64,000 bases of DNA. Source: Opitutia bacterium ISCC 52. Lineage in GTDB: Bacteria; Verrucomicrobiota; Verrucomicrobiia; Opitutales; UBA2995. The translations under genes and the position numbers were made by a program. Under the pieces are notes generated by a model. It worked only from the letters and a program-made list of their open reading frames with translations, was not told the origin of the DNA and made no database searches. Location of the stretch: contig CP076040.1 of assembly GCA_014529675.2 (NCBI GenBank), forward strand, positions 2,623,894 to 2,687,893, read 5' to 3'. Within the stretch, counting starts at the first letter, position 1. Every line of letters starts with the position of its first letter. Positions 1 through 64,000 of this stretch are shown here, one piece after another.

Positions 1-1445
1 ACAGCGACCTTAAATCCCAGCTTTCAAACCTCATCCAGGATCTTGGACGGCTTCAACGGCAAGCCATCCTAAAAAAGATTCCAGTCGTCATCCTATTCGA
101 AGGTGCGGACGGAGCAGGAAAAGGCGCGCTCATCAATCGTCTCCTTCAATCCTTGGATCCGCGCGGATTTAAAGTGCACACCATGCACTCGCCCAGTGAA
201 GAAGCCATCTACCGCCCTTTTCTCTGGCGATTTTGGATAAGAACCCCGGCAAGAGACCGCATGGCAATCTTCGATCGATCCTGGTACCGCCTGCTGTTGG
301 ACGATCGGGTCAATGAGGAGATATCTGACAAACAGGTGCCAAAAGTCGTTCGTGAGATTAAAAATTTCGAGCAACAGCTAACGAATGACGGAGTCGTCCT
401 GATAAAGGTCTACCTGACGATCTCTGAGGAAAAGCAGGATCAAAGGCTGAACAAGCTCTCAAAAAATGCTTCGACCTCCTGGCGCGTCACCGAGAAAGAT
501 TGGAAACGCCATAAGTTGTATGACGAGTATCGGGAGAAGATGGAGGAAATGATCCATCTAACTCATCAGAAGCGTGCTCCCTGGGTCCGCATCGATTCTA
601 CCAATTTAAAGTCAGCAAACCTGGAGCTCCTCCAGACGGTAACCGACGAACTAAAAAGTGCACTTCAGGCCAAGGAAACTGCCGAAAAGCCCGTATCGAA
701 TCCTAAGCTAAAATGGGGCACCAAAAAGGGGTTCCCGGCACCGCTCGAAAAAGTCGATCTCTCCCAGACCATGGAACCGACGATCTATAAGGAGAAACGA
801 AAACAGCTCCAGGAGAGTTTGCATGAATTGGAACACCAATTATACAAAAGTCGTCGCCCTGCCGTGCTGGCCTTTGAAGGTTGGGATGCTGCAGGTAAAG
901 GGGGCGCCATCCGAAGATTAACCAAAAGCCTGGATCCCCGTGGCTATGATGTTTTCCCAACAGCCGCACCGAATGACTTGGAGCTCAGTCACCACTATAT
1001 GTGGCGATTCTGGAATGATTTTCCCAAGGGCGGCCATATCGGCATCTATGATCGCAGTTGGTATGGACGAGTGATGGTCGAACGCTTGGAAGGTTTTTGC
1101 TCCGAAAAAGAGTGGAAACGCGCCTACGACGAAATCAATGAAACAGAAGAACACTGGTCCAACGGCGGAGCCATCATACTGAAGTTCTGGATACATATTG
1201 ATAAAGAAGAACAATTGCGCCGATTCAAAGCTCGCGAGCAAAACCCACACAAACAGTGGAAAATCACCGACGAGGACTGGCGAAACCGCGACAAATGGGA
1301 TGATTACAATGTCGCCATCAACGACATGATCCACCTTACCAATAAGCCCAATGCCCCCTGGATTATTGTTGAAGGAAATAATAAGCCCTATGCGCGCATC
1401 AAGGTTCTTGAAACGACTGTAAAAGCCCTTGAACAGGTGTTATAG
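1..1445 (+). CDS. pap: Polyphosphate:AMP phosphotransferase (two-domain PPK2 family), 5' end outside window
   Basis: Cytosolic kinase that moves phosphate from polyphosphate to AMP, giving ADP. Two PPK2 domains are visible in tandem. The first carries the P-loop EGADGAGKG at about base 100; the second carries FEGWDAAGKGG at about base 870 and the IYDRSWYGR motif. The frame is open from base 3 with no stop, and the first P-loop lies before the first in-window ATG (153), so the real start is upstream of the window. In this family (established) the C-terminal domain is usually the conserved catalytic one. Here both keep recognisable Walker A motifs, and the N-terminal copy reads FDRSWYR where the second reads YDRSWYGR. 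A second polyphosphate-using enzyme, PpgK, lies at 32361-33092. Confidence 0.93.
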   Translation, partial: SDLKSQLSNLIQDLGRLQRQAILKKIPVVILFEGADGAGKGALINRLLQSLDPRGFKVHTMHSPSEEAIYRPFLWRFWIRTPARDRMAIFDRSWYRLLLDDRVNEEISDKQVPKVVREIKNFEQQLTNDGVVLIKVYLTISEEKQDQRLNKLSKNASTSWRVTEKDWKRHKLYDEYREKMEEMIHLTHQKRAPWVRIDSTNLKSANLELLQTVTDELKSALQAKETAEKPVSNPKLKWGTKKGFPAPLEKVDLSQTMEPTIYKEKRKQLQESLHELEHQLYKSRRPAVLAFEGWDAAGKGGAIRRLTKSLDPRGYDVFPTAAPNDLELSHHYMWRFWNDFPKGGHIGIYDRSWYGRVMVERLEGFCSEKEWKRAYDEINETEEHWSNGGAIILKFWIHIDKEEQLRRFKAREQNPHKQWKITDEDWRNRDKWDDYNVAINDMIHLTNKPNAPWIIVEGNNKPYARIKVLETTVKALEQVL

Positions 1446-1504
1446 ATTTTATTTGCATATCACTCGGAACAACTTTCTCGCTCAAGCAACCAATACCCTA
1501 TTCC

Positions 1505-2458
1505 ATGCGACGCCTATTTATCACTTTCCTAGCCATTCTGCTGGGTTCCCTCATTCCTGGTCATGCTGAACTGGTCATCCTCGAGTTGTCGGAAGGCTAC
1601 TCGATCAAAGGAGAGATCCTGCAGAAAAAGCGCGATACCTACTATGTGGACCTTGGATACGACATCGTTCAAATCCCTGAGTCCTCAGTATTACAGGTCA
1701 TCGACGTCAGAGGAGAAACCGAAATCACCGAAATGAACACCGGTCAGCTGTTTATCGAAAGTGGGATTGACTCCACACAATCGGTTACGGAGCTGGTATC
1801 AGAATATGGAGAAGGTGTCGTTCTGATTGAGACTGCCACCGGTCTCGGTTCCGGATTTTTCATCCATGAAGATGGTTACCTCATCACCAACGAACATGTC
1901 ATCTCTGGAGATGTAGAATTAAAAGTCACCGTATTTGAAGAAGGTGAATCCGATGGTAAAGAGCTCAGCCGCACCCTCTACGAAGACGTGGAGATCATCG
2001 CAGTATCACAAGAGTGGGATTTAGCACTCATCAAAATTAACGATAGCGAAAAGTCCTTTAAAGCCCTTCCCATTGGATCGGGCGGAGAACTCGATCAAGG
2101 ACAGCGTGTATTTGCCTTGGGGAGCCCTCTTGGATTTGAGCGCTCAGTATCGGAAGGCATCGTCAGTTTGAAAAACCGAGTCATGCAGGGACGTCTCTTG
2201 ATTCAAACAACAGCCGAGATTAATCCAGGAAACTCAGGCGGTCCTCTCCTCAACCTTTACGGAGAAGTCGTCGGTGTTAACAATTTAAAAATCGTTGCTT
2301 TCGGAGCCGAGGGTTTGGGTTTTGCCATCCCAGCTGAAATGGTGAAATTATTCATAGACAACCGCGACGCATTTGCTTTCGACCCTCGCAATCCCAACAA
2401 CGGATTCAGATACAACAAACCTCCCAACGCCTCAGTCACTTTAGATGAAGATAATTAA
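1505..2458 (+). CDS. Exported trypsin-like serine protease (Deg/HtrA-type, no PDZ)
   Basis: A 317-residue protein with a signal peptide (residues 1-21, ending GHA). An N-terminal region of about 80 residues is followed by a chymotrypsin-fold S1C domain. The triad is visible: His131 in TNEHV, Asp172 in WDLALIKI, Ser244 in NPGNSGGPLLN. The chain ends soon after the protease domain, so the PDZ domains of classical DegP/HtrA are missing. It overlaps the next gene by 14 bp, which suggests co-translation with the exported proteins that follow. Role inferred: envelope protein quality control or processing of a partner from the same operon. Confidence 0.88.
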   Translation: MRRLFITFLAILLGSLIPGHAELVILELSEGYSIKGEILQKKRDTYYVDLGYDIVQIPESSVLQVIDVRGETEITEMNTGQLFIESGIDSTQSVTELVSEYGEGVVLIETATGLGSGFFIHEDGYLITNEHVISGDVELKVTVFEEGESDGKELSRTLYEDVEIIAVSQEWDLALIKINDSEKSFKALPIGSGGELDQGQRVFALGSPLGFERSVSEGIVSLKNRVMQGRLLIQTTAEINPGNSGGPLLNLYGEVVGVNNLKIVAFGAEGLGFAIPAEMVKLFIDNRDAFAFDPRNPNNGFRYNKPPNASVTLDEDN

Positions 2459-4241
2459 AGGGTTCGTACGTGCGGCCACCCTTCTCTCCCTCTCATTAAA
2501 CTTCAATGTCAGCCATGCTGCCCGTGAAGATCTTCCGACCCTGTTTGACGAGGATACACTGCTCTATTTGGAAATCCCCAGCATCCCACAATTGAAAGAG
2601 GACTGGGAAGCCAATCCTTTGTATGAGCTCTATCAAAGAGAGGAAGTAAAGGCGCTCGTCGATCAAACCATCGCAAACCTTAGTTCGGATACATTCCCCA
2701 AGAACGAAGAGAACGAATGGGATGAACAGGACCAGGAAATGATGGAAGGCCTTTTCACAGGTCAGTTGGCTATAGGAGTCTCTAACTTAGATTTCCTCTC
2801 TTTTTTCCCAGACCCAACTCTCTCTCTAGAAGACAATCAAAGCCGGGGAAAACCCATTCCGAATTTCTGGGTAGTCTTCGACTACGATGATGAGTCACTC
2901 TTTGATTTATTGGTCCAATCATTGGAAGACGATGAAAACGAATATAGAGAATACGAGGACTTCTATTTTGTTCTAGACCAGGAGTTCATCATTCTTTTCA
3001 ACGAAGATATTGCTGCCATGTGCAAGGATGAAGAATCGGCCATCAAGTTCATCGAACGGTATCTTGGAAATGATTCCCAACCTACCCTTGCGGACAATGA
3101 GACCTTCCAAAATGGCTTTTCTCGCATGTATGAAAACAGCGAGATATTCTACTTTGCAGATCTCTCCGTCATCAGTGAGGTCGCCGAAGCAGCAGCCGAA
3201 CAGTATGGCGAAATGTCCAATGCCATGGTTCAAAGCGGACAAATCGCCCCTAACGACATCATTCTGGATGCCTTGGGACTGGACGCGCTTCAAGGCTTGT
3301 CAGGTTCAATCGACCTCGACCCTTCCGAGCTAAGAACGCGCTCCTTTTTTCACTATGAAGAAAATGACGGATTTTTTGGTAAGCTCCTTGGCCACTATGG
3401 GCACTCATTACCGGATGCCAATTTCCTAAGCGACGATCTTCGACAAGTTTCTGTATCCAGTTTTGACATCAGCGGAATGCTACATGACCTGGAAGAAACG
3501 GTCGTTACCATCTCCCCTATGGCAGGCCAAATATATCTGGGCCAAAAGAGGCAAATCGAACAAACCCTGAGCATCCAGATTAACGAAGCCTTAATCGATA
3601 ACTTTTCAGGAAGCCTCTACGTGGCAGCAGGTGAAACCCCCAACACTTCCGCTCAAGGCATAGCTGAAATTCTCCCGGGCATGGAGTCCTATTTCGACCA
3701 AGGTAATACGATCATCCTCGGCATCAATGACCGCTTATCTTTCGAGGCCTTAGTAGACGCTCTGCTCGGCAACTTCGATCGAATGGGCATGATCGGCAAA
3801 CAGGATTACCTCGGCATCAGTAATTATGCCATGAAGACTCCTGAGCCAACGCCTGGACCTTCCATTTTCATTAGCGATCAACATATCTTTTTCGAACAAA
3901 CCAATCCCGACTTCGCCAAACTGGTGGTTGCCTCCATGCAGGATAACACCAACCCCATTTTCGAACGGCAAGATGTGCAAGATGCATTGAATGAGCTTCC
4001 ACATGACCCTATGAGCTTGGTATACAATGATGCTGAGAAGTTCATGGAATTCATGACAAAGCTGTTCAAGGGATTCGGATCGGCCATACCCGACAGGACT
4101 CCAGAAGAGGAAGAAGATAACCCACTCGCCAACCTGGAGATTCCTGTCATCGACGATTTCGAGTATTTTACCCTAGCAACTGGTTACAAAGAAGAAGAAG
4201 GACTCCACCAGGAAATCATCATGCGACCTAAATCCAATTAA
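2445..4241 (+). CDS. Exported protein of unknown function (DUF3352-like)
   Basis: A 598-residue protein with a signal peptide (about 1-25, ending SHA). The mature N-terminus has the pattern DTLLYLEIPSIPQLKEDW, which resembles the start of DUF3352-like exported proteins of Planctomycetes and Verrucomicrobia; the resemblance is from memory and weak. The chain is acidic, has no further membrane segment and no recognised catalytic motif. It overlaps the protease gene by 14 bp and is followed after one base by the FG-GAP gene, so the three are probably one transcript. Confidence 0.7.
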   Translation: MKIIKGFVRAATLLSLSLNFNVSHAAREDLPTLFDEDTLLYLEIPSIPQLKEDWEANPLYELYQREEVKALVDQTIANLSSDTFPKNEENEWDEQDQEMMEGLFTGQLAIGVSNLDFLSFFPDPTLSLEDNQSRGKPIPNFWVVFDYDDESLFDLLVQSLEDDENEYREYEDFYFVLDQEFIILFNEDIAAMCKDEESAIKFIERYLGNDSQPTLADNETFQNGFSRMYENSEIFYFADLSVISEVAEAAAEQYGEMSNAMVQSGQIAPNDIILDALGLDALQGLSGSIDLDPSELRTRSFFHYEENDGFFGKLLGHYGHSLPDANFLSDDLRQVSVSSFDISGMLHDLEETVVTISPMAGQIYLGQKRQIEQTLSIQINEALIDNFSGSLYVAAGETPNTSAQGIAEILPGMESYFDQGNTIILGINDRLSFEALVDALLGNFDRMGMIGKQDYLGISNYAMKTPEPTPGPSIFISDQHIFFEQTNPDFAKLVVASMQDNTNPIFERQDVQDALNELPHDPMSLVYNDAEKFMEFMTKLFKGFGSAIPDRTPEEEEDNPLANLEIPVIDDFEYFTLATGYKEEEGLHQEIIMRPKSN

Positions 4242-4242
4242 C

Positions 4243-6531
4243 GTGCGAAAACTAGCTTCCATTACACTCGGCCTTCTCAGCCTCGCTGCTGGCTATAATT
4301 CATCCCTAGCAGACGAAGGTAAGACAATTCTTCAAGGCCCCAATATAACCCAACTTGATTGGAACCTAAGAGCCCCACGATTTGCAGACCTGAACAATGA
4401 CGGTCTGGATGACCTCGCGCTTATCAATAACTCTGAGGGCAAGATTGAGTTCTTAATACGGCAAAGCGATAAGAAGCAAAAGCGGAGTATTGGCAAAGAA
4501 GCCTCCAAGGCAAAATGGGAACCAGAGTTGGAAGACGGCTGGTTTGAGAAACGGTTTATGGTCCTTGAGCAATCGGCCTACGATTTGGGCCTCGCTGATT
4601 TCAATAAAGATGGCCGTATCGATCTGGCCATTACGGGAAACCGAGATGCCATCTCCGTCTATCTGCAAGACAAGGAAGGCGAATTTGAGCAATCCTGGAC
4701 CTTCGATGAATTCACACCCAAGCAACGTGGCCGGACATTGGTACTAACCGACCTTAACCAAGATAAGCAGGAAGACATCATTGCGCTTGGAAGCGACAAG
4801 ATTCTCATTTTCCTAAAGAGTAAAGGCGAACTGGATTTTACTATTTCGGAATTCTACGTTGAAGAGAATGCGGCCTGGAATCTAATCACCCCAGACCTCG
4901 ATAACGACGAATTGCCGGATTTGATGTATTACCATTCGAATCAAAACGCACAGTTCCTCGCCTTGCGAATGCAGATCGAAGCTGGAGAATTTGGCCCAGA
5001 GATTCCGATTGAATTCAGTTCAGCCATTTACTCGCAACTACAAACGGCAAAGGACGCATCTCCTGCATTTATTTACTCCGATGGCCGAACCGGACAGGTA
5101 AAAGAATTCAGCGTAACTCAAGAAAGCTTCAATTCGGGAGATGCCTTCAAAGACATCCAATCATTCACCTACCCGGTAAACTCCAACATCCGCAGTGCGG
5201 CCCTTTACACGTGGGGTGATCTCAATGGAGACAAACGGACCGACCTGATCATTGGGGATGCCGAAGGTGCTCAGATCCAGGTATTCATGCAGGAGAAAAA
5301 CGGTCTATTCTCCACTCAGCAAAACTTTCCAGCCTTCGCCTATTTGGATGGCGTTTCTATTCTCCAGCATCCCAAGACACAAAAGCCAATCATTGTTCAA
5401 ATCAGCCAAAATGAAAGAATGGCCGGCATCTCCCAACTGAGCAAGGACGGGGAATTGCCCTTTCCAAGCTTACTGCCTCTTGAGGGCGAACCCGTGAAGC
5501 TGATAAGTGCTCACAAAGCTGCTGGTGGATTCAAGGGCATCGTGATTATCGAAAAAATCAGCCGAGACTATCACCTGACAGAGTTTGTTCTCAATAAAGA
5601 GAACGAATGGGAAGCAAATCGCCAAGAGCTGAAGGACTTAAAAAACGAGCCTCGAGGACTTGCCCTCGCCTACCTTGAGAAATCAAAGCCCTTCCTGGTT
5701 ATACTTGGACAACGTGAAGCCTCACGATTTTTCAAATATGAAGAAGGAGCCTACGTAGAGGTAGCGAAAGAGGCCGCCCTCCGGAAGACCCTTCTCTATG
5801 ACCTCTCTTCTGACCGCATTAACTTTTCCGATATGGACAAGGATGGGGTCGACGAGATCTTCATCGCAGACACGGGATTTTTGCGCAAAATAAAATATGA
5901 CGCCGAGAAGGACGATTTCATAATAAGCGAACAGTTCAATACACCTAAGCGAAAACAGGATGCTCACCTGCCGATTCCCTACAACCGTGACGATTCCGGA
6001 GGAATGGTCTACTTCGACCCCAAGGATGATCACCTGTATTGGGCTGGCCAGGACAACCGTTCCAGCCTCCAGGGTAACAATCAAAAAGAATTGCCTCCCA
6101 TAAAACCAGTTCTTGGAAGACACATTGACCTTGGGAAGGGACGCCAGGCATTGCTTATCGGTGGCGAAAAACGCTTTTACCTCCTCCCGGACGAAGGAGA
6201 ACGATGGAAGCTCGATATCCACAATGATTTTTTCGAACCGGAAACAGAGGACGTGCGCTACTCCTTCCTCTATGCAACCAATCGCTCGGACGGGGATTCC
6301 ATACAGCTTGTCGGTATCGACCCCAACCAACATATCCTTGAATTATTTTCCAAATCCGACGAAGGAACATGGTCACAGAACCTGGAGTTCACTTTGTTCG
6401 ATCAAAACACACAGCGTGGAAATCAGCAGATCAACTACCAACCCAAAGATGTTGGAGTCCGAGACCTCAACAACGATGGTAAAGATGATCTGGTTCTCCT
6501 AGTCCACGATCGGTTGTTGATCTATTACTAG
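4243..6531 (+). CDS. Exported FG-GAP/VCBS repeat beta-propeller protein
   Basis: A 762-residue protein starting at GTG one base after the upstream stop. The signal peptide is about 1-23 (ends SLA). At least seven acidic calcium-binding loops of the FG-GAP/VCBS type are visible, for example DLNNDGLDDLAL, DFNKDGRIDLAI, DLNGDKRTDLII, DMDKDGVDEIFI and DLNNDGKDDLVL. Such repeats form beta-propellers in secreted or surface proteins (established). No enzyme or anchor domain is seen. Its place directly behind an exported protease and an unknown exported protein suggests a three-gene envelope module (inference). Confidence 0.85.
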   Translation: MRKLASITLGLLSLAAGYNSSLADEGKTILQGPNITQLDWNLRAPRFADLNNDGLDDLALINNSEGKIEFLIRQSDKKQKRSIGKEASKAKWEPELEDGWFEKRFMVLEQSAYDLGLADFNKDGRIDLAITGNRDAISVYLQDKEGEFEQSWTFDEFTPKQRGRTLVLTDLNQDKQEDIIALGSDKILIFLKSKGELDFTISEFYVEENAAWNLITPDLDNDELPDLMYYHSNQNAQFLALRMQIEAGEFGPEIPIEFSSAIYSQLQTAKDASPAFIYSDGRTGQVKEFSVTQESFNSGDAFKDIQSFTYPVNSNIRSAALYTWGDLNGDKRTDLIIGDAEGAQIQVFMQEKNGLFSTQQNFPAFAYLDGVSILQHPKTQKPIIVQISQNERMAGISQLSKDGELPFPSLLPLEGEPVKLISAHKAAGGFKGIVIIEKISRDYHLTEFVLNKENEWEANRQELKDLKNEPRGLALAYLEKSKPFLVILGQREASRFFKYEEGAYVEVAKEAALRKTLLYDLSSDRINFSDMDKDGVDEIFIADTGFLRKIKYDAEKDDFIISEQFNTPKRKQDAHLPIPYNRDDSGGMVYFDPKDDHLYWAGQDNRSSLQGNNQKELPPIKPVLGRHIDLGKGRQALLIGGEKRFYLLPDEGERWKLDIHNDFFEPETEDVRYSFLYATNRSDGDSIQLVGIDPNQHILELFSKSDEGTWSQNLEFTLFDQNTQRGNQQINYQPKDVGVRDLNNDGKDDLVLLVHDRLLIYY

Positions 6532-6559
6532 GCGGTCTGTCCCAGACTGATAGCATTTG

Positions 6560-7459
6560 CTACCCGATCAGTCCTGCAAACCCCTCACGGTAAGTCGGAT
6601 ACTCCGGCTGCCAACCAGTCGCTGCTTTTAACTTTTTATTGGATATAATCCGATTAGGAAGTTTTCCATTTGGCAGATGACGCTGACGGATTGATTTCTT
6701 TGGATTAAACTGTGGCATAGGATTCCCTGTCTTTTCTGCCAACCAAGAAACGACCTCCTCTTTTAATGCAGGTTGATCATCACTCACATTGTAAATGGTG
6801 TTGAGGGCAGACTCATCAGCCTCCCATACGCTCCAAATGGCAGAGCAGATGTCATCCACGTGTATTAAGTTGAGGTAGTTGCCCCCTTCTCCAGATAGCT
6901 CGATTTCTCCAGACCTGATCTGGTTCAATAAATAGTGACGATCAGGCCCATAGATCCCTGCTAAGCGTAAAATCGCCCAGTGATCTGGACCACTACGCTG
7001 AAGGAATCCTTCTGAGGTTTTAAGTATCTCGGAAGTTTCCGACTGAGGATCAAAGGGAGTGTCTTCAGTTACAATCTCACCATCACTGAAAGGATAAACA
7101 CCTGTAGAACTGGTGTAGATAAGCCTCCCATTAAAGTCGCCAGTACAGTAGTGCAGCAGCGAGTGCATCCCCTCGATGTAGGCTCGCACATAGCCATCAA
7201 CACCTCCACCTCCTGCACTCACGCAATTGAGGATGTAGTCAACCGGCTCAGTCACATCCTGATACCAGGCTTGCTGCACTAAATCTGCCACGATCATCTC
7301 ATAGCCTTCTTTGCGCAGGGCTTCTGCTTTCTCAGCGGAGCGTGTCAATGCTGTCACACGCATCCCTCTATCAAGAGCCTGGCGAGCTACTCGTTTACCA
7401 AGGTAGCCCATTCCGCACACCAACAGGTGCTTTCCTTTAAATTCATTCTCCTCCATCAA
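6560..7459 (-). CDS. NAD(P)-dependent epimerase/dehydratase (atypical SDR, YeeZ-like)
   Basis: A 299-residue Rossmann protein. The nucleotide-binding loop near the N-terminus reads VCGMGYLGKRVA, the variant glycine motif of YeeZ-type atypical SDRs. A YTSSTGVYP segment supplies the active-site-like Ser/Tyr region, and RLAGIYGPDRH follows the extended-SDR pattern. The substrate is unknown. The ORF begins with two consecutive ATG codons, so the start could be one codon shorter. It faces the FG-GAP gene tail to tail and is transcribed away from the DJ-1 gene, with 76 bp between their starts. Confidence 0.82.
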   Translation of the reverse strand: MMEENEFKGKHLLVCGMGYLGKRVARQALDRGMRVTALTRSAEKAEALRKEGYEMIVADLVQQAWYQDVTEPVDYILNCVSAGGGGVDGYVRAYIEGMHSLLHYCTGDFNGRLIYTSSTGVYPFSDGEIVTEDTPFDPQSETSEILKTSEGFLQRSGPDHWAILRLAGIYGPDRHYLLNQIRSGEIELSGEGGNYLNLIHVDDICSAIWSVWEADESALNTIYNVSDDQPALKEEVVSWLAEKTGNPMPQFNPKKSIRQRHLPNGKLPNRIISNKKLKAATGWQPEYPTYREGFAGLIG

Positions 7460-7535
7460 AACAGAGGAATAAGTATCAGTTTTTAAAAATCATCAAGTCC
7501 TACCTCCTCAAGCTTGAAATCCGGGCCACAATTAG

Positions 7536-8114
7536 GTGAAAATCTTTGGCATGAGTAGCACTGCTTTATTTATTTTTCATGAAGGGCTGGAAGAACTCGA
7601 AGCCATCGCCCCACTCGATATATTAAGACGAGCGGGTGTTGAATGCACCACCGCATCTACAGGCCCACAGTTGGAAGTCACTGGAAAGAATGGAATCACC
7701 GTGAAAGCGGATGAGCTCTTTGAGGACATTGCTGAAAACAGTTACAACCTCGTGGTAATTCCCGGAGGACCGGGCGTGTATCCTCTTCGAGAGAATTCGA
7801 GAGTCATAGAATTTGTCCGCAACCATGCGGAGATTGGTAAACCCACTGCAGCTATCTGTGCCGCTCCATTGATCCTAAATGATGCAGAAGTATTGGAGGG
7901 CCGGGCCTATACGGCCCACTTCTCGGTGGCGGATGAACTTCCAGATATCGATGAAACAAGCACCGTCGTTACCGATGGCCACATCATCACTTCGCGTGGA
8001 GCGGGTACCGCGATTGAATTTGGTCTGGAACTAGCAAAGCGAATGACCAGTTCAGAAACCTCGCAAAACGTTGCAGAAAGCATTCACTTTTCTAAGGCAG
8101 GCCAACGCACTTGA
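7536..8114 (+). CDS. DJ-1/PfpI family protein
   Basis: Cytosolic DJ-1-superfamily protein of about 190 residues. The elbow Cys108 lies in AAICAAPLIL and the early acidic residue of the family in FHEGLEELEA. VVIPGGPG is the usual strand before the elbow. Family members act in dicarbonyl or protein-glycation stress (established for some; contested for others). The longest reading starts at GTG 7536, but ATG 7551 gives a more typical N-terminus and may be the true start. The stop overlaps the TTG start of the prepilin gene by four bases, so the two are probably translationally coupled. Confidence 0.85.
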   Translation: MKIFGMSSTALFIFHEGLEELEAIAPLDILRRAGVECTTASTGPQLEVTGKNGITVKADELFEDIAENSYNLVVIPGGPGVYPLRENSRVIEFVRNHAEIGKPTAAICAAPLILNDAEVLEGRAYTAHFSVADELPDIDETSTVVTDGHIITSRGAGTAIEFGLELAKRMTSSETSQNVAESIHFSKAGQRT

Positions 8115-8677
8115 TAACTCGACGCAAAAAGAGAGCGGGCTTCACGGTCGTTGAACTACTCGTCGCCATTACGGTGATTGCTATTCTAACAGGCATTCTG
8201 TTCAGCGCTCTTAACCATAACGAGAATGCTCCTCGTCTCGATACCGCTCAGATGCTCCTTAGCCAGGCGTTTGCCAACGCCCGATCTCAAGCCATTCTAA
8301 AACGGAATCGCAGCCGCTTAATCCTCTATTCGACAGAACCGAGCAACCAGGAAGAATCTGACAAATTTCTTCGCTACTTTGGCGTGGTGGTAGAAACGGG
8401 ACTCGATTCCGGACAATGGGAAAACGCCCTAAAAGGAGAATATTTACCGGAGGGAATTTTCTTCATCCCAGAATCAGGAGCTGCGCAGGTTACTTGGAAT
8501 GAAGACAGGCCAACATCCAATAATAATGGGCAAACGATGAAGCTCAATTTCCCTTCCCTGAATCCGGAGACAGAAGGCTCGGGCTCAGATTGGAATTACT
8601 ACGAGTTTAAGAGCACAGGTAGAATGACCGGCTTGAACAACAAAGTGGTGCGAAGCCTGGGTTCAAAGGTTCCCTGA
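8111..8677 (+). CDS. GspH/PulG-like type II secretion or type IV pilus minor prepilin
   Basis: A 188-residue protein with a class III (prepilin peptidase) leader: basic residues, then G|FTVVELL and a hydrophobic helix (TVIAILTGILF). The Glu at mature position 5 is present. A globular pilin head follows, with GspH-like pattern LLSQAFANARSQAILKRNR. It probably starts at TTG 8111 in a TTGA overlap with the DJ-1 gene. No peptidase, ATPase or other pilus gene is in the window, so it is probably an accessory pseudopilin of a system encoded elsewhere. Confidence 0.8.
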   Translation: MITRRKKRAGFTVVELLVAITVIAILTGILFSALNHNENAPRLDTAQMLLSQAFANARSQAILKRNRSRLILYSTEPSNQEESDKFLRYFGVVVETGLDSGQWENALKGEYLPEGIFFIPESGAAQVTWNEDRPTSNNNGQTMKLNFPSLNPETEGSGSDWNYYEFKSTGRMTGLNNKVVRSLGSKVP

Positions 8678-8752
8678 CCTATTTGATGAATCGGGTGATG
8701 TGAGTGCCTCGGCAAACGGGTTCGGTCGAAAATTCAAAATCCTACACTTTAA

Positions 8753-9611
8753 ATGGCTCGACGAATCACAAATATAAGGGGGTTGCATTGTGCTCTGCTG
8801 CGGCATTGCAAGGATGCAATGGCCCTAACTCTTAGAATTAGAAGGGCAGGGCTAGAGCGCGTGCCTTGCCTCAGCCTTCAGGCGTCGGCTGGTCCCCGCT
8901 CTGCCGTTTGCTACATCCTAGTAATTGCATTCCTAACATTAATCATCCCGCCCCTCGGAGATGCACAAGCACCTCAAGAACCTACCAGAGAGATCCAGTT
9001 TTGGGCCTATCGGGTCGGCAGAGGGGACTGGGCTGGCATTCGATTTGAGGCACGTACAGAAGAAGTCGATACCTTGAGCCTAGGAAAGTTCATGAAAGGT
9101 CGCGTTCATGAATACCAAGGACCAGCAACTCTTACCTTCTTTCGAGAAGAGCCTGACCCGCTACCCAACTGATCCAGAAAACACCAAGCGCATTCCTATT
9201 GCTAGAACCTTGATCCCTGGTGGTGTCGAAAAAGCCATTCTGATTCTGACGACCGCACCCTCAGACTCGAGTAACAAATTCAATGTTCATTTTGTTGACG
9301 CTGATCCATCCAATTTTCCCATCAACAGCATTCGCGTGTTCAATGCCACAGGGGTTCGCTTAGCAGGAAAAGTGGGCACGCAAAATAGATATTTCGAACC
9401 GGGCATCTCTGATTCGTTCAGCTTGAACCCCTTTATAGATGAAGGCATTCCTGTCGCCTTTTTAGTAGAAACCAATGAAGGCCCTAAATTTGTTTTTGAA
9501 AAGGACTTGGAGTACGCAGAAAACCGTAGAGTCATTCTGCTGCTTGAACCTCCAAGGCGACGTGGCTCCTATAAGATTCAGGCAACCAACCTGATTGAAC
9601 GAGTTGAGTGA
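8753..9611 (+). pseudogene. Exported protein of unknown function interrupted by a one-base frameshift
   Basis: Two overlapping reading frames appear to be one protein. The first (8753-9172) has an N-terminal hydrophobic stretch like a signal peptide, then EIQFWAYRVGRGDWAGI and the end FFREEPDPLPN. The second (9108-9611) continues with TDPENTKRIPIA and runs to 9611. Reading CCC-ACT-GAT in place of CCC-AAC-TGA near 9160-9172 joins them, so a single extra A explains the break. The true start is uncertain; ATG 8753 is the longest, while 8819 or a GTG near 8860 would also keep the hydrophobic segment. Function unknown. The preceding gene is a prepilin. Confidence 0.6.
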
Positions 9612-9612
9612 A

Positions 9613-9758
9613 GTAGAATAGGCATCTTGCCTGTTTATAGTTCAAGAACGCCTATAACCCGTTGAGGCGATTCGTTTGTATAAACCGAAACCGCACTGCC
9701 TTGATTACGAAACCTCGGCGTTTGCAAAACACAGGCTGGAAGCTAGAGCTACTCTACC
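9613..9758. repeat. Inverted-repeat intergenic element (REP/MITE-like)
   Basis: The 146-bp stretch begins GTAGAATAG and ends CTACTCTAC, a nine-base inverted terminal repeat with one mismatch. Inside the left end is a short hairpin AGGCA-TCT-TGCCT (9620-9632). Next to it CTTGCCTGT is mirrored by ACAGGCTGGAAG at 9731. No open frame of note is inside. The layout fits a small repetitive or MITE-like element between two transcription units. No second full copy was seen in the window. Confidence 0.45.
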
Positions 9759-9795
9759 ATTGAAAGGAATCTCTTCACCCCAACACTAAGGCTTC

Positions 9796-11190
9796 ATGAA
9801 TCCCAATCATTTTGATTTTCTTGTTATAGGCGGTGGCAGTGCCGGCTATGCTGCAGCTCGAACCGCCCGTGAGGTACTCGATCGAGTTGCTATCGTAGAT
9901 GGAAGTGAACAGCTTGGTGGTCTCTGCATTCTGCGAGGCTGTATGCCATCTAAGACGCTGATCTACTCAGCTGAAGTGCTTCATCACGCTAAAAACGGAA
10001 AACTCTTTGGATTGGATATTCCGGAAGCGCGAGCAGACATGTCGCTCATTCATCAAAGGAAAGTAGATACGATCAAAGAGTTTTCAGATTATCGAGTCGA
10101 AGGCCTCGAAAGTGATAAATTTACTCTTTACCGAAACCGAGCTGAGTTCACCGGCCCTAATTCCATAAAGTTGGATGACGGTACCGAGTTAACGGCCGAT
10201 AAGATTCTGATCTCAACGGGTTCGATCGTTCAGGTCCCCAACATACCGGGTCTTCGCGACCTGGAAGGCGTATGGACCAGCGATGAGGTACTTGATTTAG
10301 ACTTTTTACCGGAATCGGTCATTGTATTGGGCGGTGGAATCGTTGCCAGTGAGCTCACCCAATTCCTGAATCGCGTGGGCAGCAAAGTCATCCAAATCCA
10401 GAGAAGCCCTCACATCCTAAAAGAGGTATCAACGGAAGCGGCAGAAGTCGTGGAAAAGGTGTTTCGTGAAGAAGGGGTTGAGCTCTATACCAACACAAGC
10501 ATTAGCAAGATATCCAAGAATGAAGATGAATTTGAGGTCCAATTCGAACAAAACGGCGAGCAGATCATTCAAAAAGCCAAATACCTGTTCAACGCTCTGG
10601 GACGTGTTCCCAATACGGTCGGTCTCAATTTGGAAGCGGCCGGTATTTCAACCAACCGAAGCGGCCACATCAAAACGGGTTCCTACAATCAGACAGAGAA
10701 CCCCCATGTATATGCGGCAGGTGATGTTGCGGGTCCCGTTGAAATTGTCCACGTGGCAATCATTCAAGGTGAAGCAGTAGCGAAGCACGCTACAGGCAGA
10801 AAAGTTAGAGAGCCGTCGGACTGGGACTTCCTGGGAGTGATATTTACAGATCCACAGATAGCATTGGCTGGAATGGATGAAAATATGCTTAAGCGGGAAG
10901 GCATCGAATATCTATCCGCAGATTATCCCTGGGATGATCATGGAAAATCCATTTTGATGGAGGCGAAGCACGGCTATGTCCGAGTATTCGCCGATCGAAC
11001 GGGCAAGATTCTCGGTGCAGAGATTGTGGGCAAGGACGCCGGTGAACTCATTCACGCATTTTCCGTTGCGGTCAGTCTCAAGGCAACAGTCGTGGATCTT
11101 CTGAATGCTCCTTGGTATCACCCAACCTTGGCTGAGATGGTTACCTACCCACTCGAAGATATAGCCGACGAGCTCGGACTGGAGTATTAA
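9796..11190 (+). CDS. Dihydrolipoamide dehydrogenase-type FAD/NAD disulfide oxidoreductase
   Basis: A 464-residue class I pyridine-nucleotide disulfide oxidoreductase. The FAD fold is LVIGGGSAGYAAA; the redox pair is Cys44/Cys49 in GGLCILRGCMPSK; the NAD fold is VIVLGGGIVASELTQF; the second FAD motif is VYAAGDVAG; and the C-terminal HPTLAEM supplies the active-site His and Glu of the partner subunit. It is not next to any 2-oxoacid dehydrogenase genes and its GCMPSK context is closer to mercuric-reductase-like or orphan members, so the substrate disulfide is open. Cytosolic homodimer expected. Confidence 0.85.
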   Translation: MNPNHFDFLVIGGGSAGYAAARTAREVLDRVAIVDGSEQLGGLCILRGCMPSKTLIYSAEVLHHAKNGKLFGLDIPEARADMSLIHQRKVDTIKEFSDYRVEGLESDKFTLYRNRAEFTGPNSIKLDDGTELTADKILISTGSIVQVPNIPGLRDLEGVWTSDEVLDLDFLPESVIVLGGGIVASELTQFLNRVGSKVIQIQRSPHILKEVSTEAAEVVEKVFREEGVELYTNTSISKISKNEDEFEVQFEQNGEQIIQKAKYLFNALGRVPNTVGLNLEAAGISTNRSGHIKTGSYNQTENPHVYAAGDVAGPVEIVHVAIIQGEAVAKHATGRKVREPSDWDFLGVIFTDPQIALAGMDENMLKREGIEYLSADYPWDDHGKSILMEAKHGYVRVFADRTGKILGAEIVGKDAGELIHAFSVAVSLKATVVDLLNAPWYHPTLAEMVTYPLEDIADELGLEY

Positions 11191-11199
11191 TAGCTGCTG

Positions 11200-13674
11200 C
11201 TACTCTTCAAAAATAACGACACGGAAGAATCCGCTGGGTAACAAGCTTCCAAGATCCACCACCAACTGATCGTTTTCCAAAGTATACAGCTGAGGATCAA
11301 GAGGGATCCAGACGGTCAACCCATCACTCGTTTGCACAATCGGTTTCGCGCTCTGATCAATGGGCCCCATACTTAAACTAGGATTGGGTCCATTTGTATA
11401 CGTATAATATAAACGCGATTTGGCATCCTTGGGATCCAGGCCTGCTCGGTATTCGAAATAGTTATTATAGCTGTCTCCGTCTGGATCGGCCTCCATCGAT
11501 GACACATTCGGGTCAGCCAATTCTTCGGCCGTGAAGTGAGCTTCCGCCCAATCTTCAAAGCTTTCTAAACGAATGAAAAAGGTATGATCCACTCCGGCAT
11601 GAAATGCATCCACGTTGCTAGCCAGTTCGATGGGGCTTAACACATGACTACCAAAATTCGTTGTCCCCAGTTGTCCACTTTCGTTGAGCCCCATGCCATG
11701 CAAGATACCATCTTCGGTTAAGAAAAGCGAGTGACCTCCCCCGGAGCTAATGGCAACCACATCGGAAGCTATCGAAACAGGCGTGGATCGGTCTGCCTTG
11801 GTTCCATCTCCCAATTGGCCCAACTCATTCCATCCCATGCCCATCAACGAACCATCTTCCTTAATGTATAGACTCGAATACTCTCCGGCAGATATCGCTG
11901 CCACATTGGTATCGATCTCGAAAGGACTGTTTGTAACGGCAAACTCATCGGTACCCAATTCTCCATCGTCGTTAGTTCCCATACCAAGAAGCACCCCATC
12001 TGCCTTTAAATATAGACTATGTCCAAAACCCGCAGAAGCAGCGATGACATTGCTATCTAACATCACTGGAATTGTACGACTCAAATTGGTGACATCACCT
12101 AGCTGGCCACTTAGATTGTTCCCCATACCCCATAAATTACCATCGGAGGTTATATACAAAGAATGCCCTCCACCGGCAGATACAGACACGACATTGCTGG
12201 CAACTTCAACAGGAGCGCCCTCGACCACAGAATCCCCTGCCCCGAGTTGACCATCCTCATTCAGGCCGATTCCCCATAAAGTGCCATCAGCAGTTATATA
12301 GAGTGTGTGCCCCCAACCTGTATCCATAAAGATCACATCGTTTGCGACTTCGACAGGAGCATTTAAGGACAATGAGTATTGGTCGCCCATTTGATCAAAG
12401 AAGTTGTCACCTGTTCCGAGCAACACACCATCTTCGCGCAGAAATAAACTATAGAAGGTTGATGAAACAGCTTTGATTCCATCCAGGGTTTGTAGTGGCG
12501 CTGTAGTGAAGTTTTCTCCCGTTCCGAAACTCGAACGTTTTCCTAAACCATAGACCAACCCATCTTCCTTCACATACATAGCATAAAGGGATCCTCCGCT
12601 TACTTGCTTCACGTCGCTATCGATGATGATTGGAGTTGGACGCTCATTGGCAGTACCATCCCCAAGCTCACCTCTTAGGTTTGCTCCCATCCCAAGAAGC
12701 GTACCATCCAATTTTATATAGTAGGCATCAGATTGACCGCCTCCCACAAATGCGACTTCCGAATCGATGGGCATTGGATTTGAGCTATCGGCAAATGTTC
12801 CATCTCCGAACTGTCCTGCTCCGTTGTCGCCCATCGCCCAAAGCGTATTGTCGTCTTTAATAAAATGAGCGAAAGATCCTCCACCATCGGCCGACACCAT
12901 CAGCACATCCTCGGAGATCTGCACGGGATTGAATTGGTCAACCAAGGTTCCATTTCCTAATTGACCAATAATGTTATCACCCATTGCCCACAGAGTATTA
13001 TCGGACTTGATATAGAAGCTGAAATCGGCTCCGGCACTGATAGCAGCGACCCCTGTGTCTACCATAAACGGATTCAATCGCTTATCACTCGTACCATCGC
13101 CCAAAGCACCAAACTCATTGTAACCCATAGACCAAAGGGATCCGTCATTCTTCAAGAAAAGCGTGTGCCTGAATACGGTGCTAACGGCCGCCACTTCACT
13201 CGCTATTTCTACTGGAGAATCGCGATCCTCAGTGGTCCCATCTCCGAGCTGCCCATCCTGATTCGCGCCCACTCCGTATAGCTTGCCATCTTCTTTTATG
13301 TAGAGCGTATAACTAAAACCCCTAGCCATAGATACGACCTCGGTATCGATTTCGACATGGACGTTCTGGTTCTCGTCAACAGAAGGGCCCAGCAATTTCC
13401 CATTTTGCAATAGGATCAAACTTGCAAAAGCGCCCGCTTCGATTGAATCAACCCCGTATCTAAGTAACTCTGGAGTGTAGGCATCCCCTCCCGTCGAATC
13501 ACCTAATTCACCCATTTCTTTAGATCCTATGCCAAACAAGGTACCGGCACCTTCATCGAGAAACCCACTGGTAGGTTGTTCGAAAATTTGTCCGTAGCTT
13601 GATAGTGCCCCTAAGAAGACTTGAAGAACAAGGACTAGAGCCAGCGCCGGTTTGAGGGAGAAAGAAAATCGCAT
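11200..13674 (-). CDS. Exported RCC1-repeat protein
   Basis: An 824-residue protein with a signal peptide (about 1-28, ending YGQ). About 14 repeats of roughly 50 residues carry the RCC1 signature, such as LWAMGDNIIGQLGNGT and LMGMGWNELGQLGDGT, enough for two seven-bladed propellers. A C-terminal region has DPDGDSYNNYFEYRAGLDP, a calcium-loop tail common in verrucomicrobial exported proteins, followed by a beta-rich end. RCC1 propellers usually bind proteins (established). No enzyme domain is seen. The repeats are partly alike at the DNA level, so copy number could vary by recombination. Confidence 0.85.
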   Translation of the reverse strand: MRFSFSLKPALALVLVLQVFLGALSSYGQIFEQPTSGFLDEGAGTLFGIGSKEMGELGDSTGGDAYTPELLRYGVDSIEAGAFASLILLQNGKLLGPSVDENQNVHVEIDTEVVSMARGFSYTLYIKEDGKLYGVGANQDGQLGDGTTEDRDSPVEIASEVAAVSTVFRHTLFLKNDGSLWSMGYNEFGALGDGTSDKRLNPFMVDTGVAAISAGADFSFYIKSDNTLWAMGDNIIGQLGNGTLVDQFNPVQISEDVLMVSADGGGSFAHFIKDDNTLWAMGDNGAGQFGDGTFADSSNPMPIDSEVAFVGGGQSDAYYIKLDGTLLGMGANLRGELGDGTANERPTPIIIDSDVKQVSGGSLYAMYVKEDGLVYGLGKRSSFGTGENFTTAPLQTLDGIKAVSSTFYSLFLREDGVLLGTGDNFFDQMGDQYSLSLNAPVEVANDVIFMDTGWGHTLYITADGTLWGIGLNEDGQLGAGDSVVEGAPVEVASNVVSVSAGGGHSLYITSDGNLWGMGNNLSGQLGDVTNLSRTIPVMLDSNVIAASAGFGHSLYLKADGVLLGMGTNDDGELGTDEFAVTNSPFEIDTNVAAISAGEYSSLYIKEDGSLMGMGWNELGQLGDGTKADRSTPVSIASDVVAISSGGGHSLFLTEDGILHGMGLNESGQLGTTNFGSHVLSPIELASNVDAFHAGVDHTFFIRLESFEDWAEAHFTAEELADPNVSSMEADPDGDSYNNYFEYRAGLDPKDAKSRLYYTYTNGPNPSLSMGPIDQSAKPIVQTSDGLTVWIPLDPQLYTLENDQLVVDLGSLLPSGFFRVVIFEE

Positions 13675-13768
13675 AATTATTCAGGCAAAAACGGACATAC
13701 TGCTGCTTTAAACACTGCAACAGCAAGCAATGTTTCAAACCGCCTTAATAAATAACCAATCGAGGAAG

Positions 13769-15415
13769 CTACTCTTCCAAATAGACGTGCTTGTAGTTAC
13801 GCTCGTCGATGCTGTTTGAGTAATAGTTTTTCACCCGAGTATCTATCATATAGTTAACGGTGTAATGATAGACGGGAGCAATGGGCATTTCACTGAGAAG
13901 AATCTTCTCGGCTTGCTGAACCGTTTTTATTCGTAGTTCAGGATCCATGATTTCTGCGGCCGCTTTATAGAGCTTATCAAACTCCGGATTTGTCCATCCG
14001 GTATCATTATTGCCTGAATCGCTATTAAAAAGATCCAAGTACCCTTGGTAATCGAGTCCTCCGACCCATCCAGCCCTCACGATATCGAAATCGCCATTAT
14101 CGCGAGCGTCGAGGTATACCTTCCATTCCATATTCACCAATCGGATTTCAATACCCAAGGTATTTTTCCACATTTGCTGGGCTGTTTCAGCAATGGCTTT
14201 ATGTTGTTCAGAAGTATTAAACAGGATTTCCAATGTGGGGAATCCCTCTCCGTTTGGATAGCCAGCTTCAGCTAATAGGTTTTTAGCCTCTTCCACATTT
14301 TTTGAGAACGTGTAGTCCGGTTGATACTTGTTAGCCCCTGGAGGAACAAAGGAATAGGCCGATTGCTGCCCCCCTTGCGTAACTTCATTGACGATTAACT
14401 CACGGTCCAACGCCAAAGAAAGTGCCTTACGCACTCGTGCATCATTCAAGGGAGCTTTGCGTGTATTGAAGCCATAATAGTAAGTTCCCAAATATAAATG
14501 ACTCCTGTAATCAGCAGGTTTCGTTTTCTCAAGCTCTTGAATGGCGTGAAGAGGAATATGACGAGCAATATGCACTTCGCCATTCAGATAAGATCGATAT
14601 TGTGTATCCAAATTTTCGATGGGGAAGAAATGTGCTTTATTGAGGAGAACAGCTTCTCGGTCCCAGTAATGCGGATTGGGCTCAACCGAAAGTACCGTAT
14701 TGGTGGACCATTCACCCAACTGAAAGGGGCCATTAGTCACGATATTGCCCGGTCGAATCCAAGCGGTCCCACGTTGATCCATCTCTCCATGCGCCTCCAC
14801 CGTAGCCTTGTGCACGGGGTAAAAATACTGCCCGCTTGCCATGTATAGCAGAAATGGCGGATTTGGATGATCTAAGTGAAACTCCAGAGTATAATCATCC
14901 ACCACTTTACAACCTACCTGGTCGAAATCGGTTACCTCTCCTTTGTTGTATGGCAGGCAATTAGAAATACTTGTCATGAAAGTAATATAAGGGGAGGCCA
15001 TTTTTGGAGATATGCTTCGTTTGAAGCTGTAGTGAAAATCATGAGCAGTAAGTGAATCTCCATTCGACCATTTCAGGTCCTTGCGTAGAAAAAAAGTGTA
15101 GGTCTTGCCATCCTCACTCACTTCCCAACTTTCGGCCGCAGCCGGAATCATATCAAGCGTCTGGTAGTTGAACACAACAAGCCCCTCAAACAAATTTCTC
15201 ACAATCTGCATCTCTGGAACCCCGGTCACGATGTGAGGATCCAGAGACTGAGGCTCAGCTCCGTTCGCAATGTAAAGCTCCTGATTCTTTACAGCCCTAT
15301 CAACCACACGTTCACGAGGCCCACAGGCGGTAAACAGAAAACCGGATAAGAGGATAAGTATTGAGAAACCGCCTTTAGTCAGGCGCCGATCAAGTCGAAG
15401 ATGGGGTGATATCAT
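13769..15415 (-). CDS. Peptide/nickel-type ABC transporter substrate-binding lipoprotein (OppA/DppA family)
   Basis: SBP_bac_5 family protein of 548 residues. The start is placed at ATG 15415, which puts a lipoprotein signal near the N-terminus with lipobox LFTAC; the frame stays open 45 bp further upstream. Typical family segments are present: EPQSLDPHIVTG, NLFEGLVVFN, WSNGDSLTAHDFHYSFKR and VRKALSLALDRE. It would capture oligopeptides at the membrane for an ABC importer, but no permease or ATPase gene is nearby, so it must work with components encoded elsewhere or act as an orphan receptor. Confidence 0.87.
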   Translation of the reverse strand: MISPHLRLDRRLTKGGFSILILLSGFLFTACGPRERVVDRAVKNQELYIANGAEPQSLDPHIVTGVPEMQIVRNLFEGLVVFNYQTLDMIPAAAESWEVSEDGKTYTFFLRKDLKWSNGDSLTAHDFHYSFKRSISPKMASPYITFMTSISNCLPYNKGEVTDFDQVGCKVVDDYTLEFHLDHPNPPFLLYMASGQYFYPVHKATVEAHGEMDQRGTAWIRPGNIVTNGPFQLGEWSTNTVLSVEPNPHYWDREAVLLNKAHFFPIENLDTQYRSYLNGEVHIARHIPLHAIQELEKTKPADYRSHLYLGTYYYGFNTRKAPLNDARVRKALSLALDRELIVNEVTQGGQQSAYSFVPPGANKYQPDYTFSKNVEEAKNLLAEAGYPNGEGFPTLEILFNTSEQHKAIAETAQQMWKNTLGIEIRLVNMEWKVYLDARDNGDFDIVRAGWVGGLDYQGYLDLFNSDSGNNDTGWTNPEFDKLYKAAAEIMDPELRIKTVQQAEKILLSEMPIAPVYHYTVNYMIDTRVKNYYSNSIDERNYKHVYLEE

Positions 15416-15465
15416 TGGCTCGATCCTAGGCCCAACAGACCAACGATCAAGTCCAGACAACCAGC

Positions 15466-16200
15466 CTAGCTGACTTGAGGATATTTTGACAAAGCTGTGG
15501 AAAGGTCGATGGCTCCTTCGTAAATAGCTTTCCCGGTGATCACTCCATCCAGATTGCTGTGGCGACCATCCAACACGGCAAGATTATCCAGGTCTTCCAT
15601 GCGGGAAACCCCTCCGCTTGCAATAATATTGGCTGAACAGTTATTAAGCATTTCTTCCTGCGCTTCCAGATTGGGTCCCGTCATCATGCCATCAGTACTG
15701 ATATCGGTGTAAATGATAGTTCGAACCCCAAAGTCAGAGACCTGTTTGGCCAAACCCAATGCTGTTACGTCAGAGGTATCTACCCAGCCCTTAACCGCGA
15801 CAAGCCCGTCTTTAGCATCAATGCCAACGGCAATTTTATCACCAAATTCTTGCACGAGCTCTCTTACGAATTCGGGCTCCGAACAAGCACGTGTACCAAT
15901 AACCGCTCGGGAAACGCCAGCGTCGAACGCAGCCTTCACAGAAGCTCTGTCCCGCAATCCTCCACCCAACTGAACGTTAAGTCCCAGGGCGGCCACCTCC
16001 TCAACATGCTTAAGGTTGCTGCCAGTTCCGGTAAATGCCCCATCAAGATCTACCATGTGCATCCATGTCGTCCCTGACTCCATCCATACTTTGGCAGCGT
16101 CAGCTGGACGATCGTAATAGACCGTTTCCTGGTCCGCTTTTCCTTGAAGAAGGCGTACGGCCTTCCCGTTTTTGATATCGATGGCAGGATAAATAATCAC
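15466..16200 (-). CDS. hisA: Phosphoribosylformimino-5-aminoimidazole carboxamide ribotide isomerase
   Basis: Fourth step of histidine biosynthesis, the Amadori isomerisation of ProFAR to PRFAR. A (beta/alpha)8 barrel of 244 residues with both catalytic aspartates in place: Asp8 in IIYPAIDIKNGK and the Asp in IIYTDISTDGMMTGPN. The frame is open further upstream to 16395, but the family N-terminus starts at the GTG at 16198-16200, so the longer reading is rejected. No other his gene is in the window; histidine genes are evidently scattered in this genome. Confidence 0.92.
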   Translation of the reverse strand: MIIYPAIDIKNGKAVRLLQGKADQETVYYDRPADAAKVWMESGTTWMHMVDLDGAFTGTGSNLKHVEEVAALGLNVQLGGGLRDRASVKAAFDAGVSRAVIGTRACSEPEFVRELVQEFGDKIAVGIDAKDGLVAVKGWVDTSDVTALGLAKQVSDFGVRTIIYTDISTDGMMTGPNLEAQEEMLNNCSANIIASGGVSRMEDLDNLAVLDGRHSNLDGVITGKAIYEGAIDLSTALSKYPQVS

Positions 16201-16374
16201 ACCTAAGGGGTTAGGTGGATTATCGGTACATGCAATCGAAATATGGGAATGTATTCTCTGACACCTGAACACGGACACCCTACCACAATTTTGGACTTCA
16301 ACATTAACGAGACTTGTATTCCCAAAGCTAAATCCTGACTTGTCCCCACTCGCAACAACTCCACACTCCTCTGC

Positions 16375-17445
16375 ATGTCCAATTCCGATTATCAAGTACC
16401 AGACTTTCTAAGAGAACTACTCGCCAGCCGCTCTCCTTCCGGGAATGAAGCAGAAGCCCAAGTTGTTTTTGATAAATTCATGGAGCCTAAGTCTGATCTT
16501 TATGAAAAAGACGTGTTAGGCAACCGCATCGCCACCCTCAACCCTGAGGGCGATCCGTCTGTCCTGCTTGCCGGGCACCTGGACGAGCTGGGCTTTATCA
16601 TCAAATACATTGATGACTGCGGCTACCTGTTCTTCGACACTATCGGCGGCCACGACCGCATCATGATCTCGGGTCGTCGCGTTCGCATCAAAACCAAGAA
16701 CGGCATTGTAAAGGGAGTAACCGGAAAGCGTGCCGTTCACCTCATGGATACCAGTGAGCGCGAGAAAGTACCAAAAATCCACAACATGTGGATCGATCTT
16801 GGCGTCGCCAATAAGAAGGAGGCCGAAGCACTCGTTCGTGTGGGAGACACAGTCACCTACGACCACGAGTTTGAAATGATCAATGGCTCAGTCGGCTCAG
16901 CTCGTGCCTTCGACAACAAGACGGGAGCCTACATCGCCGGAGAAGTTTTAAGACGATTGGCAGAGGAATCATCCCTCGCGGCCAAGGTGGTTTCTGTGGG
17001 CACCGCTCAAGAAGAAATAGGAGTTCGGGGTGCCGCTACCTCTACCTTTGCCGTAGCTCCAAACTATGGGATCGCTATCGATGTGAGCCACGCAACTGAT
17101 TTTCCAGACGCCGACAATAAACAGTTCGGAGCATTCAAAATGGGAGGTGGCGCAATCATTTCGCGCGGACCACAACTCAATCCACTCGTTTGCGAATCTC
17201 TGATCGATGTGGCTGAGCAAGAGAACATCCCCTATCAAATTGAAGCTGAACGAGGCCTTATCGGAAACGACTCGCGCTCTATTCAGGTCGCCGGTCCCGG
17301 AGTAGCCACAGGTGCAATCGGCATTCCTCTGCGCTACATGCACACACCCAGCGAGATGGTTGATCTCGAAGATCTCGAAGCCTGCATCCAACTACTTGTA
17401 GCCTGGATAAAGACGCTGAAAAAAGGCGACCGAGGCATCGTTTAG
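16375..17445 (+). CDS. M42 family metallopeptidase (aminopeptidase/endoglucanase-like)
   Basis: A 356-residue cytosolic dinuclear-metal aminopeptidase of the FrvX/TET type. Metal and catalytic segments are visible: AGHLDELGFI (first His-x-Asp), RAFDNKTGAY (bridging Asp), TAQEEIGVRGA (catalytic Glu pair), AIDVSHATDFP (Asp), and HTPSEMVDLED near the C-terminus (His). Family enzymes form large dodecamers and trim oligopeptides (established). It is divergent from hisA with 174 bp between starts and meets clpX tail to tail. Confidence 0.88.
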   Translation: MSNSDYQVPDFLRELLASRSPSGNEAEAQVVFDKFMEPKSDLYEKDVLGNRIATLNPEGDPSVLLAGHLDELGFIIKYIDDCGYLFFDTIGGHDRIMISGRRVRIKTKNGIVKGVTGKRAVHLMDTSEREKVPKIHNMWIDLGVANKKEAEALVRVGDTVTYDHEFEMINGSVGSARAFDNKTGAYIAGEVLRRLAEESSLAAKVVSVGTAQEEIGVRGAATSTFAVAPNYGIAIDVSHATDFPDADNKQFGAFKMGGGAIISRGPQLNPLVCESLIDVAEQENIPYQIEAERGLIGNDSRSIQVAGPGVATGAIGIPLRYMHTPSEMVDLEDLEACIQLLVAWIKTLKKGDRGIV

Positions 17446-17456
17446 AAAAGCAGAAC

Positions 17457-18788
17457 TTAAGCTGCGTCCTTCGGCTCCGTCTCAGATTCGGACTCTGCAG
17501 CCTTGGTAGCAGCTTTCTTTTTTGCCTCTTTGGGCTTACGATTGATCTGTGGCTTCCGTTTGCCGTCTACAACGCCGGCAGTAATGACGACTTCTTCGAC
17601 ATCTTCGAAGTGAGGTAACTCATACATGACATCCAGCATGATCTTCTCCATAATGGAGCGAAGAGCACGCGCACCCGTCTTGAGTTTTTTGGCCTGCTCA
17701 GCGATACCTTTAAGAGCGTCGTTATTGAACCGGAGCTGAACACCATCTAGTACGAACAATTTTTCATACTGCTTCACAAGTGCGTTCTTGGTGTCTTTTA
17801 AAATCTTTTGCAGGTCTTCAGCTGAAAGCTCTTCAAGAACGGTAGTCACAGGGAGACGACCAATAAACTCCGGAATCATTCCGAACTTCACCAGGTCTTC
17901 AGGCTCTAGTTTACTAACCGTGCTTTCGGCGGAATTGTCTTCTTCCACCACATGGGCTTGGTTGTAGCCGAGGAATCGCTGCCCGACCCGCTTGTTGATA
18001 ATTTCTTCCAAGCCGACATACGCCCCACCACACACAAACAAGATGTTCTCCGTGTTGACCTGAACGTATTCCTGATTGGGGTGCTTGCGTCCACCTTGAG
18101 GCGGAACATTACAAATCGTTCCTTCCAGGATTTTAAGCAATGCCTGCTGTACCCCTTCACCGGATACATCCCGAGTGATCGATACATTGTCCGTCTTACG
18201 GCCAATCTTATCGATTTCATCTACATAGATAATACCGCACTCAGCTTTCTTAACGTCGTAGTTTGCAGACTGAAGGAGGCGAAGAACAATATTCTCAACG
18301 TCCTCACCTACGTAACCAGCTTCTGTAAGAGTGGTGGCATCCGCGATCGCGAAAGGCACATCTAAAAGTTTCGCCAACGTCCGAGCCAGGTAGGTTTTAC
18401 CACTTCCTGTCGGACCAATCATTAGAATGTTGCTCTTCTCAATCTCAACATCAATCAACGACTCATCGATCTTACGATCGTGAGATTGGTTACGGTGCAT
18501 CAACCGCTTGTAGTGATTGTATACCGCAACCGATAACACCTTCTTCGCGTGTTCCTGACCAACGACGTGCAAGTTAAGCTCAGAATTAATTTGCTGAGGC
18601 TTGAGCAGCTTGAAGGGAACAGACTCCTGAGGTTGTGCCGCTTTGACCTCGCGATCAATTACGGTCTTACACACATTCACGCAGGAATCACAAATGTACA
18701 CTCCACCAGGTCCCGCAATCATCTTGCGGACTTCATTCTGCGACTTACCGCAGAAAGAACAAAAGGTTAACTTGGTAGATTTGGCCAT
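17457..18788 (-). CDS. clpX: ATP-dependent Clp protease ATP-binding subunit ClpX
   Basis: AAA+ unfoldase that feeds tagged proteins to ClpP. The N-terminal zinc-binding domain has Cys10, Cys13, Cys33 and Cys36 (CSFC...CDSC). Walker A is GPTGSGKT, Walker [11 protein letters not shown], and sensor 2 is in [11 protein letters not shown]. Length 443 residues. After the conserved core there is an unusual tail of about 30 residues rich in Lys, Ala and Glu, such as [15 protein letters not shown]. It lies six bases after clpP in the tig-clpP-clpX operon. Confidence 0.97.
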
Positions 18789-18794
18789 AAACGA

Positions 18795-19400
18795 TTAAGA
18801 TGCTTTTTCGACTTCTTCCCTTACTTCTATGACGTTGTCGACGATGCCATATTCCTTGGCTTCATCAGCGGTCATGTAGTAATCGCGGTCAGAGTCTTTT
18901 TCAACTTGCTCTTCGGTTTTTCCAGTGTGCTTGGAAATAACCTGATTCAAAGTTTGTTTCCAGCGATTGATCTCGCGAGCGGCAATGGTGATATCCGAAG
19001 TTTGTCCACCTGCTCCACCGGAAGGTTGGTGAATCATCACACGACTGTTTGGCAGGGCATAACGCTTACCGGGAGTTCCGGCAGCCAAAAGCACAGTCGC
19101 CATACTGGCGGCCATTCCGACACAGTAAGTAACCACATCGCAGCTCAGAAGGTTGATCGTATCGTATACGGCCATGCCTCCGGTAACTACTCCTCCAGGG
19201 GAGTTGATGTAGAGATTGATATCCTTTTTCGGGTCTTCCATTTCAAGGAAGAGCAATTGGGCGATCACCAAGTTGGCAATAGTGTCGTCGATGGGTGTAC
19301 CAATAAACACGATACGGTCCTTCAACAGCCGGCTATAAATATCCATGGCACGTTCGCCACGGCCGGTATTTTCGATAACGTTGGGTACGTAAAAACTCAC
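18795..19400 (-). CDS. clpP: ATP-dependent Clp protease proteolytic subunit ClpP
   Basis: Serine peptidase subunit of 201 residues, forming the tetradecameric chamber of the Clp protease. The catalytic Ser99 is in GMAASMATV, His124 in MIHQPSGG, and the Asp in the [11 protein letters not shown] segment (about 171-173). The ATG at 19398-19400 touches the TAA of tig with no spacer, and clpX follows after six bases; the order tig-clpP-clpX is the classic arrangement. Confidence 0.97.
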
Positions 19401-20732
19401 TTATTTCTTCTCCTCTTCGGGTTGGTCGATGGTTTCAGAGACGCTAGATTGTTCGACTAGAAAATCAAGTGTCTTGTTTATCAGTATGGATTCATGCATC
19501 GAACGCAAGCGGGCCTGGTCTTTTCTTAACTCTTTAGCAATTTGCTCAGGTTTTTGCTGCGTATACATCGCTTCTTGGAAGATCTGCATTTGAAAATCCT
19601 GGTCTTCCGGTTGAATACTCTCGGCTTCAGCTACCCTATTGAGGATCAGGTTGACCTTGACCCGGCGCTCAGCCTGTTTGCTCGCCTCCTCTTTCATCGC
19701 AGCCTGAGTAGCCTCGGGGTTCTCATCAGCCTGTTGAGACTGAGCTTGCTGCTGGAGCATGCCTTGGAGGATGCGCATGGCTTCACTTTCCACCGCAGAT
19801 TGAGGCAATGCCACTTCTGAGTTTTCACTCAGGAAATTGATGATCTGCTCGCGCTTGATCTGATCGGACTCTTGCTGCTTACGGTTTGTAAGGTCTCTCT
19901 CCACATTTTCGCGCAACTGCTCCTCAGACTCGGCGTTGTTAGCCTTGAGGAACTCTTCATCCAATTCCGGGAGCTTCTTTTCTCTCACTTCCGAAATATT
20001 CACTTTATAAACTACCGTCTTTCCCTGGAGATCTTCCACGCGAAAGTCGTCTGGGAAGTTTACAGTGATTTCCTTCTCGTCGCCTTTCTTAAGCCCTACA
20101 AGCCCCTCAGCCAATCCAGGAAAATCGGCACGATCGGTGCCTGCTTCTTCCCAAGTAGAAGCCTGTTTGGTCAGCAAGGGTTGATCGGTCAGCGTTTCCG
20201 CTAGCGGTTTGTCGTCGAGAAATCCTTCATAGCCAAGCTGAACATAGTCTGTTGCAGCCGCGCCGTCTTCCTTTTCAACAAAGTCAGCCCGTTGGGAACG
20301 CATGGTGTATACGGTTTCTTCAATGTCCTTCTCCGTGACCTCAAATTCAGGGACTGTAACCGCGATACCTTTATATTCCGGAAGATCGAACTCGGGATCT
20401 ACATCTACGGTGAATTCGATGGAGGCATCCTTACCGGACTCGATATCCCCTTCTTTCATGTCCACAATATTGAAGACCTTGAAATCATCGTGCTTTGTCA
20501 CCTTCTCATAAGCCTCAGAGACGACCTTACGCTTTAGCTCTTCGGCCACATCTTTTCCGTATTTTTTCAGGATCATGGCCTCCGGCGCTTTACCTGGGCG
20601 AAAGCCGGGAATGCGGACCTGTTGGGAAAACTGTCCCAGTAGTTTCTTTTGCTCAATTGCGATATCCTTGGAGTCAACGGAGACGATGACTTTCTTTCTG
20701 GATTCGCTTACTTCCTCTACTTGTATGCTCAC
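19401..20732 (-). CDS. tig: Trigger factor
   Basis: Ribosome-bound chaperone and peptidyl-prolyl isomerase, 443 residues. The ribosome-binding signature is in the N-terminal domain (VRIPGFRPGKAPEAMI, about 38-53), a central FKBP-like domain covers about 160-250 (QLGYEGFLDDKPL, FPGLAEGLVGLKKGD), and the C-terminal arm domain is Gln/Glu-rich and helical. It heads the tig-clpP-clpX operon, coupling nascent-chain folding with turnover. About 160 bp separate it from the divergent tsaB gene and should hold both promoters. Confidence 0.96.
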   Translation of the reverse strand: MSIQVEEVSESRKKVIVSVDSKDIAIEQKKLLGQFSQQVRIPGFRPGKAPEAMILKKYGKDVAEELKRKVVSEAYEKVTKHDDFKVFNIVDMKEGDIESGKDASIEFTVDVDPEFDLPEYKGIAVTVPEFEVTEKDIEETVYTMRSQRADFVEKEDGAAATDYVQLGYEGFLDDKPLAETLTDQPLLTKQASTWEEAGTDRADFPGLAEGLVGLKKGDEKEITVNFPDDFRVEDLQGKTVVYKVNISEVREKKLPELDEEFLKANNAESEEQLRENVERDLTNRKQQESDQIKREQIINFLSENSEVALPQSAVESEAMRILQGMLQQQAQSQQADENPEATQAAMKEEASKQAERRVKVNLILNRVAEAESIQPEDQDFQMQIFQEAMYTQQKPEQIAKELRKDQARLRSMHESILINKTLDFLVEQSSVSETIDQPEEEKK

Positions 20733-20896
20733 GGTAAATTTCTACGGTTCAATATGGATAAAAAAGCGCTTTATGATTATTTCCTAAATGACTGGGTCAA
20801 TGACTAAATAGGTCGTTAAACACTTGATTTTTAAGCCGTTCGCTTTGACGTTGATTTCAAGGAGGCGGCTCCCTTTTCTCATTTTTCGAAATACAG

Positions 20897-21565
20897 ATGA
20901 TTGAACCACAAACCATAGCCTATCCGTTGTTACTAACGGATTGTAGCGCTCCCGGGGTACGAGCCGGAATCCTCGGAGAACACGGGTGGTTAGCTTACGT
21001 GAAGCTGGAAGGAGAGACTGGAACCAAGCTTTTTGAGGCGGTTAAGCAGTTACTGGCGGAAACAAACCTACAATTAGAAGAGCTCCAATCGTTCGTATAT
21101 TGCGAAGGACCTGGGTCCACACTGGGTATTCGGATCAACTCCATGGCACTGAGAACCTGGGTAAGTATTAGCCCTAATGTTCAGACCATTTATACCTACC
21201 GGAGCTTGGAAGCAACTGGCATGCTGATCGCATTGGAGCGAAAGGATGAAAATACATTTACCGTTCTTTCGGATCTTAGAAAGAACAGCTGGAATGCCTT
21301 ACGGTTCGACCAGGAAACTGATTCTGATGAGATTCGAGTCGCTTCTGCGGAGGAACTGAGCGATAGGCCGGAGAAACGGTACTTTATTAAGCAACGCATT
21401 CATTCTCCCGGAATGCCTCCCGGCGCAGAGTTGATCGACTATGATTTGGAGGCTTTAGGCTCACAGCCCCATTTTCTTGCGTCCCTGAGAAAGGTAGAAA
21501 AGCCCGAGATCTTTCAAACCACGACAACGGAGTTCCAGAAATGGACTCCCAACCGGCACCGCTGA
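20897..21565 (+). CDS. tsaB: tRNA threonylcarbamoyladenosine biosynthesis protein TsaB
   Basis: Partner of TsaD in the t6A37 tRNA modification complex. 222 residues with an ASKHA-type fold; the family signature is FVYCEGPGSTLGIRINSMAL, equivalent to the G-P-G-S-F-T-G-(I/L)-R segment. Overall similarity to model TsaB is modest: it begins LLLTDCSAPGVRAGIL where most read ILALDTS. Three bases separate its stop from the GTG of alr, so the two are co-transcribed. Confidence 0.82.
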   Translation: MIEPQTIAYPLLLTDCSAPGVRAGILGEHGWLAYVKLEGETGTKLFEAVKQLLAETNLQLEELQSFVYCEGPGSTLGIRINSMALRTWVSISPNVQTIYTYRSLEATGMLIALERKDENTFTVLSDLRKNSWNALRFDQETDSDEIRVASAEELSDRPEKRYFIKQRIHSPGMPPGAELIDYDLEALGSQPHFLASLRKVEKPEIFQTTTTEFQKWTPNRHR

Positions 21566-21568
21566 ATC

Positions 21569-22714
21569 GTGAGTATGCAAGACCAGGCCCGAAGTTGGGC
21601 AGAAATTGATCTAGCGGCTCTTGAACGCAATTTGCACAAAATCCGCGCTGCTCTTCCTGACCACATCCGGTATGTGGCTGTCGTGAAGGCTGATGCCTAT
21701 GGTCATGGAATTGCTCAGACCGCTACTCGTTTGATGCAATGCGGTGCAGACATGTTTGCCGTGGCCAACGTAACGGAGGCGGCCCAACTCAGGGAAATCG
21801 GTTCGGGCTGGCCCATTCTGGTTTTATCAGCCGTCCTCCCCCAGGAAGACGATCAGCTTTTCAATCATGCATTGATTCCCACCCTTTCCAACCTGGAGGA
21901 GGTAGAGCGTCTAAATACGAAGGCTGCCGAAAGAAACAAACTCCTCAAAGTACACCTCAAGATCGACACTGGCATGGGGCGACTTGGAGTCTGGCACGAA
22001 GACCTTCAACCCATGCTTGATGCAATCCGTGTTGCCCAGAACCTGCAACTCGACGGCGTATTTACCCATTTTAGCTCTGCCCCAACCGACCCTGACTTCA
22101 CCGAGCTTCAGCGTAACCGCTTTATAGATACGCTCAAAGTGATCGAGGATCAGTTTGATCTAAGCGACTGCATGATCCACGCAGACAATAGTGCCAGCCT
22201 GCGAAGCTTCGTTAGAAGTAGCCCTATTAATGCAATCCGCGTTGGTTTACTTCAATTCGGAGCCGCCCCCTACCCCGATTCACTCTTTGCCCAAGTCTCT
22301 ACAGAACCCGTTCTCAGCTTCCACGGCCGCGTTTCACTCCTAAAAAGCCTGCCCAAAGGTTGTCCTGTAAGCTATGGCCGACTGACGACCCTAAGCAGAC
22401 CGACAAAGCTAGCCGTCCTCTCGGCAGGATACGCAGACGGTATACCCATGCCTTTCACAAAACGCGCTGAGGTTTTGGTCGCTGGCCAGCGCTGCCCGGT
22501 ATTGGGGCGGGTAACCATGGATCAATTAATCGTAGATGTGACGGACCTGCCAGAAGCGCCTGAAGCCGGAGATCAGGCCACCTTCATCGGCTCACAAGGT
22601 GACGAAACCATTTCGGTCGCTGAATTCTGCGGTTGGGGCGATTCTATTCCCTGGGAGTGCTTTTGCTCAATTTCCAAACGCGTGACTAGAGTTTACAAAA
22701 CGTTCAGAGAGTGA
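21569..22714 (+). CDS. alr: Alanine racemase
   Basis: PLP enzyme making D-alanine for peptidoglycan. 381 residues in the fold III barrel. The PLP lysine is in VAVVKADAYGHG (about residue 40), the other catalytic base is the Tyr in SAGYADGIPM, and the substrate-side motif VTMDQLIVDVTD is intact. The longest start is GTG 21569; ATG 21575 two codons later is an alternative. Co-directional with tsaB and almost abutting it. Confidence 0.95.
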   Translation: MSMQDQARSWAEIDLAALERNLHKIRAALPDHIRYVAVVKADAYGHGIAQTATRLMQCGADMFAVANVTEAAQLREIGSGWPILVLSAVLPQEDDQLFNHALIPTLSNLEEVERLNTKAAERNKLLKVHLKIDTGMGRLGVWHEDLQPMLDAIRVAQNLQLDGVFTHFSSAPTDPDFTELQRNRFIDTLKVIEDQFDLSDCMIHADNSASLRSFVRSSPINAIRVGLLQFGAAPYPDSLFAQVSTEPVLSFHGRVSLLKSLPKGCPVSYGRLTTLSRPTKLAVLSAGYADGIPMPFTKRAEVLVAGQRCPVLGRVTMDQLIVDVTDLPEAPEAGDQATFIGSQGDETISVAEFCGWGDSIPWECFCSISKRVTRVYKTFRE

Positions 22715-22774
22715 TTTGATTTTTCCCTTTGAAACCTGCTACCTGTTTCTGACGTTACCTAATAACCCTTTGTT

Positions 22775-24265
22775 ATGAATACCCTTAAGATAAAAAATAT
22801 TCAGCCAGAGAACGTCTGGAAACCTCTCCCGAGGTCAGCATGGGATGAAGCTGCCGCCAAACATTTGTTGATGAGGATTGGCTTTTCAGCCTCAGAGGAG
22901 GCCATTCAAGCATGTATGCAATCCGGCTTGAAGAACTCTATCCGGGATGCATTTGCGGGAGCCCATGTCATGCAACCGCCTGAAAAGCTCATAGAAGTCA
23001 TTGAAGCTTACCGGACACAACGCGATCGCCAGAAAGGACTCCAAGAGCCCGAGCGCCGCAAATTACGCCAGGCACTCGCACGAAAATCGCGTGAAACCAT
23101 CGTCGATATGACGATGAATTGGCTGCAAAACGCGGCGGAACCTCAAAACTCTGCGTTTGAGAAATGGGGCCTGTTTTGGGAAAACATGTTCGTGGTCACC
23201 TCACAGAAGGTGAAAAACCCGGCCATGCTCTATCAGTACCAAATGGCGATCCGGAAGAACTCGTTTAAAGATTTCGGATCTCTTAGTAAGGCGATCAGCA
23301 AATCTCCCGCCATGGTTCAATTCCTGGATCTCCAGCAGAACAAAAAGGGGAAGCCGAATGAGAATTTTGCGAGAGAGCTCTTCGAACTCTTCATGCTCGG
23401 AGAAGGCAACTATACAGAAGAGGACATCAAAGAAGCCGCTCGTGCATTCACGGGCTATCGGCAAGTCGATGGACAATTCAGGTTTGTAAACGCACAACAC
23501 GACGCATCGAAAAAAACGGTATTCGGCCAAACCGGAAACTGGACGGGTGACGACATCATAGAGTTGGCATTACAGCAGCCTGCCGCACGACTCTTTACTC
23601 CAAGAGAACTTTGCAAACACTACCTAAGCGACGAGGTAATCCCTGACGAATATTTACAAGGCCTCGGGGATGGCTGGGCAGCCAATGACTTTGATCTGAC
23701 CTGGTTGGCGAGCACCTTCTTTTCTTCACGTTTGTTCTTCAGCGCACAATTTAGAGGAAACAAAATCAAGAGTCCCTTTGAATTTCTCCTCGGCTTGGTC
23801 CAGGATTTGAATGTCGATATTCCTCCGCTTCCAAGAACTTATATCAACGCACTGAGGAGCATGGGACAGAGCTGGCTTAACCCACCCAATGTTCGAGGCT
23901 GGGTCGGAGGCCGTCACTGGATTAATAGTGCGACACTCATTCAAAGACGCCAAATCGTAGAGAGTTTCTTTAACCCTCCCACTGAACGTCGTATGAACGG
24001 GGATGAAAAACGGGCGATTGAAAAAGCCAAAGAATCTGGCAAAGGAAAGTTCTTTGTGACCAAGAGACAAGGTGAAGCTTGGCTTAACCTGGATCCGAAG
24101 AATCGAGTCGCCGCATTAGCCAACGAATGGCTGGTCAATCCACTGAACCCGCAGGTCGAAAAAGATCTCGTTCAGTTCCTAAACCAAAACCAAAACCGCG
24201 GACTACCTGCAACACGCACCGTAGCAATCACCCTTTTGCAATCGCCTGCCTATCAGCTGGCTTAA
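22775..24265 (+). CDS. DUF1800 family protein
   Basis: A 496-residue member of DUF1800. Characteristic stretches are HLLMRIGFSASEEAI, FARELFELFMLGEG, EAARAFTGYR and NPPNVRGWVGGRHWI. Function is not known. DUF1800 genes are almost always followed by a DUF1501 gene, as here ten bases downstream, which implies a joint role, probably in the envelope (known association, function unproven). No obvious signal peptide is present in this chain. Confidence 0.9.
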   Translation: MNTLKIKNIQPENVWKPLPRSAWDEAAAKHLLMRIGFSASEEAIQACMQSGLKNSIRDAFAGAHVMQPPEKLIEVIEAYRTQRDRQKGLQEPERRKLRQALARKSRETIVDMTMNWLQNAAEPQNSAFEKWGLFWENMFVVTSQKVKNPAMLYQYQMAIRKNSFKDFGSLSKAISKSPAMVQFLDLQQNKKGKPNENFARELFELFMLGEGNYTEEDIKEAARAFTGYRQVDGQFRFVNAQHDASKKTVFGQTGNWTGDDIIELALQQPAARLFTPRELCKHYLSDEVIPDEYLQGLGDGWAANDFDLTWLASTFFSSRLFFSAQFRGNKIKSPFEFLLGLVQDLNVDIPPLPRTYINALRSMGQSWLNPPNVRGWVGGRHWINSATLIQRRQIVESFFNPPTERRMNGDEKRAIEKAKESGKGKFFVTKRQGEAWLNLDPKNRVAALANEWLVNPLNPQVEKDLVQFLNQNQNRGLPATRTVAITLLQSPAYQLA

Positions 24266-24275
24266 CTTAAGAGAC

Positions 24276-25511
24276 ATGAAAAACGACGCACTCAATTTTC
24301 CGGCCACTCGTAGAGAATTTCTAAGCACTTCTGCCAAAGGGACTGGCTTGCTCGCATTCAGCCAGTTTATTCCAGGCTTCCTCCGCGACTCCATAGCAGC
24401 GGGCGCTCCATCACCCGAATCGGATCGTCGCATCTTGGTTCTTGTTCAGCTAGCTGGCGGGAATGATGGGTTGAATACCGTCATTCCTTACGAGGATGCC
24501 AATTACTACCGACTACGCCCCACCCTGGGCATTAAAAAATCTGCGGCTTTAAAACTGACAGACGATCATGGCCTGCACCCAAGTTGTGAGTCCATGTTGG
24601 GGCTCTATAAAGAGGGCAATCTCTCCATCATTCAAAATGTCGGTTACCCTAACCCCAACCGCAGTCACTTCCGCTCAACTGAGATCTGGGAAGGCGCAAC
24701 GGATGCGCATGAATTTGGTGATTCTGGTTGGGTCGGTCGATACCTGGATAATAATTGCAGCGGTACTCCTGCTTTAGGCGACCCTGAAGCTATCAGCTTT
24801 GGCAATGAACTACCCCTCACCATCCAGGGAGACACCAATCATAATCTGTTCAGCATCAATAATCGCCCCGGCAGGATCAACCGCGCGGATTACGGTTTGC
24901 TAGATAAGATGTCCGGAGAAATGGATGTCATAGACAACTCCAGTTTTCTGAAGCAAACAATGATGGACACGCTGGTTACCGAAGAGCGTATCCAGAAGCT
25001 CTTCACCAAATTCTCATCCACCGTGAACTATCCAGGTAATCGCCTCGGTACTTCGTTGAAGAATGTAGCCTCATTGATTGCGTCAAGTTTACCAACTCGC
25101 GTCTATTATGTATCCCTCGGAGGCTTCGATACCCACCAAGGTCAGGCAGCCAACCATGCGAGGCTCCTAACGGAACTTTCCAGCAGTTTAGCTGCTTTCC
25201 AAAAGGACCTACAGCAGCGAGGCCTGGACGACCAAGTGCTCACCATGACTTTCTCTGAGTTCGGACGTCGGCCTAGCCAAAATGAAAGCGGAGGCACCGA
25301 CCACGGAACAGCTGCACCCCTCTTTGTTATGGGGCCACAACTCAAGAATACCCTGGTTGGACAAGCACCTGACTTGAACTTAAAGCACAACAAAGACCTT
25401 CAATTCTCAACCGACTTCCGAAGCATCTACTCAACAGTCCTCGATAGGTGGTTGGAATGCGACAGCCGATCTGTCCTGGGACGTCAGTTTGACCATCTCT
25501 CCTTCATCTAG
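24276..25511 (+). CDS. DUF1501 family protein with Tat-type signal
   Basis: A 411-residue DUF1501 protein, a family related in fold to alkaline-phosphatase-like/sulfatase enzymes. The N-terminus has a twin-arginine signal (TRREFLSTSAKGTGLLAF). Family features are LVQLAGGNDGLNTVIPY, SHFRSTEIWEG, LGGFDTHQGQAANHARLL and MTFSEFGRRPSQNESGGTDH. It is paired with the DUF1800 gene ten bases upstream. A second, broken DUF1501 copy sits at 62856-63005. Confidence 0.9.
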   Translation: MKNDALNFPATRREFLSTSAKGTGLLAFSQFIPGFLRDSIAAGAPSPESDRRILVLVQLAGGNDGLNTVIPYEDANYYRLRPTLGIKKSAALKLTDDHGLHPSCESMLGLYKEGNLSIIQNVGYPNPNRSHFRSTEIWEGATDAHEFGDSGWVGRYLDNNCSGTPALGDPEAISFGNELPLTIQGDTNHNLFSINNRPGRINRADYGLLDKMSGEMDVIDNSSFLKQTMMDTLVTEERIQKLFTKFSSTVNYPGNRLGTSLKNVASLIASSLPTRVYYVSLGGFDTHQGQAANHARLLTELSSSLAAFQKDLQQRGLDDQVLTMTFSEFGRRPSQNESGGTDHGTAAPLFVMGPQLKNTLVGQAPDLNLKHNKDLQFSTDFRSIYSTVLDRWLECDSRSVLGRQFDHLSFI

Positions 25512-25541
25512 GTGCAACCAGTGGACTTTGCTCAGGGTTGG

Positions 25542-25634
25542 CTAGAATAAGATCAATCCAACCAAACAAAGTAAAAGCACCAGAGCCAGAATCGATAAGG
25601 CTCGTTTCTCCTGCTTAGTTAATCCGAGGGGCAT
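25542..25634 (-). CDS. Predicted 30-residue single-pass membrane peptide
   Basis: A 31-codon frame on the minus strand: a short basic start (MPLGLTKQEKRALSI) and then one strongly hydrophobic helix (LALVLLLCLVGLILF) to the stop. Charge distribution fits an N-in anchor. A weak GAGAG lies about 13 bases before the ATG. It sits alone between the DUF1501 gene (25511) and the glycosylase gene (25702). Such small frames can arise by chance, but the clean basic-then-hydrophobic pattern argues for a real small membrane protein. Function unknown. Confidence 0.45.
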   Translation of the reverse strand: MPLGLTKQEKRALSILALVLLLCLVGLILF

Positions 25635-25701
25635 AGGTATAATTTCTCTCAGGAGCCCCATCGCCTCAAGGAAATTAGCTTAGGCTTTTGTCATTTCTAT
25701 T

Positions 25702-26229
25702 CTAACGCGGTACTAGATATCGATACGGTTTTACCGCCCATTCTCCCGCGTAATCCACTCCGATTCGCGGTCCTGTAGAAAATGTATATTCCTCTGTGCG
25801 ATCCGGATTGAATTCCAACCAAAGCCCAGTCGATTCGATGGCTGGTTTAGTATGATAAGACTTATCGATCTTCATCTCCCGAGTTAGTATTCCCGGACCA
25901 CTCCAATCACCAACCCCTCGAATAAGGATGGCTGCTGGATATTCCTTGGGGCCCGTAACCACATTCAAAAGCCAATGAACACCATAACACAGGTAAACGT
26001 ACCAGTGACCTGCTGGGCCATAGAGAACCTCCGTCCTTGCTGTTCTACCTTTGGATGCATGACACGCCTTATCCAGAGGTCCATCATAGGCTTCGATCTC
26101 ATTGATCTCACTTCTTAGAATGTCTCCCTCAGCTGTCCGAACAACAAGATGATGGCCCATCAACTCTGGGCATATATCCAAAACAGGTCGTTCAAAAAAG
26201 GAATGAGGAATGACGTTACTTGAGGACAC
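25702..26229 (-). CDS. DNA-3-methyladenine glycosylase (AAG/MPG family)
   Basis: Base-excision repair enzyme that removes alkylated purines. 175 residues, of usual bacterial AAG length. Family segments: LMGHHLVVR, the catalytic EIEAYDGPLDKACHA (Glu and Tyr), RTARTEVLYGPAGHWYVYL, YGVHWLLNVVTG and AILIRGV. It is three bases downstream of dtd and probably in one operon with dtd and the SET gene. Confidence 0.93.
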   Translation of the reverse strand: MSSSNVIPHSFFERPVLDICPELMGHHLVVRTAEGDILRSEINEIEAYDGPLDKACHASKGRTARTEVLYGPAGHWYVYLCYGVHWLLNVVTGPKEYPAAILIRGVGDWSGPGILTREMKIDKSYHTKPAIESTGLWLEFNPDRTEEYTFSTGPRIGVDYAGEWAVKPYRYLVPR

Positions 26230-26232
26230 TTT

Positions 26233-26688
26233 CTAAAATCGTTTATCCTGAGTATCGATCACCAGCGTCACGGGGCCGTCGTTTACAAGATCAACTTCCA
26301 TCATGGCTCCAAATTCTCCAGTAACCACCATCTTCCCCAATCGAGCTTCCATCTTGGAGATAAAAGCCTCATACAGGGGAATCGCATGATCAGGTGCAGC
26401 TGACCGATTGAAAGAGGGTCGAGTCCCCTTCCTGACATTCCCAAAAAGTGTAAACTGGCTCACTACGATCATCTCACCATCTACGACAAGTAGATCGAGG
26501 TTCATTTTCCCCTCTTCGTCCTCAAACACTCTCAATTGAGGCACCTTATTCGCAAGCCAATCCAAATCAGCTTCTGTATCCGACCGCTCGATACCAAGTA
26601 ACACTACGAATCCCTGACTGATAGTTCCCCTAGGCTCGCCTTCAACAGTAACCGAGGCTCTGGACACACGCTGAACAACAGCCCGCAT
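26233..26688 (-). CDS. dtd: D-aminoacyl-tRNA deacylase
   Basis: Hydrolyses D-aminoacyl-tRNAs, keeping D-amino acids out of protein. 151 residues. Both active-site motifs are intact: SQFTLFG (about 78-84) and NDGPVT (about 137-142), with the N-terminal [13 protein letters not shown]. Its ATG overlaps the TAA of the SET gene by one base, indicating translational coupling. Together with alr in this window it fits a cell that makes D-alanine. Confidence 0.96.
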
Positions 26689-27245
26689 TAATCAGCCTTC
26701 ATCTTTTTCTTCTTTTCCTTTTTATCCTTAACAACGGATTTCGCCTTTTTACCATTGCGCATCTTCTTCAGCTTCTTGCGATCATCTTTGGCAACGATGT
26801 ATCCGACACATTTCTTGGTCCCACAACAGCAGGGATGATCCAAAAAGTGCTCCAGCGCATAGCCATAATCGATAAGGATTTCCTCGTTCTTTTTTATAGA
26901 ACGAGAGGTGTAATAGAAAATCCGGTCATCTATATTGAATGCCTCGCAATTCTCTTCGCAGCTGTGATTTGCGAAGCGGGCAATATTTTCGGGCACATTG
27001 CCATCAATATCCCACTTCTTATTCAAATCAAAAATATAGACCGCGCCGACTGAGTCATCATTAGCGGCCATTTCCATCTGCTCAGTCCCACGGCGTGTAG
27101 ACTCTTCTTTGGAGATGCGCTCCCCAAAGTATTCCATGATCTTAGTCTCTTTGGGAATCTTGCGCTTGGCAAAAACACCACGGCCGTGGATCCCTGAATC
27201 CTTCACATACACCCACTTGTTTTCCTTATCTTTTGTCTTAGCCAT
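26688..27245 (-). CDS. SET-domain lysine methyltransferase with post-SET zinc site and Lys-rich tail
   Basis: A 185-residue SET protein. The SAM-binding GIHGRGVFA is at 18-26, [11 protein letters not shown] at 91-101 (the NHSC motif), the EEILIDYGY catalytic segment at 121-130, and a post-SET cysteine cluster CCCGTKKC at 139-146 that with Cys96 could hold zinc. From about 153 the tail is almost all Lys/Arg ([11 protein letters not shown] and beyond). Substrate unknown: in bacteria SET enzymes methylate ribosomal, DNA-binding or host proteins (known examples). The basic tail suggests nucleic-acid or ribosome association (inference). First gene of the SET-dtd-AAG operon. Confidence 0.88.
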
Positions 27246-27380
27246 TCTTCGGTCAAAAAAGGACTCTGGGAGTCCGCATTACAGTGGCAATCTTTTTTAG
27301 GGTTTCCACGGGTATCGGGGTCTAAGATTCTTGAATTGGTTGCGCGGAGTTCAACCACTCTATACGCTCCATGAGATGCA

Positions 27381-27896
27381 TCATTGGGCAATCGCCTCTT
27401 TCACTTGAGTGAGAAAATTCTCGTCACCCGAGCCACTCAGACGAACGACGTCCGCCTTGCCCTGCACAATCTCTTCAGGAGTTCCCGTGGTCGTAAGTTC
27501 AGCATAAGGAACTCCGGGTAGAAACGTTTCCACCAATTCACCCAACTGCACAAACAGCTCATCCTCGAACCCAGGACCCAAGACAATTGCCAATTTCAAA
27601 GCGACGGATGAATCCATATAACTAGCGACTGCTTCGCACTGACTTCTCAATTGCTCACTTGGGACAGCAAGAACAACCACATCGGCCTCCATGAGTACCG
27701 GCTTCACTTCAAAGCCGATCTGCAATTGCAGCGGTAAAGTGCATCCCAGGAGATGAACGCTATTTACGCGCGAGGAGGCTAGCTCCATGGCGGCATCCAT
27801 TTGATCCGGCACCAAGGTAACCGAATGACCTTGTTGAATAAGCTTAATAGCCAGGGCGGTTCCCCAGGCATCTGCACCCAAAACACAGAAGTTCAT
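27381..27896 (-). CDS. Stand-alone GpsA-like NAD-binding domain (C-terminal catalytic domain missing)
   Basis: A 171-residue protein matching only the N-terminal Rossmann half of glycerol-3-phosphate dehydrogenase GpsA. It starts MNFCVLGADAWGTALA, where GpsA has GxGxWGTALA, so the second motif glycine is Asp. VVLAVPSEQLR and an LGPGFEDE segment follow the family order. Complete GpsA has about 330 residues; here the stop follows EAIAQ and the catalytic Lys-containing domain is not found downstream in any frame. It may be a relic of a duplicated gpsA or a repurposed dinucleotide-binding protein. It cannot be assumed to be an active dehydrogenase. Confidence 0.65.
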   Translation of the reverse strand: MNFCVLGADAWGTALAIKLIQQGHSVTLVPDQMDAAMELASSRVNSVHLLGCTLPLQLQIGFEVKPVLMEADVVVLAVPSEQLRSQCEAVASYMDSSVALKLAIVLGPGFEDELFVQLGELVETFLPGVPYAELTTTGTPEEIVQGKADVVRLSGSGDENFLTQVKEAIAQ

Positions 27897-28287
27897 ATGT
27901 ATAAATTTATTTAATCCGTAGACTAAATGAACTCTTTCCTAAGTTAAAAGGATCGAAATGAATATCTTCGCCTTAAGATCGCCACCTCAGGGAAAGCCGT
28001 CGCCTGAGGATCACCGCAGTGAGTTATCACGGAAATCAACCTTTCGGGCTTTGGGCTCGATGTACCGAGGAACGACACATACACCGCAGAAAACAGCAAC
28101 GCCACAAGCGGCGAGGAGATGAAACAGCTGCGATTCAGGTAAGTGGAAGATAGACCCATCAGGGGGAACCCCAAGTGACCATCAGGGAAAGCTCCAAATG
28201 TTAATAACTTTCCGTTTAAGGCTTTGCTGCAAGGGATATCTGCACGTATAAAATTCCCTACTTAACGAGTTACTCAAACAACGGAAA
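27897..28287. other. Intergenic region without a confident gene
   Basis: Between the GpsA-like gene and the next small gene. Frames on both strands are short (up to about 76 codons on the minus strand) and show no family pattern, signal or membrane segment I can defend. Short direct repeats are seen: CCATCAGGG near 28158 and 28180, and TCAGGGAAAGC near 27986 and 28184. It probably holds the promoters of the divergent flanking genes. Confidence 0.4.
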
Positions 28288-28563
28288 GTGAAACCCATAC
28301 TGCACGTCATATTGAAACCTTTTTTCCTGCGCCGCAAACGGCGAGGGCCGGTCTCATTTATGCGTACCAATCTTCGCAGCAAACTCATCAACCCGCAGTT
28401 TGTTACGTTCCTGGAAACGAGTAAGTTTCGCCGTGTCAGTTTGGATAAGCACGAACGGAAGATGCGTCGCAAAGCAGTCTGGGCTCGCATGTCCCTACTC
28501 ATCGCCGGATTGATCTTCGGCTGGATAGTCATCGAAAGCGCGCAAGCCTTCACACTTTTCTAA
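28288..28563 (+). CDS. Small predicted membrane protein of unknown function
   Basis: A 91-residue frame with a very basic N-terminal half (FLRRKRRGP, SLDKHERKMRRK) and a single C-terminal membrane helix (MSLLIAGLIFGWIVIES). A competing frame on the opposite strand (28182-28553) lacks any such structure. The start could also be ATG 28360, giving 67 residues. It lies alone ahead of the LOG gene. Not recognised as a known family. Confidence 0.5.
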   Translation: MKPILHVILKPFFLRRKRRGPVSFMRTNLRSKLINPQFVTFLETSKFRRVSLDKHERKMRRKAVWARMSLLIAGLIFGWIVIESAQAFTLF

Positions 28564-28664
28564 GAGCCCCCAGGCGCTTCAAAATCGATACTCGTCTTTG
28601 ACAAAGGAATGAGGTGCACCCAGACTAGGAGAATACAACGTCCTATTCTCAATCCATATCGCCC

Positions 28665-29513
28665 ATGAATTCCTCAGACTCGTTTCCCGAAGGCTGGCCC
28701 TTTAAAGCTTATGACAATCATGAGTTTCTCCATGGCCCTGAAGCTCGAACTATCCGTGTTAACTGCGAATTGCTGGAACCCAAGTACCGGTTTCAGGAAC
28801 ATGGCGTGCAAAATACCATCGTCATTTTCGGTTCCGCTCGCACCAAAGCCCCCGAAGTCGCTCAGAAAAACTTGGAGAATCTGGAGGCAACACTGGCGGA
28901 TCGAGAGTCACTGAATCATGAGGAAGAGCAGGAGCTCAAGCTTGCGAAGAGGGACCTCGCTCAGTCCAAATACTACGGAGATTGCCGAGAGCTCGCAAAA
29001 CGTATGGCCACGTGGTCTGAGAGTCTCTCCGATGGTAAGAGCCTGCACATTTGCTCTGGCGGAGGTCCAGGCATCATGGAAGCTGCCAACCGTGGAGCGT
29101 TCGATGCAGGCGCCAAAAATATCGGCCTGAATATCTCCCTCCCCTTCGAGCAACACCACAATCCATATATCTCACCGGAACTGAATTTTGAATTCCACTA
29201 CTTCTTTGTCCGGAAATACTGGTTCCTTTTCTTGGCAAAAGCCCTGGTAGCATTTCCTGGAGGGTTTGGGACTATGGATGAATTATTCGAGCTCCTCACC
29301 CTCACTCAAACCAATAAGCTCGAAGAAGGAGCCCCGGTTGTCCTCTACGGAAAAGACTACTGGACTCGCTTATTTGATTTTGAGGCCCTGGAAGAATGGG
29401 GCTACATCTCGCCAGGTGACTTGGATCTTTTCAAAATCGTCGATTCTGTCGATGAGGCCGAAGCGCATTTGAAAGCCTCTATAGACCAAGACCGATTATT
29501 ACCAAATTCCTAA
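28665..29513 (+). CDS. LOG family nucleotide 5'-monophosphate phosphoribohydrolase
   Basis: A 282-residue member of the LOG/TIGR00730 group, which cleaves nucleoside 5'-monophosphates (cytokinin-type or AMP) to base and ribose 5-phosphate. The diagnostic motif FPGGFGTMDELFE is present, as are IVIFGSART and CSGGGPGIMEAANRGA. It is longer than the plant-type LOG (about 200) because of an N-terminal extension and a helical insertion (about 65-95, rich in Glu/Leu), a form common among bacterial LOG proteins. Not operonic with neighbours. Confidence 0.88.
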   Translation: MNSSDSFPEGWPFKAYDNHEFLHGPEARTIRVNCELLEPKYRFQEHGVQNTIVIFGSARTKAPEVAQKNLENLEATLADRESLNHEEEQELKLAKRDLAQSKYYGDCRELAKRMATWSESLSDGKSLHICSGGGPGIMEAANRGAFDAGAKNIGLNISLPFEQHHNPYISPELNFEFHYFFVRKYWFLFLAKALVAFPGGFGTMDELFELLTLTQTNKLEEGAPVVLYGKDYWTRLFDFEALEEWGYISPGDLDLFKIVDSVDEAEAHLKASIDQDRLLPNS

Positions 29514-29574
29514 CCCTCGACCTTTTTCAAGGCTGGGGTTGATAACTTGGCCGTATCTATTTCAGTAAGAAACC

Positions 29575-31131
29575 ATGGAAATCTCCACGGATCCCGAAAC
29601 AAGAACTGTCCTCATCGTCGAAGACAGCGACGCCGACCGATCGCGCTACCGCAAATTTATCGGAGAAATGACAGCGTTTAATAAACGCTTCTTGGAAGAG
29701 GAATCAGGTGAGGCCGGCCTAAAGCGCTACGGACAAGAGCCGATTGATTGCATCCTCCTCGACCTGCATTTACCCGACATGGATGGTTTGGAATTCCTCA
29801 AACGGTTTCATAAGGCACATGGCCGAGACGTCTGCCCCATCATTATGTTAACCGGCCGCGGCAGCGAGGCAGATGCCGTAAAAGCCCTTCAAGCAGGTGC
29901 TCACGATTACCTCTCCAAATCAGATTTGACCGCGGAAAACCTCAACCGCGCTTTGGAAAATGCGATCGATAAGGTAAACCTCCACAAACGATTGGAGAAT
30001 CAGCGCATTGACCTGGAAGTTAAGAATACCCAACTGCAGGTCATGACCGACCAGTTGGAAAAACTGGTGGAAGAACGCACCCGCAATCTCATCATTACTA
30101 ACGAGCGACTACTCGTTGAGATTGAAGAACGGCGCAAGGCGGAGAGACAAGTTCGAGAAAGTGCCCGTTTCAATCGAATGATCATGGACGCCAACCCAGC
30201 CTTTATCGCCTACATGGACGAGGAGGATTGCTATCGCTTTGCCAATCAATACTACCAGAAAATTTTTCAATGCACAGAGGAAGATTTGCTGGGTAAGTCG
30301 ATGAAGGAGCACTTGGGGGATGCTTTCCGGGAGCAACGAGAAGCGGCACTGAACGGTGAAGCTCAAGACTTTGAGCACCACCGCACCGATGAGGACGGCC
30401 ACACAGAATGGTATCACATCATGCTAACTCCACATACGGGCGCCTTCGGAAAGATGCTCGGTTACTTTATCGTGGGCATGGATGTCACTCGCCAGAAACA
30501 CAACGAGGATTACATACAGCGTTCTTTGGACGAAAAACAGATCCTCCTCCGGGAAGTTCACCATCGGGTAAAAAATAACCTGCAAGTGATTCAAAGCCTC
30601 CTACGCATGCAAGGGCGAGAATCACAAAGCGCCGCGTTGGTCCCGATGCTTCGAGAGAGCCAGAACCGCATCCGTTCGATCGCCCTGATCCATGAGCAGC
30701 TCTATAAACAGGATGATGTCTCGGAAATCGATCTGGCCGATTACCTGAAACTATTGCTCCGTCAGGTATTTCGAACGTTTGAGTTCGGCCCCAAACGCAT
30801 TTCCAGCCAGGTAGAGTTTAAGGACATTTACTTGAGCCTCACCAAAGCCATTCCCTGCGCGCTGATTGTGAATGAGCTGGTTACCAATTCTATTAAATAT
30901 GCGTTCGAAAACTCAGAAGATGGCGAGATCCGCATTTTAGCGGAGACCAAGGATGATAAGCTTACATTGATCGTCCGCGACAATGGCTGTGGTTTCAGTG
31001 AAGACATTGACATCGATGCGAGCGAAACCCTGGGCCTGAAAATCGTCAGAACTCTCACTCGACAGATTGGTGGCCAACTGGAAATCAATTGCGACAATGG
31101 AGCTCAATTTAAACTGGTTTTCGAACCTTGA
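29575..31131 (+). CDS. Hybrid sensor: receiver-PAS-HisKA_2 histidine kinase
   Basis: A 518-residue cytosolic kinase. Residues about 10-130 form a receiver domain (VLIVEDSDADRS; phospho-Asp in CILLDLHLPDMDG). A coiled-coil linker follows (about 135-195), then a PAS domain (about 200-320), then a HisKA_2 dimerisation domain with LREVHHRVKNNLQVIQSL (phosphoacceptor about His330) and a HATPase_c domain (IVNELVTNSIKYAF, DNGCGF). No membrane segment. The receiver at the N-terminus suggests it is itself switched by another kinase. The next gene, 84 bp downstream, encodes a receiver/PAS protein that is the obvious partner. Confidence 0.9.
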   Translation: MEISTDPETRTVLIVEDSDADRSRYRKFIGEMTAFNKRFLEEESGEAGLKRYGQEPIDCILLDLHLPDMDGLEFLKRFHKAHGRDVCPIIMLTGRGSEADAVKALQAGAHDYLSKSDLTAENLNRALENAIDKVNLHKRLENQRIDLEVKNTQLQVMTDQLEKLVEERTRNLIITNERLLVEIEERRKAERQVRESARFNRMIMDANPAFIAYMDEEDCYRFANQYYQKIFQCTEEDLLGKSMKEHLGDAFREQREAALNGEAQDFEHHRTDEDGHTEWYHIMLTPHTGAFGKMLGYFIVGMDVTRQKHNEDYIQRSLDEKQILLREVHHRVKNNLQVIQSLLRMQGRESQSAALVPMLRESQNRIRSIALIHEQLYKQDDVSEIDLADYLKLLLRQVFRTFEFGPKRISSQVEFKDIYLSLTKAIPCALIVNELVTNSIKYAFENSEDGEIRILAETKDDKLTLIVRDNGCGFSEDIDIDASETLGLKIVRTLTRQIGGQLEINCDNGAQFKLVFEP

Positions 31132-31214
31132 TTAGAGTTGAAACCCGACTCCGGATACGGTTTAAATCTGGTACAATCAAATATGTTCCCCAGCTTAGCA
31201 CTTTCACTTTTCTC

Positions 31215-32342
31215 ATGACGAAAGCAAAAATACTGATCGTTGAAGACGAAGGCATCACAGCCGAAGACATCAAGGACTACCTAAAAAGCCTGGATTATGA
31301 CGTGCTCGCAATATGCAGTACAGGAGAAGACGCCATAGAGAAGGCCCGTGAGCTTACACCCGATCTGGTTTTGATGGATATCATGCTGGCTGGCGTTGTG
31401 GATGGCATTCAAGCGGCCGAGATTGTTAGAGAACAATATGGCATCCCCGTCGTCTACCTGACCGCCTACTCCGACCCACAAACCCTGGAACGAGCCAAGA
31501 TCACGGAACCCTATGGCTATGTGCTCAAACCCTTTGATCAACGTGACCTGCAGATTGCCGTTGAAATAGCCCTTCATAAGCACTCCATGCTTAGCAAAAT
31601 CCAGGAGAGTCAGCGCTGGCTGTCCACTACAGTAGCGAGCGTGCATGAAGCTTTGATCGCTGTAGATTCTTCCTACCGAATTTTGACTATGAATCAGGCC
31701 GCCGAGCGCCTGACCGGGTGGAAGGCCTCAGATGCTACCGGTAGAATTTACACCCAAGTTTATACCACCTGTGATGCTCATACAGGCGAAGACCTCCCAA
31801 CTCCCATCCATATGGCTTTGGAAACCTGCGAAACCGTCCGGCGTCATGGAGAAGCTGTTTTGGTGGCACGTGGCGGAAAAGTTTTTACGGTAGACGAAAC
31901 GGCTTCACTCATTCTCGACGAAATCAAAGGCGTACAAGGAGCAGTCATGGTCTTTCGGGATGCGAGCGATCGTATCGAAACGGAGACAGATTACCGGGAC
32001 GATGTGGTTCCCGCAGTATTAGATTCTCTGGCGGCTCTGTTGGTGGTCACGGACGCGGAAGGCAGAATCATTCGCCTTAACTCAAAGGCACTCAGCGTTA
32101 CCGGCCTCGAAAAAGGGGAAGCAGTCGACAAGTATTTCTGGGAACTCTGTAGCAACGAGAAAGATTCAGCAAAAACATCAGAGTCGTTCAAGAGCTTGAA
32201 CGGCACGGATGACGAAATGAGTTTCGATTGCAGCTGGAATACAAAATCCGATGGAGATATAAAAATCCGTTGGTGCAACTCAGCGATCCGTGAGGATTCG
32301 GATGAGATCAGCTACATTCTCTGCACTGGCATCGGAATGTAG
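31215..32342 (+). CDS. Response regulator with receiver and two PAS-like domains
   Basis: The start is put at ATG 31215 because the receiver begins there (ILIVEDEGITAEDI); the frame is open to 31128 but that extension has no domain. 375 residues. The phospho-Asp lies in LVLMDIMLAG, Lys in YVLKPF. A PAS domain follows (TVASVHEALIAVDSSYRI) and a second PAS-like domain nears the C-terminus (LAALLVVTDAEGRIIRLN). No DNA-binding, cyclase or kinase output domain is present, so signalling must be through protein contact. Probable partner of the kinase directly upstream. Confidence 0.85.
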   Translation: MTKAKILIVEDEGITAEDIKDYLKSLDYDVLAICSTGEDAIEKARELTPDLVLMDIMLAGVVDGIQAAEIVREQYGIPVVYLTAYSDPQTLERAKITEPYGYVLKPFDQRDLQIAVEIALHKHSMLSKIQESQRWLSTTVASVHEALIAVDSSYRILTMNQAAERLTGWKASDATGRIYTQVYTTCDAHTGEDLPTPIHMALETCETVRRHGEAVLVARGGKVFTVDETASLILDEIKGVQGAVMVFRDASDRIETETDYRDDVVPAVLDSLAALLVVTDAEGRIIRLNSKALSVTGLEKGEAVDKYFWELCSNEKDSAKTSESFKSLNGTDDEMSFDCSWNTKSDGDIKIRWCNSAIREDSDEISYILCTGIGM

Positions 32343-32360
32343 GGCCTAGCGTCCCTTGAA

Positions 32361-33092
32361 TCAACGGGCGGCCAAAGCGGCACCTATAATTCCCGCTTCA
32401 TTTTTCAGCGTAGCCATTCGAATGGGCGTTTTAATACTAATGTACTCCATGAAGAGTTCCGGTCGCTTGGAAATACCTCCGCCAATCACAAATTGATCCG
32501 GCTGAAAGAGGGATTCCATGGCATCCAGGTAGTGATTAAATCGCCGGGCCCACACTTTCCACGAAAGATTGTTTCGTTCGCGCGCAGCATTGGACGCATA
32601 CCACTCACCATCGCCTTTATTCTTAAGGTATAAATGCCCCAGCTCCAGATTAGGCACCAGCACTCCCTTATTTATAAACGCGGTCCCCAACCCTGTTCCA
32701 ATCGTTATAAAAATAACCAAGCCCTGGTTCATTTTTTGACCGCCATATTCGAATTCAGCTATGGCGGCGGCATCCGCATCATTCAGCAAAGTCACCTTTG
32801 AGCCTGTTGCATGGGAGATCAATTCTCCAGCATCCTTACCCATCCATGCCTGAGCAATATTGGATGCCGACAAGGCTACGTTATTTTTAATCGCCGCTGG
32901 AAAACCGACACCAATCTTCCCCGTCCATTCCAGCTTTGAAGCAATCTTGGCAATCTTCAAGGCGACGGCTCTCGGTCGAGCGTATTTTGGAGTCACATAA
33001 CGAATTCGATCGGTTACCAGTTGGCCACGATTGAGATCAACAATCGCTCCCTTAATACCAGATCCTCCTACATCGATGCCCAACACTTTCAT
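32361..33092 (-). CDS. ppgK: Polyphosphate glucokinase (ROK family)
   Basis: Phosphorylates glucose to glucose 6-phosphate with polyphosphate or ATP. 243 residues, the usual PpgK size, starting VLGIDVGGSGIKGAIVD (ROK phosphate loop), with LNDADAAAIAEFEYGG (sugar-binding Asp), and ITIGTGLGTAF. The C-terminal FVIGGGISKRPELF is also typical. ROK members differ in donor; the short length and GGSGIKGA start favour the polyphosphate type over ATP-only glucokinase. With the Pap gene at the window start it suggests polyphosphate is used as an energy store. Confidence 0.85.
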   Translation of the reverse strand: MKVLGIDVGGSGIKGAIVDLNRGQLVTDRIRYVTPKYARPRAVALKIAKIASKLEWTGKIGVGFPAAIKNNVALSASNIAQAWMGKDAGELISHATGSKVTLLNDADAAAIAEFEYGGQKMNQGLVIFITIGTGLGTAFINKGVLVPNLELGHLYLKNKGDGEWYASNAARERNNLSWKVWARRFNHYLDAMESLFQPDQFVIGGGISKRPELFMEYISIKTPIRMATLKNEAGIIGAALAAR

Positions 33093-33156
33093 TTCCTATA
33101 CTTAAGGGCAAACTTATGTGATCAGACCCTCGCATGAGCAACCATTATTCTCTGGT

Positions 33157-33186
33157 AAAAAGAAAAACCGCCGTACGAAAACGGCG
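33157..33186 (-). terminator. Rho-independent terminator of the 49-codon membrane protein gene
   Basis: On the minus strand a CGCCGT-TTTCGT-ACGGCG hairpin (33169-33186) is followed by a run GTTTTTCTTTTT. It begins eight bases after the TGA of the small gene at 33194-33343, as expected for an intrinsic terminator. Confidence 0.75.
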
Positions 33187-33193
33187 ATTCGAA

Positions 33194-33343
33194 TCAGGTG
33201 TGGGAAACACTGTCGTTTTTGTCGAACAAATCGACCAACCCGACACTCGCCAGACCCGCAAAGATTAAAATATAAAATCCTGTAATTAGATGCGCGTCAC
33301 TGAGCGCTGAGATACCTTGTGGATTTGTGAAGCCCATTCCCAT
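33194..33343 (-). CDS. Small single-pass membrane protein (49 residues)
   Basis: A 49-codon frame on the minus strand: MGMGFTNPQGISALSD, one hydrophobic segment (LITGFYILIFAGLASVGLV, about 19-37) and an acidic tail (DLFDKNDS). A second ATG two codons in is an alternative start. It ends eight bases before a clean intrinsic terminator in the same orientation, which strongly supports a real transcript. A stem ACCGAAG/CTTCGGT (33349-33369) sits immediately upstream of the start. Family and function unknown. Confidence 0.6.
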   Translation of the reverse strand: MGMGFTNPQGISALSDAHLITGFYILIFAGLASVGLVDLFDKNDSVSHT

Positions 33344-33378
33344 CAGCCACCGAAGAACAACCCTTCGGTCCTGAGGTA

Positions 33379-33717
33379 GTGGTTTATAAGGTCATGGGAA
33401 AGATGTATGCGTTCTCCGCATACGAAACACCGCTCACGGTTAACCTAAAGTGCAACCCTGATCGCTCATTGGAGCTTAGGAGACAGTATGATTCCGTTCA
33501 ATCTGGTTACCACATGAACAAAAAACATTGGAATACCCTGACCCTGGATGGATCGTTTCCCCACTCACTCGTAACTGAGCTGATTCAGCACTCCTATGAT
33601 CTTGTCGTCCAAGGGCTCAGCAAAAAGGACCAAAAGAAAGTAAAAGAAGCATCAACTAAGCCAAGAAACCAGGAGAATGATTGGCATGCTCAATTCCTAA
33701 GGGATATCTCCGAATAA
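33379..33717 (+). CDS. MmcQ/YjbR-family protein, N-terminally truncated
   Basis: The 112-residue frame begins at GTG 33379 with YKVMGKMYAF and contains the family hallmark NLKCNPDRSLELRRQY and GYHMNKKHWNTLTLDGS. MmcQ/YjbR proteins have a double-wing DNA-binding-like fold, mostly of unknown role. The same frame continues upstream as SATEEQPFGPEVVVYK from 33331, which matches the family's TEEQPFGP region, but it has no start codon before a TGA at 33328. The first 15-30 residues expected are therefore lost or out of frame. It is probably a decayed gene, unless the sequence has an error near 33328. Confidence 0.7.
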   Translation: MVYKVMGKMYAFSAYETPLTVNLKCNPDRSLELRRQYDSVQSGYHMNKKHWNTLTLDGSFPHSLVTELIQHSYDLVVQGLSKKDQKKVKEASTKPRNQENDWHAQFLRDISE

Positions 33718-33810
33718 TCCAAAAATCCGATACAGGAATTTTTCTTTCCAGTTCAGGTTTTCTTACTCACTATCCTCTACATCCATTCTATCTATCCGAA
33801 TCCGCAAACG

Positions 33811-34341
33811 ATGATCCAAACCAGTAAAACTAAGGACGGGCGACTCTCTGTCATAGCACGTGTAGGCGTTCAATACATCCATTTTGAGCTCAATGACATT
33901 GGTCAGGAGTGGATTCGACAGCAACCCAGCGAAGAATCTATCACGACTGTGGACATAATCGGATTGGTTCTAGGTGGCCAAGCCCGTGCGACCAACGGTT
34001 CAGCTCACGCTCGCCTACTCAAACGGATCGAAGACGAAAACCAAATTTCACTGGATCTAGACTTCACTCAATCCTTCTTGAGCTGCGACGAAACAGGCCA
34101 GAGAGAAAACCTAAGCCTTTGTCTCATCAATCACGGTCAAGACTACGACCTAAAACTGCTGACAGAAACTGCATCCGGACTTTTCCCCATAGAAACCAAA
34201 ATCGCAATCGAGGAGCTATCCCTCAATCAATTGAAAGACCTTATGGATAAAGGTAACTTCAGTCAGACCAACACGACGGTAAAGCGATTGAAACATTGGT
34301 TCGCCGGTCGCATGGAAATCTGGGGTCTGGCTTACGGCTAA
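33811..34341 (+). CDS. Hypothetical protein, 176 residues
   Basis: No family recognised. The chain is soluble-looking with no signal peptide or membrane helix, a possible C-terminal helix-rich part (SLNQLKDLMDKGNF, then a basic TTVKRLKHWFAGRM end), and a beta-like N-terminal half. Codon use looks like that of the neighbours and no competing frame has structure, so it is probably a gene. It stands alone, followed by a CT-rich tract. Confidence 0.55.
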   Translation: MIQTSKTKDGRLSVIARVGVQYIHFELNDIGQEWIRQQPSEESITTVDIIGLVLGGQARATNGSAHARLLKRIEDENQISLDLDFTQSFLSCDETGQRENLSLCLINHGQDYDLKLLTETASGLFPIETKIAIEELSLNQLKDLMDKGNFSQTNTTVKRLKHWFAGRMEIWGLAYG

Positions 34342-34349
34342 AAAGCCAG

Positions 34350-34470
34350 ACCCACCAGTCTCCCCTTTCACCCCCTCTCCTACTCACCCTGGCTCTCAGC
34401 CTTCCCTTCACTCTCAGCTCCAAGCTCTCTGCTCTCTGCTCCAAGCTCTTGTCTCCTAACTCCCAGCTCT
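34350..34470. repeat. Strand-biased pyrimidine-rich tract with CAAGCTCT/CTCTGCTC motifs
   Basis: The tract on the plus strand is nearly all C and T with recurring short words: CTCTCAGC twice, CCAAGCTCT twice, CTCTGCTC, CCCAGCTCT. It lies downstream of both converging genes (hypothetical and S4 protein). No gene is seen. Read on the minus strand it is a purine-rich GAGCTTGGAG-type satellite. Confidence 0.5.
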
Positions 34471-34474
34471 TCGC

Positions 34475-34885
34475 TCAGAACTCATCCGTCCAATCAAGCA
34501 ACCACTTTTCCAACTCGCGTCGTTGCTTCTTCGTTGGACGCCCCGTTCCTCGATCACGCATAATCAAAGACTGTGCCATGGTTTGAGTCTTGAGCTTATC
34601 GTATTCAGATTCTGGTGTCAGATCTTCGTAGTGTTGAATAGCCTTGGGCGCACCCACACGCCGAGGCAATAAAGCAACAACCTTGAGTGTTCTATTCAGT
34701 CTAGGATATTCGACGACGAGTGTGTCATCTATACGGACGGGCGAAGCCGGCTTGATCACTTGCCCATTCAAATGAACATGACCTGCCTTGCAGGCCGCCG
34801 CAGCCTTGGACCTTGTACGATAAGCGCGGATACACCAAAGCCATTTGTCGATACGCATGGTTTCTTTTGGAACTACCTCAGGCAT
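34475..34885 (-). CDS. S4-domain RNA-binding protein (Hsp15/HslR family)
   Basis: A 136-residue protein. The S4 RNA-binding domain is N-terminal (MRIDKWLWCIRAYRTRSKA, AGHVHLNGQVIKPASPV), followed by the typical HslR tail (DRGTGRPTKKQRREL). Hsp15 recycles 50S subunits carrying stalled nascent chains (established in E. coli). The first frame ATG is at 34885; ATG 34867 (MRIDKW) is the conserved start. Its start abuts the stop of lplA with no gap. Confidence 0.88.
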   Translation of the reverse strand: MPEVVPKETMRIDKWLWCIRAYRTRSKAAAACKAGHVHLNGQVIKPASPVRIDDTLVVEYPRLNRTLKVVALLPRRVGAPKAIQHYEDLTPESEYDKLKTQTMAQSLIMRDRGTGRPTKKQRRELEKWLLDWTDEF

Positions 34886-35812
34886 CTAAAAAATAATCTC
34901 CTCCAACTTCGGGCACACCGATATTACAGAAGTCAGCTTCAAGCTTTCCAATGAAAACGGCCTTCCGGCAAGTGTTTTTGACAACGCGGAATCTTCGCCG
35001 CTCTCCTCCCAATGCACTGCTTCCACATTCCCCTTAACCACCGAGAAAACGAGACAGTCATCCTCAATCGGCAGTCGAAATTTATACTTGGGCGATCGCC
35101 CGACATTCCATTCCCATCGAGAAAACTGCTCTTCCACCAGGGATTGAACCACAGGTCCTGACTGAGAAGGAATTGAGGATCGCACTCCCTCGAAACGAGC
35201 GCAGAGAAAATCGACCCATTGTTCGAGGAAACGTTCCACCTGTCCGGCTTCATCCACATGCTCCATCAAATTCTCAACCGGACTTCGATAGGACTCCACA
35301 CTCTGTCCACTCACCCGGATTCGTTCGGAAGATAAAGATTCCTCCAGTTTTACCAGATCGCTCGCACAGAGCAGCGTGGCATGATGAAGGAAGCGATCCC
35401 TTTTCAAGGTCTGAGCAGAACCCGATACCTTTCTGCCATCGACCTCCAATCCATTGCGCCCATCCCGTTCCGCATCTACTCCCAAAGATTCCAGGAAAGC
35501 AATCGGTGGTTTCGTCCAACGACAGAATAAGTCATCCGCCACACCTCTGCGTTTCCCAAAGAATGCGGTATTGATATTACCAAGGTCGTGGTAAACCGCT
35601 CCACCTCCACTCTCTCGACGAATGACATCGATCCCATTGCTTTTGCAATAAGTCACATCGACTTCCTTATAAGGATTCTGATTCTTTCCAATGATCACAC
35701 AGGGAGCATTCCGATATACAAGACACCCCTCCCCTTCGCACTGATTCAAAAAGAAAGATTCCAGCCCCAGATTCACCCAGGAATCCGTTACCGGACTGAC
35801 AAACACCTCCAT
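34886..35812 (-). CDS. lplA: Lipoate-protein ligase A
   Basis: Attaches scavenged lipoate to E2/H-protein lysines. The start is set at ATG 35812 (MEVFVSPVTDSWVNLGLE) because homologous sequence begins there; the open frame extends to 35884. 308 residues. Motifs: YRNAPCVIIGKNQNPYKEV, RRESGGGAVYHDLGN (lipoyl-binding) and GRKVSGSAQTL (catalytic Lys). Directly followed by the S4 gene, stop to start. Confidence 0.92.
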   Translation of the reverse strand: MEVFVSPVTDSWVNLGLESFFLNQCEGEGCLVYRNAPCVIIGKNQNPYKEVDVTYCKSNGIDVIRRESGGGAVYHDLGNINTAFFGKRRGVADDLFCRWTKPPIAFLESLGVDAERDGRNGLEVDGRKVSGSAQTLKRDRFLHHATLLCASDLVKLEESLSSERIRVSGQSVESYRSPVENLMEHVDEAGQVERFLEQWVDFLCARFEGVRSSIPSQSGPVVQSLVEEQFSRWEWNVGRSPKYKFRLPIEDDCLVFSVVKGNVEAVHWEESGEDSALSKTLAGRPFSLESLKLTSVISVCPKLEEIIF

Positions 35813-35907
35813 GGGCCGAATTGGAGCTGAGGGATTCACTGGAATCAAGATCTGAATCTGTGAAAACGATGATTGACCGTCCAAGCAATTTTCCTAATTT
35901 CCGACAC

Positions 35908-35938
35908 TTTAATGATGCGGGCGTAGCTCAGTGGATAG
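35908..35938 (+). repeat. Duplicated 5' half of tRNA-Arg
   Basis: Thirty-one bases here are identical to 36027-36057, the leader plus first 22 bases of the tRNA-Arg gene 119 bp downstream (GCGGGCGTAGCTCAGTGGAT and flank). The copy stops after the D-arm and continues into unrelated sequence, so it cannot make a tRNA. Confidence 0.85.
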
Positions 35939-36035
35939 TACCGAGGCGTAAGCCGACATCACCCACTGCGGTTCCGCAGCTCAAACAATCGTTGACGAGC
36001 GAGTATCTCAACCTATTTTGCCTTTTTTTAATGAT

Positions 36036-36111
<76 letters not shown>

Positions 36112-36255
36112 TCCTTCGCCAAGACTATGGATGGCATACCATTTCATCTCACGACCGTTGGACTCTCACCGACGGTATTCCGGTTCAGCTGCGCTGCCCG
36201 GTCATGTCTCGGTAGATGGCGAACCATCCGCCACCAGAACAGCTAGCAGAATTAA

Positions 36256-36426
36256 TTTTTAGTCACTCTGGGAGAGATTGAAACCATAGGCGATCTGAAT
36301 TGGAAACCTTTTGAACGAACCATGACCGGGATCCAGGGATACGTACCGCACGACAGAGAAATGATTACCCCTGTATCACTTTCTAGAGCAGGAGAAATGT
36401 TTCTCGTTTACCCAATGCCAGAATAG
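36256..36426 (+). pseudogene. C-terminal gene fragment of unknown family
   Basis: A frame of 56 codons runs from just after a TAA (36253) to TAG 36426. It reads like the end of an ordinary protein (GEIETIGDLNWKPFERTMT, then PHDREMITPVSLSRAGEM, ending VYPMPE) but has no start at the beginning; the first ATG is at 36322. It is probably the remnant of a gene whose 5' part was lost, in the disturbed region after tRNA-Arg. Confidence 0.4.
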
Positions 36427-36449
36427 GACAGTCTCATGAGTGAAAACCC

Positions 36450-36615
36450 AAACGTATCAAAAAATCGAGATGCGATGAAGAGCAAGGCGCAGATCGCAAG
36501 TCGGCGCGGGAGCGTAGACAACTACGTGACCAAGCGAGTTGCGAACTGGAACGCAGCTTTTCGCGCATGTCGGTGTTAGCCTTCGGAAGCACGTCCATAG
36601 ATACTCACTCTTTCT
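36450..36615 (-). repeat. Candidate dispersed intergenic repeat
   Basis: This stretch has no sensible reading frame but is structured (CGTAG-ACAA-CTACG stem near 36510). Read on the minus strand, part of it (CCGAAGGCTAACACCGACAT, then CTGCGTTCC) resembles 35942-35975 on the plus strand (CCGAGGCGTAAGCCGACAT, then CTGCGGTTCC). Two diverged, oppositely oriented copies of one repeat thus flank tRNA-Arg. The rest of 36112-36730 shows no gene except the fragment at 36256. Confidence 0.4.
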
Positions 36616-36730
36616 GGGATTAATTTTTGTTGAATAGAAATCCATAACTCACTCTTTTTTAATCACTTAAAACCCGTGATTACGATGGCGTTTGAAACTA
36701 TGGGGTAAAGTATCCACTCTTGTCCCGATT

Positions 36731-37522
36731 ATGAATCGTCTACTACTAGCTCTTTTTCTTATGACTGTATCCTCCTCTCAAGCATTGGAACCTCTCATCG
36801 TCGCCCACCGAGGCGCGTCTAAAGATGCTCCTGAAAATACCTTACCCGCTTTCAAACTGGCCTGGGAACAAGGAGCGGATGCCATTGAAGGTGATTTCTT
36901 TCTGACTCGAGATGGCCATATCGTATGCATTCACGACAAGAACACGAAGAAACTCGCTGGCACAGAATTGATCGTTGCTGAATCTACTTTCTCAGAGCTC
37001 CAGGCATTAGACGTCGGCGCCTGGCATAGTCCCAAATACAAAGGCACACCCATCCCATTAATCTCAGACGTTTTTGCGACGGTTCCTGAAGGAAAAAAAA
37101 TCTACATTGAAGTGAAATGTGGCCCAGAGATTGCGCCTACCCTTTTAGAGGAGATCACTGCCTCTGGTCTGCAAGAGAATCAGATAGTCGTCATAGCCTT
37201 TGATGCCGAAGTCATCCGGGAAGTAAAACTTAAAGCCCCCCAATTCAAGGCCTGCTGGCTTTCAGGATTCGAACAACCACTAGTGGGCAGCATAAAGCCT
37301 ACTCCTTCCGAAGTGTTGGAAGTGCTCAAGGATATTGGAGCAGATGGATTCAGCTCGAGTAACAAGCACATTACTGGCGGCTATATAAAAACCATACTCG
37401 ATGCCGGCTACGAATACCATGTATGGACCGTCGATGATCCCAGCGAGGCAGAGCGCTTCAAAGACTGGGGAACGATGTCGATCACGACCAATGTGCCGGG
37501 GGTGATAAGGGAGCACCTATGA
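36731..37522 (+). CDS. Exported glycerophosphodiester phosphodiesterase
   Basis: Hydrolyses glycerophosphodiesters to alcohol and glycerol 3-phosphate. Start ATG 36731 gives a signal peptide (MNRLLLALFLMTVSSSQA); the frame is open 39 bp further. GDPD core: VAHRGASKDAPENTL (catalytic His and Glu), GDFFLTRDGHIVCIHD (metal Asp and second His), YIEVKCG (Glu-x-Lys), and HVWTVDDPSEAERF near the C-terminus. 263 residues, a single TIM-barrel domain. Periplasmic. Confidence 0.92.
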   Translation: MNRLLLALFLMTVSSSQALEPLIVAHRGASKDAPENTLPAFKLAWEQGADAIEGDFFLTRDGHIVCIHDKNTKKLAGTELIVAESTFSELQALDVGAWHSPKYKGTPIPLISDVFATVPEGKKIYIEVKCGPEIAPTLLEEITASGLQENQIVVIAFDAEVIREVKLKAPQFKACWLSGFEQPLVGSIKPTPSEVLEVLKDIGADGFSSSNKHITGGYIKTILDAGYEYHVWTVDDPSEAERFKDWGTMSITTNVPGVIREHL

Positions 37523-37569
37523 TCGGATTTTTGAACAAAAGCTTTGGTGATGGTTTTTTGAACAAAAGG

Positions 37570-38079
37570 TAACGAAGGAAACGAAGAAGCAGGTTTGGTA
37601 TCTTTTCAATTTATGTCACTGATTGGAACCTGGTAAAATTAATCTCCTTACCCCATCAATGAGTTTTATTTGGTGAAAATTTATGAGTAGCCCGACTCGG
37701 ACATCTAGCAACTTCATGTAGCTGAGTAACTGGGCTTGATGAATGGGCAGTAATTCTCTGACCGCCTTAACTTCGATCAAGAGGCAATCTTCCACAAGTA
37801 TATCGAAACGCAGTGGCTCATCAAAAATGAGTCCTTTGTACTCAACCTTAATATCCTTTTGGTTCGTAGCATCAATATCTCGAAGCTCCAACTCCCTCAT
37901 CAGGCAACGCTCATAAATACTTTCAATCAACCCAGGTCCTTTGTCTCGATGAACTTCAATAGCCCCTGAAATGACTTCTCGAGACAGCTTATCTGCTTTT
38001 TGAAATAAGGGATGCATGCAAGAATAATGATGGATAACGCGACAAAGATGAAGAACCAAATTCTTCGTTTCCTTCGTTA
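37570..38079. mobile_element. GxxExxY gene cassette bounded by perfect 19-bp inverted repeats
   Basis: TAACGAAGGAAACGAAGAA (37570-37588) and its exact reverse complement (38061-38079) bracket the GxxExxY gene; the match resumes weakly after a gap (TTTGGT on each inner side). Outside the left end TTTTTGAACAAAAG occurs twice (37528 and 37555). No transposase is inside. The layout suggests a non-autonomous mobile or exchangeable cassette. Confidence 0.5.
37616..38017 (-). CDS. GxxExxY family protein
   Basis: A 133-residue protein from ATG 38017 (the frame is open to 38059). The name-giving motif is GPGLIESIYE. A PD-(D/E)xK-like core is visible: FDILVEDCLLIEVKAV, with Asp, Glu and Lys spaced as in nuclease folds, then LLSYMKLLDVRVGLLINF. 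Function is unproven; the family occurs in many copies in some Planctomycetes and Verrucomicrobia. It is enclosed by inverted repeats, see the cassette entry. Confidence 0.88.
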   Translation of the reverse strand: MHPLFQKADKLSREVISGAIEVHRDKGPGLIESIYERCLMRELELRDIDATNQKDIKVEYKGLIFDEPLRFDILVEDCLLIEVKAVRELLPIHQAQLLSYMKLLDVRVGLLINFHQIKLIDGVRRLILPGSNQ

Positions 38080-38152
38080 ACTGTTATTCTGCGCTTCGCT
38101 TGGAGATGTGTCGCATTGCTCGGTACTGTTCAAAACTCCCTCTGCTCTTCCT

Positions 38153-39739
38153 CTACTCCCCAAACAAATCGATTGTCATTTGGTGGCCACCCTTGTAACG
38201 GATCGGCATGCTGAAGAAGAAAGAAGACCCGGCACCGGGCATGGAACGCACCCAGATATCGCCACCGTGCTGGGCGACGATTTTTTTGCAGATTGCCAAG
38301 CCCACACCCGTACCTGAGTTTTCACTACGTCGATCAATTCGGTGAAATATTTGAAACACAGCTTCAAAGTCTCTAGCCTCGATCCCAATACCATTGTCCT
38401 TCACCTCAAATACCCATTGATCATTTCGTTGTTCGACTGAGATGTGAATGGTCGGCTCGGCATGGTCGTTATACAAGATCCCGTTGGATATCAAATTCTG
38501 TAGTAGCTGACGCAAACGATCGTCATTACCCCAAACAATTGGCAATCTATCTACCGTAATGGACGCACCCGTTTTCTGCAGACTCAATTTAAGGTCCTTC
38601 TGAACGAGCTCAACCAGTTCATCCATTTTCAACTTACGGATAGGTTCGGAGCGAACCCCTACTCGCGAATATTCCAATAAATCACTAATCAGCACTTTCA
38701 TCCGACCAGCACCTTCCATGGCACCCGCCAGATGATTTTTCGAATCCCCCTGGAGTTCGGCTCCAAGTGTATCCTCCAAGGCGCTCAAGTGTCGCTGCAC
38801 TTTACGGAGAGGATCGTTTAAGTCCTGCGAGGCAATACGTGCAAACTCCTCCAATTCCTGATTCGAACGCTCCAGCTCACGCGATTGTTCTTTCAGGATC
38901 CGGTCTTTTTCACGATCCATGGTAACATCGTTTACATAAGCGATCACGTTTACCACACGTCCCCTGACATCCATGATAGGAATCAAGGTGTAAGCATACT
39001 CTTGATTTCCATCCGGTGTGGGAAAGCTCATCGATCCTCGATTCGTCTTCCCCGTTTTAAAGACCCTGGACGTATCAGCCATGAAAGGACCAAACACCTC
39101 TTCTGAGAGTTTTAAATTTTTCCAGGTTTTGCCTATAATATCAACAGGTCGCACACCAAAGTTGGTTGCCCCAGCCTGATTCGCATAAAGAAAGCGACCT
39201 TGGCTATCAAACATATACACAATGTTCGGAGATGCCGACAGCACCGTCTCCAGTGTTCTGCCTTGTTGCTGAATTTGACTACTGAGCTGTCGCAGCTTCT
39301 TCTCGTAGGTTTTACGAGAAGTGATGTCCGTGGAAATCCCGCAAACGGCATTCACCACACCCTGCTCGTCGCGAACAGGAAATTTCTCGGAAAGCAAGGT
39401 ATGCGGACCATCGGACATGGTCACAATCTCTTCGAACTGCTTGGCTGCTCCTTCTTTGACAACCACTTCATCATTGGCTGACTTTTGTTCGGCCTCCTCT
39501 TGATTGAAGCAGTGGTGAGCCGTCTTGCCTATCACCTGGGTGGGATCCATACCGACCCGTTTTCCAAAGTTTCGATTTACCAGCAGGTATTTTCCTTCGA
39601 GATCTTTCAGATAAATATCCGCAGGTGAATGATCGATGATCGATTGGAGCATTGCCCGATGGGTATCCAAATCGCAAAACAGCGGAGAATCCACCGAAAT
39701 GTATTCTGTTGAGTCGGAATTGTCAGAACTGGTCGCCAT
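38153..39739 (-). CDS. PAS-PAS histidine-kinase-like protein lacking the phosphoacceptor His
   Basis: About 528 residues from ATG 39739 (a longer start at 39814 is possible). Two PAS domains (IIDHSPADIYLKDLEGKYLL; VLSASPNIVYMFDSQGRFLY), a coiled coil, then a HisKA-like region reading EEFARIASQDLNDPLRKV, where phytochrome-type kinases have ASHDLQEPLR: His is replaced by Gln (codon CAG, plus-strand 38825-38827). The ATPase domain looks intact (LLQNLISNGILYN, EVKDNGIGIE, GTGVGLAICKKIV). Likely a pseudo-kinase or regulator of another kinase, unless a sequence error. No cognate regulator adjacent. Confidence 0.85.
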   Translation of the reverse strand: MATSSDNSDSTEYISVDSPLFCDLDTHRAMLQSIIDHSPADIYLKDLEGKYLLVNRNFGKRVGMDPTQVIGKTAHHCFNQEEAEQKSANDEVVVKEGAAKQFEEIVTMSDGPHTLLSEKFPVRDEQGVVNAVCGISTDITSRKTYEKKLRQLSSQIQQQGRTLETVLSASPNIVYMFDSQGRFLYANQAGATNFGVRPVDIIGKTWKNLKLSEEVFGPFMADTSRVFKTGKTNRGSMSFPTPDGNQEYAYTLIPIMDVRGRVVNVIAYVNDVTMDREKDRILKEQSRELERSNQELEEFARIASQDLNDPLRKVQRHLSALEDTLGAELQGDSKNHLAGAMEGAGRMKVLISDLLEYSRVGVRSEPIRKLKMDELVELVQKDLKLSLQKTGASITVDRLPIVWGNDDRLRQLLQNLISNGILYNDHAEPTIHISVEQRNDQWVFEVKDNGIGIEARDFEAVFQIFHRIDRRSENSGTGVGLAICKKIVAQHGGDIWVRSMPGAGSSFFFSMPIRYKGGHQMTIDLFGE

Positions 39740-39886
39740 GCAAGAAATGTAGGATTTGTCTAAAGTGAAATCATTGCAATCATCAGGCAAAGACAAAATG
39801 GATGTCGGCTGCATTTAATTGGATTACCAATTGTAGAACAGCACAACGCTACCGATGCCCCATGGTTATCGCTGCGACTCAACGAT

Positions 39887-40651
39887 CTAAGAATCCTGAG
39901 ATGCTTCCTCGTATCCACCCTTCGGCGCATCCATGTCCTCAAGAAATCGCTTGGCTAACAAGTGCCCCCGATTAGCCGTTTTCATCATCCACGTCAGGTA
40001 TAAGTCCTCATGATCAGCCTGACTCAATTGCCAGGGAATCTCACTCCCCTCCAATCGATTGCGAATAGAGCTCAAGGTTAAAGCTACGCTCACCGAGACA
40101 TTGAAGCTTTGCGTAAATCCATAGGAAGGAATTTGCACAAACACATCGGCAAGATCGTGCGCTTCCTCACTCAACCCCTGCTCCTCAGTTCCAAAACAAA
40201 TGGCTACTGGTTGTGAGAGATCCAATTCTTCAAGCGGGATACAACCCGGTCGCAGGGAAGTTGCTGCCACCTTGTAGCCCTGCTCCTTCATGGAAGTCAG
40301 CAGACGGGTTGTCTCACCGGCCTTTTTATTATGATGATGCAGACTCACCCACTTGCAGCCACCGACAGTCACGTCCGGATTAATATGGTAGTCGTTGTGC
40401 AACTCGATCACATGCAGGTCCTGAAAGCCAAAGCACTCAAAGGAACGAACAGCCGCTGCGGCATTGTGTGGTTGAAATACATTTTCCAGAACGAGCGCCA
40501 CATGCCGAGTTCTATGGCTCAACACCTCTTCCATCTGCTTTCGTTTCTCTGCCGTAACATAGGATTCCAAAAACTCTTTGAGAGCTTCCTTCTGCTCAGC
40601 TGTGAGCCCATCTACAAAGGATTGGAATTTCGGATCGTCTCTAGCACCCAT
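39887..40651 (-). CDS. TrmH-type (SpoU) tRNA/rRNA 2'-O-methyltransferase
   Basis: A 254-residue SPOUT enzyme that methylates ribose 2'-OH in tRNA or rRNA. Motif 1 is ENVFQPHNAAAAVRSFECFG, motif 2 AICFGTEEQGLS, motif 3 IPSYGFTQSFNVSVSVAL. An N-terminal helical region precedes the fold. Closest to TrmH (Gm18) by layout, but a 23S target cannot be excluded. Divergent from aroC. Confidence 0.88.
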   Translation of the reverse strand: MGARDDPKFQSFVDGLTAEQKEALKEFLESYVTAEKRKQMEEVLSHRTRHVALVLENVFQPHNAAAAVRSFECFGFQDLHVIELHNDYHINPDVTVGGCKWVSLHHHNKKAGETTRLLTSMKEQGYKVAATSLRPGCIPLEELDLSQPVAICFGTEEQGLSEEAHDLADVFVQIPSYGFTQSFNVSVSVALTLSSIRNRLEGSEIPWQLSQADHEDLYLTWMMKTANRGHLLAKRFLEDMDAPKGGYEEASQDS

Positions 40652-40760
40652 TTCACCATTCAGGTAAAAATATTCTAGCAGGTCAAAGGCTTCTACTTCG
40701 CAAATCCAGGCATTGACGCTTGGCTTCAGGCTCCCTTAAATCCCGAATAATTTTCCCAAC

Positions 40761-41861
40761 ATGAGTTCAAATTCATTCGGCAAACTGTTTACAATATCCA
40801 CCTGGGGCGAGAGCCACGGTGGCGGCATCGGCGTGGTTTTGGACGGCTGCCCGCCCAATCTACCCATCACAGAGGAAGAGATACAATTCGAGTTGGATAG
40901 ACGGCGTCCTGGACAAAGTGACATCACTACCCCGCGCAAAGAAACCGATGCGGTGTCTATCGTATCTGGCACCTACGAAGGCAAAACGCTGGGCACCCCC
41001 ATCGCCATGTACGTGCCCAATGGCGACCACCGCCCCGAAGCCTATGCGGAAATGAAGGAGAAATTTCGCCCTTCACACGCCGATTACACCTACCAAACCA
41101 AGTATGGTATTCGTAACCATGAAGGTGGAGGCCGAAGCTCGGCACGCGAAACCATCGGTCGTGTAGCCGCCGGAGCCATAGCCAAAAAGATTCTTTCCCT
41201 GACCGGCAATATTGAGCTGCGATCCTATGTTCAGACCGTACAGGATATCTCAATGTCGGACAACGATAGCTTCCCTAGCCTTGAGGACGTCGAAGCCAAT
41301 GCGGTCCGTTGTCCTCAAGGGAACACGGCTGAAAAAATGATCGCATTGATCAAAGCCGTTCGAAGCGAAGGCGATTCGATTGGAGGCATCATCGAAACTC
41401 GAGTGCGCAACCTTCCTGTCGGACTCGGCGAGCCCGTATTTGATCGCCTGGAAGCAGACCTTGCCAAGGCCATGCTTTCCCTTCCGGCAACCAAAGGATT
41501 TGAAGTAGGTAGTGGATTTTCAGGTACGCTACTCAAGGGAAGTGAACACAACGACCCATTTGAAAACCGGGATGGCCAAGTCCGTACCCAGACAAATCAC
41601 TCCGGTGGAGTCCAAGGAGGCATTAGCAACGGCGAAGAATTAATTTTCCGGGTAGCATTCAAACCAACAGCGACCATTCTCCAGCAACAGACAACGGTCG
41701 ACCAAGAAGGTCAGGACACCGAGCTCATTGGTCGTGGCCGCCATGACCCCTGCGTACTGCCACGTGCAGTTCCTATCGTCGAAGCCATGACTGCCTTAGT
41801 CTTGGTGGATCATTGGATGCGCGACTCTGCCCAGAATAAAACCTTTAATTTCGACGAATAG
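40761..41861 (+). CDS. aroC: Chorismate synthase
   Basis: Last shikimate-pathway step, EPSP to chorismate with reduced FMN. 366 residues. Signatures [52 protein letters not shown] and [17 protein letters not shown] are all complete. The stop overlaps the GTG of the next gene by one base. Confidence 0.97.
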
Positions 41862-42589
41862 TGGCGGAATACGTCTATTTAATCCTGGGGTGCCAATCCT
41901 CAGGTCGACGCTATAATGTTTATGATCTGATCAAAGATCTGGCTACCGAATCGGATCCGTTCACGCTGCACATCGAAGAGCAGGAAAAGCCCAACGAGTG
42001 GGATGACAAACTTTCAGCCCTCAATCACGTAACAATTGAACCTTACAAAAGTGGAGTCAGTCAGATTACTACCGATCAAATAAATCCTCAGCACACCAAC
42101 CTCATTATTGCTCCCGGACTAGCAAACCCCGTCGATCAGTTTGAAGCCCTTAAAACGCTAGTAGAACAAAGTAGCTGCGAGCTCGGGCGGGTAATCTCGG
42201 TTGTTCAATGCGATCAGCTGGAAGCTCACAAAAAATTGCAGTCCTGGTATGACGCCTGCATCCATTTCTCAGACGTCTGCCTGATCAATCGAGGCGCCGA
42301 TACGACCAACCAATTCGTGCAGGACGTGATCGACCGGTACAAAGAGCAGCAATTCCCCTGCCTCTTCGAACAAGTTTTCAAAAAAGGCATTAAGAATCCC
42401 GGACTCATTCTAGAACCCCAAGCACGCCGCATCTCTCTCTACTTCGAACCAGAGGAAGATGCCTGGCTTGACGATGAAGACGACGAAGATTGGGAAGGCC
42501 CTACAGAAGATCCTTACATGGTACGCATTGCCAGTGGAAGTCGCGAAAAGTGGGTACCAGATGTGGCGGCTATTTTGGAGAACGAATAG
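41861..42589 (+). CDS. Unknown acidic protein with a P-loop-like N-terminus
   Basis: A 242-residue protein starting at GTG overlapping the aroC stop by one base. It opens YVYLILGCQSSGRRYNVYDL, like the first strand and phosphate loop of a CobW-type P-loop protein, but without the canonical GKT/S (GRR instead). Its C-terminal part is acidic (EPEEDAWLDDEDDEDWEG). No membrane part. Function not recognised; coupling to aroC may be only genomic convenience. Confidence 0.6.
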   Translation: MAEYVYLILGCQSSGRRYNVYDLIKDLATESDPFTLHIEEQEKPNEWDDKLSALNHVTIEPYKSGVSQITTDQINPQHTNLIIAPGLANPVDQFEALKTLVEQSSCELGRVISVVQCDQLEAHKKLQSWYDACIHFSDVCLINRGADTTNQFVQDVIDRYKEQQFPCLFEQVFKKGIKNPGLILEPQARRISLYFEPEEDAWLDDEDDEDWEGPTEDPYMVRIASGSREKWVPDVAAILENE

Positions 42590-42759
42590 AGCCTATAGTT
42601 AGGACCGTAAGGTGGCTTCTCAGGGTCGAAGGGATTAATATTTTCACCCTCGTCCCCTGTCCCACGCCCCTCGTCCCGTTAAGCTCATTTTGGACTTGGC
42701 AAAGCTAAGCAAGCTACCTTCAATTCTCGGTTCTTTAATCCTCATTCGAGGTACGATAT

Positions 42760-42844
42760 GCCCAGGTGGTGAAATTGGTAGACACGCATGATTCAGGTTC
42801 ATGTGCCGCGAGGTGTGGGGGTTCGAATCCCCCCTTGGGCACCA
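42760..42844 (+). tRNA. tRNA-Leu (anticodon CAG)
   Basis: Eighty-five bases including CCA. Acceptor GCCCAGG pairs with CTTGGGC; anticodon stem CATGA/TCATG, loop TTCAGGT with anticodon CAG; a class II long variable arm and the T-arm GGGGG-TTCGAAT-CCCCC follow. Confidence 0.95.
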
Positions 42845-42910
42845 TTTAAATCTATAATCGACTCATTTAAAATTACTTACATAAATGAGTTTTTCTTTAA
42901 TACAAATCCC

Positions 42911-43183
42911 CTAAAAAAGGTTCGGGTTTACTGAATTACTCCGAATCAGGTTTTGATAATGGTTGAATGCTTTGACCAATCGATCAGCTGCCTCAACTGA
43001 GTTGCATCTAAAACGAAGTGTTGAAATGTAAAATGGAGGACCATTAAAAGAAAAAATTATCCGAATAGCAGATTTAAGTACTGAGTAATCTCCAAAAGAG
43101 AAGCGCGAAGCAGGAAGACCTGATGTCATTTCCTCCCCCGTACAATACTTAAATACTAGTGCGTCCCTCCTCATGCCCTTCAT
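42911..43183 (-). CDS. Small hypothetical protein or gene remnant downstream of tRNA-Leu
   Basis: A 90-residue frame from ATG 43183 with mixed composition (ASRFSFGDYSVLKSAIR, FYISTLRFRCNSVEAADRL). The same frame is open about 85 bases further upstream, without a start, and reads like ordinary protein (SSHVAPRAPDVAYKEQA). That suggests the 5' end of a once longer gene is missing. Not recognised. Confidence 0.35.
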   Translation of the reverse strand: MKGMRRDALVFKYCTGEEMTSGLPASRFSFGDYSVLKSAIRIIFSFNGPPFYISTLRFRCNSVEAADRLVKAFNHYQNLIRSNSVNPNLF

Positions 43184-43298
43184 AGCCTGCTCTTTGTAGG
43201 CGACGTCGGGAGCTCTTGGAGCAACGTGGGAGGACCGTCCCCTTTCGGTTCGTCTGACGTCTTCTCATTTGGCGCTACTTTTAGCCGTTTTGAGGCAT

Positions 43299-43493
43299 TT
43301 AGAATTTGAACTCAGGGATCGGGGTTAAATACTGTTTTTTATGAACAGACGGAGCTTCCTTGAGCTCGCGCTGCTGCTTTAATAGAGCCAGCTCTTTGTC
43401 ATTGGCAGATTTGAGCGCTGAGGATTTCTCGGAAAGTGAGTCGGTCAACTCCTTGATTTGAATCTGGAAAGATTCACGAGCCTGCTCCTTCAA
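43299..43493 (-). pseudogene. Coiled-coil gene fragment
   Basis: A 64-residue frame from TTG 43493, in frame open to just after a TAG near 43535. The chain is helical and charged (RESFQIQIKELTDSLSEKS, NDKELALLKQQRELKE) with a PIPEFKF end; it looks like the C-terminal piece of a larger protein. The rest of 42845-43672 holds the preceding frame and an inverted repeat, and nothing else I can support. Confidence 0.35.
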
Positions 43494-43563
43494 AGTTGCT
43501 GAAGGAGGCGACAGAACTTCCTGGGCAACCGCCTACCGTTTCCTTCAAGACGGGTTGGATATC

Positions 43564-43619
43564 CGTACGTCATGCAACGGATACATACTTTTTGCATGGC
43601 CAGGACTTAGGACGTACGT
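43564..43619. promoter_or_regulatory. Long inverted repeat upstream of the sugar symporter gene
   Basis: CGTACGTCATGCAA (43564-43577) is mirrored by TTGCATG (43592-43598) and, after a 13-base interruption, ACGTACG (43612-43618). An overlapping ATCCGT/ACGGAT pair is also present (43561-43566, 43577-43582). It lies about 55 bases before the ATG of the symporter and is a plausible operator. Confidence 0.4.
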
Positions 43620-43672
43620 TGAACTAGTCCTCATCTCAATTACCAACTGTATTAACCGCGCCTTCTTACTCC

Positions 43673-45109
43673 ATGTCCTCTGACAATGAATCTGTAGCCA
43701 ACTCAAATTCAGAAAAAGTCTCCGTTGAGCAAAAGCTATCCTTTGGTTTAGGAGCCTTACCTCATGAGTTCGTAGTCACGGGCATCAAACACCTGGGAAA
43801 TCCGATCTTTAACATCACGTTTTTGCTCCATACCAATTTCCTCGGGGCAGTCTTCATCATCATTCGGATTTTCGACGCTTTTACGGATCCTTTTATAGGA
43901 AATCTCAGTGACAATTGGCGTTCGAAATGGGGTCGCCGGAAGCCCTTCATTCTATTTGGTGCGGCAGGGTCCGCCTTGACCTTCACATTTATCTGGTGGG
44001 TTCCCAAGAGCCTCTATGGCACCGCCTGGCCGCTGTTCTGGTATTTCCTGATCATGGCAGTCATTCACTACGCATTCGTGACCTGTTTTCAGGTTCCTTA
44101 CAATGCCTTGGGCTATGAGATGACCACCGGTTACCATGAGCGTACTCGCGTCTTCGCTTACCGGGCATTTTTTGCAGCCATCGCGAAGTTGATCCTCCCA
44201 TGGCTATTCTGGCTCAGCCTGCATCCCATTTTTGGCGGAGATGCCGCAGTAGGCGTGAAATGGGTTGGAGCCGCTTCAGGAATCTTAATACTGATTACCA
44301 TTCTACCAGCCCTTACAAAGGTCAAAGAAGGGAGTATCGAAAAAGCCAAAAACCAGGCCCGTATCAATCTGCTTAAAGCAATTGGTATGACGTTTAAAAA
44401 CAAGCCTTTCAAGATCTTGGTGTTTCTAACATTCGTAACTATCTTTGGAAACAACTTCGGTATGGCCCTCGGCTTCTATGTAAACATCTACTATGTCTTT
44501 GATGGGGTGAAAGAAGATGGCGCATATCTGGTAGGCCTTGGAACTACGGTCGGAACCATAGTCTCCTTCATCTCCATCCCACTACTTACTATTTTATCTA
44601 CCCGAATTGGGAAAATAAAAATGCTGGGCTTCTGCATCGCAATGCAGGGAATTGGCTCCTTGCTCGCATGGTGGTGCTTCACTCCGAATCACCCGTATCT
44701 ACAATTGGTAACCTACCCATTTTTGGTGATGGGCGACATGGGCTTCTGGTTGTTCGTCACGTCCATGAAAGCCGATATCTGCGATTGGGACGAATGGAAA
44801 ACCGGGCTTCGACGAGAGGGCATGTACGGTGCATCCACCGGTTGGTTCCAGAAGATGAGTCAGGCCGTTACATTCGGTGGGGCCAGTTTTATTCTGTCGC
44901 TCATAGCGTTCGACGCGGCCCTGGGTGGCAACCAAACAGAATCGACGATTTTTTGGATGCGTTTCGTCTATGCATTCCTTCCAACTTTATTGGCCGTGCT
45001 GGGCATAATAGCCTTATTTTACTATCCAATGAATGAAAAGAAAGCTACCGAAATCCAGGCTGAGCTAAGGGAGCGCCGTGAAAAGACTGAAAGTATTCCT
45101 GAGGCGTAG
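43673..45109 (+). CDS. GPH-family sugar:cation symporter (MFS)
   Basis: A 478-residue inner-membrane protein with about 12 hydrophobic helices, of the glycoside-pentoside-hexuronide family. Family markers: DAFTDPFIGNLSDNWRSKWG (the conserved cation-site Asp region), GRRKPFILFG, and QVPYNALGYEMTTGYHERT. It would import an oligosaccharide or uronide with Na+ or H+. The gene downstream encodes a TIM-barrel sugar isomerase, and the sulfatase/glycosidase genes follow, so a product of extracellular polysaccharide breakdown is the likely cargo (inference). Confidence 0.9.
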   Translation: MSSDNESVANSNSEKVSVEQKLSFGLGALPHEFVVTGIKHLGNPIFNITFLLHTNFLGAVFIIIRIFDAFTDPFIGNLSDNWRSKWGRRKPFILFGAAGSALTFTFIWWVPKSLYGTAWPLFWYFLIMAVIHYAFVTCFQVPYNALGYEMTTGYHERTRVFAYRAFFAAIAKLILPWLFWLSLHPIFGGDAAVGVKWVGAASGILILITILPALTKVKEGSIEKAKNQARINLLKAIGMTFKNKPFKILVFLTFVTIFGNNFGMALGFYVNIYYVFDGVKEDGAYLVGLGTTVGTIVSFISIPLLTILSTRIGKIKMLGFCIAMQGIGSLLAWWCFTPNHPYLQLVTYPFLVMGDMGFWLFVTSMKADICDWDEWKTGLRREGMYGASTGWFQKMSQAVTFGGASFILSLIAFDAALGGNQTESTIFWMRFVYAFLPTLLAVLGIIALFYYPMNEKKATEIQAELRERREKTESIPEA

Positions 45110-45151
45110 TTAATAAAAAGACTCGAAGTTGGCACTTTTTCGGTCAATGAA

Positions 45152-45166
45152 TGTTCTAATAGAACA
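45152..45166. promoter_or_regulatory. Fifteen-base palindrome TGTTCTA-A-TAGAACA before the isomerase gene
   Basis: A perfect inverted repeat of two seven-base arms around one A, ending 24 bases upstream of ATG 45191. Position and symmetry suggest a dimeric repressor site for the isomerase gene. Confidence 0.5.
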
Positions 45167-45190
45167 CACTAAACCCGTTTACCAACCATC

Positions 45191-46075
45191 ATGCATAGAC
45201 GTACTTTTCTCAAATCTACCTTGGCAGCCTCACTTGCCTCATCCGCTACGATGAAAGCTTTCGCACTGGCTGAGAATAATCCATACCGCCAACAAATAGG
45301 GATCCAACTTTATACGCTGCGCAATCAGATTGCTGAAGATACAGCTGGAACCATCAAAGCAGTTGCCGAAGCCGGTTATAAACAAGTTGAGCCTTATGGC
45401 TTTCCCAATGCCGACGACATGATCAATGCCTCCAAGGATAATGGCATGAAGGTCAATTCTTCACACTTTGCCTGGGATTCGGTTACTGATCCCAATAAGG
45501 ATGGCGTTATTCCTTTCGACGATATTTTAGAAAAAGCAAAAAACCACGGTTTATCCCACCTGGTAATCCCTTACCTGCACAATCACGAACGGGAAGATTT
45601 GGATGACTATAAGCGGATGGCCAATCTGATGAATACAGCCGCTGCTAAATCTAAATCAGCAGGTATTCAGCTTTCCTACCACAACCACTCCTTCGAATAT
45701 GCTCCTCAAAAAGGAGGTAAGTCAGGCTACGATATCCTTATCGAAGAATTTTCAGACGACATGCAATTCGAGCTCGATATCTTCTGGGTAAAGCTAGGGG
45801 GTATCGATCCGGTAAAGATGATGCAAAAGCTGGAAGGACGCATTTCTCAATTGCACCTGAAAGACTTAAAAGGAGGCTTAAAGATGCCTGAGTATGACAA
45901 TGGCAAGATTCCCAAAGATGCATTCAAAGAGCTCGGCAATGGAATCATTGATATGGCTCCTGTCATTGAGGCTGCATGGGTGGCTGGTGTTGACCACTGC
46001 CATGTTGAACAAGATCAATCACCGGATCCACTCGCCAGTATTCAGACGAGCATGAAGTACTTGGCGAAACTGTAG
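45191..46075 (+). CDS. Tat-exported sugar phosphate isomerase/epimerase-type TIM barrel
   Basis: A 294-residue AP_endonuc_2/xylose-isomerase-like barrel with a twin-arginine signal (MHRRTFLKSTLAASLAS). Metal-site-type residues are visible in LSYHNHSFEYAP, FELDIFWVKLGGIDP and LHLKDLKGG. Tat export means it folds with its metal before transport and works in the periplasm, where it may epimerise or isomerise free sugars. Such exported members are frequent in Planctomycetes/Verrucomicrobia. Exact reaction unknown. Confidence 0.85.
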   Translation: MHRRTFLKSTLAASLASSATMKAFALAENNPYRQQIGIQLYTLRNQIAEDTAGTIKAVAEAGYKQVEPYGFPNADDMINASKDNGMKVNSSHFAWDSVTDPNKDGVIPFDDILEKAKNHGLSHLVIPYLHNHEREDLDDYKRMANLMNTAAAKSKSAGIQLSYHNHSFEYAPQKGGKSGYDILIEEFSDDMQFELDIFWVKLGGIDPVKMMQKLEGRISQLHLKDLKGGLKMPEYDNGKIPKDAFKELGNGIIDMAPVIEAAWVAGVDHCHVEQDQSPDPLASIQTSMKYLAKL

Positions 46076-46119
46076 GATTAGCCACGGTTAATAGACCGAG
46101 GAAATCTTAAAGCTACGTT

Positions 46120-46177
46120 CGACGCTGTATCCAGCGTCGCTACATTTTAGTTTGTAGCCACGTTCGAAAGAAGGTGG
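46120..46177. repeat. REP-like hairpin pair, left of the transposase relic
   Basis: CGACGCTG-TATC-CAGCGTCG (46120-46139) is a perfect eight-base stem; CCACGTTC-GAAA-GAAGGTGG (46158-46177) is a second stem with a GAAA loop and one G-G mismatch. Twenty-four bases from 46120 recur exactly at 46735. A further weaker copy (CGGT/ACCG in GCCACGGTTAATAGACCG) lies at 46081. Confidence 0.75.
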
Positions 46178-46217
46178 AATCAAAGTATGTCCACCGTTCA
46201 TAAACGCTCTCTTCCTC

Positions 46218-46697
46218 GTGAAACGCAAAGAAGCCTATCGAGGATTTGCATCTATTTTCTGGACTCACTCGATTGAAGAACGGAAGACCGACTGGCTAAC
46301 AGCAAACTTTCATTCCCAGTTTCGCGAATTGCTATGGCATCTCCTTTCTCGATACGACTGCATCTGTCCCATCTACCGTTTGATGCCGGATCATATTCAC
46401 CTGCTGACTACAGGAGTCAGCGCAAGAACTGATCAGCTGAAGTTCACTAGGCAACTTCGGAAAGAAACCAATACTCTAATAAAACCGATCAAACTCCAAC
46501 ATCAAGCGCACGATCATCTATTAAGAAAAGAAGAGCTTGAACAATCTGCGTTCCAAGGAGTTGCATTTTAAATCCAGGAGAATCCTGTGCGTAAAGGGTT
46601 GTATAAGGAATGGAAGAACTACGAGTTCACTAGTTGTATGTTGCCGGGTTGCTTCAGATTAGACCCTCGAGACGAGAATTATTGGGCTGTGTTCTAG
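46218..46697 (+). pseudogene. REP-associated tyrosine transposase (RAYT, Y1/IS200-like) with nonsense codon
   Basis: HUH-type single-strand transposase relic. It reads from the start at 46218 through the metal-binding RLMPDHIHLL to FQGVAF, where TAA (46569-46571) interrupts. The same frame then continues IQENPVRKGLYKEWKNYEF to TAG 46697. RAYTs carry a YIxxNPV motif here, so the stop replaces the Tyr of that motif, the presumed nucleophile. One base change (TAT/TAC to TAA) explains it. REP-like hairpins lie on both sides, the expected substrate of such an enzyme. Confidence 0.8.
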
Positions 46698-46734
46698 AAA
46701 ATTCACAACACCCTAGTAACTCGGAACTCATAGT

Positions 46735-46795
46735 CGACGCTGTATCCAGCGTCGCTACTTCACTATTCTATTAGCCACAGCCGAAAGACTGTGGC
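46735..46795. repeat. REP-like hairpin pair, right of the transposase relic
   Basis: Second copy of CGACGCTG-TATC-CAGCGTCG (46735-46754) and a hairpin GCCACAG/CTGTGGC (46774-46795). The second stem is followed by GTTTTTC and could also act as a plus-strand terminator. Confidence 0.75.
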
Positions 46796-46801
46796 GTTTT
46801 T

Positions 46802-47022
46802 CAGTCAGAGGCTCTCATGGAGATGAGATGTTGCGCTTGAGAATGGAGAGATGAAGGCGCGCACTTTTGGTGCGTAACTGAATCAAGAAATTCGAACACG
46901 CAGCATGTCGCTCCAAAGATGGGAGCAAACATTTAGCCAAGAAGGATTAAGAATCCACTCAGATTAAGCTTTCATCAGAAAAAATGAATTCCTTTGCTCC
47001 CATCTGGTGAGAGCCTCTGACT
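46802..47022. other. 221-bp element predicted to fold as a three-way junction
   Basis: Outer stem: AGTCAGAGGCTCTCA (46802-46816) pairs perfectly with TGAGAGCCTCTGACT (47008-47022), 15 bp. Arm 1: ATGTTGCGCTTGA (46827-46839) pairs with TCAAG (46883-46887) and CGCAGCAT (46899-46906), enclosing a GCAC/GTGC hairpin. Arm 2: AGATGGGAGCAAA (46917-46929) pairs perfectly with TTTGCTCCCATCT (46993-47005), enclosing GGATT-AAG-AATCC. Only short single-stranded joints remain. No coding frame. The outer right end overlaps the stop codon of the sulfatase, so on the minus strand it would be that gene's 3' UTR. Confidence 0.65.
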
Positions 47023-48628
47023 ACCTTCTTCGGTTCTCCATGAACTCCAGATACCGGTTCAAGTGCTCTTGATCGAGTTCGTCGCTATCGCCGTAACTGG
47101 CCCTAACTTCTTCGAGCTTCTTATGTAGCGCTGCCTGCACGACAGCGTATCCAGGCTGATTATACACATTGTTCATCTCTGAAGGATCCTCTTCCATGTC
47201 GTAGAGTTCCCAGTAGTCTTTATCGTGGTAAAAATGAATGAGTTTGTATTTATCAGTCCGAACTCCGTAGTGGCGCATTACGCTGTGTTCCGCTGGATAT
47301 TCGTAATAGGTATAATAAGCATGATCACGGAAGTTATCCGTCTCGCCACTCACCACACGACGAAATGATTGCCCTTGATTGTCCTCCGGAATGTCAATGC
47401 CGGCGTAATCCAAAAACGTAGCGGCAAAGTCCAAATTCTGAACCAAATGATCCAGCTTTTGGCCGGCCTTAATTTCTTTAGGGTATTTGATCAGCATCGG
47501 GGTTCGAAATGACTCATCATACATGAAGCGTTTATCAAACCATCCATGCTCACCCAGATAGAATCCTTGATCAGAAGTATAAACGACAATGGTGTTTTCA
47601 GATAAGCCATTTTCTTCTAGGTAATCTAATACTTCCCCGACTCCATCGTCGACTGACTGAATACTGCGCAGGTAGTCTTTGATGTAACGATTAAACTTCC
47701 ATTTCGCTAATGCCTCCCCTTCGAGATTAGCTGCTTTAAATTCCTCAATCAACGGATCATAGTACGCATCCCAGGCGGCCTTCTGCTCTTCATCCATTCG
47801 ATCGTAATTACGTTGAGCATATTCACGGTACTTGGTCTGAAGCTCCCCTTCATCGTCCAACATCTTCAGGTCGTAGACAACGTCCATGTGTTCGAAGATG
47901 CCCATCTCGTGATTTGCAGCAGCGGGGCGTCCTTCGTAATCATCGAAGAAATTATCCGGCAACTCGAATTCACGATCATCAAATAAAGTGAAGTATTTTT
48001 CCTCGGGCATCCAGGTACGGTGCGGAGCCTTCTGATGGTAGAGCATGAGGAAGGGTTTTTCCTTATCCCGTTTATTCTCCAACCAATCGAGCGCGATGTC
48101 GGTGGTGACCTGAGTCACATAGCCATGAATCTGAATCTTTTCACCATTCTCGATGAAGTCAGGATTGTAATAACTCCCCTGCCCCGGAAGAACGTTCGAG
48201 TAGTCAAATCCTTGAGGAAGCCCATTCAAATGGATTTTCCCAACCATCGCTGTGGTGTAACCTGCCGCCTGCAAGCTCTTGGCAAAGTTGTCCTGGTCCC
48301 AGTTAAACGGCTGAATGTTATCTACCTTCCCGTTCATGATGCTGTGCTTGCCGGTGAGCATCACCGCACGACTGGGAGCGCAAATTGAATTGGTTATGGA
48401 ACTCCGGGTAAACAAGACACCCTCGTTAGCGATACGATCAATGTTGGGCGTCTCATTCAGTCCAAAACCATAGGCACTCACCGCCTGATAGGCATGGTCA
48501 TCACTCATGATGAAAACGATATTGGGCCGAGTATCCTTGGAGGCAGTTTCTTCTTTGGGCTGACAGCCAGATAAAAGGGCCCATACTGGCAAGCAGAAGG
48601 CAACGATGCGGATCAGGTGGTTTTTCAT
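47021..48628 (-). CDS. Sulfatase lipoprotein (type I, CAPSR)
   Basis: A 535-residue S1 sulfatase. Lipobox LLSGC near residue 22 indicates an envelope lipoprotein. Metal-site RPNIVFIMSDDHAYQ (Asp pair), the formylglycine motif SICAPSRAVMLTG, GKIHLNG and YTSDQGFYLGEHGWFDKR are intact. The Cys requires conversion to formylglycine by a maturase; none is in the window. Head gene of the sulfatase region; 16 bp downstream of the next sulfatase gene and probably co-transcribed with it. Confidence 0.93.
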   Translation of the reverse strand: MKNHLIRIVAFCLPVWALLSGCQPKEETASKDTRPNIVFIMSDDHAYQAVSAYGFGLNETPNIDRIANEGVLFTRSSITNSICAPSRAVMLTGKHSIMNGKVDNIQPFNWDQDNFAKSLQAAGYTTAMVGKIHLNGLPQGFDYSNVLPGQGSYYNPDFIENGEKIQIHGYVTQVTTDIALDWLENKRDKEKPFLMLYHQKAPHRTWMPEEKYFTLFDDREFELPDNFFDDYEGRPAAANHEMGIFEHMDVVYDLKMLDDEGELQTKYREYAQRNYDRMDEEQKAAWDAYYDPLIEEFKAANLEGEALAKWKFNRYIKDYLRSIQSVDDGVGEVLDYLEENGLSENTIVVYTSDQGFYLGEHGWFDKRFMYDESFRTPMLIKYPKEIKAGQKLDHLVQNLDFAATFLDYAGIDIPEDNQGQSFRRVVSGETDNFRDHAYYTYYEYPAEHSVMRHYGVRTDKYKLIHFYHDKDYWELYDMEEDPSEMNNVYNQPGYAVVQAALHKKLEEVRASYGDSDELDQEHLNRYLEFMENRRR

Positions 48629-48644
48629 GGTTCTTAGGATAAAA

Positions 48645-50135
48645 TTATCGCCCTCGTCTTCGAACCTGAGCTTTGGCAGGAGGTTCTTTCTCGAGAAGAG
48701 CTTTCATGTAGTTCAATGCCTTAAGATCAGAAGCAGCAATATTCACTGTTTCAAGATAGTCTTTTTCGTAATCGTAGAGTTCATACAGGATGTTCCCGTT
48801 TTCATGGTTTGTCCATTCAACGATCCGGTAACGCTCATCACGCAATGCACGTCCCAGGTGAGTTCGTTTATTGTAGGCATGGTAGGCATACTCACGGATA
48901 CGCTTACCACCGTCTTTCAACACGGGCGTCATATCCAACCCGTCAATGGGTTGTGATGTTCTCGGGGCAGGTAACCCAGCGAGCGAAGCAAGCGTAGGAT
49001 AAATATCCACTGTCTCCGCCAATTGCTGAGTCATACTGCCAGCTTTCGTTACCCCTGGAGCCTTTACGATAATCGGAATCCGATTCGACTGCTCATAGTT
49101 ACTGTGCTTTGTCCAGGATCCATGATCCCCCAAGTGCCAACCATGGTCGCCCCAAAGCACCACAATCGTATCATCAGAGAAACCATGCGCTTCCAAGCCA
49201 TCTAGCACCTTACCAACTTGAGCGTCCATGTAGCTCACACTGGCATAATAGCCATGAATCAGTTGACGGGTCATGTCTTCAGGGAAGGGCTCAACAATAG
49301 GAACAGGTTTAAACGCGTTTATCTCTCCGCCCCGTTTTACAGCAAATTTGGGTGCTCCAGCAGGCGCATCTTCAAACTCGGGCATGGGCAACTCGTAACG
49401 GTCATACAGATCCCAATATTTCTTCGGTGCCGAGAATGGTAAATGAGGCCTCACAAAACCCACCGCCATAAAGAAGGGCTTGTCCTCATTTTCCTTCAAC
49501 CATCGCAGGCGATCTACGGCCGTCTCAGCCACACGAGCATCGGCATAGGCATAATCCAAAACATCAGGTGACTCCCAGGCAGCACCACGCGGACGTAACT
49601 TACCATTTTCGTCACGAGATCCCTGGTTCGTAAAGAGCCCTTCTTCGCGAGTCAGTTCACGATGATTGCTTTCAGGATCTACGTATTCGATCACTTTGTC
49701 CTTATAGTGAGGTACACTCCAGGAAGCATCGTCGTTGGTATTGCCATGCCCGATGTGAAATACCTTCCCCATGGAGTGAGCCACGTAGCCGTTATTCATG
49801 AAGTGCTGTGGCAACGTAATCGCATCCGGATACACTTCCCGAAACTGAGTGCCGAAGCTGTAAAAGCCAGTGGAGGAAGAACGACTCCCCAGCATCAGAT
49901 TGTACCGGGAAGCCATACAGACGGATTGATTGCAATAAGCACTCTCAAAACGCATCCCCTCCGAGGCGAGTCGATCTATCTGTGGAGTAACCGCAACCGA
50001 ATCACCATAGGCCCCGATCGTCGGCTTCAGATCATCGACCAAAATCAACAATACATTGGGCCGATCGGCACCGCGAAGCAGAGTGCCAATAAAACAGAGA
50101 AAAAGAAGAAACAGTGAATGGTTGTTCAAGCGCAT
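48645..50135 (-). CDS. Sulfatase (iduronate-2-sulfatase-like) with CMASR motif
   Basis: A 496-residue exported S1 sulfatase (signal ending RGA). RPNVLLILVDDLKPTIGAYG and the long GKVFHIGHGNTNDDASW, FMAVGFVRPHLPFSAPKKYW and LWGDHGWHLGDHGSWTKHS segments are like iduronate-2-sulfatases. The maturation motif reads SVCMASRYNLMLG, with Ala in place of the usual Pro, an accepted variant of C-x-(P/A)-x-R. The cytochrome gene starts divergently 135 bp away. Confidence 0.92.
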   Translation of the reverse strand: MRLNNHSLFLLFLCFIGTLLRGADRPNVLLILVDDLKPTIGAYGDSVAVTPQIDRLASEGMRFESAYCNQSVCMASRYNLMLGSRSSSTGFYSFGTQFREVYPDAITLPQHFMNNGYVAHSMGKVFHIGHGNTNDDASWSVPHYKDKVIEYVDPESNHRELTREEGLFTNQGSRDENGKLRPRGAAWESPDVLDYAYADARVAETAVDRLRWLKENEDKPFFMAVGFVRPHLPFSAPKKYWDLYDRYELPMPEFEDAPAGAPKFAVKRGGEINAFKPVPIVEPFPEDMTRQLIHGYYASVSYMDAQVGKVLDGLEAHGFSDDTIVVLWGDHGWHLGDHGSWTKHSNYEQSNRIPIIVKAPGVTKAGSMTQQLAETVDIYPTLASLAGLPAPRTSQPIDGLDMTPVLKDGGKRIREYAYHAYNKRTHLGRALRDERYRIVEWTNHENGNILYELYDYEKDYLETVNIAASDLKALNYMKALLEKEPPAKAQVRRRGR

Positions 50136-50185
50136 AGAAGTACGGGAGTAAGCATAAAAAATCTACGACCCAAGCGTCACATTCA

Positions 50186-50223
50186 AACCTAATTATTCCA
50201 AAAGGTGGTTTGACCGTTAGGTT
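50186..50223. promoter_or_regulatory. Inverted repeat AACCTAA/TTAGGTT in a divergent promoter region
   Basis: AACCTAA (50186-50192) and TTAGGTT (50217-50223) are exact complements 24 bases apart between the divergent sulfatase (start 50135) and cytochrome (start 50270) genes. It could be a shared operator. Weak evidence. Confidence 0.3.
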
Positions 50224-50269
50224 CAGACAAAATGCAAGATTGCCAACCGAGATTTTGCACACAGATTAA

Positions 50270-51352
50270 ATGAAACCCTTGATCCAATACCCTAGCCCAT
50301 TCATGCGAATTAGAAAACGCTATCTACCTTCTACAATTATAACCCTACTTCTTGGGAGTCTCCCCTCGATGGACGCAGCAGAGGACGAACTACCTGACCA
50401 CCTGGTAGAACTCGCCTGGGCTTACGCTATCACCATCACTCCTCCGCCTCCTCTTCCGGAAGACACGGTTAAACATAGTCTACCCGACACGCCTCTGACG
50501 TTTACGCGGGAAGAAATTACCGGCAAAGAGAATGGCGTTCAGTTTCAAAACGCTCCTGCCGATTGGTATCCGCAAGATCATCCAAAGATGCCGGACATTT
50601 ATGCCAAAGGAGATCCTTCAAGAAACATCATTGCTTGCGCACTCTGCCACTATCCGAATGGAAAAGGAAAAGCCGAGAACGCACCCCCTGCCGGACAGGA
50701 TGAGCTATATCTCTTCCAACAATTGATGGATTTCAAAAATGATGTGCGTCAGGGAGCGGACCCACGAAAATCAAACTACCAGCTCATGATCGATACCGCC
50801 AAAGGTATGACTGAGGAGGAAATGATGGACGTATCCGAATACATGGCCTCCATGCCATGGACAAAATGGATTGAAGTGATCGAAACTGACACCGTGCCTA
50901 AAACCTATCTTCGAGGCGGTCTTCACATTCCTATCGAAGGTGACCAAGCCGGAACCGAACCCATTGGTAAACGAATCATCGAATCCCCTGTCGATTCCTA
51001 CGGCACAGAATTTTTAAGAAATCCAAGGTCAGGTTTTGTCGCTTACGTACCACCTGGTTCTATACAAAAGGGCGCCGAGCTCGTTCTGGCAGGTGGAAGG
51101 GGTAAAACCATTCAATGCACCCTCTGCCATGGCCCTGACCTCAACGGCATCGGGAACATCCCCGGAATTGCTGCCCGTTCACCCAGCTACATGGCTCGTC
51201 AGCTCAACGATATGAAACAAGGCACCCGAAAAGGCGAAATGGCCGCACTCATGAAGCCGGTGCTACAAAATATCTCATCGGAAGACATCCTGAATATGGT
51301 GGCCTACCTGGCGTCACTCCCTGCTCCACCACCCTCATGGGAACAGAACTAG
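50270..51352 (+). CDS. Exported dihaem cytochrome c
   Basis: A 360-residue protein with an N-terminal signal (LPSTIITLLLGSLPSMDA) and two class I-type haem sites, IIACALCHYPNGKG and TIQCTLCHGPDLNGIG. Downstream Met ligands are possible in EEEMMDVSEYMASMPW and AALMKPVL. Each cytochrome domain has about 100 residues. The proline-rich stretch TPPPPLPEDT after the signal may be a linker. Periplasmic electron transfer; partner unknown. It lies between sulfatase genes, transcribed the other way. Confidence 0.9.
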   Translation: MKPLIQYPSPFMRIRKRYLPSTIITLLLGSLPSMDAAEDELPDHLVELAWAYAITITPPPPLPEDTVKHSLPDTPLTFTREEITGKENGVQFQNAPADWYPQDHPKMPDIYAKGDPSRNIIACALCHYPNGKGKAENAPPAGQDELYLFQQLMDFKNDVRQGADPRKSNYQLMIDTAKGMTEEEMMDVSEYMASMPWTKWIEVIETDTVPKTYLRGGLHIPIEGDQAGTEPIGKRIIESPVDSYGTEFLRNPRSGFVAYVPPGSIQKGAELVLAGGRGKTIQCTLCHGPDLNGIGNIPGIAARSPSYMARQLNDMKQGTRKGEMAALMKPVLQNISSEDILNMVAYLASLPAPPPSWEQN

Positions 51353-51518
51353 AAAAGGAAATTTCTCCATTTAGGCAGTCAAAAAAGAGTTTATTAGAAA
51401 CAACACGATCTTTCTGAATGTTGCCCTGAGCCATTTCACTCCAAGGCTCATAAGAAATTACCAACCTCTCTCTAAGACCAAATACTGCAGCTAAGTTTAC
51501 AGTGGCCTAATTTCCTTC

Positions 51519-52613
51519 ATGCAGCTCAAAACCAAAATCAAGCTCTTCGGCTTAGTTGTGGCCCTTGGCATACTGGGCATGAGCTTCGCATATGTATTTA
51601 AGGGGGAAATCATTCATACGCTGAAGCTTGGAGTTCGTATCAGCAGTTTCAATATCCCAGGAGGAGTTGTTCTGTTTGATAAAAGTAAGGTCGGTGAACC
51701 ATTTGAAATCACCGGTGTAGTTGGGAGACGAGCAGATTTGATAAAAGGATCAATGGTTCCAAGAAACTCTAATTACGCTCCAATTGAATGGGAAGAGTTC
51801 GAACTTATTGAAGGATACCCAACGCGTTTTCGATGGGAAATAACGGTTCCCGATGAGCAAGAATTGTTTTTCGCCCAATCCATCAATTGGCATTCCTCCC
51901 GCATGGTAGACCCCATTCTAATGCGCCCTGCCCTAATATTCATCGTAACTGGTCAATCCAACGCATCGGGTGCTTCCGAGCACGTATCTGTATCACCTAC
52001 CGATAATGTGTATTATGGCGCATTGGGAGATAAGGGAATAAATTGGAGACCTGCACACGATCCAGGAATCCTTCACGGAAAAGGTTCCGTCTGGCCGCTA
52101 GTGGGAAACACACTTCAAGATAAACACGGAATCGCAATTGGGTTTATCAATCTTGCTGCGGGTGGAACTCAATTGGCCCATTGGATGCCGGGAGAACCGT
52201 TCTATGAGCGCCTCATTTCCGCTCTCAATCAAACACAAGCCTCCGGTCTAACCGCTGTCCTTTTGCATCAAGGCGAAAGCGATCATACTATTTCTACAGA
52301 GGACTACAAATCGGGACTTCGAAGTATCATTGATCAATCAAGATCTGAGACTGGTTGGAATGAAATTCCGTGGTTAGTTTCGACTGCGACTCTGAATGAT
52401 CACAAACTCAATGAATCAGTGAGACAGGCATAAGCTGAGATCATAGATCCTTCAGCCAAAATTTTTCCCGGCCCTAATACCGACGTGATTGGAATGGAAT
52501 TCCGAGAGACCGTCTACAACGTTCACTTCAGCCGTGAAGGTAATCTGCTCGCGGCAGATCTATGGATCGAATCGTTAGAGGGTTTTTTGAATAAAAGTCC
52601 TCTTCAGCCATAA
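51519..52613 (+). pseudogene. SGNH-type (sialate O-acetylesterase-like) carbohydrate esterase interrupted by a stop
   Basis: N-terminal membrane anchor or signal (LFGLVVALGILGMSFAYVF), then FIVTGQSNASGASE (catalytic Ser block), NLAAGGTQLAHW and LLHQGESDHT (SASA block). TAA at 52431-52433 follows VRQA, but the frame goes on without a break as AEIIDPSAKIFPGPNTD, then VHFSREGNLLAADLW, which carries the expected catalytic His, to TAA 52613. A CAA-to-TAA change is enough. Without the His the product should be inactive. An esterase among sulfatases fits an acetylated, sulfated substrate. Confidence 0.75.
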
Positions 52614-52743
52614 GCCGAATTCTCAAGCTAACTCCACACGAAGGAAGAAGCGTATAGCTTAGCTTGAAAATCCTTGAAAATAAATCCTCCAAGGTACCTT
52701 TCCACTAGTCTTCAAGACAGCTAATTAGATGTAATACCGATTC

Positions 52744-52763
52744 GGAAAAACAGTCTGTTTTCC
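52744..52763 (+). terminator. Weak hairpin, possible terminator after the esterase gene
   Basis: GGAAAA-ACAG/CTG-TTTTCC forms a stem with a one-base bulge. The T-run (ATTATTTTTTAG) comes about 15 bases later, so termination is uncertain. Confidence 0.3.
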
Positions 52764-52797
52764 ATCCATAACAATTATTTTTTAGCACTTCTGACAC

Positions 52798-53486
52798 ATG
52801 AACATTCGAGAGAAACTGTCCACCCTTCACCGCAACTTGTTATCTCCTACGACGAAGGTGAAAAACTAGGCAACATCACCAACATCTTTTTCGATAGATC
52901 CACCTGCAGGATACAAGGAGTATCGGTTGCCCCGCGATTCAGTATGAGCGAGGAAGAATCGTTCGTTTCTCTCGATTCTATTCAAAGACTGGGAAAGCAT
53001 GTCGTGATTGTTTCCGGCAAGGAAAGCCTCGAAGAACTCGCCCAGAAAACAGGAGGCAACAGCTTGAGGAACCTGAAAGGCATCAAGATCGTAACTGAGG
53101 ATGGTAAACACCTGGGAGAACTCCTGGACGTCAATGTATTTTCAAAGAGCGGTGTGATCTCCGAGATTTTACTCTATGGACCCAAGAAACTAAAAATAGA
53201 CGTCAAGAGAGACGGACTTAGCATAGGGCCCGATGCGATTATTGTTCCGGCTGAATACCAAAAACGCATCATAAATATCGATACAACGGCCGAGACCGGA
53301 TTTGTAATTCATAGAGGTAAGGCTTCCTTAACTGTAACAGAATCCATTAAGAACCTATGGGGTATGGCTGCAAAAATTCAAATACCAGAAGACTTGGAGA
53401 CGAGTGATCAACCTACCTCTACCGAAGCTAAGGAAGAAACAAGTAATCAAGAAGCCAACGGCAGAAAGCTGGTTTCCAGCAAATAA
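52798..53486 (+). pseudogene. PRC-barrel-domain protein, probably frameshifted near its start
   Basis: A PRC-barrel protein with two barrel-like parts: LVISYDEGEKLGNITNIFFD, and later GIKIVTEDGKHLGELLDVNV, followed by a Glu/Thr/Ser-rich tail. The first in-frame start is ATG 52944, but the homologous reading continues upstream to about 52836 with no start. MNIREKLSTLHRN (ATG 52798) lies in another frame and joins it if one C is restored at 52835 (AAC-CTT). The intact downstream frame would give 180 residues. Function unknown; PRC barrels often occur in photosynthetic or RNA-processing proteins (known) but here context is neutral. Confidence 0.6.
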
Positions 53487-53495
53487 ACCGATTTA

Positions 53496-55103
53496 TCAAT
53501 TTCTGGGCGTATTGTAACCTCGATCCTGCCAGTGACCTTTCGGAGCTGCTTTGACACGCAGTGCCCAATTGCGCCAGGCACGATCGAGCCGATCGACAAT
53601 TTCCGGGTGCTCACCCGAAACATCCTTCAACTCGTTGCGATCGTTCCGGATGTTGTAAAGCTCCCACTTCCACTCTCCAAATTGTGAAATCGCCTTCCAG
53701 TCACCTGAGCGAACCACGCAATTCATTTGATGCTCAAAAAACAGATACTCGGGTTCTTCCCGGCCGTTTCCTTCCAAGATAGATAATAGACTCTGCCCTT
53801 CCGGTTCAGGAATAAGTTCCTGATCGATCACCGCCGGATACTTAGCTCCGGAGAGATCAATAAAGGTGGGCATGACATCGAGAATATGCGCGAGGTCGGG
53901 CAGTATTTTGCCTTCCATTTTTCCTGGAATACCCCCTGGCCAATGAGCGATGAACGGCGTCGCCATACCTCCTTCATAGGGCTTGTTCTTGTACTGGCGA
54001 AACGGTGTATTCTGCATATTGGCCCAGCCGCTCCCGACTGAAACCATGCCGCCAGTAGTGGGATCATTGATCCGATCGAAATCACCGCCACCAAACTCGT
54101 TGTAAGGCTCCGCACAGGCTCCATTATCTGCCAGGAAGAAGATCAGGGTGTTATCAAGCTTATCTTCGCTTTCCAATGCCTGGATCAACTTGCCCATGTT
54201 TTCATCAATGGAGTAAACCTGCGCTGCATAAACGGCCATTCGGTAGTCGGAGCGTTGCTTCTGATCTTCCGGAACTTCGGACCAAGGTCGTACCGTAGGG
54301 TCACGAGGTGAAACACCCAGTGACTCATCAAACAAGCCCATCTCGACCTGCCTCTCAAAACGCTCCTTTCGAATGGCGTCCCACCCCTTCATGTATTTGC
54401 CAACAAACTGCTGGATGTCCTCCTGTTTTGCATGGAGTGGCCAATGCGGCGCGTTATGCGACAAGTAAAGAAAGAAAGGTTTATCATCCTGCTGACCTTC
54501 AATCCAATCGATCGCTTTATCCGTAAACGCATCGGTTGTGTAATAGTTATCCGGATCCGGAGGAGGAAGTGGCGTGTTACCCTCCATCAGGTGCCTGTCA
54601 CCGTGTGGCATAAAATAACTGAAGGCTCCACTTAAGCTGCCATAAAACTTGTCCCAGCCTCGTTGCAGTGGACGGTCATCCATCTCATCGCCCAGGTGCC
54701 ATTTGCCAGTCATCCAAGTATCGTACCCAGCCGAGCCTAACACGTCAGCAAGCGTTACACAGCTCCGATTCAACTGCCCTTTGTAACCATCGACGCCGTA
54801 ATCGAAATTGAACCGTCCTTCCGACATCATATGCCCGATCCCTGTTTGATGCTGATAAAGGCCAGTCAAAAGAGATGCACGGGTAGGACAACAGCGAGCG
54901 GCATTATAAAACTGAGAGAAGCGTACCCCGTCCGCGGCCAATCGATCGATATTGGGTGTAGGAATTTCGCCTCCATAACAGCCGATGTCCGAGTAGCCCA
55001 TGTCATCGACCATGACCAAAACAATGTTAGGACGATCATCGGCAACGGCCGAGACCGAAAACCATAGGGAGCAAAGCAGGAAAAATCGCTTGATGTCATT
55101 CAT
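53496..55103 (-). CDS. Arylsulfatase (type I, CCPTR)
   Basis: A 535-residue exported S1 sulfatase; signal MNDIKRFFLLCSLWFSVSA, ATG 55103 preferred over 55118. RPNIVLVMVDDMGYSDIGCY, the maturation motif ARCCPTRASLLTG, GKWHLG, FFLADNGACAE and HWPGGIP are typical of the large arylsulfatase A-like group. First of four consecutive minus-strand sulfatases ahead of two glycosidases; 18 bp from the next gene. Confidence 0.93.
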   Translation of the reverse strand: MNDIKRFFLLCSLWFSVSAVADDRPNIVLVMVDDMGYSDIGCYGGEIPTPNIDRLAADGVRFSQFYNAARCCPTRASLLTGLYQHQTGIGHMMSEGRFNFDYGVDGYKGQLNRSCVTLADVLGSAGYDTWMTGKWHLGDEMDDRPLQRGWDKFYGSLSGAFSYFMPHGDRHLMEGNTPLPPPDPDNYYTTDAFTDKAIDWIEGQQDDKPFFLYLSHNAPHWPLHAKQEDIQQFVGKYMKGWDAIRKERFERQVEMGLFDESLGVSPRDPTVRPWSEVPEDQKQRSDYRMAVYAAQVYSIDENMGKLIQALESEDKLDNTLIFFLADNGACAEPYNEFGGGDFDRINDPTTGGMVSVGSGWANMQNTPFRQYKNKPYEGGMATPFIAHWPGGIPGKMEGKILPDLAHILDVMPTFIDLSGAKYPAVIDQELIPEPEGQSLLSILEGNGREEPEYLFFEHQMNCVVRSGDWKAISQFGEWKWELYNIRNDRNELKDVSGEHPEIVDRLDRAWRNWALRVKAAPKGHWQDRGYNTPRN

Positions 55104-55121
55104 TGAAAATAATCTCACAAT

Positions 55122-56522
55122 CTAATAGATGTGTTTACCATTCTTCGCAGCGGCATGAGCTTCCCTGGTATCGACAGGTAATCCAGGATCATTCTGGTCA
55201 TGCAACCAGCGGTCCAGCTCTCGACTAAGCTCGTTTTTAACTACTGCATACCGAGGGTCCCCCGCCACATTCACGAGCTCATAGGAATCGTCTGAAGTTC
55301 TATATAGCTCCTCCGCCGGCCGTTTCATGTAACGTTTTACCAACCAGGCCGCATCTTCCGTCTGCCCGCTTTCAAATACCCAGGTGCTCCAGTAAGGATT
55401 ATTCAATGCACCATCTCCTCTCATTCCCATCAGGTGCTTTTCGATGTAGATTTCGTCCGGGAGCAAGTTTCGGAGATAGCGAAACTCACCATTGGTTACC
55501 GTACGAATGGGATAAGCAGGCCCTTCAGGAATATTATTGTGCACCCCATAAGCATATTCCCGGTGAGACTTTTTAGAATCCAACAATGAAGCCACAAAAC
55601 TGTCCCCATCAAACGGATACCTATTAGGATCTCCGCCAGCGAGCTCGACCAAGGTGGGAGCCACATCCGCATATTGCACCATCGCATCGGTCCTCTCTCC
55701 GGCTTTTATTTTCCCCGGCCAACGAGCTATCAATGCCGTGTGTAAACCGGTATCCCAATTGGTCCATTTGCAGCCGGGAAACTGTGCACCTTGCTCTGAG
55801 GTAAAAAAGACCAACGTGTCGTCTTCATTTCCAGTTTCCTTTAGGACATCCAGAATCTCTCCTACCTGAGCATCCATGTAAGTGATTTCCGCCAGGTATC
55901 GTGCAAACGCATCGCGCGTCACCTCGGTATCTACCAAATTCGGAGGTAGTTTTATTTTATCATCCGGATACTGAGTCCGATCCCCCATCACCCAAGGCAC
56001 ATGCGGTTCCACCAACGCCACAACCAGGCAAAAGGGTTCTTCCTCATTCCGAGTTATGAAGTTGCGCATGGAGTTCACTTCGTGAGCCAATGTCGGGTCA
56101 CGCACACAACTGGGATCGAATCCTTCTACCTTCTCAAATGGAAACGCTTTCTTTGGCGTCACATGTACCTTCCCGGAAAGTCCTACTCGATACCCAAGAT
56201 CTCCCAAATAATGTGGCAAGCTCTTCGTGTCAGGACGACTACCCGAATGATTCCAAGCGGCCCCATTGCGCATGGGGTGCTGCCCCGAGTACAACTCTGA
56301 GCGGCATGGTTGGCACATAGCCTCGCTCAAGTATGCGTGATTGAAGGTCAAGCCCTCACCAGCTAATCGATCGATATTGGGCGTCTTGGCATTTTGCCCA
56401 CCATAGAGCGGCAGGTCATTGTAAGTGCAATCATCGCCGATGATGATAAGCACATTGGGCCTGTCAGCAGCGGAAAGAGAAAGCAGGAGACCTAAGAAAA
56501 GAAAGAGAATTGATTTTTTCAT
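55122..56522 (-). CDS. Sulfatase (heparan-N-sulfatase-like) with CQPCR motif
   Basis: A 466-residue exported S1 sulfatase; start ATG 56522 places a signal peptide (KKSILFLFLGLLLSLSA). RPNVLIIIGDDCTYNDLPLY, maturation motif AMCQPCRSELYSGQ, GKVHVTP and FFTSEQGAQFPGCKWTN are seen. The x positions in C-x-P-x-R are Gln and Cys, an uncommon variant. C-terminal EELYRTSDDSYELVNVAGDP is the usual size-linked repeat of these enzymes. Neighbouring sulfatases are paralogous. Confidence 0.92.
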   Translation of the reverse strand: MKKSILFLFLGLLLSLSAADRPNVLIIIGDDCTYNDLPLYGGQNAKTPNIDRLAGEGLTFNHAYLSEAMCQPCRSELYSGQHPMRNGAAWNHSGSRPDTKSLPHYLGDLGYRVGLSGKVHVTPKKAFPFEKVEGFDPSCVRDPTLAHEVNSMRNFITRNEEEPFCLVVALVEPHVPWVMGDRTQYPDDKIKLPPNLVDTEVTRDAFARYLAEITYMDAQVGEILDVLKETGNEDDTLVFFTSEQGAQFPGCKWTNWDTGLHTALIARWPGKIKAGERTDAMVQYADVAPTLVELAGGDPNRYPFDGDSFVASLLDSKKSHREYAYGVHNNIPEGPAYPIRTVTNGEFRYLRNLLPDEIYIEKHLMGMRGDGALNNPYWSTWVFESGQTEDAAWLVKRYMKRPAEELYRTSDDSYELVNVAGDPRYAVVKNELSRELDRWLHDQNDPGLPVDTREAHAAAKNGKHIY

Positions 56523-56649
56523 AGCTTGTTTTGAAACCACAAGAAGCACAAAAAACACATAAGCTTAACAGCTGGGTAAGGAACAAGGATTTTGCGTATT
56601 ATGTGCCTTTTGTGGTTACCTAATGTTAAATATTAAAAACTGGTTCCAA

Positions 56650-58038
56650 TCAAAGGGGCAGCAAAACCTCCATCGGTTTTCCATGCATCTGCAAGGTATC
56701 GCCACTCTGGCGAATCCAACTATCCGTGATGGCGCGAAGCTTTCTCAGTGTCTGCACATAGTTCGGGTCTCCTGCCAGGTTTCGTTGTTCGTCAGGGTCT
56801 GCTTGCAGGTCGTAAAGCTCCTCCGCTGGACGCTGATGATAGCCTTTAACCTTACGTGCGATGGCCGGATCATCCTTCGCTTTCTCAACCCAGGAAACCC
56901 ATAGATTGTGACTTTGCGCTGTGGGATTGTGATCGGTTTGGTTCGTAAAATTCAGCTCCGGAAACACATTGCGAATATAGCGAAACCGCTCACTCACAAC
57001 CGATCTCAAAGGATACGTGTGATGAGCCGCTGAAGAATTGGTGCTGAAAACGTAATCTCGGTGCTTATCCTTCTCCCCCTTGAGCAAGGGAAGAAATGAC
57101 ATACCATCAATCTCGTCGCTTCCGAGGCCAGATGGTGGCGCTTCAGCTCCGGCGATTTCGATGAGCGTCGGCAAAATATCAACAAAGGACAACAGGGATG
57201 AATATCGCTTTTGAGGCTCAACGACTCCGGGCCAACACACAAGCATAGGGGCCTTTACACTGGTTTCGTAATTATTCCACTTCCCGTAGGGCAATTGGGC
57301 TCCGTGATCGCTCGTAAAGAAAATGAGGGTCTCAGGCCCGAGATGCTCTTCCACCGCATCAAGCGTTGCTGCTACCTGCTTATCCATCCGCTCAACATCG
57401 GTATAGTAACGGGCAAACTCCAAGCGCGTATCGGGTGTATCGATTAACTGTGGCGGCAACGTCAGCGAATCTGTTTCATAATGTGAATAATACTCATCCG
57501 GCCATGGAACGTGTGGATCCTTAATCCCTACCATCAAAAGCAGCGGTTTACCACTATTCCGCTGTCCCAAATAATCGGATACAATTCCGATTTTCTCCAA
57601 TGAAATATCCCTGTCATCAAAATCAAAACCGACTCGTTTGTCATTCCCGTGAGAGATTTTGCCGATACTGACGACTTCATAGCCCAACTCCTTCATATAG
57701 TGCGGCAACTGTTTCACGTCATCGCGGACATAAGTGTGATTCGGCTCGGCACCGTTACGGAATGGCATCAGCCCTGACAACATAGCACCACGCGAGGGCG
57801 CACAACTGGGAGATGCAACATACATGCGCTCGAGAACCGCACTGCGCTCAGCTAACCTGGCCAATGCGGGCGTCCGCACTTCAGTATTCCCCATAAAGCT
57901 GGTATCATTCGGACCCAGGTCATCAGCAATAATGAAAACGATGTCAGGCTTACCGTCCCCTTCTTCAGGCAGGTGACTGTTTGCATCTGCTATCCAACAG
58001 ACCGAGAGGAAACTCAGAACCAACAAAGCTCCATTCAT
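56650..58038 (-). CDS. Sulfatase (heparan-N-sulfatase-like, CAPSR)
   Basis: A 462-residue exported S1 sulfatase. ATG 58038 (MNGALLVLSFLSVCWIADA) gives a clean signal peptide; the frame runs on to 58203 but that part overlaps the upstream gene. KPDIVFIIADDLGPND, maturation motif SPSCAPSRGAMLSG, GKISHGN and FFTSDHGAQLPYGKWNNYE are intact. It is 55 bp from, and clearly paralogous to, the sulfatase at 58094-59536. Confidence 0.92.
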   Translation of the reverse strand: MNGALLVLSFLSVCWIADANSHLPEEGDGKPDIVFIIADDLGPNDTSFMGNTEVRTPALARLAERSAVLERMYVASPSCAPSRGAMLSGLMPFRNGAEPNHTYVRDDVKQLPHYMKELGYEVVSIGKISHGNDKRVGFDFDDRDISLEKIGIVSDYLGQRNSGKPLLLMVGIKDPHVPWPDEYYSHYETDSLTLPPQLIDTPDTRLEFARYYTDVERMDKQVAATLDAVEEHLGPETLIFFTSDHGAQLPYGKWNNYETSVKAPMLVCWPGVVEPQKRYSSLLSFVDILPTLIEIAGAEAPPSGLGSDEIDGMSFLPLLKGEKDKHRDYVFSTNSSAAHHTYPLRSVVSERFRYIRNVFPELNFTNQTDHNPTAQSHNLWVSWVEKAKDDPAIARKVKGYHQRPAEELYDLQADPDEQRNLAGDPNYVQTLRKLRAITDSWIRQSGDTLQMHGKPMEVLLPL

Positions 58039-58093
58039 ATTAAGGGTACTAAACGTTTTCAAGAGGCGTAGGAATCGGACAGAGGTCATGCAA

Positions 58094-59536
58094 CTAAAAG
58101 GCTTCAAAATGATGCGTTCCCCAAGAGTGAATTGCCCCCTCTCGCTTAAAGAAACTGGATCCTTCATCAATGCCATCGTCGCCTTGCGACCGCATCCAGT
58201 CATTCAACACTCCACTTAGATGGGATCTTACGCCTGCGTACTGTTTATCCTTGGCCAAATTATGTTGCTCGAAGGGATCAGACTCCAAGTCGTACAGATG
58301 TTCCTCGGCGGGCAAATAGTAGCGGCGTATAATTTCCTGAGCTCCCGCGTGACCGGCCTCAGCAATTGCCAACCATTCCGGATGAAATGGCGCGAAGCTT
58401 CGGTTATTATTCAGGTCCTGGTGTGTAGTAAACATGTACTCGTCATCCAAATACCGAATATACTTCCATCGACCGTCGCTCACTGAGCGACTGGGCGAGT
58501 AGTTCTGTTTTCCGTCTCCAACATGGGATGCAAAAATGAACTTCCGGTGATAATCTTTGTTACCCAACAAAACAGGCAAGAAGGATCCCCCATCGATTCC
58601 TTTGCGGTTAGTTCCACCTCCAAGATCAACCAACGTTGGCAATAGGTCTACCCAGGAGACCATCGCATCTGTTCTCTGTCCCGCCGCGATCTTTCCAGGC
58701 CAAGCAAAAATAAACGGTGAACGAATCCCCGCTTCGAACAAAGTCCATTTCCCAAATGGCACCGCCGCTCCATGGTCCGCGGTGTAAACAAACAGAACGT
58801 TTTCACCAAGAATCTCCAGAGCCATCGATCGAAACTCACCGACCAATTGGTCAACGTGGTCGACTTCGTTGTAATAAGAAACAAGTTCGTTCCTAAAGAT
58901 CTTACCATCTATAAAATAAGGCACGTCGAAATTCTTCTCATTAGGGTCGTAGAGATCGCGCGTGCTCGTCCATGGTTTGTGAGGGTCATTGATTCCTAAG
59001 AACAAACACAACGACTCGGACTGGCTTTTCTCTTTCATGTAATCACGAACTGCCTCCAAATGCTTTCCATCATAAAGCTCACCATTGGCGAGGTTGCGGA
59101 ATTCCGGATCAGCAAGGAACTTGGTATCGAAGTAATCAAAATCTGCCAGTTCCGCTCCTTTCCGTCCGTGCGCCACTTTCCCAAAAGCAGCCACATGATA
59201 ACCCGCAGCCTGAAGATCTTTCGTCATATATTGCGTCCCGGAACTGGGGTAAGTATGATTGCGCATCGCTCCATTGCGGGCCGACATCAGCCCCGTCAGC
59301 AGTGCTGCTCTACTAGGAGCACAAGATGGGGAGGCTACGTAAGCACGGTCAAATACCATGCCTTCATCCGCCAAGCGTTGCAGGTTGGGCGTATCAACGA
59401 ACGAGCTGCCGTAGGGAGTTGAGTCATGAGCACTATGGTCATCCGCAATGACTACGATAATATGATCAGGCCTCTCTGCGAAAACCCAAGTTAGCGAGAG
59501 AGTAAAAAAACAAACTAGATTGAAAAAGATCCTCAT
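58094..59536 (-). CDS. Sulfatase (heparan-N-sulfatase-like, CAPSR), tandem paralogue
   Basis: A 480-residue exported S1 sulfatase with signal MRIFFNLVCFFTLSLTWVFA. RPDHIIVVIADDHSAHDSTP, SPSCAPSRAALLTG, FGKVAHGR and VYTADHGAAVPFGKWTLFE show the complete site. Shares YVASPSCAPSR and the KWT/N-E segment with the next sulfatase, so the pair arose by tandem duplication. 17 bp from the glycosidase gene upstream. Confidence 0.92.
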   Translation of the reverse strand: MRIFFNLVCFFTLSLTWVFAERPDHIIVVIADDHSAHDSTPYGSSFVDTPNLQRLADEGMVFDRAYVASPSCAPSRAALLTGLMSARNGAMRNHTYPSSGTQYMTKDLQAAGYHVAAFGKVAHGRKGAELADFDYFDTKFLADPEFRNLANGELYDGKHLEAVRDYMKEKSQSESLCLFLGINDPHKPWTSTRDLYDPNEKNFDVPYFIDGKIFRNELVSYYNEVDHVDQLVGEFRSMALEILGENVLFVYTADHGAAVPFGKWTLFEAGIRSPFIFAWPGKIAAGQRTDAMVSWVDLLPTLVDLGGGTNRKGIDGGSFLPVLLGNKDYHRKFIFASHVGDGKQNYSPSRSVSDGRWKYIRYLDDEYMFTTHQDLNNNRSFAPFHPEWLAIAEAGHAGAQEIIRRYYLPAEEHLYDLESDPFEQHNLAKDKQYAGVRSHLSGVLNDWMRSQGDDGIDEGSSFFKREGAIHSWGTHHFEAF

Positions 59537-59553
59537 AAAATAAGCAGGAAGGA

Positions 59554-60771
59554 TTAAAATTGCTGAGCTTCATCCGGCCCTGGATGAGCATAATCAGAAT
59601 CTTTTGCACGAATGTAAACCTCGCCGTTTTCTAGCATTCGCACATCCAGGGGCACAATAGTGACTCCTTGTTCGTTGATGGTCTGTGCATTTTCACTCAA
59701 GTCGCGATCACCAATGCCGTCCTTCGAAACCGGTGGCACGTTGGCATTGAAGAATGCGGTGCACCACCAATTCCCTTCCCGGTCTTGAAAAGGAGTGCCA
59801 TGCCCCAGAAAACGACCGGCAAATTTTCTGGGTCCATAGGGACCGGTAATTTGTTCAGCCTCGCTGTAATAAAGATTGTAAGACCCTTTGCGACCTTGAT
59901 CCGTCGACCACGCCGTACCTAGATGAACGTATTTCCCACCCACTTTCATCATCGTGGCACCTTCATGACCAATTCGACGAATCGGCTCTCCATCGGGGCC
60001 AGGGCGCGTACCGGCAGGATCAATACGAACACCTTCAGCCGTATAGTCAGAAAGGTCGCCATTCAACGGGGCCACATAGGTGTTCTGCCAAAGCATATAG
60101 ACGATACCATCGTCATCCTGATAAAGTGACGGGTCATGGCGCTCCCCCATTCGTCCTTCCATAGGATGGGTCCAGGGCCCTTTGAGTTCAGCACCTTCAG
60201 ACAACACCAGACTCGAATGCCTTCGTGGGCAATGAACCAACGCCCAGCGATCCCCCATCCAGTGAACTTCTGGAGCCCAGATGTAAGGGCGGGCAACCTT
60301 TCCTCCTGACTGCGCAAGCCAGGTGTCATCAATCGTAAATATAACGCCCAAGTTTTCCCACTCGATAAGATCCTTACTCCGCCAGGCCCGCACTTGATTT
60401 CCAACAATACTCTCATCACCCAAGCCTACATTATAAGGATTCACCGCCTCACGAGGATCACCCTCACGTGGCTGCGTCCCGGTGAGGTAATAATAATCAT
60501 CAGGCCCTAATACGATGTAAGGATCACGAATCCAACCGTCCTTGATATAGAGAGCTTTATCATGTGATTCCAACCCAGCCAAAATCGTTTCCCTGTCCAT
60601 GACAGGACCTGGTTTGCGGTCCGTTGGAACTTCCACGAAGGCCGAATTCGGAAACTGATCCGCATTGTCTTCATTTACGGCAGAACGAACTTCTCCTTTT
60701 CCACAAGCTCCCACTAGCAATGCTAGATAGGTCGAACAGATAATCTGAAAAACTACGGCTAATTTCTTCAT
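59554..60771 (-). CDS. Family 43/117-like glycoside hydrolase lipoprotein
   Basis: A 405-residue five-bladed-propeller glycosidase; signal with lipobox LLVGAC. The catalytic-type segments are WIRDPYIVLGPDDYYYLTGT (Asp base), YIWAPEVHWMGDRWALVH, RHDPSLYQDDDGIVYMLW (Asp) and GHEGATMMKVGGKYVHLG (Glu acid). GH43 and GH117 share this architecture and cannot be told apart by eye; GH117 members act on agar or carrageenan-type anhydrogalactose, GH43 on arabinose or xylose. Outer-envelope lipoprotein next to sulfatases, so it likely acts on a desulfated oligosaccharide. Confidence 0.82.
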   Translation of the reverse strand: MKKLAVVFQIICSTYLALLVGACGKGEVRSAVNEDNADQFPNSAFVEVPTDRKPGPVMDRETILAGLESHDKALYIKDGWIRDPYIVLGPDDYYYLTGTQPREGDPREAVNPYNVGLGDESIVGNQVRAWRSKDLIEWENLGVIFTIDDTWLAQSGGKVARPYIWAPEVHWMGDRWALVHCPRRHSSLVLSEGAELKGPWTHPMEGRMGERHDPSLYQDDDGIVYMLWQNTYVAPLNGDLSDYTAEGVRIDPAGTRPGPDGEPIRRIGHEGATMMKVGGKYVHLGTAWSTDQGRKGSYNLYYSEAEQITGPYGPRKFAGRFLGHGTPFQDREGNWWCTAFFNANVPPVSKDGIGDRDLSENAQTINEQGVTIVPLDVRMLENGEVYIRAKDSDYAHPGPDEAQQF

Positions 60772-60813
60772 CTTTTTCTTAGGTAGATTTTGTTATTGGA
60801 CTTGAGAGCCCTC

Positions 60814-62694
60814 TCAGTCAATCAGACCAGCGTCTCTATGTATCTCAGCGAGTTGCTCAGGCGTCATTTTCATGACTTTTCGGTCGTAAGTGATCAGTCC
60901 ATTTAGCTCGCCCTCTACATCGGTGGTCTGGGTGTAAACGCCAGCGGTGATGCCCTTCTTTTTAAATTCGCCGAGAAAGTTTGCGGTGCGCTCGTAGCGT
61001 TCCATCCATTCTTCGATGGACTGTGGCAATCCACCGTAACCCCAATTATTAAATGAGGTATCCCACAGGTGTCCTTCAACCGGCCAACCATGGCCGCCGA
61101 ATTCACCGATGACTTTGATAAAGTCATCGTAAACGGGAGACTCCAAAGGAAAGGTCGGATCCGGATAGTCGTGCTCATCGGCGATGTCCGTCACCGGAAA
61201 AAAGTTTCCTCCACTGGCGATGTTAAGATGGCGACTTGAATCATAAGCTTTAGTCCACTCCCCTACCTCCGTGCTGCGGTGTTGCCCCCATCGTTCATTA
61301 AAGGTGGTCCACACCACGATGGATGGATGGCTATAAAGTAAATCGATCATAGACTTAAGCTCAGCCATGTATTGTTCGTGCGCCCAATCTGGCCAGTCGG
61401 CCTCGAGCGCATCGTCTTTCGACGACCACCAACGCTCGTTCCTGGGCTCGTAGTCGTCCGCGTCACCCCGTAGCTTTTTCCACTTGGGCCATTCATTCGG
61501 TCCTGCCCCACCGGAGGTCTGGTCCTGCCAAACGAGCATGCCAATTTTGTCGGCATGATAGTAATAGCGACGCGGTTCAGCCTTCTTGTGTTTGCGGATC
61601 ATGTTGAAGCCAGCGGCCTTCAAATACTCCATCTCCCAAACGATGGCTTCGTCAGCCGGAGGGTTAAGAAAACTGCCTGGCCACCAACCTTGGTCAAGCG
61701 GTCCCCAATGAAAGATCTTTTTCCCGTTCAGGGTAAACTGCCAGTTGCCATTGGCATCGACAGCTTTGCCGACGGAGCGCAATCCTGTGTAAGACGTAAC
61801 GGTGTCGAGCAGGTTGCCATCTTTATCGAACAGCTCGAATTCCAAGTCATAGAGGTTCGGCGAATCCGGTGACCAGAGCTTCGCATTAGGAATACTCAAC
61901 GAAACAGTGTTTTGAAATCCATCCTGTTTCTTTACGACTTTGCCATCGTCTGAAACCGTCACCTTTAGCTGCACATCCTGATCAGCTCCATCCAAGTGAG
62001 CCTTAGCTTTCAATTGCCCATGCATGTCGGCCAGCACTTCCAGGCGATCGATATAAGTATTTGCAACTTCTTCGAGCCAGACCGTGGCCCAGATGCCGGA
62101 AGAAGGCGTATACCATATCCCGCTATTGTTGCGCTTCTGTTTACCACGCAGTTGGTAAAGGTCCGGATCGTCCGTGCCGTCGACGACTCGAAGCTCAATA
62201 GAGTTCTTTCCTCTCTTGGCTGCATCGGTGATATCAAAACCAAATGGCAAGTTCCCTCCAATGTGATCACCAACCATCTCGCCATTGACCCACACCATAC
62301 ATTTGTAATCGACCCCTTCAAAGTTAAGCAACAATCTGTCTTTTGGAGCTGCCTTCAGATTGAACTCATGATGGTACCAAATGACTTCGCTGGGCTCCAA
62401 GCGTCGGCCCACACCTGAAAGCGGGGTTTCCAAAGCGAACGGCACTAAAATCTCACTTTCCCACTCAGAAGGTCGAGCCGCGGTATTCTTAGTCACGGCA
62501 AACTTCCACAGCCCATTCAGATTCGTCCAATTCTCTCGAACCATCTGAGGTCTGGGGTAATCACGCCACGCATTATCTGGAGTAACTTTTTCACCCCAGG
62601 GTGTTAGCATCGTGTTTTCTGCTGGTTTCCAGTCGCTGGCAAAAGATGACAAAGAAGCACATGCCAGTATCAACAATAAGAATCGTAGTTTCAT
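60814..62694 (-). CDS. Glycoside hydrolase family 2 (beta-galactosidase-like)
   Basis: A 626-residue exported GH2 enzyme; start ATG 62694 gives signal MKLRFLLLILACASLSSFAS. A jelly-roll (NLNGLWKFAVTKN, NFEGVDYKCMVWVNGE), an Ig-like domain and a TIM barrel follow. Acid/base Glu is in VVWTTFNERWGQ, nucleophile Glu in KVIGEFGGHGWP. It lacks the long C-terminal domains of LacZ (about 1000 residues). Substrate unknown: galactosides, glucuronides or mannosides are all possible for GH2. Upstream gene of the minus-strand block. Confidence 0.87.
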   Translation of the reverse strand: MKLRFLLLILACASLSSFASDWKPAENTMLTPWGEKVTPDNAWRDYPRPQMVRENWTNLNGLWKFAVTKNTAARPSEWESEILVPFALETPLSGVGRRLEPSEVIWYHHEFNLKAAPKDRLLLNFEGVDYKCMVWVNGEMVGDHIGGNLPFGFDITDAAKRGKNSIELRVVDGTDDPDLYQLRGKQKRNNSGIWYTPSSGIWATVWLEEVANTYIDRLEVLADMHGQLKAKAHLDGADQDVQLKVTVSDDGKVVKKQDGFQNTVSLSIPNAKLWSPDSPNLYDLEFELFDKDGNLLDTVTSYTGLRSVGKAVDANGNWQFTLNGKKIFHWGPLDQGWWPGSFLNPPADEAIVWEMEYLKAAGFNMIRKHKKAEPRRYYYHADKIGMLVWQDQTSGGAGPNEWPKWKKLRGDADDYEPRNERWWSSKDDALEADWPDWAHEQYMAELKSMIDLLYSHPSIVVWTTFNERWGQHRSTEVGEWTKAYDSSRHLNIASGGNFFPVTDIADEHDYPDPTFPLESPVYDDFIKVIGEFGGHGWPVEGHLWDTSFNNWGYGGLPQSIEEWMERYERTANFLGEFKKKGITAGVYTQTTDVEGELNGLITYDRKVMKMTPEQLAEIHRDAGLID

Positions 62695-62855
62695 AGGTAA
62701 GATCAGTGAAATGAAAGGGTGCACAAATTGGTATTGAGCATCAATCCAGTACTTTCTTGACCGTCACACCCCCTATTATCCAGCCAACCGATTTGAGTTG
62801 AAGATCAGGCGAACAAGATTTACAACTCCACAAGCGTTTCTTTCTGGAAAGTTGC

Positions 62856-63005
62856 GTTAAAGAAAAGCCCTATCACTTCCGAGACATTCACAACACGATC
62901 TTACATCAGCTGGGTATTGATCAAAACCAGTTGACCTACCCGCACCTGGGAAGAGATGAGCGACTCACCTTTCTCGAAGGTGGATTGATCGAAGATATTA
63001 TTTAA
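62856..63005 (+). pseudogene. C-terminal remnant of a DUF1501 gene
   Basis: A frame of about 49 codons reads KEKPYHFRDIHNTILHQLGI, then LTYPHLGRDERLTFLEGG, ending EDII at TAA. This is the standard C-terminus of DUF1501 proteins (HDLHATILHLLGLDH type). No start and no N-terminal nine tenths are present; upstream sequence gives no family match. The region 62725-62855 otherwise looks empty. Confidence 0.7.
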
Positions 63006-63119
63006 TTCTCTTAGGAAAATGTTACGGTCGAACCGTCCTATCTTTACAAGCACTGAAGCTTCTTTAAATAGGAGGTCTAAGAATACCTCTGCCAATCAGG
63101 TTGAGCATCTACCCATACA

Positions 63120-64000
63120 ATGAACCGTAGTTTCCCATTAGTCCTCCTTGGCCTTATACCCTACCTACTCTATTCGAAGACAGAATCTATTGATTACAGC
63201 CGCGATATTCTTCCCATTTTGTCGCAAAACTGTTTCGAATGTCACGGCCCAGACGAGGGGACCAGAGAAGCCGACCTCCGCCTCGATACGCCGGATGGTG
63301 CTTATGCAGATATATTTGGAGCCGTTGCGGTTAAACCAGGCTACCCTGAGGACAGTGAACTGATATATCGAATCGAGGTGAAGGATAAGGATGACATGAT
63401 GCCACCACCCGATTCCAAAAAAACTCTCTCCACTGAAGAAAAAGAGCTGCTTCACACCTGGATAAAGGAAGGTGGTCAATACGACTCTCACTGGGCCTTT
63501 CAAATTCCCAAGAAAGCAGATATCCCAAATGGAGCAAAACACCCGGTAGATTTCTGGGTTCGTGCGCGACTTAGCGAGGAAAGTCTCGATCCCTCAAACC
63601 CTGCAAATCCAAACACTTTAATCCGGCGAATCTCTCTCGACCTGACTGGACTTCCACCGAGCCCTCAAGAAATAGAGGCCTACCTCAGAGCCTATAAGAA
63701 GAACTCAAAAAGAGCCACCGAAGCTTTGATAGATGACTTGATGGCGCGCCCCACTTTTGGTGAAAAATGGGCCAGGCACTGGTTAGACATAGCACGATAT
63801 TCAGATACCAACGGATTCGAAAAAGATAAACCCCGCGACCAATGGGCTTACCGGGATTGGGTAATCAATGCCATCAACGATGATTTGCCCTATGACCAAT
63901 TCCTGATTGAGCAACTTGCGGGTGATCTAATTCCCAATCGTACTCAGGACCAACTCATCGCAAGCGGTTTTATGCGCAATGGCATGGTTAATGAGGAAGG
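63120..64000 (+). CDS. PSCyt1/DUF1549 (planctomycete cytochrome C) protein, 3' end outside window
   Basis: Open to the window edge, at least 293 residues. Signal peptide (FPLVLLGLIPYLLYS). A PSCyt1 domain with haem site NCFECHGPDE (Cys38, Cys41, His42) and MMPPPDSKKTLS, the usual Met-containing ligand segment, is followed by PSCyt2/DUF1549 (DFWVRARLSEESLDPS, RRISLDLTGLPPSPQEIEAY, WARHWLDIARYSDTNGF, FLIEQLAGDLIPN). DUF1553 should follow beyond the window. These proteins are typical of Planctomycetes and Verrucomicrobia, normally paired with a DUF1501 gene; here only a DUF1501 remnant is seen, upstream. Confidence 0.92.
   Translation, partial: MNRSFPLVLLGLIPYLLYSKTESIDYSRDILPILSQNCFECHGPDEGTREADLRLDTPDGAYADIFGAVAVKPGYPEDSELIYRIEVKDKDDMMPPPDSKKTLSTEEKELLHTWIKEGGQYDSHWAFQIPKKADIPNGAKHPVDFWVRARLSEESLDPSNPANPNTLIRRISLDLTGLPPSPQEIEAYLRAYKKNSKRATEALIDDLMARPTFGEKWARHWLDIARYSDTNGFEKDKPRDQWAYRDWVINAINDDLPYDQFLIEQLAGDLIPNRTQDQLIASGFMRNGMVNEE

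Follow-up and report, generated by a model that had tools for sequence, protein, structure and literature searches.

HEARO or omega RNAs of IscB and TnpB elements are structured RNAs of about 200 nt, with many mobile copies that lack an ORF and insert precisely relative to a short motif. ERIC/RU-1, YPAL/RU-2 and other MITE-like repeats are 100-200 bp long, intergenic and present in many copies, with inverted-repeat ends and target duplication (PMC2229807). ERIC-type transcripts fold into a long paired structure, and the effect of ERIC on upstream mRNA is orientation-dependent (PMC2229807). GTAG-type REPs are found downstream of genes, and their ends often give TAG stop codons to the flanking ORFs, with a high enrichment in O. 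terrae (Verrucomicrobia) (PMC3733652).

The element described here lies beside a sulfatase gene in the window (the whole stretch of 64,000 nucleotides that was analysed) and resembles each of these systems in part. Like ERIC/RU-1 and YPAL/RU-2, it is intergenic, multicopy and inverted-repeat-ended, and it folds. However, it is larger (about 225 bp), its fold is a three-way junction and not a single long hairpin, its stems vary yet covary, one of its ends docks at stop codons, and it has no Rfam match. Like GTAG-type REPs, it sits downstream of genes, by stop codons, but a REP is a single hairpin of 20-40 bp, whereas the element is 225 bp long and has a YTAR-like border tetranucleotide instead of a fixed GTAG. 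With HEARO and omega RNA it shares a structured form, the lack of an ORF, many mobile copies and precise insertion by a short motif; in contrast, it has no Rfam HEARO match, and no nuclease ORF was seen in its copies. It is filed as a previously undescribed family among the small mobile structured repeats. Rfam gave no family match at or above the gathering score, in agreement with the preliminary description of this DNA, which had recognised no known RNA family, and no description of this repeat family was found in the literature. The reading that we favour, with a probability of roughly 0.6, is a non-autonomous mobile repeat of about 225 bp, MITE/REP/ERIC-like, which is retained at the borders of genes in structured form.

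The limits of the element are 46801-47024 of the window, about 224 bases, by a covariance-model match (175.8 bits, E 8.4e-43), corresponding to G000:C1:2670694-2670917 in its own genome (G000). It is assigned to the + strand, the folded strand, by this match, the folding z score and the strand test described below. The + strand folds with -96.2 kcal/mol (z -6.35) and the - strand with -87.7 kcal/mol (z -5.80), and on both strands 0 of 200 shuffles folded equally well, which bears out the earlier judgement that such nested pairing is unlikely by chance. The 15-bp perfect outer stem that had been claimed is exact (46803-46817 with 47008-47022); together with a T-G closing pair, this stem (P1) has its 5' arm at 46803-46818 and its 3' arm at 47007-47022 on the + strand. 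Arm 1 (P2; 46819-46914, + strand) is conserved and contains repeated purine-rich GA/GA internal loops (RNAalifold columns 19-116, with conserved GA at columns 42-43, 46-47 and 53-54 and their partners). Its apical hairpin, GCGCAC(loop)GTGCGT at 46859-46875 (+ strand), is nearly invariant across the family. Arm 2 (P3) is closed by a 13-bp perfect stem, also exactly as first reported, with its 5' side at 46917-46929 and its 3' side at 46993-47005, around a fast-evolving loop at 46930-46992 (+ strand; ortholog divergence 0.424). The convergent neighbour gene, a sulfatase on the - strand (47021-48628; PF00884 1.7e-55, PF16347 3e-70), was rightly said to abut the element with its stop codon: the TAG (- strand, 47021-47023) is flush with the 3' end of the element and overlaps the outer stem.

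On its other side, the element borders a frameshifted IS200-like/RAYT remnant (46218-46700), whose PF01797 match is just below the cut-off. This remnant is bracketed by two identical 25-nt REP hairpins (46119-46143 and 46734-46758). The preliminary description had taken the REP hairpins to make a mobile origin plausible. They flank the RAYT remnant and lie outside the element; mobility itself was borne out by other evidence. Any tie between RAYT and the element would rest on the adjacency of this remnant at the window copy.

Within G000, blastn returned nine diverged copies, 71-83% alike, mostly across arm 1. When refolded on the same strand, most of them form the same junction with other stem sequences; two or three, including L006 and L007, look damaged. 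At least 22 copies are present in the congener G002. The covariance-model search of the genome and its relatives that had been proposed at the outset, with a model built from 27 copies, found 46 dispersed copies in the complete genome G000 and 31 in the congener G005. Across the order the distribution is patchy, with matches in 16 of 373 genomes from 10 genera, and in a search of 388 genomes of the phylum all copies found were in members of the order; because filters were strict and few candidates were scored per genome, weak copies may be missed in both searches. A pattern scan across genomes returned a sole name, the MAG 'Verrucomicrobia bacterium KW1-S08_24', and no viral contig carried the exact core pattern (a strict pattern, and weak evidence).

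Covariation among the copies was assessed in an alignment, A3, made with MAFFT from 27 copies and not fitted to structure. Double compensatory changes were found in 35 of 51 pairs, 92.6% of cells were paired, and the covariation score was 0.446, against 0.173 for shuffled and 0.05-0.11 for slid versions. RNAalifold recovered the same helices along with extra short pairs in arm 1, and 43 of its 58 pairs had double changes. The outer stem, which is the terminal inverted repeat, is paired in 88% of cells while its sequence varies among the copies. The same holds for the arm-2 stem, where sequence is free to change and pairing is maintained (double changes in 12 of 13 pairs). The arm-2 loop is unconserved in sequence and fairly constant in length. 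In arm 1, conserved GA dinucleotides are opposed in the internal loops, where they probably form tandem sheared G-A pairs. These changes show that the predicted three-way junction is maintained by compensatory change. Conservation and covariation are thus both found alongside folding better than that of shuffled sequence, the two grounds on which the preliminary description had let its element stand or fall.

The strand that folds can be told from wobble pairs, since an A-C pair would be G-T on the opposite strand. In A3, G-T pairs number 138 and A-C pairs 15 on the + strand. The ratio is 76 to 17 with fixed wobble pairs removed, and 338 to 79 across all G000 and G005 copies. The asymmetry is weak in a diverged subfamily from another family (G036; 89 to 62) and absent from its outer stem. 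The + strand was also the more stable fold in 59 of 64 copies. Because G-T outnumber A-C on the + strand of the window, this is taken to be the folded strand, and the predicted functional fold in the genus is that of the + strand. RNA is the natural reading of such a fold; single-stranded DNA is also possible. The folded strand is mostly antisense to neighbouring genes in G000, a position that sits badly with a role in the mRNA of these neighbours. Of the structured RNA first suggested, the structure gains support from strong covariation with strand asymmetry, but its placement in a sulfatase 3' UTR does not hold, as the strand that folds runs antisense to this gene.

For several copies, orthologous sites without the element were found in relatives. 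TTAG-element-CTAG (L027) corresponds to an empty TTAG in three congeners and TTAC in a fourth, GTAG-element-CTAG (L022) to an empty GTAA, and TTAA-element-TTAA (L003) to an empty CTAG. Other copies have direct repeats, CTAA/CTAA and TTAG/TTAG, that are non-palindromic and so point to a genuine 4-bp duplication rather than an inverted end; TAAG/CAAG at L043 is consistent with such a duplication. At the TGA-stop copies L035 and L046, the flanks look inverted instead of direct. A 4-bp target duplication at YTAR-like sites is likely, from few clean empty sites. At the level of sequence, the mobility of the copies is shown by empty sites and by 4-bp direct repeats of the form YTAR. Mobility was the part of the earlier suggestion of a MITE-type element that stood, given the dispersed copies, empty sites and direct repeats. 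A classical MITE remnant did not, since the terminal inverted repeat varies among copies without losing its pairing and the fold is maintained once a copy has inserted. The genes next to the copies in G000 are residents that relatives carry without the element, and gene cassettes carrying their own gene were rejected for this genome on that ground. No autonomous element with the same ends was seen in a pattern search of two draft genomes, a point against the favoured reading. A retron msr-msd was ruled out, as G000 has no PF00078 (reverse transcriptase) match.

Where genes were called by open-frame length alone, the 3' end of the element lies exactly at the stop codon of a convergent (opposite-strand) gene in 27 of 38 copies in G000, compared with 1 of 38 for the 5' end. 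Several further G000 copies have a stop codon within 7 nt of the 3' end. In G005 the 3' end is docked in 17 of 28 copies and the 5' end in none of the 28, and 3' docking also occurs in other families (L136, L137 and L138 in G030; L131). At L129, L135 and several G036 copies, the 3' end meets the start codon of a same-strand gene. Short intergenic spaces and the survival of harmless insertions explain the docking in part, but not its one-endedness. Two points here count against the favoured reading: a palindromic YTAR target would not alone produce so marked a bias in orientation, and stop codons that read TGA at the docking position do not match YTAR. In the printed copies, no consistent T-run of an intrinsic terminator was seen by eye after the stem on either side.

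About eleven copies have flanking genes common to G000 and G005. In nine of these orthologous copies, paired sites diverged by 10.5% (outer stem), 11.7% (arm 1) and 8.2% (arm 2), compared with 24.5% for unpaired arm-1 sites, 42.4% for the arm-2 loop and 30.5% for third codon positions of neighbour genes; the alignments were fitted to structure, and misalignment may inflate the loop figure. L272/L243, which shows differences along its whole length and is possibly a replacement, and L282 were left out of the pooled divergence. As paired sites diverge less than the arm-2 loop and third codon positions, the stems have been kept after insertion. The changed pairs in all eleven comprise 27 double standard, 31 single standard and 56 non-standard changes. 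The inferred constraint on the stems is real and, given the non-standard changes, not absolute.

As a non-autonomous mobile repeat, the element would insert at short YTAR-like sites, most often at a gene's stop codon. A trans-acting transposase or recombinase would read arm 1, which is conserved, together with the inverted-repeat end, while these are single-stranded or form a cruciform. Insertion at a stop codon would leave the gene intact, so that copies persist. Less certainly, the structure at the border may then work in the host between cistrons or at transcript ends, in the manner of REP and ERIC. Such a putative role would account for the stem constraint, from which alone a host function is suggested. 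The element joins features that are usually separate: a covarying branched fold, mobility, stop-codon docking by one end and constraint after insertion. With its orthologous pairs and the 46 copies of a single complete genome, it offers a tractable case for studying how mobile repeats are built into the gene borders of a host, and whether a fold instead of a sequence can serve as a recombination site.

Two alternatives are related to integron attC sites, which share with the element a stop codon in one end, a folded strand antisense to the gene and a structure kept as sequence varies. A further likeness is a directional array in G036, which belongs to another family. Here the diverged subfamily (median identity 0.48) is represented by about 27 elements in a 66-kb region that spans metabolic genes and a Mu-like prophage; nearly all of them point the same way. 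No elements were found in the 38 kb before or the 40 kb after this array; two more are on another contig. The box TTCGTRGACC stands upstream of many G036 elements, and their orientation is constant across genes of both orientations, which argues against the favoured reading. The array resembles a cassette array, and an attC-like reading is kept open. In one form, somewhat unlikely, the system is unrelated to known integrons: a putative recombinase reads the three-way-junction fold and not the sequence, with 3' ends at CDS borders and one-directional arrays. In another, which we consider unlikely, a tyrosine recombinase uses the folded single 'bottom' strand, scattered copies being sites or empty cassettes and G036 an array without integrase. 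The conserved box beside the stem in G036 fits this form, and integron-type integrases are present in 7 of the 16 genomes with the element and in 74 of 357 others, a modest difference in raw counts with kinship ignored. However, no integrase scored above the cut-off in G000, G002, G036, G034 or G030, and no element was found on the stretches fetched around intact integrase genes. Element ends in the genus read YTARCCYGC..GCRGGYTAR; no R/L boxes were recognised (no GTTRRRY/RYYYAAC by eye in printed flanks, and no GTT boxes in G036 ends and flanks). The resident neighbours in G000, which lack the element in relatives, the 4-bp direct repeats, the size of about 225 nt and the mostly scattered single copies also stand against it.

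A stand-alone structured host non-coding RNA, spread by duplication and acting in trans, is likewise unlikely. It would account for the covariation, for the one-stranded G-U asymmetry and purine-rich GA/GA internal loops, and for stems constrained after speciation. Against it stand a copy number that is high and varies, a patchy distribution, empty sites and nested insertions; no conserved promoter-like block was seen upstream, and copies are mostly antisense to both neighbours. An ordinary IS5- or IS1380-type MITE, its pairing kept only by transposition or template-switch palindrome repair and with no host role, would match the inverted-repeat ends, the 4-bp direct repeats and the absence of coding capacity, but is very unlikely, as the stems of orthologous copies have diverged less than their loops or the third codon positions, and palindrome repair would neither slow divergence nor favour G-T over A-C.

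Several minor observations were made on individual copies. In the Mu-like prophage of G036 (L125, G036:C11:108000-127900; terminase, portal), several genes have an element immediately ahead of their start codon. At the end of contig G034:C51 (L126 7983-8439), elements in head-to-tail tandem, spaced by 223 nt, run off the contig. An integron-integrase-like gene is split by the element at the conserved motif GVDI/RTVQELLGH (the slash marking the split) in L171 9800-10643 (G001:C35) and L174 (G002:C627), an insertion common to both genomes. The GC skew of G000 changes sign near 2.0-2.2 Mb; the folded strand is lagging in 28 copies and on the other side in 18 (hand count), and a link to the replication strand was rejected for want of a clear bias. 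The younger copies share the outer-stem consensus TARCCYGCAWTTCTCAC, on which ground a host terminator sequence entered by the element was rejected as the source of this stem. Solo hairpins, outer-stem halves facing each other without the inner arms, occur at G002:C241:1861-1895, G002:C14:10110-10147, G002:C528:2834-2868 and G001:C147:4344-4378. REP-like insertions of about 35-75 nt are found in arm 1 or at the joint of arms 1 and 2 (L026, L037, L039, L042, L044, L051; L006, L028, L254). One of them is common to six G002 copies, which suggests that the composite moved on. Finally, a box like CGCCCGCGAC stands directly outside the outer stem, in the 5' flank, in a subset of G000 and G005 copies (e.g. 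L236, L240, L253, L271); with a pattern chosen after looking, it was counted in 18 of 64 copies against 1.8 expected.
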